From assembly GCA_002928495.1 (NCBI GenBank), contig PERF01000017.1, forward strand, positions 1-32,377: DNA of 32,377 bases. Reading direction: 5' to 3'. The notes beneath the pieces are model-generated. The model ran no database searches, had not been told where the DNA came from, and worked only from the letters and a program-made list of their open reading frames with translations. This DNA is from Methylobacter sp. (GTDB lineage: Bacteria > Pseudomonadota > Gammaproteobacteria > Methylococcales > Methylomonadaceae). Position numbers and translations under genes: made by a program. The first letter of the stretch is position 1, and each line of letters begins with the position of its first letter. Of this stretch, positions 1 to 32,377 are shown piece by piece.

Positions 1-524
1 AACACCACTTGGCGCTCGCTGGTATCTGCCGTAAACATAGCTTCGGGGTTCCAGATATAACGCTCAAAAAAACGCGGTGCAAAACTTTCCAAATCGGTAC
101 CGACCACCAGCAATAAATCACAACGGTTTTTTATTTCCGCCAGGGTGGTATTAATCCAGCCGGTATCCTGCATAACCAAAAGATTACGCCTTGCATCGGA
201 AAAATTAATATTATCAATGACGGCACCGCTTCTATCCGCCAGCGCCAACAACGCCCGCATGCCGTTAACATCGGTAGCGCATCCGCCAATCACCGGTTGA
301 TGCGTGTTTTTAAGCAACTCGGCGGCTTTTTGCGCGGCTTCGCTCAATGTTGATGCTTTTCCGTTAATTCTGGGATCGGTTTCGGTTAACTGCTGCTCAA
401 AACCCGGTGTATTGACCGCACAACCGTTAGCGGTTACTTTGATTACGGTGCCGTCAACGTTTACGGTAATGTCATCGGTACCTACACCGCAAAATGGACT
501 GGGCACTTCTGTTATTTCAGCCAC
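1..524 (-). CDS. fhcB: formylmethanofuran dehydrogenase subunit B (partial, runs off the left edge)
   Basis: Reverse-strand translation from GTG at 524: MAEITEVPSPFCGVGTDDITVNVDGTVIKVTANGCAVNTPGFEQQLTETDPRINGK...PVIGGCATDVNGMRALLALADRSGAVIDN...; open to position 1; typical of the FwdB/FhcB molybdopterin family. Absent from the ORF track because it has no stop in the window. Confidence 0.85.
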   Translation of the reverse strand, partial: MAEITEVPSPFCGVGTDDITVNVDGTVIKVTANGCAVNTPGFEQQLTETDPRINGKASTLSEAAQKAAELLKNTHQPVIGGCATDVNGMRALLALADRSGAVIDNINFSDARRNLLVMQDTGWINTTLAEIKNRCDLLLVVGTDLESFAPRFFERYIWNPEAMFTADTSERQVV

Positions 525-716
525 ACGTGATTCCTCTGTGAGTGATTGAAGAAAATAATCCTTTAATTTTAGGATTACAGCCGATCCTATTACTCTAGCG
601 CGAATTGGCAAAATTTAATAGTTTGCCGAGATAGCTAACTAAGGGTAATCTGTTATCTCAGCCTTCAAATTTGCCGGGCTTCCTGTTAAAGTTGAAAAAA
701 AACTTTGCTTAGCACC

Positions 717-1201
717 ATGAATTTACGCTTACTGTTTATTTTATTATTAGTTTTCACGGCCTTTCCCGTGCAATCGGAAACCGTTCCGAACTTAAAGCTT
801 TTAAAGGCGGCAGTTACCAGCAGCTTTTATCCGGCAATCAAGGAAAACCCTTTATTTTAGTTTTGTGGTCAACCACTTGCACATCTTGCCTTAAAGACAT
901 GGCGATCATACGCAGCCTGCATGAGGAGATGCCGAAATTAAAAATTGTTATGCTGGCTACCGATGATGTATCCGAATCCGAGGAAGTCAAATCAATCCTT
1001 AAAGCCAACAATCTGACCGCATTGGATAACTGGGTGTTTGCCGATGACGACAGCCAACGGCTGTACTATGAGATAGACCCCAAATGGTACGGTGAGCTGC
1101 CCAGAGCCTACTTTTTTACCGCTAACCACGAACGCACCGGCGTCAGCGGCGCCTTAAGCAAAGAACAATTCCTTAGCCGCCTGCACAGCATTCAGCCGTA
1201 A
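717..1201 (+). pseudogene. thioredoxin/TlpA-like protein with signal peptide, frameshifted near 788
   Basis: ATG at 717 encodes MNLRLLFILLLVFTAFPVQSETVP in one frame; ELKAFKGGSYQQLLSGNQGKPFILVLWSTTCTSCLKDM... continues in another. WSTTCTSC fits a thioredoxin-like CxxC active site. One missing G (CCGGAA to CCGAA) would join the frames. Confidence 0.7.
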
Positions 1202-1277
1202 CACAGCCGCGCTTTAGTAATAGAAGTCTTCAATAGTTGCGTTAAGATAAGCACTTTCAGCTCCTCCTTTTAAAATT

Positions 1278-2063
1278 ATGTTGAAACTCATACCGCTGAT
1301 ATTATCGGCTGCCGCCGCTTTGACTGCTTGCGCCGTAAGCCCTACCGGAAGACAGCAGTTTATATTTATGACTGATGACCAGATGAGCCAGCTGGGTCTG
1401 CAAGCATTCGACAACCTGAAACGGGAAAAACCGGTCAGCAATAATGCTAAGTTCCAGCAAATCAGCCAATGCGTGGCCCAGGCTTTAACAGCACAAACCG
1501 GCGGCCGCTGGGAAGTCGTGGTTTTTGATGACGCCACGCCGAATGCGTTCGCCCTGCCCGGCAATAAAATCGGCGTACATACCGGTATGCTGCAAATTAT
1601 CGATAACCAAGACCAATTGGCTGCGGTGGTCGGCCACGAAATCGGCCATGTCATCGCCCGCCACAGCAACGAGCGCGCCTCACAGGAAGTCGCCGTCAAT
1701 CAAGGTCTGGCTTTAATTCAGGCGGTCAGCGCCCCGCAATCAGCATTGGGGCAAACCGCAGTCGGCTTGTTGGGACTAGGTGCCCAATACGGGGTATTGA
1801 TGCCGTATAGCCGGCTTCATGAAAGCGAAGCCGATATTATCGGCGTGGATCTCATGGCCAAGGCCGGCTTTGATCCCAAACAAAGCATTGCGCTTTGGCA
1901 GAAAATGTCGCAATTGTCTCAAGGCCAGCAACCGGTAGAGTTTTTATCCACGCATCCGTCAAATAGCACCCGCATAGGCCAACTGGAAGCACACATGCCC
2001 ACGGCGCTACAGTATTACCAACAAGCCCAATCGCTGGGCAGGCAACCAGGCTGCACGCAGTAA
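1278..2063 (+). CDS. M48-family metalloprotease, putative lipoprotein
   Basis: Signal/lipobox-like LSAAAALTAC, HEIGH zinc motif, ESEAD downstream motif. Confidence 0.88.
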   Translation: MLKLIPLILSAAAALTACAVSPTGRQQFIFMTDDQMSQLGLQAFDNLKREKPVSNNAKFQQISQCVAQALTAQTGGRWEVVVFDDATPNAFALPGNKIGVHTGMLQIIDNQDQLAAVVGHEIGHVIARHSNERASQEVAVNQGLALIQAVSAPQSALGQTAVGLLGLGAQYGVLMPYSRLHESEADIIGVDLMAKAGFDPKQSIALWQKMSQLSQGQQPVEFLSTHPSNSTRIGQLEAHMPTALQYYQQAQSLGRQPGCTQ

Positions 2064-3271
2064 TGACCCCAAGCCTGCAGCTGTTGCAACCTTATCCGTT
2101 CGAAAAACTTGCCCAACTAAAGCAAGGCGTCATCCCGGCAGCGGATAAAGCCCCGATCAATATGTCCATCGGGGAACCGGCGCATCCTACCCCGGCGTTA
2201 ATTGAGCAGGCTTTGGTAGCGCACCTTAACGGTTTAGCCAACTACCCGGTAACCAAAGGCACGGCTGAACTGCGCCAGACTATAGCCGGCTGGCTTACGC
2301 GCCGTTTTACTTTACCGCATGGCGTAATCGACCCTGAAACCCAGGTTCTACCCGTCAGCGGCACCCGGGAAGCCCTGTTTTCCTTTGCCCAATGCCTGAT
2401 AGACCCAAGCCCAGGCCGCCATGGCAAACCCGTGGTGATTATGCCCAACCCGTTTTACCAGATTTATGAAGGCGCGGCATTGCTGGCTGGCGCCGAGCCG
2501 TATTTTTTAAACACAACCGAAGCAACCGGTTATCTGCCTGATTTCGATTCGGTTCCCGACGCTATCTGGCAACGCTGCCAATTAATTTACATTTGTTCGC
2601 CCGGCAATCCCAGCGGTGCCGTATTAAGCCAACAAAGCCACCAAAAGCTTCTGGCGTTGGCTGACAAATACGATTTTGTTATCGCCTCGGATGAATGCTA
2701 TAGCGAGTTATACGACGACGAAAACCTGCCCCCGCCCGGTTTGCTGCAATCCGCTTTTAACTTGGGCAATGCCGATTTTAGCCGCTGCATCGTATTTCAC
2801 AGCCTTTCCAAACGCTCCAACGCGCCGGGATTGCGCTCGGGATTTGTGGCCGGAGACGCCAAACTACTGCAACCCTATTTGCAATACCGCACCTACCACG
2901 GCTCTGCCTTGCCTCTACCAGTGCAACACGCCAGCATGGCCGCCTGGAAGGACGAAGCCCATGTCCTGGAAAATCGCCGCCTGTACCGGGAAAAATTTAC
3001 CGCTTTTATCGGCCTTTTAGCCAACACTTGCCGAATTGAAAGACCTCCCGCCAGTTTTTATGTCTGGCTGAAAACCCCGATAGACGACACCGAGTTTGCC
3101 CGGCAATTATTTGCCCGGCAATCGATAACCGTATTGCCGGGTTCGTATTTGTCCAGGCCAGCGCACGGCGTTAACCCCGGCGCTAACCATGTGCGGATTG
3201 CGCTGGTGGCTTCATTAGACCAGTGCGAACAAGCCGCCGAACGTCTTAACAGCTTCTTCAACACCTTATAA
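2063..3271 (+). CDS. dapC: succinyldiaminopimelate transaminase (class I/II aminotransferase)
   Basis: Aminotransferase motifs ([42 protein letters not shown]); immediately upstream of dapD; TAATG overlap with the preceding gene. Confidence 0.85.
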
Positions 3272-3282
3272 ATAGAAAAACC

Positions 3283-4099
3283 ATGCACCCTTTAGAAAAT
3301 CTGATCAACGATGCTTTTGAAAACCGGGCCAACCTCTCACCGACTAATGCTCCAGCCGATTTACGCGCGGCGGTTGCCGAAATCCTGAAACTTTTGGATA
3401 CCGGCAAACTTAGAGTTGCGGAAAAAATCGACGGCGACTGGGTTACCCATCAATGGCTGAAAAAAGCCGTCTTGTTATCGTTCAGAATTAACGATAACCG
3501 GCTCATGGATGGCGGCAATACTCGCTATTACGATAAAGTCGAGTGTAAATTCTCATCGTACAGCGAACAGGATTTCGCCGAAGCCGGCGTGCGCGTGGTG
3601 CCCAATGCTGTCGCCCGACACGGCTCATACATTGCACCCGGCGCCATTTTGATGCCTTCTTATGTTAATATTGGCGCTTATGTAGACAGCGGCACGATGG
3701 TCGACACCTGGGTAACCGTAGGCTCTTGCGCGCAAATCGGCAAAAATGTGCATCTGTCCGGCGGTGTCGGCATCGGCGGTGTACTTGAACCACTGCAGGC
3801 CAATCCCACCATCATCGGTGACAATTGCTTCATAGGCGCCCGCTCGGAAATTGTCGAAGGCGTTATTGTCGAAGACGGCTGCGTGATTTCCATGGGAGTT
3901 TATATTGGCCAAAGCACCAAAATTTACAACCGTATGACCGGAAACCCATTATGGCCGTATTCCTGCCGGTTCGGTCGTGGTATCGGGCAATCTACCCTCT
4001 GCCGACGGCCGCTACAGTTTGTATTGCGCCGTGATTATCAAACAAGTGGATGAAAAAACCCGCAGTAAAACCGGCATAAACGAATTATTACGTGATTAA
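3283..4099 (+). pseudogene. dapD: 2,3,4,5-tetrahydropyridine-2,6-dicarboxylate N-succinyltransferase, apparent frameshift near 3941
   Basis: Hexapeptide-repeat acyltransferase with DapD motifs up to IYNRMTG. The expected C-terminus ([50 protein letters not shown]) continues in another frame to 4099. A 2-nt deletion would explain it. Confidence 0.85.
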
Positions 4100-4162
4100 C
4101 CACCCAGCCGTGGCGCAACCCCAGGTTGCGCTTAACCAACACCAACCTTAGCGAGTCCGGAC

Positions 4163-4405
4163 ATGACCCAAGAACTATCCAGCAATGCCATCATTTATGC
4201 CACTTTGGCTTTAAACAGCGAAATCGCACTGCAAAAAGAATATCTGGATTCCTCGGAAGTGCCTGAGGATGAGCGCGAAAATGAAGAAGAAATTCTTGCC
4301 GATCTGGAACAAGCGTTCATGGAATTCGTCGATCTTTACAAAGCGCAATGCAAAATCGATAAAGAACTACCTAGCTTGGATGAGCTGTTAAATAGCCAGC
4401 TCTAA
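4163..4405 (+). CDS. conserved small acidic protein of unknown function (80 aa)
   Basis: Co-directional ORF inside the dap cluster with short flanking gaps. Confidence 0.65.
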   Translation: MTQELSSNAIIYATLALNSEIALQKEYLDSSEVPEDERENEEEILADLEQAFMEFVDLYKAQCKIDKELPSLDELLNSQL

Positions 4406-4411
4406 TCCACC

Positions 4412-4756
4412 ATGGTGGTTTTATACGGAATCAAAACTTGCGACAGCATCAAAAAAGCCCGCCGTTGGCTGGAACAAAACGGCATCGAATACCGGTTTCA
4501 CGATTACCGTAGCGATGGTCTTGATCACGTGCTTTTACAAAGTTTCGCCGACAGCTTAGGCTGGGAAGCGCTGCTCAACAAAAGCAGCACCAGTTGGCGC
4601 CAGCTTAGCGAGGAGCAAAAAACCGGACTCGATACCGAAACAGCACTGGCCTTGATGCTGGCAACCCCAACGCTGATCAAACGTCCTCTGCTGGACACCG
4701 GCACTAAACTGATTTTAGGTTTTAAGGACTATGAGCGGCACTTTAGAACTGCTTAA
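4412..4756 (+). CDS. ArsC/Spx-family reductase-like protein (YffB type)
   Basis: [36 protein letters not shown]... is characteristic of the ArsC/Spx family; overlaps the dapE start. Confidence 0.85.
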
Positions 4757-5879
4757 CGATTTAATCCACCGGCCATCGGTTACGCCTGAAGACGCCGGCT
4801 GCCTTGAGGCTATCGCCGGACGTCTGGCCGGTTTGGATTTTAATGCCGAACGCCTGGATTTTGCCGACACCAAAAACCTCTGGCTGAAACGCGGCAGCAA
4901 TAAACCCTTGCTGGTGTTTTTAGGGCACACCGACGTGGTACCGCCTGGCCCTTTGGAAGCCTGGTCCAGCCCGCCGTTCGAACCCACCCTGCGCGACGGC
5001 AAACTCTATGGCCGCGGTGCCGCCGATATGAAGGGCTCCATAGCGGCTTTCATTACCGCCGTTGAACGTTTTCTGGCAAAACATGCCGATCATCATGGCT
5101 CCATCGCCATTTTATTGACCAGCGACGAGGAAGGCATTGCCACCCACGGCGTGGTTAAAGTGGTTGAAGTGCTTGAACAACGCCGGGAAAAAATCGACTG
5201 GTGCTTGGTTGGCGAGCCGTCCAGCAGCCAAAAGATTGGCGATGTCATCCGTGTCGGGCGGCGCGGCTCGTTATGCGGCAAACTTACCGTCAAAGGCATT
5301 CAAGGCCATGTTGCCTATCCCAGCCTAGCCGACAATCCAATCCACCGGGTTACCCCGGCTTTGCTGGAGTTGACCGGTGAGGTTTGGGACGTGGGTAATG
5401 CTTATTTTCCGGCGACCAGTTTTCAGATTTCCAACATCAATGCCGGCACCGGCGCGGAAAATATAATCCCGGGTCAGGTCGACATTCTGTTTAACTGGCG
5501 GTTTAGCACGGAGTTAACGGAAAACGTTATCAAACAGCGAGTTACCGCCATTCTGGATAAGCACGGATTAACGTATCAACTGGAATGGCGTTTATCAGGC
5601 AATCCGTTTTTGACCACGGGCGGTGAATTAATTAATGCCGTGCATTCGGCAATCAAAACCGTAACCGGCCATGATACCGAAGACGACACCGGCGGTGGCA
5701 CGTCCGACGGCCGGTTTATCGCTCCAACCGGCGCGCAAGTGGTGGAACTCGGCCCACTCAATGCCAGCATTCATAAAATCGATGAACACATAGGGCTTGA
5801 CGAACTGGAGACTTTATCCCAAATCTATGAGCAGGTTTTGCTGAATTTACTGACTGAAACCGGCATCAAACCAGTTTGA
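4731..5879 (+). CDS. dapE: succinyl-diaminopimelate desuccinylase
   Basis: M20 peptidase motifs ([52 protein letters not shown]). Confidence 0.93.
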
Positions 5880-6702
5880 TTTTACTGTCTTCAATCACAA
5901 TCAGCTGTTTTTTGTACAACCCGCCTATGGCTTGCTTAAAGGCTTTTTTGCTGGTTCCGAACAAGCGGCGAACCTCTTCCGGTGGCGTCTTGTCACCCAC
6001 TTCCAGCACGCCGCCGTTTGCTGCCAGTTTTGCCAGAATTATTTCCGCTAAAGGGTCAATCTTGGCGTAACCTTTGGGTTGCAGGCTTAGGTCGATTTTT
6101 AAATCGTCCCGGATTAGTTTGACATAGCCTTCCAACTTCCGGCCTTTTTTTAGTTTTTCAAATACTTCATTGGCGTACAACAAACCCCAGTAACGGTTTT
6201 CAACGATGACTTTGTATCCCAAATCGGTTTGACCGGCGATCAATAAACCGACTTTCTGGCCAGGCTTTAGAGTGTCCGCAGTTTCCACGGTATCCGATAA
6301 AAATTGCTCGATTTTAGCCGATGCCGCCAACCGTCCGTGCTCATCCAAAAACACCCGGACCAAACAAAATTCCCCCGGTTCCGGCTTGGTGTACTGTTCT
6401 GAAAACGGGAGTATCAGTTCCTTGTCCAATCCCCAATCCAAAAACGCACCGTAGTAATTTACGGCCACTACTTTAAGATAAGCTAACTCATCCACTTGGG
6501 CATGGGGAACATCCAGCGTTGCTACCGGGTGACCTTCGGCATCGACATAAACGAAAGCGTCAAGCCAATCGCCGGCATTCGCGGTTTTTGAATGCAATTT
6601 GCCAACTAGCAATAATTTTCTACCGCCCGGCGCTTCCAAATAGATATCGCGCCCCTTGGGGGCCAATAGCTTCAGTGAATTGATTTTGCCAATGTTTATC
6701 AT
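5866..6702 (-). CDS. cvfB: S1-like RNA-binding protein, CvfB/YitL family
   Basis: [13 protein letters not shown]... start (internal ATG at 6702 preferred over 6732), [15 protein letters not shown], winged-helix-like C-terminus; convergent overlap with the dapE 3' end. Confidence 0.8.
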
Positions 6703-6736
6703 TTTTAAAGTGGGTATCAAGTTATCCGGCACGGCT

Positions 6737-9547
6737 TTAACTGGTGATCAAAAACCGAATCGCATCCAAACGTAGCTGGGAAGATTCCAGTTGTTCTTGG
6801 CAAACCATGGCGACTTCTTTCAATCCTTCAATCTCTTCCTGCCTGATACTGGGATTAAGTTTACTGAGTCGTACCAGGCGTTTGATCTCCTGACTTAACT
6901 CGGTGAGCATGGTGCGGCTGGCATCTACAATCAGGGCTTGCATATCGCGGTTGGCACGCTGCTCGGCCACCTCGATCATGGCGGTGATATGCAAACGTTG
7001 CTTATTTATAAAGGCGAAAATTTTACCTGCATCAAAACCGGTTCCGCTTTCGGTCAAATCACTATGCAAAATTGAATCCGAAACATCGGTTTTATTCTGG
7101 TCGATTAAAATCCGCACCGGTGTGTGCGGCAAAAAACGACTGATCTGGAATTCGGCCGGCGCGCTGCATTCAACAACGAATAAACATTCAAGCAAAAACT
7201 GGCCGGCTCTTAATTTCGGATGCTTGATAACGCTGATGGCGGCATTGCCGGTATCGCTGGACAAGACCAAATCCATGGCCGCCATGACCATGGGATGCTC
7301 CCAGGTTACAAACTGCATATCTTCCCGCGCCAAGGCAATCTGTCGGTCTATAGTCAACGTTAAACCGTCCTCAGGTAAACCGGGAAAATGCGACAGTCGT
7401 AAATGCTCGCTGGGGCGGACAATAAAACATTCGGGGGAATGAAATTCGGTGTCTACGCCATAGCAATCGAAAACATCTTCCAAATACGGCCAAAGCGCGC
7501 CGTCGTGCTCATAAGCGCTTAATTGCTCAATGATTCTTTGTGCCTCGGCTTTGCGGCAGGAGTTCAATTCCAAAAGCTGGTCGCGGCCATGGTGCAATTC
7601 TTCTTCAATTTTCTCGCGTAGCGCGCGGGTTTTATCCAATAAAATTTCAAAAGCCTGTTGATCATGGCTGGCCAATACCGCCAGCAATTCGTCGTGCAGG
7701 CTTTCCGCAACCGGCTGAGCCGCCGAACTGTTGTGGCGGAAAGCGTCTAAGCCTTCGTCATACCAGCGAAATAGTATCTCTTGGGCGCTACCGGCAAGAT
7801 AAGGCACGTGAATCTGAATAACGTGTTTTTGGCCGATTCTATCCAGACGGCCTATACGTTGTTGCAATAAATCCGGGTTATCCGGCAAATCAAACAAAAT
7901 CAGATGATGCACAAATTGGAAATTTCGGCCTTCGCTGCCGATTTCCGAACAGATCAACACACGCGCCGAGCTTTCCGGATCCGCAAAATAGGCGGCGGCC
8001 CGATCCCGCTCGATAATACTCAAGCCTTCGTGAAACACGGCGGAGGCGATTCCGCCCCGGCTACGCAGCACATTCTCCAAAGCAATGGCCATTTGTGCCT
8101 GGCGGCAAATGAGTAATGCTTTACTGCTACCCAATGCCTTCAGTTTGGCGATAAGCCAGCCGTAACGCGCATCGTCTTTCAATTCTTCCGTTTCGCTGCC
8201 TTGCAACGGATAACCATGGCGCTCGCGGTCCGGGAAACCTTGCACGGTCTGCCTTGAATTTCTGAATAAAATTCGCCCCGTACCATGGTGATCCAATAAC
8301 AGCCCTATCAGCTCTTGGCCTGCCGCCGGGGCTTTGTCAGGATTATCCAGATTGGTTAAAAGGTTACCGACATTATCCTGGTTTAATAGCTGGGTTAAAT
8401 TGGCTTTGGCCTGTTCATCCAAGGGCTGGTTAGCCAATAACACCTTAGCCGCTTCGGCAACCGGCTCAAAAAGTTGCTCTTCTTCAAGAAATCGGCTGAA
8501 GCTGTAGAAACGGTCCGGGTCCAACAATCTTAAGCGGGCAAAATGGCTTTCTTTACCCAGTTGTTCCGGCGTGGCCGTCAATAAAATCAGGCCTGGGGAT
8601 TCCTGGCCTAATTGTTCCACAAAAACATATTCAGGGCTGGGCGCCAGTTCGCTCCAGCTTAAATGGTGCGCCTCGTCCACCACCACCAAATCCCAACTAG
8701 CTTCCAATGCCTGTAGCTGTCTTTGCGGGTAGTGGGTAAAAAATTCCTGGCTGCACAATACCAATTGCTCTTGCAAAAACGGATTATCCTGGTTTTCCAG
8801 GGTAGCGGCCGGATCCTCCAAGCTGTTATCGACCCAATCTTCATGGCATCGCTCTTCATTGAAAATGCTGAATTTCAGATTAAAACGCCGCAACATTTCC
8901 ACCAGCCATTGGTGTAATAACGTTTCCGGAACGATGATCAACACCCGCTGGCTTAATTCATTGATCAGACGGTGATGAATGATCAAACCCGCCTCAATGG
9001 TTTTCCCCAGCCCTACTTCATCGGCCAGCATAATTCGTGGCGCCAATCGGTTAGCTGCTTCATGAGCAATATACAGCTGGTGCGGGATCAACGCCGTACG
9101 TCCGCCCAAGAGCCCTTTCACCGGCGATTGCTGATGTTGGCGAAAACGCCGCCAGGTTTCAAAACGCAAGGAAAACCAATTGCTTGGATCGATTTGGCCG
9201 TTAAATAAACGGTCTTGAGGTTTGTTAAATTGGATATGATGGTTTAATTCCATCTCACTAAGGCTTACCGAGTCTTCCTCTGCGGTTAACCCCTGATAAA
9301 CAATCAAACCTTCATTTTCTATAACATCGGTAACGGTAATCTTGACCTCGTTAGTCGATTCGATCACGTCGCCTGTTGAAAACCTGACCCGCGTTAAAGG
9401 TGCATTGTCAAGCGCATAAGTCCGCCGCTCGTCACTGGCAAGATAAAGCACCGTTACCCGGTTGAACTTGACATCAAGAATCAATCCAAGCCCTAATTCC
9501 GATTCCGTATTACTTATCCAACGTTGACCGGGAATAAATTTTTCCAT
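6737..9547 (-). CDS. rapA: RNA polymerase-associated SNF2-family ATPase RapA
   Basis: 936 aa; N-terminal RapA-type domain, ADEVGLGKTIEAGLI Walker A, VVVDEAHHLSW, LLTATPEQLGKESHFARLRLLDPDRF, RIGRLDRIGQ. Confidence 0.95.
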   Translation of the reverse strand: MEKFIPGQRWISNTESELGLGLILDVKFNRVTVLYLASDERRTYALDNAPLTRVRFSTGDVIESTNEVKITVTDVIENEGLIVYQGLTAEEDSVSLSEMELNHHIQFNKPQDRLFNGQIDPSNWFSLRFETWRRFRQHQQSPVKGLLGGRTALIPHQLYIAHEAANRLAPRIMLADEVGLGKTIEAGLIIHHRLINELSQRVLIIVPETLLHQWLVEMLRRFNLKFSIFNEERCHEDWVDNSLEDPAATLENQDNPFLQEQLVLCSQEFFTHYPQRQLQALEASWDLVVVDEAHHLSWSELAPSPEYVFVEQLGQESPGLILLTATPEQLGKESHFARLRLLDPDRFYSFSRFLEEEQLFEPVAEAAKVLLANQPLDEQAKANLTQLLNQDNVGNLLTNLDNPDKAPAAGQELIGLLLDHHGTGRILFRNSRQTVQGFPDRERHGYPLQGSETEELKDDARYGWLIAKLKALGSSKALLICRQAQMAIALENVLRSRGGIASAVFHEGLSIIERDRAAAYFADPESSARVLICSEIGSEGRNFQFVHHLILFDLPDNPDLLQQRIGRLDRIGQKHVIQIHVPYLAGSAQEILFRWYDEGLDAFRHNSSAAQPVAESLHDELLAVLASHDQQAFEILLDKTRALREKIEEELHHGRDQLLELNSCRKAEAQRIIEQLSAYEHDGALWPYLEDVFDCYGVDTEFHSPECFIVRPSEHLRLSHFPGLPEDGLTLTIDRQIALAREDMQFVTWEHPMVMAAMDLVLSSDTGNAAISVIKHPKLRAGQFLLECLFVVECSAPAEFQISRFLPHTPVRILIDQNKTDVSDSILHSDLTESGTGFDAGKIFAFINKQRLHITAMIEVAEQRANRDMQALIVDASRTMLTELSQEIKRLVRLSKLNPSIRQEEIEGLKEVAMVCQEQLESSQLRLDAIRFLITS

Positions 9548-9712
9548 TAAAAAACCGCTAATAAAACCAAAGCACTTATTATAAGCAGTCGGCAGATTTT
9601 AGCTCGATAAAATCAGTCAATCAGAGGGGGCGAACCGTATTAAAAAACCGGCAAGGAATATTGAATCCCTGGATTTGGTTTAGAAAAACATCGCCGTTGG
9701 GTAGCGGGAAAA

Positions 9713-9764
9713 AACTTTCACCACGAAAAAAGGTACTTTCACCACGGAAAAAGGTACTTTCGCC
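9713..9764 (+). repeat. three-copy direct repeat, 21-bp period, core (T/A)ACTTTC(A/G)CC
   Basis: Cores begin at 9713 (AACTTTCACC), 9734 (TACTTTCACC) and 9755 (TACTTTCGCC); spacers ACGAAAAAAGG and ACGGAAAAAGG. Confidence 0.9.
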
Positions 9765-9794
9765 ATTTTCATGACACATCAAGGTTTTTTTATT

Positions 9795-9940
9795 TCATAC
9801 TACACCCGAACTTTCAGCTCGGGTTATTTTCTTACTGAAGTAGTTTTGTAGCTGGTTCAAACTGCTCTCATAGTGGTTTTTCGTAGTAGTTGTTCTGAGG
9901 GTTTCCCTCTCATCGTAGTAGTCAAACGCCCATTTGTTCA
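9795..9940 (-). other. structured intergenic region with three inverted repeats; possible IS200/IS605-type right-end remnant
   Basis: On the minus strand: CGCCCATCTG...CAAATGGGCG stem, GAGGGAAACCCTC hairpin, and a terminal ACCCGAGCTGAAAGTTCGGGT hairpin; repeated ACTACTACGA. Confidence 0.35.
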
Positions 9941-9979
9941 ACGGATTGAAATCAGATGGGCGTATCTTCTTAAATTTTC

Positions 9980-12465
9980 CTACAGCTTGTAACGCAATCC
10001 TACCCATCCGCCAAACGGCGCTGCCGGGCTTAAAAAACGGGGATCGGTAAAATTCTGAAATCCCGGAACTTCGTTCGCTTGCCCTAAAATTCCAAAGGTT
10101 TCGTAATTGCTGTCGAACAGGTTTTGAAAAATGGCAAAAGCGGTCAAATGGTCGGTCACTTTATAGTTTGCGTGCAGGTTCATCACAAAATAGGGATTAG
10201 TCTGACTTAGTAAGTTACCCTCATCGCCGCGTAAATATTGCCCTGAGTTAAAGTTGCCGTCGCCGCCTACCGTCAATTTTTGTGTTACCGGCACTTCCAA
10301 GCCTAATTTAAAACTATGCTGCGGTATACCGGGAATTCTGTCACCTTTTTCAACCGGAATCACGGCACTGAATTCATTGTCCGCGCCAATCGTTTCAACC
10401 CGGTTGGGGTGGCTGGGGCTGCTCACAAAAAAGTTATTCTGGAAAGTGGCGTCGACAAAACTGTAGCGGAAAAACCATCTCCAATCATCCAGAAATATGC
10501 CATCCAGACCCGCTTCCACCCCAAGCCGGCGGGTGTCGCCCACATTGGAAAAAAATCCTACGTTTGAAGTAGCCCCGCCTGTGGATTGAAAAATGATGTC
10601 GTTATTATTCAGCGTATGAAAAAAACCCAGATTCCATGATAGGGTTTTACCAAATTTTCCGCGTCCGCCCGCTTCAAAACTTTCCGCGACCACCTGCTCT
10701 AACTCCGGATCGGCCAAAAAGGCATTGGGTAGGCGACAATCGGCATCCGGATCGGCGCAAGCCAATTCCACGATGGTCGGAGCCCTGGCGGATTCGCTAT
10801 AACCGCCGTACAAACCGATTTTTTCATTGATCTTCCAGGTGATACCGGCCGAGGGATTAAACCGGCTGTAGCTGTGACTGCCGTTGAGCTCCGGCGCATT
10901 GCCCAAACTATCCTGGAGACGAATTCGGGTTGAGTTGAAACGCCCGCCTACGGTAAACGTAACCGATTCGGTTAAATCCAACGCATTATTAAAGAATCCT
11001 GACCAGCTTGTCGTTGCGCCTTTCAGGCCCGTTGCATCCTCCGGCACAAAAACACCGCTACGTGTCGTAGCACGACTTGGCAAAAGTTGGGTTATTTCAA
11101 CCTGGGAATTGAAATCAACCAAACCGCGGTTATAGCTAAAACCGGCGATGAATTGATTATCCAACCCGAATAATTTCTGCTGAAAGGTAATCTGCCCGGT
11201 TCCGCCAAAACTTTCCTGAGTCCGATTGCTGATATTATTGATCGCATTGAGGGCATCGTCTTCCTCGTCAAAACCGATCAAATTGCCGTTTTGATCTCTC
11301 AAAATAAAATTTGCCAAATCGTTTGAACCTGCCAAATCGGTAATTTCATCCGGACATTCTCCCGGATTATCGCTTTCCCGGCTGATACCATTGTCGGCCA
11401 GAAAACTGAAAAACTCGTCATTGTTGGGAAATAACGGAAACACCGGAACACCTGAATTCGCATCATACAATTCTCCCGCTTCCGAACAATTAACGAAATT
11501 GAGGCGTCCCCATTGAACGAATGGGTTTTGGTTTTCCGGTAAAACCCATTGCCCGCTAATTGCACTGCATCCGTAAGCCAGTGGGTACCTTCCAAAGTAA
11601 AAAATTTTGAATCATTTTCGGTAATATCGGGGGATGTAAACACATCATTACGGTTTTGGCGCAATAACTCGACAGGCGATGGCCCGTTTCCGGTGAGCTG
11701 AGTGTCGCCGTACAGCGCAGTAAAATCCAGCGTCGAATTTTCGCTACGCCAGCTTAAAGAACCGTAAACATTGAGCGCATCGGAAGGTGAAACATTACGA
11801 AATCCGTCTTCGCCAAAATGGCGAATATTAACAAAATACCCTAAAGTCCCGTCGTTTCCACCCGACTCCGCAGAAATCACATTGCGGCCAAAAGCGCCGC
11901 CATAGACTTCCAATTGATGGCCGGGCGCGTTAAAACCGTTTTTGGTTTGCACTGAAAGCGCGCCGCCCAGGGTATTCAACCCGAATAACGGATTGGCCCC
12001 CCCGAACAAATTGATGCTTTGAATGGCTGATTCAGGCAATAAATCCCAATTGACGGTATCGCCGAATGGGTCGTTGTAACGCACACCATTGACGTAAACG
12101 CTTAACCCTTGAGGCAATCCAAGCAATGGCGATGCGGTAAAGCCGCGGAAATTAAAATCCGGCTGTAACGGGTTATTCTGTGCCGCGTTGATGGTTACGC
12201 TGCCTAAATTTCGATTGAGATAGCTGGTTAAATCCAACACTTCCGCCCGGTCGATATCCTCGCTGGTTGCTGATTGAACATAGGCAGGCACCTTATCTTT
12301 CGGTAATCCAACGCCATGAACAGGGGTGACACTGATAACATCCAGCGTTTCCAATTCAACTTCTTTGTCTTTGGCATTACCGTCGTCAGCACAAACGGCC
12401 GGCGGGAAACCTGCCATAAAAGTTAAAATCAAACAAGGGACGGATGAAAATTTAAACATGGTCAA
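9980..12465 (-). pseudogene. TonB-dependent outer-membrane receptor, frameshifted near 11503
   Basis: N-terminal plug domain in ORF 12465-11299 and beta-barrel C-terminus in ORF 11470-9980 (ends VGLRYKL). A single missing C (GACGCCCTCAAT to GACGCCTCAAT on the coding strand) restores NGDALNFVNCSEAGELYDANSGV. Confidence 0.88.
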
Positions 12466-12491
12466 TCCTTTTTAAAATTCTTTTTGTTTTT

Positions 12492-12509
12492 TAAGTGCTT
12501 ATTCACTTA
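12492..12509. promoter_or_regulatory. inverted repeat TAAGTG-N6-CACTTA upstream of the TonB receptor gene
   Basis: Perfect 6-bp arms in the AT-rich leader, about 30 bp from the receptor ATG. Confidence 0.4.
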
Positions 12510-12568
12510 TAAACATATTTTCAGAAAATAACTAAAGGATTGATAGGGAATAATTCCCAAAGCTTAGT

Positions 12569-12595
12569 ATGCCGTGCCAACTTTGTGGCATGGCA
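12569..12595. other. hairpin between mepA and the TonB receptor gene
   Basis: ATGCCGTGCCA-ACTTTG-TGGCATGGCAT, near-perfect 11-bp arms; an adjacent palindrome GGGAATAATTCCC lies at 12546-12558. Confidence 0.5.
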
Positions 12596-12618
12596 TAATG
12601 ACAGGCATTGGATGGCGT

Positions 12619-13464
12619 TTATTGCGTTAAAACAGCGGTGCAACGCTCCGGTAGCGGCGGCGGGGGGGCGGGTTTACCGGGCTTTGCCGGCGCTTTGGCT
12701 TCAGCAGAAAACCACCAATCCAATGATGCATCGCAACCGTCTCCCGACGGTACCGGCTCTTGGCTGCGGCAATCCAAACTGCCGGCAGGACACTTTAAGC
12801 GCACATGGAAATGGTCGTCATGCTTGTACCAAGGCCGGATTTTGCCAAGCCAGGTGCTGGATTTGAATTTTTTGCACAACTCTCTTTTTATACTGGCATT
12901 AACGAATATCCGTTCTACCTCTGGCATCTGTGCGGCGATGGCAAGAATCTGCGCTTGCTTTGGCGTCCATTGTTTGAAATTGATGGTGTCAGTAGCCGTT
13001 TCAACTACCGAAGGCGCACCCCAATCCTCGCGCTCGTTATAACTGAGCAATCGTTGTGCGGCTGTCGGTGATAATAAAAACCAGATATCCACATCCAGCC
13101 CGGTTTGATGGCTGCGATGGCCGGACAAGGTGGGGCCGCCGCGCGGTTGGCCTAAATCTCCCACCAACAAGCTACCCAAATTGTCCGCTGCTGTTTGGCG
13201 GCCAAGTTGCTCAATAAAGTTAATAAGTACCGGATGCCCGAACACCCGGTTCCGTGACAGCCGCATAACCTGATAGCCCTCTCCGTTCTCAGGCAGTTTA
13301 GACGCACCTTTGACACAACCGGCGGTATAGGTGCCGATACTTTCAGCACTTCCCTGGGTTGGCTTTGATATATCCGCCCAAGGATTTGAGCCACCAATCG
13401 CACTCCAGGAATTAAACACCATGAAGGCAAGTATCATACGTTCAATAATTGTCCGCTTTATCAT
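12619..13464 (-). CDS. mepA: penicillin-insensitive murein endopeptidase
   Basis: 281 aa; NPWADISKPTQGSAESIGTYTAGCVKGA, GPTLSGHRSHQTGLDVDIWF, PWYKHDDHFHVRLKCPAGSLDCR. Confidence 0.93.
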   Translation of the reverse strand: MIKRTIIERMILAFMVFNSWSAIGGSNPWADISKPTQGSAESIGTYTAGCVKGASKLPENGEGYQVMRLSRNRVFGHPVLINFIEQLGRQTAADNLGSLLVGDLGQPRGGPTLSGHRSHQTGLDVDIWFLLSPTAAQRLLSYNEREDWGAPSVVETATDTINFKQWTPKQAQILAIAAQMPEVERIFVNASIKRELCKKFKSSTWLGKIRPWYKHDDHFHVRLKCPAGSLDCRSQEPVPSGDGCDASLDWWFSAEAKAPAKPGKPAPPPPLPERCTAVLTQ

Positions 13465-13623
13465 GTTTTTTAAAATTTGATTTTTAATGTGGCTGAATCC
13501 GTCGATTGCCTTTTAATGTAAATTAGCAACGCCCCATACCGAGTTAACAACATGGCAGTGAAAGCTTGCTTTAGTGTAATATTTCGCACACGAGTCAGCT
13601 AACTTTCATAACATGAGGAAATT

Positions 13624-16251
13624 ATGCGGAACTGGAAAGCTTTACCCGCTCTGATCGGTGCTGCGCTTTTAGTGCTTTTTGTCGGCTATATTGCATTATA
13701 TTTTGTATTTATCGACCTTTTTGTCGATTTATGGTGGTTCCGTTCACTGCAACTCGGTAATTACTTCTGGTTGCGCTTGTTATACCGCTTCTTTTTTTCG
13801 GGCGGTGTAACCATAGCTTTTTTCTGTATCTTTTTCTTACACTTTTGGATCGCCTCGCGCTATCTGGGTATTAATACGGCAGAAGAATTAATTCTGGATA
13901 CCGTTAAACGTAAACGCATCCAAAAGATTTCTGAAGCTTTCAAAAACGGTTCAGTCAAACTCTTCACGCCGGTCTCCCTGATTTTGGCAATTGTCATTGC
14001 CATCCCTTTTTATAATCAATGGGAAACGGCTATTTTATATTTTTTCGGGCGCTCTTCAGGCGTTGTCGATCCGGTATACGGCAATGATGTTAGCTTTTAT
14101 ATGCTAACACTACCGCTTTTTCAATTGATCCAAAAAGAACTGCTCACGACTGCCGGCCTGCTTTTCCTCTTGGTGTTTTTTTTATATTGGGCCGAACATA
14201 CCTTCCTGCCCAGCCAGAGGCAAGAATATTCCCGTGGAGCTAAAATTCATTTAACCATTCTAACCGGCTTTGTCCTGCTGTTTGTTGTTTGGGGGTTTTT
14301 GCTCGACCGTTATTCGCTGCTGCATATCGACAGCCACGAGCCGGTATTTTTCGGGCCCGGATTCGTAGACCTACGTTACCATCTGCCACTTATTTGGGTG
14401 GGCATTGTTACATTTGTGGGCGCATCGATTTTCGGTATTGGCTATATTTTTAACCGATCTAAATCCAGTGCAAAGTTAACCGTTGTTTTTTTTGCAGTGT
14501 TTTTACTTTCAATTGGCCTAAGGGAATTAAGGCTGATTCCGGAACTGTTAGATAAATTCTATGTAGGACCGAATCCGGTTAAAAGCCAAAAACAATTTAT
14601 GCAATACAACATTGAGGCGACGCTCGATGCTTACGATTTAAATAAAATTCACGTTGTCGATTATCCGATCACCTTAGACCCCGTGCAGGATATAAAAACC
14701 TGGGGTAACGAAAAACATTTTGAAAATATTCCGGTTTGGGATAGAGAATTTTTAGACGATAGCTTCCATCAACTACAAGGCATAAGACCTTATTACACCT
14801 TTCCCGGTGTCGATGAAGACCGCTACTTTATTAACGGTCATCTTCAGCAAGTCAATATATCAGGGCGAGAAGTCAATATCGCACAACTACCGTTCGAGGC
14901 ACGAAACTGGGAAAACACTCATCTAAGATATACCCATGGCTACGGCGCCGTGGTTACGCCGGCCGCCCAGGACGCCGGCAAGCCGTTGGTTTGGTACCTC
15001 AGGGACTTAAACCTGTATTCCAGTGTAGGGTTTAGCATCGCCCAACCCGATATTTACTACGGCACTGAGAATTACGGTTATGCCATCACGCCCAACAAAT
15101 TGAATGTAGTCGGGATATCTACTTCCGATCCTAGCGAAGGCACCCCATACAACGGTGAAGGCGGCATAGATATAGGCTCAATATTCCGCAAAGCTTTATT
15201 TGCCTTTTACTTTAAGGACGAAAAAATCTTTTTTTCAACCAATATATCCCGGGATAGCAAATTATTGATGCGCCGTAACATTGTAGAGCGCATCAATTAC
15301 CTCACCCCGTTTTTACATTTGGATAAAGATGCTTATCTGGTTCTTACCAAAGACCGCTTTTACTGGATACAGGATGCGTATTCGCTATCCAATGAATACC
15401 CGGTTTCACACTCCACAAATGAAAATTTCCAAAATGGCTTAACGCAATTCAATTACATTCGCAATTCGGTAAAAGTGGTTGTGGACGCTTTCAGCGGCAG
15501 CGTTCAGTACTATATCTCCGACCCTTCGGATCCATTGATCCAGGCTTATGCCAGAGCCTATCCCAGTGTCTTTAAAAAACTGGAAGAAATGCCCGAAGAA
15601 TTGTACAAACATATACGCTACCCGCGGGATATGTACTATCTGCAAATGAAAGTCTATGCCAAATACCATCAGAACAAACCCGAATTGTTTTACGAGCAGG
15701 CGGAAACATGGCAATTTGCCAATGAGGGTAAAAAAGAGATCAAACCTTATTACATGACAATAGATTTCGGCACCTGTAACGAGCGCGAAGAATTTGTCCT
15801 GATTAATCCCATGACGCCGATAAACCGCGATAACCTAAGTATGCTGGGCTTGGCAAGGGTCGAAGATGATAGTTGCAGCAATAAGTACAACCCTAACATA
15901 ACCGTTTATAAATTCAGGAAAGATGTACAGGTTAACGGACCGGCGCAAATCGATGCCTTGATAGATCAAGACCCCAGAATCTCCGAGCAATTCACCTTAT
16001 GGGATCAAGGCGGCTCCCGTGTCTTAAGAGGCCGCATGATCGTTTTGCCTATGATCGGCTCTATGCTCTACGTGCAACCCATCTACTTGGTTTCAACCAC
16101 TACCCGAATTCCGGAATTGACCCGGGTTATCGTATCAATCGGCAACCGAGTGGTAATGGATACCAGTATCCGCGAATCTTTCAAACACTTGCAGGACTTA
16201 TTTATCCAAGGCAATACTGCCACCAATGAATCAGCGGGCACTGACCACTAG
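13624..16251 (+). CDS. UPF0182 (COG1615) family multi-pass membrane protein
   Basis: 875 aa; N-terminal TM helices, then a conserved soluble domain (QFMQYNIEATLDAYDL, YTHGYGAVVTPA, YYGTENYGYAI). Confidence 0.88.
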   Translation: MRNWKALPALIGAALLVLFVGYIALYFVFIDLFVDLWWFRSLQLGNYFWLRLLYRFFFSGGVTIAFFCIFFLHFWIASRYLGINTAEELILDTVKRKRIQKISEAFKNGSVKLFTPVSLILAIVIAIPFYNQWETAILYFFGRSSGVVDPVYGNDVSFYMLTLPLFQLIQKELLTTAGLLFLLVFFLYWAEHTFLPSQRQEYSRGAKIHLTILTGFVLLFVVWGFLLDRYSLLHIDSHEPVFFGPGFVDLRYHLPLIWVGIVTFVGASIFGIGYIFNRSKSSAKLTVVFFAVFLLSIGLRELRLIPELLDKFYVGPNPVKSQKQFMQYNIEATLDAYDLNKIHVVDYPITLDPVQDIKTWGNEKHFENIPVWDREFLDDSFHQLQGIRPYYTFPGVDEDRYFINGHLQQVNISGREVNIAQLPFEARNWENTHLRYTHGYGAVVTPAAQDAGKPLVWYLRDLNLYSSVGFSIAQPDIYYGTENYGYAITPNKLNVVGISTSDPSEGTPYNGEGGIDIGSIFRKALFAFYFKDEKIFFSTNISRDSKLLMRRNIVERINYLTPFLHLDKDAYLVLTKDRFYWIQDAYSLSNEYPVSHSTNENFQNGLTQFNYIRNSVKVVVDAFSGSVQYYISDPSDPLIQAYARAYPSVFKKLEEMPEELYKHIRYPRDMYYLQMKVYAKYHQNKPELFYEQAETWQFANEGKKEIKPYYMTIDFGTCNEREEFVLINPMTPINRDNLSMLGLARVEDDSCSNKYNPNITVYKFRKDVQVNGPAQIDALIDQDPRISEQFTLWDQGGSRVLRGRMIVLPMIGSMLYVQPIYLVSTTTRIPELTRVIVSIGNRVVMDTSIRESFKHLQDLFIQGNTATNESAGTDH

Positions 16252-16776
16252 AATACAAAAAATTTAATGTCTACCAGCGGGAAAAACTGTAACATTAAAA
16301 TAAACTTAAATTGGTTTTAGCTGAGTATTTGTTATTCCCATAACTTTAGTCAGTTATTACTTAAAAAGTGGTGCACGAAAGTTTTTAAACTGTTTCCTTA
16401 TACTCCCTAAATAATTCGTTGAATAGCTTAGAGCAATACTTGGTTATTCTTGTTTTCCAAGTATAATAATAAAAATTATCAATATAAATCAATACTATAA
16501 ATAAAAAGTAGATTACCATAAATACTTGATCCTCGCACAATTCCAATCTCCAAAAAAGTAGTTTTCCCACTTTGATTGCGTAAAAAGTTTACATTCGCTT
16601 TTACATTTTTCTTATATCCTGACACCATAATACTTTTGCAACACTTGTGTGATATATTTGGGAATAAGGGACAGTATCAACTACCCTTTAAATCGCAATT
16701 GTTCTTATTAATTTTTTTTGTTTAAACGGTATTTATAACTGGATATGTATTTCCGGTTGTTGAGGTTGAGGTTAAA

Positions 16777-18882
16777 ATGACAGTCAAATCACTGAATTCG
16801 AGTAAGCTCTACAGCGCCTTTATGCTGTCCGGTTTATGCTTGATATCCCAATTGTCTCTGGCCGAACCAAGCACTCCTGCACCATGGCGGGTATCGCCCC
16901 GTCTGGCCGGCACCCCGAACCCTATCTCTGCGGATGAAGAATCGAAAGGCGAAGGGAAAACACTTTATCAGAGAGAATGCTCGCAATGCCATGGAGAGAC
17001 CGGAAAAGGTGACGGCCCGATTGCACCATATATGGAAAAACGGGTCGCTGACTTAACTAGTAATGAGGTGCTGAGCCAACCGGATGGGGCAATTTTTACT
17101 AAAATCAGAACCGGCCGCCTGCCGATGCCGGGCTTTAAAAACTCGTTGGAAAAAGATGATATTTGGCACTTGGTGAATTATATTCGCGCCGAGCTCGGCC
17201 CTAAAAATGCGGACGGAACCCCGGCCACAGTTTCCAGCGCCGCTGTACAAAAGCCCACCAGCGATGAAGCGCATGACCAACTGTTTAAAAAATCATTATT
17301 TCCGTCGGCTCAGGAATGCGGCGTTTGCCACCAGCAAATTTATCGTGAATGGTCGGTTTCCCGGCATGCTTTTGCCCAAATCAGCCCCACTTTCCTCGCC
17401 TATCAGGCTACTCTGGTTAAATTAACCCAAGGCACACTTGGGGACTTTTGCGAACGCTGCCATACCGAAACCGGCATGTTCAGTGGCGAGCCTATCCTAA
17501 CTAGCAACAGCAACCGCTCCAAGGTTTCCCAAGAAGGCATAACCTGTGTTGTCTGTCACCGCGTGCCGGATGCTTACGGAAAGATAACCGGTCGCCTGCC
17601 GCTTGAACCCGGCCAAATTTTAGGTCCGATTTACGGCCCTCGTGAAGGTGATGAACTCAAGCGCGTACAAGATGAAAACTCGGACGACCCGCTTAATACC
17701 CATTTGGAAGCCCGCTTATTGCAACAAGTATCCCAACCAGGATTCTGTGGCCGTTGCCATGACGTGAGGCTGGTTAACGGTATTCGCTTTGAAGATTTAT
17801 TTAGTGAATACAAACAAACTCCGGCCGCAAAACGCGGTGAAACCTGCCAAAGCTGCCACATGGGGCCGATTCCGGGCAAAGCTTCGGACTATCCTCATGC
17901 TTCAGCCGCCATTGTGCGTGGTAAACCCACTAAACCTAACCGACGCACTAACCACATGTTCCCTGGGCCGGACAGTTCGGTGGTGCACCCGGGTATTTTT
18001 CCTATCAATTCGGAAGCCCAGGAATTTGCCAAACCAGAAGAATGGGTCAGTTTTGACGTCGAAGCCGGCTGGGGTACAGAACCGTTCGAAACCAATGTAC
18101 CGGCCGGCACCAAGTTCCCCGGAATTTGGGCTGACCCGGAAGAACGCAAAGCGGCCAGAGAAATTATTGATCAGCAGCTAAAACTCCTGGCAGAAAACCG
18201 CTCGGCAGCAACGACTTTGATGCGTAACGGCTATGGCCTGGGCGAAATCAAGATCGTGGATAAAACCGACGATATCAAATTTGAGGTTGAAGTTAAAAAT
18301 CTAACTGACGGCCATAGCGTACCCTCGGGTTTAATAGCCGAACGTAACGTATTCTTACAAGTAACCTTATCGGATGCTAATGGTAAAGAAATGTTCCATT
18401 CCGGTGACCTTGATCCCAATGGCGACGTCCGCGATGACCATTCTTTATACGTTCACGACGGCCTGATCCCGCAAGACGATCAATTATTCAACTTACGCTC
18501 GCCTATTCTGGTCGGGACGGCATACGGCGGCGACCGCGAACAAGTGCTTCCTGCCAATTATTCTTTGAGTCCGTTGATTTTTCTGCGGCCTTCGGAAACA
18601 TCATCGCTGATGTTCGGAGGCATACCGGATCTACGCCTGCAAAAGAAAAGCATTGAAGCGGGCGGTCACCGTTGGGCAAGTTACCGTGTTGACGAAAAAT
18701 TATTAACCGGTGCCAAGCCTTATAACCTGAAAATCAAAATGGTTGCCGGACAACTGCCGCCGCATTTAATCAATGCCCTCGCTGACGTCGGATATGAATA
18801 CGGCCTTAGTGCCCGCGATGTCGGAAACAAGTTAGTCGATCTATACCGAGTTTTATGGGAGAAAAACCTTGTTATCGAATAA
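16777..18882 (+). CDS. hexaheme c-type cytochrome: N-terminal class I cytochrome c domain fused to a c554-like multiheme region
   Basis: Signal peptide; six CxxCH motifs (CSQCH, CGVCH, CERCH, CVVCH, CGRCH, CQSCH); C-terminal segment with LTDGHSVPSG. Confidence 0.88.
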   Translation: MTVKSLNSSKLYSAFMLSGLCLISQLSLAEPSTPAPWRVSPRLAGTPNPISADEESKGEGKTLYQRECSQCHGETGKGDGPIAPYMEKRVADLTSNEVLSQPDGAIFTKIRTGRLPMPGFKNSLEKDDIWHLVNYIRAELGPKNADGTPATVSSAAVQKPTSDEAHDQLFKKSLFPSAQECGVCHQQIYREWSVSRHAFAQISPTFLAYQATLVKLTQGTLGDFCERCHTETGMFSGEPILTSNSNRSKVSQEGITCVVCHRVPDAYGKITGRLPLEPGQILGPIYGPREGDELKRVQDENSDDPLNTHLEARLLQQVSQPGFCGRCHDVRLVNGIRFEDLFSEYKQTPAAKRGETCQSCHMGPIPGKASDYPHASAAIVRGKPTKPNRRTNHMFPGPDSSVVHPGIFPINSEAQEFAKPEEWVSFDVEAGWGTEPFETNVPAGTKFPGIWADPEERKAAREIIDQQLKLLAENRSAATTLMRNGYGLGEIKIVDKTDDIKFEVEVKNLTDGHSVPSGLIAERNVFLQVTLSDANGKEMFHSGDLDPNGDVRDDHSLYVHDGLIPQDDQLFNLRSPILVGTAYGGDREQVLPANYSLSPLIFLRPSETSSLMFGGIPDLRLQKKSIEAGGHRWASYRVDEKLLTGAKPYNLKIKMVAGQLPPHLINALADVGYEYGLSARDVGNKLVDLYRVLWEKNLVIE

Positions 18883-20362
18883 ATTTTATCGCCGCAGCTG
18901 CTTACTGCTGCCTGCAATCGCCGCAGTGACGATGTTATCGCATCCATGTACGGCTGAAGAAACAACCAAAGACCCTAAAACGGGTTATGAATCCGTACCT
19001 GAAGGCAGGAAGGTGGTTGATTTTTACCGGGGTGACGAGCTCAAAAATCTGCACGATGAGCACCGGTTGTCAACAAAGGTTCCTGTGTATCCGGTTGATC
19101 CGGTAGGTCGTTTGGAGCCGGTTTTTGGCTTGGGCGACCCTTTCCTGGGTAATGGTCCGATTGCACAGGGCATTAAAACTCCGACCGGACAAGTTCTGCA
19201 ACCTTGGTTTTTACTTTATGGCAGTTACCGGTCAGCCTTACAAAGTTTCGATAGCGGTGGTCAAAACACTTTTGAATGGGCAAACCGGGTCGATTTAAAC
19301 GGTAACTTGAACCTTTCGGGCACTGAGCGTTTAGTGTTTTCATTACGGCCTCTTGATAGCCGCAACGGCTCTTATACCGGCTACACCTTTGACTCGCCCG
19401 GTAAAAATGGGTGGAATGAAGGTTTTAATTCAGCGTTGACCCGGCTGTATTTTGAAGGCGAATTGGGTGAGATTTTACCCGGATTGGATCCCAATGACTC
19501 CGATACTTATGACATAGGTTTCTCTGTCGGCCGTCAACTTTTGCAAGTTCAAGACGGCATATTAGTCAACGATATTGTAGATTCGGTCGGTATAACCCGG
19601 AATTCATTAGTCTTCAAAGGTATAACCAACCTCAGAATAACCGGTTTATACGGGTGGGATCATATAAACCGCGGCAATAATGATCAAGTCTTTAACGCGA
19701 ATACCCATTCAGCCGACATTTTCGGTTTATTCACAGAAGCCGATACGGCGCTAGACAACACCGTATCCTTAGACCTGATTTATGTTCGGGACAAACGCGA
19801 CGGTAACGCTTGGTATGTCGGATCACGCTCAACGCAGCGCATAGCGGGCTGGTTGAACTCAACATTCAGAGTTAACGCCTCGATAGCCGAAAACCGGGAG
19901 TCAACAACGGTCGGTAACGGTGTACTGCTGTTTTCACAATTGTCCGCCACTTTGTCGAAAACCGACAATCTTGCCTATTTCAATACTTTTTACAGTATTG
20001 ACCGGTTTACATCCGCTTCACGCAGCCCGGATCAAGCCACGCCAGTCGCAAATCTGGGGATTTTGTATGCACCCGTCGGCCTTGGCCGTTACGGAGTTCC
20101 GCTGGGCGACTCTATTGATAAAACCATCGGCACAGCGCTAGGTTATCAGATGTTCTTGGGCGGAATAGACAAGCAATTGATTTTCGAGCTTGGCGCCCGA
20201 GCCGGCACAACTAGTCAGGACAGAGGCGCCATAGGCTTCGGCGCGCGTTATCAACAAACTTTTAGCAAACGCTATGTTTTGCGTTTGGACTCATTTGTTG
20301 TTGGTAAGGAAAGAGAAAACGTTTCTTACGGTTTACGTACGGAATGGATGGTGCGGTTTTAA
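18869..20362 (+). CDS. putative outer-membrane beta-barrel protein (porin-like)
   Basis: TTG start overlaps the cytochrome gene by 14 nt; signal peptide; alternating hydrophobic strands; C-terminal TEWMVRF ending in Phe. Confidence 0.75.
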   Translation: MLSNKFYRRSCLLLPAIAAVTMLSHPCTAEETTKDPKTGYESVPEGRKVVDFYRGDELKNLHDEHRLSTKVPVYPVDPVGRLEPVFGLGDPFLGNGPIAQGIKTPTGQVLQPWFLLYGSYRSALQSFDSGGQNTFEWANRVDLNGNLNLSGTERLVFSLRPLDSRNGSYTGYTFDSPGKNGWNEGFNSALTRLYFEGELGEILPGLDPNDSDTYDIGFSVGRQLLQVQDGILVNDIVDSVGITRNSLVFKGITNLRITGLYGWDHINRGNNDQVFNANTHSADIFGLFTEADTALDNTVSLDLIYVRDKRDGNAWYVGSRSTQRIAGWLNSTFRVNASIAENRESTTVGNGVLLFSQLSATLSKTDNLAYFNTFYSIDRFTSASRSPDQATPVANLGILYAPVGLGRYGVPLGDSIDKTIGTALGYQMFLGGIDKQLIFELGARAGTTSQDRGAIGFGARYQQTFSKRYVLRLDSFVVGKERENVSYGLRTEWMVRF

Positions 20363-20401
20363 TCAGCTGTTATCCACTTTTTAATTTTTGGGAGGCTTAT
20401 T

Positions 20402-21241
20402 ATGGGCGAATCAAATTACCGTTGCGGCAAAGACAGACGCGTTGCCCCATTGGACAGACGAATCACAGACGACAGTTCTACCCACTTCCGAAGATTTAAA
20501 AATATTTCGGTTAGCGAAAAGATCTTAAACACCTGTCTATTAGTCGTGATTGGAATTGGCTATCTGGTAGCGTTGGCTAATTTGTACTATACACATCAAG
20601 GGCATGATGGCAAACCCGGTATTTCAGTGCACGACGTCATGATAAACTACCACGGCGAACCTGGACATACGCGGCTTGGCGCTGCCATCAACGGCCCGAT
20701 GGAAGGCAACTTAAAATATAAAAGCGATAAAAATGTAATTTTAAAATGGATTCAAATCGGGGCTCCGGAAGAAGAATACAATGATCATGTCGCAACCATT
20801 TTGAATCGCGATTGTATTATTTGCCACGCGCCGGAAATAAATCCTTCCTTGCCAAATCTGACTAATTATGAGGGAGTGTCTGAAGTCACCCAGGCAGGCG
20901 GCGTGAGCTTGCCCTCTTTGATACGGGTATCGCACATACATTTATTTGGTATCGCCTTCATTCTGTTTTTTATAGGACGGATCTTTTTACTATGCGATAT
21001 GAATGTCATTGTAAAACGCGTTGTGGTCGTTATCCCATTTGCAGCCATGCTGATTGATGTGATGTCCTGGTTTATCACAAAATCCCTACCTTCGTTTGCT
21101 TATGTGGTAGTCGCCAGCGGTGCCTTAATGGGTGTTTCAATGGGCATGCAAATCCTGATCAGCTTATATCAAATGTGGCGGCAACCCAAAGAAGAGGCCG
21201 AAGTCAGCATTCAAGCAACTACTCAAGAAACAACCGTTTAA
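20402..21241 (+). CDS. membrane protein with one periplasmic CxxCH heme site
   Basis: N-terminal TM helix, NRDCIICHAPEINPSLPNL, then RVSHIHLFGIAFILFFIGRIFLL and further TM helices; RBS GGGAGG upstream. Confidence 0.8.
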   Translation: MGESNYRCGKDRRVAPLDRRITDDSSTHFRRFKNISVSEKILNTCLLVVIGIGYLVALANLYYTHQGHDGKPGISVHDVMINYHGEPGHTRLGAAINGPMEGNLKYKSDKNVILKWIQIGAPEEEYNDHVATILNRDCIICHAPEINPSLPNLTNYEGVSEVTQAGGVSLPSLIRVSHIHLFGIAFILFFIGRIFLLCDMNVIVKRVVVVIPFAAMLIDVMSWFITKSLPSFAYVVVASGALMGVSMGMQILISLYQMWRQPKEEAEVSIQATTQETTV

Positions 21242-21749
21242 GTAATATCCGATCAATGACCGGTAATTCGACTCGCTAGACTTGCCGGTCAACCCCTCAA
21301 TCAATTGGTTACAATTCTCAAAATCAAGTAAAGCCTCCAATTTCAAAGTCCGGATTGATGACCCACACCATCACAGCAATGCCAACATGCAGTGCAACTT
21401 TCACTCAATAGCCGCCTACATATCAACTTGCCCATCAAAACAGAGTATTTTATCCTTGGCATGACTGCCCACCGAAATTTAACCGCTGCATTAATAAAAC
21501 TGTAACAAACAGAAACTTAGAAAAATTTATAATACCCAATCTGATGGCAAGCGATGAGTTCAACTTACAGGTTATTTGTTTGGCCTAACCCGAGATGGCT
21601 CAATTTAATCGCCATTAAATTTTCTAGCGGAGTACATTGGGCGCCAGCTGATATTTACACCCGAAAAATAATATTTTGACCTGGCAAAATAGAATCTTTA
21701 CCAACTATTATAAAGAGCAGCGGAAGCTTATGATCCAAAGATCGCAGGC

Positions 21750-22554
21750 ATGAGTAAAAAAATGAACATCATTATCGTCGAAGACAGGATGATGGCCAGG
21801 GACGAGCTAAAATATCTGTTATCTCTGCATCCTGATGTCAACATTTTGGGTGAATTCGAAACCACTGCCGAAGCTTGGCAGCTGATTTCTTCCGGTCAGG
21901 TCGATGGCGCATTTTTGGATATTAATATTGCAACTGAACCTGGAGCCGCAGGCATGGATCTGGCTTTCCGCATTGATCGGCTACCCCTTGCCAACCCACC
22001 GTGGATCGTTTTTACAACAGGTTATGAAGAATACGCCTTGTCGGCTCATACCGTAACCTTACGGCTATCTGGTTAAGCCTTTGGATGACACCAAAGTATC
22101 GGCTGTATTGGACAAAATCCGCCGCTCCAACCAAAGGAAAGACACCAATCAGTTTGAAGAACGTATCGAAATCAAACACAAACTTGTTGACCGTGGGGAG
22201 ACTATCTGGTGTACAAAGTATCTTGCCTTGGATGATATTTTATACATCCAAACCACCAAAGGTGAAAATAGCGTTCGCGTTCAATTAACTTTCGGTGAAA
22301 TCCTCAAAGGGGTGAATTTGCCGATTAGCCGTTGGCTGTCGGAATATAACTTGCCAAACTTTATGCAAATTCATAAAAGCAGTTTGGTTAACCTTAAACA
22401 TGTGAATGGTTATAAACCGGATCCATTCAAAGTGGATTCATACAACATCACTTTTAAAGGCAATGATACCGAGTTGCCTATCGGTAAAACTTATTTTGTC
22501 CAACTTCTGGATGTTTTAAAAAACCCCGCAAGCAGCCGTTTAAAAATTCAATAA
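21750..22554 (+). pseudogene. LytTR-type response regulator (receiver plus LytTR DNA-binding domain), apparent frameshift near 22058
   Basis: Receiver IIIVEDRMMARDELKYLLSLHPDV...FLDINIA...IVFTTGYEEYA; YGYLVKPLDDTKV continues in another frame into a LytTR-like domain (DDILYIQTTKGENSVRV...FMQIHKSSLVNLKHVNGY...LPIGKTYF). Confidence 0.85.
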
Positions 22555-22680
22555 TTCAACTTCTTTAGCCGTATTATCAAATATTTAGAATTGCTTAATT
22601 GTGTTCTAAACGGGTAGTTTAAGGCTTACCTCAAATCCAAAATTGCCTAACTTTCTAGGCAAGCTTGGCCGGCAAAAACC

Positions 22681-22732
22681 TACTTTCACCCCGAAAAAAC
22701 CTACTTTCACCCCGAAAACAGGTACTTTCACC
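22681..22732 (+). repeat. three-copy direct repeat TACTTTCACC, exact 21-bp period
   Basis: Identical 10-bp cores start at 22681, 22702 and 22723; spacers CCGAAAAAACC and CCGAAAACAGG. Confidence 0.93.
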
Positions 22733-22876
22733 ATCCTCCAAACTCAACCAAAGCAGAAATCAAGATAATACTCGGGAATCTGTGAACTGGGTCGGATTTT
22801 TCTGCCCGCTGATTCAGGCAACTGTAAAAACTACCGTTGTTTTTTATTTGTTTCTTAAGTTAGTGCTTTAGCGTAT

Positions 22877-22891
22877 CTGAAACGATTTCAG
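22877..22891. promoter_or_regulatory. palindrome CTGAAA-CGA-TTTCAG upstream of the PEP-CTERM gene
   Basis: Perfect 6-3-6 inverted repeat about 60 bp before the start codon. Confidence 0.4.
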
Positions 22892-22952
22892 CGTAGACAT
22901 AACCCTGCTTTTTTATTTTGTTTTGGTAATTATTTTTAGGAGTTTTTAATTT

Positions 22953-23669
22953 ATGAAAAATCTGGGCTTTATACAAAAACAAGCACTGGCGATAATAGGT
23001 GGTTTGGCGTTATTGCTGAACGCTAGTGCAGCAATCAGTTCACCTATAACTGAAGCATTTGCTGATATTGATATCAGCTCATTAAGCGTAAGAGCGTTCG
23101 GCAGCAGCCGTGGCGCAGCGGTACCAACTTATACTTCCACTGTTGTCAATTCCAAAAGAAGTTTGGATGAAAACGGCGCTTTTACTAGCGATGCCGACAA
23201 GGGTGCCAGTGGTATTTTTGCCACCACTCAAGGCGATGACATTGGCGACGGTTCTGCAACTGCTGAACGTATTTACCGTTTTGTAGTTTCCGGCAACGGT
23301 TTCTTATCTATTGCTGCCGACTACTTTCTAAGTAATTTATTTGGTGTAGACAGCAAACCTTTGTTGGATAGCTCTGCTTCTGCTCTGGCAAGACTGACTT
23401 TGAGCCTGCCAGGTTCAAACACAGTGCTTGACAGTTTTGAAGCGTCAATTTCCTCACCGGAGACACCTGACGATTCAGGTATTCTACAAGTCGGCACCCA
23501 AGTTTTCGACGGCGACATTCTGTTGTTAACCGCTTTCGTTTCCGTGACAGCAGCAAATGCTCTGAACGGCAGTACCGATCCGTCATTAGTCCCTGTACCT
23601 GCAGCAGTGTGGTTATTTGGAACAGCTCTTATCGGTCTAACCGGTATCGGCCGCAAACAAAAAGCATAA
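22953..23669 (+). CDS. PEP-CTERM sorting-domain protein (exosortase substrate)
   Basis: N-terminal signal peptide; C-terminus VPVPAAVWLFGTALIGLTGIGRKQKA matches the PEP-CTERM signal; RBS TAGGAG upstream. Confidence 0.9.
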   Translation: MKNLGFIQKQALAIIGGLALLLNASAAISSPITEAFADIDISSLSVRAFGSSRGAAVPTYTSTVVNSKRSLDENGAFTSDADKGASGIFATTQGDDIGDGSATAERIYRFVVSGNGFLSIAADYFLSNLFGVDSKPLLDSSASALARLTLSLPGSNTVLDSFEASISSPETPDDSGILQVGTQVFDGDILLLTAFVSVTAANALNGSTDPSLVPVPAAVWLFGTALIGLTGIGRKQKA

Positions 23670-23687
23670 ACATTCTTAAGTACCCTA

Positions 23688-23722
23688 GCTTAGCCTTTGC
23701 CCATGCAAATCAAAGGCTAAGC
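23688..23722 (+). terminator. strong intergenic stem-loop after the PEP-CTERM gene
   Basis: GCTTAGCCTTTG-N11-CAAAGGCTAAGC, perfect 12-bp stem; no clear downstream T-run, so an intrinsic terminator is uncertain. Confidence 0.55.
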
Positions 23723-23751
23723 AAATTTAACGAAGACTTTGGTGTGTCATC

Positions 23752-23925
23752 ATGAATGAAAAAATCTGGCTGGCTACATGTATTTTACTTATTACGGGCC
23801 ACGCGCCTGCTTACCTTCTAGCAATCCCTCTGATAATTTCAATGATCAAAATGATCAGCCGCTATTTTAAAGACAAATGGGAAAATGAGCATTGGGATTC
23901 AGTTGGTCGCTCCATTAAGAATTAG
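23752..23925 (+). CDS. small putative membrane protein (57 aa)
   Basis: MNEKIWLATCILLITGHAPAYLLAIPLIISMIKMISRYFKDKWENEHWDSVGRSIKN*; co-directional, hydrophobic N-terminal half; below the ORF-track size cutoff. Confidence 0.5.
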   Translation: MNEKIWLATCILLITGHAPAYLLAIPLIISMIKMISRYFKDKWENEHWDSVGRSIKN

Positions 23926-24000
23926 TTAAACAAATAATTTTTTGTGAAGTTTTAGTTTTTTCAACACCCTTGCATAGCAATTGATTGCGAAATTTATAAA

Positions 24001-25341
24001 ATGGATTCTTTTGACAATACACTTTTACGCCACTGGCTAGAGCAAAGTGTGCAATTACTACAACGGTTTTCCGTGGTTGTAGTTGCATTTTTTGCTTTAA
24101 TCAGAGTTGAATGGTTAAGGCGCATTTTAAGAGAAATCGATTTGCGCTGGCACTATCGCATCTACACAGTCTGCCTATTTGCTTTTCTTGCCGTGTTGGG
24201 CTCGCACAACGGCGTGTCAACAAGCCTAGATGAACCGCTGTCAATTGTAGGCACAAGCCAAGAACTTGGTGCAATCAACAGGACGTTACCTGTTATAAGC
24301 TTTAGAGATACGATTATTTTGACTAGCGGTCTAATTGGTGGCCCGCTGGTAGGCGCAGGGGTTGGTTTTTTAGCTGGTCTTGAAAGCTATTTACAGGCTG
24401 GCAATGCGGGCCTCATTATTGGGTTGAGCAGCTTCATTTTAGGTATCTACGCAGGTTGCATAAAACGCTATCAATCTAAATGGATTGTCAATGAAAAAGG
24501 CGTTCTGATTGTCGGATTGACAGGCGCTTTTTTACAGTTTCTGATTATCCTTTTGCTGGCAAAACCTTTAACTAGCGCATGGTTATCAGCCTCGGAAATG
24601 GTTTTACCGGTCGGCTTGGTTAATAGTTTGGGTTGTGTACTGTTTTTTTGGATTATGCGGGATCTTGACCGCGAGCGCCTGGAAAAGGAAGCCCACGAAG
24701 CGCATTTATTGGTTTTACAAGCGGAGTTGAGAACTTTTAGGGCGCAAGTTGACCCTCATTTTTTAAACAATACCTTAAACGATCTTAACTCACTTATCCG
24801 GCGCAATCCCGACAAGGCCCGCGAATATATCATTAAACTGGCGGACTTTTTTAAATATACCCGCGAGTTCTCACTTTTGAATTCCATCACGTTGAATCAG
24901 GAACTGGCTCAGCTTAAACGTTTTCTTGATCTACAGCGCTTGGGCTTAGATGACAAGCTGCAGGAAAATTACGAAATTCAAGAGGAATTACTGGAATGCC
25001 AAATTTTACCCGGTTGCCTGCTAGCTTTAGTTGAAAACACATTAAAACACGGCTTTAAAGGCCGCCCTGCGCCCTACCGGCTAAAAATTTCAGCCAAAGA
25101 AAACGGGATTTATCTTGTTTTGCAAGTTACCGATAACGGCTGCGGTATTCCAAATGAATTAGTTTCTAGCCTCGGAAAACAACCGGTAAAATCGCAAAGC
25201 CGGGGTGGCGGCGTGGCTTTATACCATCTTGTCCAAAGTTTGCAATTAGTCTTTGGCGAACGGGCTAAATTAAGTTTTGAAAGTATTATCGAGCAATACA
25301 CCGTTGCAACATTAACACAGCCTAAGTGGATTTCACCATGA
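24001..25341 (+). CDS. LytS/YehU-like sensor histidine kinase (His_kinase family)
   Basis: Multiple TM helices, then RAQVDPHFLNNTLNDLNSLIRRNPDKAREYIIKLADFFKYTREFS and an HATPase region (VENTLKHGFKG, VTDNGCGIPNE). Confidence 0.9.
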   Translation: MDSFDNTLLRHWLEQSVQLLQRFSVVVVAFFALIRVEWLRRILREIDLRWHYRIYTVCLFAFLAVLGSHNGVSTSLDEPLSIVGTSQELGAINRTLPVISFRDTIILTSGLIGGPLVGAGVGFLAGLESYLQAGNAGLIIGLSSFILGIYAGCIKRYQSKWIVNEKGVLIVGLTGAFLQFLIILLLAKPLTSAWLSASEMVLPVGLVNSLGCVLFFWIMRDLDRERLEKEAHEAHLLVLQAELRTFRAQVDPHFLNNTLNDLNSLIRRNPDKAREYIIKLADFFKYTREFSLLNSITLNQELAQLKRFLDLQRLGLDDKLQENYEIQEELLECQILPGCLLALVENTLKHGFKGRPAPYRLKISAKENGIYLVLQVTDNGCGIPNELVSSLGKQPVKSQSRGGGVALYHLVQSLQLVFGERAKLSFESIIEQYTVATLTQPKWISP

Positions 25342-25727
25342 AAACGATTAATGTCGTCATTGTTGAAGATCGTCCCATGGCTAGAGATGAGCTGAAATAC
25401 CTGCTTTCCCTGCATGCGGACATCAATGTTGTTGGAGAATTTGAAAATACGGTATCGGCTTGGCCATTAATCGCTTCCGGTCGTATCGATGGCGTTTTTC
25501 TTGATATAAACATTGCCACAGAGTCGGATACCGCGGGATTGGATCTTGCTTACCGTATAGACCGATTGCCGCTGGCAAACCGCCCTTGGATCGTCTTCAC
25601 CACGGGTTATGATGAGTACGAAGCTAAAACCAAACAAATTAAGCATTTCGGCTATCTGGTTAAACCGCTTGATGAATACAAAATTCTGCCGATATTAAAT
25701 AAAGTCAGGCAAATCCAGCACGCTTAA
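25338..25727 (+). CDS. receiver-only response regulator paralogous to the 21750 regulator
   Basis: VIVEDRPMARDELKYLLSLHADINVVGEF...FLDINIATES...IVFTTGYDEYE...HFGYLVKPLDEY; ends without a LytTR domain; ATGA overlap with the kinase stop. Confidence 0.88.
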   Translation: MKTINVVIVEDRPMARDELKYLLSLHADINVVGEFENTVSAWPLIASGRIDGVFLDINIATESDTAGLDLAYRIDRLPLANRPWIVFTTGYDEYEAKTKQIKHFGYLVKPLDEYKILPILNKVRQIQHA

Positions 25728-25992
25728 ATCCGGCTTTCACTGCTTTTCGCTTATCAACTCACTCCTAGCCTGTCTTTGTTATTCCAAGGCTTATCTTTAT
25801 AATACGGTTTCGCCCGAGATTCCAATAAAATCAAAGATGACACTAAGTTTCGAAAGCTTAATCGGTTGATAACCCGCATGGCCGGCAAATTGCGCCATCC
25901 ACCACTCAATACCTATTTTTCTTGAATCGGTAATCTAATGCCATCGAAGAATATCAGCTAGCTTTACCGGCAATTTAATTAAGGATTAAAAC

Positions 25993-26934
25993 ATGACTGA
26001 AGATATTTGCGCACAGGATCGGCAAGATTTTGGAATCACCGACTTGGTTAATGAACTAAGGCAGCTGCGTACACAGTCGTTAGCAAGCCGTCGGCGCAAA
26101 AATCCGCCCCCAAAACTTCCATCGAAAAAAATTCTCGGCTCCGTTATCGATAATCTTTCAGCCGTTTTATTCCCAAACCGTTTGGGCTTATTAGAACTGA
26201 CAGCCGAGGGAACCGACTATTTTGTCGGCCAAACACTGGATAGCCAGTTGCGAGAGTTATACAAACAAATCCGCCGGGAACTTCAGTATTTTGATGAAAA
26301 TCAAGATGAAAACTCGCACCACGTTAATACCCAAGCCCTGGAATTGACCCGGCAATTCGCCAAACAGTTACCCGACGTCAGAGTTTTGCTGGAAACCGAT
26401 ATTCAAGCTGCCTATGAAGGCGATCCAGCTGCAAGAAGCCCGGACGAGGTTTTGGTCTGCTATCCCGGAATTACCGCCATCATCCATCACCGATTGGCAC
26501 ATATCCTTTACCGGCTTGGACTGCCGCTAGTAGCAAGAATCATTTCGGAAATTGCGCATTCTATAACCGGGATAGATATTCATCCGGGTGCGCAAATAGG
26601 TGACAGTTTCTTTATCGACCACGGTACCGGTGTCGTTATCGGTGAAACCGCCATTATCGGGCGCAGAGTCCGGCTCTATCAAGCCGTGACTTTAGGAGCC
26701 AAGCGGTTTACCAAAGATACCGAAGGCATGCTGGTCAAAGGTATTGCACGCCATCCGATTGTCGAAGATGACGTGGTAATTTATGCCGGGGCGACCATTT
26801 TAGGTCGGATCACCATAGGCCGCGGTTCGACTATTGGCGGCAATGTCTGGCTAACCTATAGCGTGGCTGAAAACAGTCGGATCACCCAGGCGCTAATGAC
26901 AACCGAGCCCTGTGCCGGCGCTTCGAGTATTTAA
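25993..26934 (+). CDS. cysE: serine O-acetyltransferase (CysE/EpsC type)
   Basis: Left-handed beta-helix motifs IHPGAQIGDSFFIDHGTGVVIGETAIIGRRVRLYQAVTLGAKRF. Confidence 0.88.
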   Translation: MTEDICAQDRQDFGITDLVNELRQLRTQSLASRRRKNPPPKLPSKKILGSVIDNLSAVLFPNRLGLLELTAEGTDYFVGQTLDSQLRELYKQIRRELQYFDENQDENSHHVNTQALELTRQFAKQLPDVRVLLETDIQAAYEGDPAARSPDEVLVCYPGITAIIHHRLAHILYRLGLPLVARIISEIAHSITGIDIHPGAQIGDSFFIDHGTGVVIGETAIIGRRVRLYQAVTLGAKRFTKDTEGMLVKGIARHPIVEDDVVIYAGATILGRITIGRGSTIGGNVWLTYSVAENSRITQALMTTEPCAGASSI

Positions 26935-28070
26935 GGATTACTTACCTGCCGAGACTCGCGTGGCGCTTTTTGCGGCCCCCGGTAATATTGAGTTAGTTTG
27001 GGTTTCATAGTTTCCGGTGTTTTTTTAGCGTCAGTGACTTTTGTTTTTGCGACTGTTGCTTTAGCTTTCACCGGTTCGGGAGCCGGATTTTGCGGTTGCG
27101 CTGTTAACTCTTCTCCGGGTAGCGGCGGCAAGCGTTCATAAATTGCGACCGGATCCCCGCGTAAACTCGTTAATGCCTGGTTTAGCGCTTGCTGATCGAA
27201 TTCAGGCATCTCCCCATTATTAGCTTTTTGGATTAACCCTAAAGCTACTTCATACCGTTGATCCTGGGTCATTTCCTCACCTTCCAAATCGGGGTGAGCT
27301 TCCACATACAACACGTTATTCAACCAACCGGCTTTAATCGGCTGCTTAACGATAAAAACCGGTGTTCCCACCGGCACCAAGCTATAAAGTTGCTCAATAT
27401 CCTCAGGATACATACGCACACAACCATGGGTAATTTGCATGCCTATGCCGAAAATCTTGTCGATATCGGTGCCATGAATACGGTAGTCGCCCGGTAAATT
27501 CAGATACAAGGCATAGGCGCCTAACGGATTATGCGGTCCCGGCGGCACCACTTCCGGCAGTGGATCGCCTTGCGCCGCATGTTCTTGGCGTATGGATTCC
27601 GGCGGATGCCAGGACGGATCTTTAACTTTCTTGATGACCTTGGTTTCGCCTAGTGGTGTTTTCCAGTCCTGGCGGCCGACACCATGCGCAAAAGACATGA
27701 CTATAGGCGCTTGACCGGTTGCGATAGGCGGATAGTAATACATGCGATACTCGGAAATATTCAAGGTAACCCCCTTATGCGGGGAATCAGGAAGAATACG
27801 CTGGTTTGATATTCGCACGATGTCACCTTTTTTAACATTCCAACGGTCAACGTCGGGGTTTAACCGCACAATTTCTTCTTGACCGAGATTGAATCGCCTG
27901 GCCACGTCCAGCAATGTTTCATCTTGTTCCGCGCGGGTCAGCGGTAAACCGTCCGGGTACTCGGTAATAACGGTATCATTAGGATTTTCAGGTAATTGAT
28001 AAGTGGTTGCACCGGCGGTGCCGGAAAGCAGAATCACGCTGAAAACAACAGGCAAAAATAAAAATTTCAT
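26931..28070 (-). CDS. L,D-transpeptidase (ErfK/YbiS/YnhG family) with LysM-like domain
   Basis: Signal peptide; LysM-like LLDVARRFNLGQEEIVRLNPDVD; HGTDIDKIFGIGMQITHGCVRMYPEDIEQL catalytic motif. Confidence 0.92.
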   Translation of the reverse strand: MKFLFLPVVFSVILLSGTAGATTYQLPENPNDTVITEYPDGLPLTRAEQDETLLDVARRFNLGQEEIVRLNPDVDRWNVKKGDIVRISNQRILPDSPHKGVTLNISEYRMYYYPPIATGQAPIVMSFAHGVGRQDWKTPLGETKVIKKVKDPSWHPPESIRQEHAAQGDPLPEVVPPGPHNPLGAYALYLNLPGDYRIHGTDIDKIFGIGMQITHGCVRMYPEDIEQLYSLVPVGTPVFIVKQPIKAGWLNNVLYVEAHPDLEGEEMTQDQRYEVALGLIQKANNGEMPEFDQQALNQALTSLRGDPVAIYERLPPLPGEELTAQPQNPAPEPVKAKATVAKTKVTDAKKTPETMKPKLTQYYRGPQKAPRESRQVSNP

Positions 28071-28383
28071 TCGGAGAATCTAAATAAAATTACAAAAATT
28101 ATTGTTAAGACATTGAAAACCGGGAAAAGTTACCAATGAGTGAATGAGAAAACTTCAAATACTATTGAATTTACAACAGTTTGTTACCATTTAACAACAA
28201 TGATTCTAACATGCGGTTATCATCCAAGCATAGCGGCCTGTTCTGTCTGTTTAATGAACTAATCTGTCAACCAATATGCAGTCCTTCATCCGGGTGGACA
28301 GCAACAGATTTAACACTATCAATACCTTAGGCAGCTTAGGTATACTCAAGCCATGTTTTATTTATAAGTTTTTGAGATTTACT

Positions 28384-29796
28384 ATGCCGCATAAAATTTT
28401 CCGCACCAAATCAACAGCCGCTATTGACATTGAAGACACCGGTCTAAAACGCTGTTTATCAGCATGGGATCTGACATTTTTAGGTATAGGCGCGATCATA
28501 GGCACCGGCATATTTGTTTTGACCGGCGTTGCCGCCGCGACCCAAGCCGGCCCTGCCGTGATTGTGTCGTTTATCCTTGCCGGTTTGGCTTGTGGGTTTG
28601 CCGCCTTGGCTTATGCCGAATTAGCCGCTTCCGTCGGCGGTTGCGGCAGCGCTTATGGTTACAGTTATGTTGCTTTCGGTGAGCTGGTGGCGTTCATGAT
28701 CGGCTGGGATCTATTATTGGAATACAGCGTAGCCGTTGCCACAGTAGCAAATGGCTGGTCCGGCTATTTTAACAATGCCTTGACCGCCATCGGCTTGGCC
28801 TTGCCGGAAGCGCTTACCAAAGCCCCAAAGCTCGGCGGTCTCATTAACCTCCCCGCCTCCGGCATAATCCTGATCCTAATGGGACTGCTTATAACCGGCA
28901 CCCAACACAGCGCCAAAACCAATACCGCCATGGTATTTATCAAACTATTGACTATTGCCGTATTTATTGGGGTCGCTATCTTTCATATCAACCCATCCAA
29001 TTGGCAACCCTTCATGCCATTCGGCTGGTTTGATACTTTACCGGACGGCAAAACCACCGGCGTGCTAGCTGGCGCATCGCTGGTATTTTTTGCCTACGTG
29101 GGCTTTGATGCCGTGTCCACTGCCGGCGAGGAAGCCAAAAACCCGCAACAGGATTTGCCTTTCGGCATAGTTACCTCGTTGGCATTTTGTACCGTTATTT
29201 ATATTATCGTCTCCGGCTTGCTTACCGGCGTGGTGCCTTATTCCCAATTGAACGTCTCCTCGCCGGTCGCCCATGCCTTGCAACTATTGGGTATTAACTG
29301 GGCTTCCGCGCTGGTGGCAACCGGTGTTATTGCAGGCTTGACCACGGTCATGCTGGTACTTTACTACGCATTAACCCGAATCTTATTCGCCATGGCACGC
29401 GATGGCTTGCTGTCGCCGTTTTTTAACCAAATTAACCCCAAAACCCAAACTCCCACGCGTGTAATCGTCATGTGCGGCATTATAATGGCGGTCATTGCCG
29501 GTCTGATTCCCTTGGGTGATTTGGCGGAGCTGGTCAATATCGGCACTTTGGCGGCCTTTGTGCTGGTATGCCTGGGAGTGCTATTTCTTCGCGTCAGCAA
29601 ACCGGAACTACCGAGGCCCTTCAAAGTACCTTTCGGCGTAACTCTGCCGGTTTTAGGAATGTTGTCATGTACCGCGCTAATGGCATTTTTACCCGCGATC
29701 ACTTGGTTGAGATTCATCATCTGGCTGGTAATCGGTTTAATCGTGTACTTTACTTATTCCATTCAACATAGCAGCTTAAACAATGAACCCAAATAA
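28384..29796 (+). CDS. APC-superfamily amino acid permease (cationic amino acid transporter-like)
   Basis: LTFLGIGAIIGTGIFVLTGVAAATQAGPAVIVSFILAG, FFAYVGFDAVSTAGEEAKNPQQDLPFGI; internal ATG at 28384 preferred to 28276. Confidence 0.92.
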   Translation: MPHKIFRTKSTAAIDIEDTGLKRCLSAWDLTFLGIGAIIGTGIFVLTGVAAATQAGPAVIVSFILAGLACGFAALAYAELAASVGGCGSAYGYSYVAFGELVAFMIGWDLLLEYSVAVATVANGWSGYFNNALTAIGLALPEALTKAPKLGGLINLPASGIILILMGLLITGTQHSAKTNTAMVFIKLLTIAVFIGVAIFHINPSNWQPFMPFGWFDTLPDGKTTGVLAGASLVFFAYVGFDAVSTAGEEAKNPQQDLPFGIVTSLAFCTVIYIIVSGLLTGVVPYSQLNVSSPVAHALQLLGINWASALVATGVIAGLTTVMLVLYYALTRILFAMARDGLLSPFFNQINPKTQTPTRVIVMCGIIMAVIAGLIPLGDLAELVNIGTLAAFVLVCLGVLFLRVSKPELPRPFKVPFGVTLPVLGMLSCTALMAFLPAITWLRFIIWLVIGLIVYFTYSIQHSSLNNEPK

Positions 29797-29815
29797 TGGG
29801 TAAATAACACTCACC

Positions 29816-30448
29816 ATGTACCTACCCAAGCACTTTGAAGAACAACGCATTGAAGTCCTGCACGCGTTAATCGAGGCATACCCCTTAGCCACGCTAATCA
29901 CGCATAATGACTATGGCCTCAACGCCAACCACATTCCGCTGCAACTGAAAACGACGCCCGGACTCGGATTGTTGCAAGGACACATTGCCCGCGCCAATCC
30001 GGTGTTAGCCGATCTTGACAAGCCTATTGAGCGTCTGGCGGTTTTTCAAGGCCCGCAAATGTATATTTCACCTTCCTGGTACGCCACTAAACAACAAACC
30101 GGCAAAGTGGTGCCTACCTGGAATTATTGCGTGGTACACGTTTACGGGCAAATCCGTTTGATTGACGATAGGAATTGGCTGCATGGGCATCTGACCGAGT
30201 TTACCCGCGACAAAGAATCCGGCCTGCCCGAACCCTGGTCGCTGGCAGATGCGCCTACCGATTTTATTGACCGCATCATTCAACACATTATTGGTTTTGA
30301 AATGACCATCACACGCTTGCAAGGAAAATGGAAAGTCAGCCAGAATCAACCACCTGAAAACCGGAAGAGTATCATTGAAGGCCTCTCGCAAAGCGGTTTA
30401 GCCGAAGCGCAAACCATGGCCAAAATAATAGAAAATTACCAAAATTAG
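29816..30448 (+). CDS. PaiB-family FMN-binding negative transcriptional regulator
   Basis: MYLPKHFEE...LATLITHNDYGLNANHIPLQL; YISPSWYATK...VVPTWNYCVVHVYG. Confidence 0.9.
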   Translation: MYLPKHFEEQRIEVLHALIEAYPLATLITHNDYGLNANHIPLQLKTTPGLGLLQGHIARANPVLADLDKPIERLAVFQGPQMYISPSWYATKQQTGKVVPTWNYCVVHVYGQIRLIDDRNWLHGHLTEFTRDKESGLPEPWSLADAPTDFIDRIIQHIIGFEMTITRLQGKWKVSQNQPPENRKSIIEGLSQSGLAEAQTMAKIIENYQN

Positions 30449-30466
30449 ACACAAAATGCCGTAACT

Positions 30467-31492
30467 GTGGAGAACATCATGAACAATCCGGCTGAATTAA
30501 ATTGGGGCATTTTAGGCGCCGCCCGTGTTAACGAGCGTTTATTACCGGCGATTGCTGAAGCGACTAATTCAAAGCTAATCGCCATAGCCAGCCGCCGGCC
30601 CGGCGCGGCGGCGGAAACCTTAGCCAAGTATGCGCCAGCTGACTGTGAGGCGATTGCTATGGACAACCCCGATAGCTTGCTGGAAACCCCGGAAATTCAG
30701 GCGGTCTATTTGCCCATGGCCAACCGTGAACATGCCGAATGGGCACTTAAAGCCATAGCACACGGCAAACATGTGCTTTGCGAAAAGCCAATGGCATTGG
30801 CTCTCAGTGACATAGAAGCCATTGAAGCAGCGGCCCGCCAATATAAAGTGACCGTGATGGAAGGCTTTATGTATTGCTTTCATCCTCAACACGCGCGTGT
30901 CCGCGAGCTGTTAGCCTCCGGCATTATCGGCGATATCCGTTCGGTACGCGCCAGCTATTCTTTTATGATGCGCCCGGCCCGGCTTTACCGCCTAGCGGAA
31001 CCAATCGCACGCGGCGGCGGGGCCATGTGGGATATCGGCTGCTATGCCATACACACGGTGCGGCAATTTTTCGATCACGACCCTGTTGCGGTTAGCGCTT
31101 TGGCCAAACTCACTGAAACCGGCGCCGACACTGCTTGCAGTGGTGTTATGGATTTCGGCGGCGGCTGTTACGGGCAGTTTGATTTTAGCTTTGAACGCGC
31201 CCGGCGCTGCGAATACGAAATTACCGGCACCTTAGGGGGGCTCAAGTGCCATACCGTTTGGCAGTTACCCAACGACGTGCCGGTAATCACTTGGTGGACA
31301 GAGGCAGGCCAGCAATGTGAAGAACGCCTGCCGCCAGCCAATCACTTTCGCCTGGAAATTGAACATTTCAGCGATTGCGTGCTCAATAACCAACCTCCGC
31401 TGCTGACCTTTGCCGATGCAAAAAGCAATTGCCGCGTAATTAATGCGATTTTACAATCGATTACCAGTGGACAAACCGTAAAAATCATTTGA
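30467..31492 (+). CDS. Gfo/Idh/MocA-family oxidoreductase
   Basis: WGILGAARVNERLLPAI, YLPMANREHAEWALKAIAHGKHVLCEKPMAL, EGFMYCFHPQH, GGGAMWDIGCYAIH. Confidence 0.92.
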   Translation: MENIMNNPAELNWGILGAARVNERLLPAIAEATNSKLIAIASRRPGAAAETLAKYAPADCEAIAMDNPDSLLETPEIQAVYLPMANREHAEWALKAIAHGKHVLCEKPMALALSDIEAIEAAARQYKVTVMEGFMYCFHPQHARVRELLASGIIGDIRSVRASYSFMMRPARLYRLAEPIARGGGAMWDIGCYAIHTVRQFFDHDPVAVSALAKLTETGADTACSGVMDFGGGCYGQFDFSFERARRCEYEITGTLGGLKCHTVWQLPNDVPVITWWTEAGQQCEERLPPANHFRLEIEHFSDCVLNNQPPLLTFADAKSNCRVINAILQSITSGQTVKII

Positions 31493-32377
31493 ACAGACCA
31501 CGATTGACCCTAAGAATTCTCATCATCACCGTTGCCTTGGTGATAGCCGCCTGCACGCCGCAAATCCATGGTCCGGGCGAAGTTAACAATCCGGGCCGGA
31601 TTTTAAGCAACCGTTTCATAACCGCCGATGAGGCCATGTTGCCACTAAAATCATGGCTTCCCGAGCAAGCGGCGGTCAAAGCCGTTTTAATTGCAATTCA
31701 TGGATTTAATGATTACAACAATTTTTTCCGTCAACCCGGCATGTTTTTCAGTGCTCAGGGTATTGCCTGTTACGCCTACGACCAACGCGGCTTTGGCGGC
31801 AGCCCAAGACCTGGCAGCTGGAGCGGCACCGGGGCTTATGTTAACGACCTTGACTTATTCGTTAGGCTGATCAAACGCAAACATCCAGGTTTACCGGTGT
31901 ATGTGTTAGGCGAAAGCATGGGCGGCGCGATTACTCTATCCACGCTATCGCTGGCCAATGCCACGCCCGTTGACGGCGCGATTTTAGTCGCTCCTGCTGT
32001 TTGGGGACGGGAAACCATGCCATGGTATCAGCAAAGCGCGCTGTGGATGTTGTCGCATACTTTTCCCGGGCTGACCTTAACCGGACGGGGTTTAAAAATT
32101 CAAGCCTCCGACAATATTGAAATGCTCAAGGCTTTATCCAAAGACCCGCTGGTAATCAAACATACCCGAGTGGAAGCCATTCATGGTTTGACCGATTTAA
32201 TGGACAGCGCCTTGCGCAATGCCGGTAAAATCAATACCAGAACACTGTTGGTATACGGCGAAAAAGATCAAATTATCCCTAAAAAAGCCACTCAACACTT
32301 TTTACACATGTTCTTGGAACATAATTCCGAGCAAAAGACGGTTGCCTTTTATCCAAACGGCTTTCACATGCTGCTGA
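31489..32377 (+). CDS. alpha/beta-hydrolase (monoacylglycerol lipase-like) lipoprotein, partial at right edge
   Basis: TTG start; lipobox-like LVIAAC; HGFNDYNNFF, YDQRGFGGS, GESMGGAI nucleophile elbow, GEKDQIIP; no stop in window. Confidence 0.85.
   Translation, partial: MNRPRLTLRILIITVALVIAACTPQIHGPGEVNNPGRILSNRFITADEAMLPLKSWLPEQAAVKAVLIAIHGFNDYNNFFRQPGMFFSAQGIACYAYDQRGFGGSPRPGSWSGTGAYVNDLDLFVRLIKRKHPGLPVYVLGESMGGAITLSTLSLANATPVDGAILVAPAVWGRETMPWYQQSALWMLSHTFPGLTLTGRGLKIQASDNIEMLKALSKDPLVIKHTRVEAIHGLTDLMDSALRNAGKINTRTLLVYGEKDQIIPKKATQHFLHMFLEHNSEQKTVAFYPNGFHMLL

Follow-up and report, generated by a model that had tools for sequence, protein, structure and literature searches.

A 21-bp-period direct-repeat array in Methylobacter sp. 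as a predicted LytTR operator upstream of PEP-CTERM genes

What is known of PEP-CTERM regulons comes mainly from PrsK/PrsR and sigma-54. LytTR-type operators consist of repeats of 9–11 nt that are 11–13 nt apart, and the site of YpdB in the Escherichia coli yhjX promoter is GGCATTTCAT-N11-GGCATTTCAT (PMC4847170), in agreement with the site and the 21-bp geometry given in the preliminary description of the DNA examined here. A LytTR system of E. coli controls a cstA-like gene (PMC5552118), the residues of BtsS that contact pyruvate are Arg72 and Arg99 (PMC10653868), and in Desulfovibrio vulgaris cstA is controlled by a LytTR-type regulator (PMC3333781). When the literature was searched, no report was found that joins LytTR regulators with PEP-CTERM proteins, nor any that joins LytTR regulators with a methanotroph.

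The stretch of Methylobacter sp. DNA analysed, here called the window, is 32,377 nt long and belongs to a 2.67-Mb draft genome that is 77% complete and prone to indels. It contains a triple direct repeat, in which cores of 10 nt are separated by spacers of 11 nt, giving a period of 21 bp (Table 1) and thus the repeat geometry of a LytTR-type operator. The two spacers, CCGAAAAAACC and CCGAAAACAGG, both include CCGAAAA and are thus not free. Three identical cores at exactly 21-bp spacing, between a LytTR ORF ending at 22554 and a PEP-CTERM ORF starting at 22953, had been claimed in the preliminary description, and both the repeats, which are far above chance, and their location were confirmed. 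The LytTR ORF ends 127 bp before the array. With all periods from 11 to 59 examined, the window has no other exact triple 10-mer, and none at period 21 arose in 100 windows simulated with a Markov model. Allowing up to one mismatch to TACTTTCACC, the window has 8 matches (1.65 expected), a number that was reached in 0 of 100 shuffles.

Table 1. Features of the window and array-bearing PEP-CTERM genes on other contigs of the draft genome
Feature	Position or contig	Strand	Last core to start codon	Remarks
Second triple array	9713..9764	+		AACTTTCACC/TACTTTCACC/TACTTTCGCC; intergenic, without a PEP-CTERM gene downstream
Receiver domain of LytTR response regulator RR1	21750..22076	+		frame breaks near 22060-22080
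LytTR DNA-binding domain of RR1	22081..22554	+		sole match to PF04397 in the draft
Triple direct repeat, proposed LytTR operator	22681..22732	+		TACTTTCACC at 22681, 22702 and 22723
VPLPA-type PEP-CTERM surface protein, proposed target	22953..23669	+	220 bp	238 aa
LytS-type histidine kinase	24001..25341	+		5TM-5TMR_LYT, His_kinase, HATPase_c
Second response regulator RR2	25326..25727	+		receiver domain only
Array-bearing PEP-CTERM gene	C40		117 bp	choice-of-anchor L protein
Array-bearing PEP-CTERM gene	C33		145 bp	
Array-bearing PEP-CTERM gene	C30		125 bp	
Array-bearing PEP-CTERM gene	C89		132 bp	756-aa protein

The second array in the window is bordered by the start of a helicase gene on one side and by the 3' end of a TonB-receptor gene on the other. 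Neither this array nor the conserved CGAAAA of the spacers had been noted in the preliminary description. It is 166 bp before the helicase gene, which is on the opposite strand; it may be left over from a target since lost, or may act on the helicase gene. Both window arrays are direct rather than inverted repeats. Scans for sigma-70 promoters and terminators around them revealed nothing clear, and no match was returned when the window was compared with Rfam or when viral contigs were scanned for the array pattern.

A genome-wide scan, one of the checks proposed at the outset, located arrays at six places in the draft and no comparable array within any gene. Five of the six are upstream of PEP-CTERM genes of the VPLPA type, 117–220 bp away, and all five point at the gene. 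The binomial probability of five out of six arrays preceding such genes by chance is about 1e-10, assuming about 19 VPLPA-like candidates (a permissive list) among about 2600 genes. The product of the gene at 22953 is a VPLPA-CTERM protein that scores over the cut-off of TIGR03370, with the PEP-like motif, transmembrane helix and basic tail of an exosortase substrate at its C-terminus. A profile built from the six arrays scores them at 40–60 bits, the next place in the genome at 16 bits and, among the matches listed, nothing above 22 bits in the family's 150 other genomes. At least nine other VPLPA-type genes, for which the upstream DNA is readable in whole or in part, have no array. As no shared sequence was detected when the flanks beyond the arrays in this genome were compared, we conclude that the arrays are not a copied element.

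The regulator gene RR1 is split over two frames, as the preliminary description had implied in referring to a repaired regulator. As other genes in the draft are split likewise, namely dapD (3283-4090 in the window, near 3950), the TonB-receptor gene (9980-12465), cstA on contig C150 and the PEP-CTERM gene on C33, the break in RR1 is probably a sequencing indel. At 77% completeness, the draft may lack a further LytTR gene. The window includes the components of a two-component system, with a 5TM-5TMR_LYT sensor, His_kinase and HATPase domains and a REC-LytTR regulator, and the regulator is intact in relatives. No GAF domain was found by Pfam in the kinase, and the cut-off of the BtsR equivalog NF008677 (246 bits) was not reached by the window regulator (55 and 79 bits) or by the intact regulator of the relative G001 (96 bits). 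As the kinase is without GAF and the regulators fall far below the BtsR cut-off, we have not filed the system as BtsSR or YpdAB. The kinases of ten relatives share two arginines 27 residues apart, a pair likened to Arg72 and Arg99 of BtsS by spacing alone. Arg102 of the window kinase is the invariant member of the pair, but residue 129, an arginine in the ten relatives, is a serine (AGC), and the ligand here may therefore differ. A receiver-only gene follows the kinase gene in the window and also in G018. Kinases accompanied by receiver-only or duplicated parts recur (L088:8401-9693, L092:7778-11120 and the window), and G009 has two kinases.

The kinase is present in 12 of 151 genomes of the family, this one and 11 of the 150 others, and a full-length LytTR regulator follows it in nearly all of the loci examined. 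Phylogenetic footprinting, which had also been suggested, revealed diverged arrays with a 21-bp period and the same design (TTYACC...CGAAAA) flanking the orthologous LytS-kinase/LytTR operon in four other genera, and the linkage to LytTR thus extends over five genera counting this one. The arrays of G001 (ATTCACC/ATTTCACCCCGAAAA/ATTGACC) and G058 (TTTTACCCCAGAAAA/ATTTCAC/GTTCACC) share the arrangement of the window, in that they directly follow the regulator gene. In G141, G079, G018, G035 and G009 the array is upstream of the kinase gene and oriented away from it. In G011, G073 and G078 no strong array was detected at the kinase locus. Scanning the relatives with the exact pattern of this species was uninformative, because their cores differ. 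When a model trained solely on the arrays of this genome was used, the kinase locus of G035 ranked first and that of G001 second among the matches in those genomes. A motif-free comparison of eight intergenic stretches from these loci with themselves found lag 21 to be the strongest of lags 12–31. As the one model was built from this genome only and the other test used no motif, circularity is avoided. In several genera the LytS-LytTR operon has a recurring neighbour gene (L085:8308-9036, L087:4711-6156, L090:4825-5784); the N-termini are similar and two have a glycine-rich C-terminus.

A combined profile was then run on the 12 genomes with the kinase and, as controls, on 12 others from the family that lack it. 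No site above 18.8 bits was found in the controls, and seven of the other 11 kinase genomes have sites outside the training set that exceed this score. The genes behind these sites, and behind one that is slightly weaker, encode the pyruvate symporter CstA in G035, G058 and G141 and a dicarboxylate symporter of the DctA type in G009, G018 and G035. The weaker site, at 18.1 bits, is that of the DctA-type gene in G035, and in G141 a small gene separates the site from cstA. Others encode secreted trypsin-like proteins, a Band_7 protein and a DUF898-like protein. In G035 a Band_7 (flotillin-like) gene on contig C351 has an array on each side (L198:11-61 and 2180-2229). In the genome studied here, the upstream DNA examined for cstA (C150) and for two SDF-family genes (C101, C46) includes no array.

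From the arrays at five PEP-CTERM genes and at orthologous loci, we consider it very probable that the array at 22681-22732 serves as an operator for the LytS/LytTR two-component system next to it, in agreement with the multi-site LytTR operator for the PEP-CTERM gene that had been proposed. It might instead be a genuine operator of a PEP-CTERM regulon that is bound by some other transcription factor, the LytTR gene being adjacent by coincidence. The broken frame of RR1, and the fact that LytTR binding is deduced from sequence, would be compatible with this, but in four other genera the LytS-LytTR operon is accompanied by arrays built in the same way, the 12 genomes that lack the kinase have no such array above 18.8 bits and cstA, a target of known LytTR systems, is among the predicted targets in relatives. 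We regard another factor as unlikely. An origin of the repeats as a minisatellite, or as remains of the ends of an IS21-type mobile element, is the least probable of the explanations considered. Multiple repeats are carried by IS21-type ends, and unrelated 21-bp minisatellites with TACTTTCACC cores occur in Treponema and Pyrinomonadaceae drafts (L060:4118-4460; L050, L051, L063). However, a search of this genome for IstB returned none over the cut-off, the arrays are without common flanks, their orientation and distance with respect to the PEP-CTERM genes are consistent and they are conserved at orthologous loci in other genera. Such an origin was rejected on the basis of the pattern scan of the genome contigs, the IstB search and the flank comparison.

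There is very little probability that the array serves only to autoregulate the regulator/kinase locus, with the PEP-CTERM gene as a bystander. The arrays directly upstream of the kinase gene in the five relatives named above are in keeping with autoregulation, but in this genome four more PEP-CTERM genes, located on other contigs, also have an array, and the sole LytTR gene found in the draft is that of the window. It is just as improbable that the array is an unusual form of the known PEP-CTERM promoter element, a PrsR enhancer plus sigma-54 promoter, which resembles it in being upstream of PEP-CTERM genes (PMC1569441). Between the array and the start codon of the five array-bearing genes there is no convincing -24(GG)/-12(GC) element, and in relatives the arrays are found upstream of transporter genes and at LytTR loci.

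If the array is a LytTR operator, each 10-bp core would be occupied by a single LytTR domain, the domains lying two turns apart on one face of the helix, and the three copies would load up to three regulator molecules in a row, cooperatively. The kinase would sense a ligand, probably a small carboxylate, and the phosphorylated regulator would fill the array and activate the gene at which it points, activation being favoured here over repression. The targets would be at least five PEP-CTERM surface proteins in this species, with cstA, dctA and genes for secreted proteins among those in relatives. Autoregulation of the kinase/regulator locus, also raised in the preliminary description, may occur, but the array here is downstream of the regulator gene, and the kinase-side arrays of relatives point away from the kinase gene. 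Direct binding, activation and a carboxylate ligand are what we infer from these patterns.

A carboxylate-sensing LytS/LytTR circuit may have been rewired here, such that cstA and dctA lost the operator, at least five genes for predicted exosortase-anchored proteins gained it and one of the two conserved arginines in the ligand pocket of the kinase became Ser129. We put this forward tentatively, as possible but somewhat short of an even chance. If it is true, the surface coat of the cell would be coupled to extracellular metabolites through a pathway that involves neither PrsK/PrsR nor sigma-54. The predicted LytTR operator before five PEP-CTERM genes would represent a second control route, with the regulator and the sites named, and the arrays of relatives supply predicted binding sites for LytTR regulators, with transporter genes named as targets. 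The operator would also provide a clear example of how a regulon turns over inside a single bacterial family.

By analogy, the array is taken to work like the operator of YpdB or BtsR. As in YpdA/YpdB-yhjX (PMC4847170), there is a 21-bp direct repeat upstream of the target, a LytS kinase and a REC-LytTR regulator, and the proven YpdB half-site GGCATTTCAT is one base apart from the half-site GGCATTTCAC of relatives. Unlike it, the window has three full cores, which differ from those of YpdB by one to several bases, and while the single target of YpdB in E. coli is a transporter, the proposed targets in this genome are at least five surface proteins. The system resembles BtsS/BtsR-btsT/cstA (PMC5552118, PMC10653868) in its LytS/LytTR pair, in the CstA-family transporter predicted as a target in relatives and in the arginine pair 27 residues apart in the kinases of relatives, a match in spacing (PMC10653868). 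It differs in that the window kinase is without a Pfam GAF domain and has serine in place of the second arginine, the core sequence is different and the regulators score below the BtsR cut-off. DVU0596 of D. vulgaris (PMC3333781) is likewise a LytR-type regulator that adjoins its own kinase and has cstA genes as targets, but its site is not described as a 21-bp array, and the PEP-CTERM targets in that organism belong to DVUA0057 (PMC3333781). With the PrsK/PrsR sigma-54 element (PMC1569441) the arrays share single-gene PEP-CTERM operons and a common cis element in a large upstream region. However, that system consists of an enhancer plus a -24/-12 element and an activator of the Fis/NtrC type, whereas here the PEP-CTERM genes are preceded by a 21-bp-period array and the predicted regulator is of the LytTR type.
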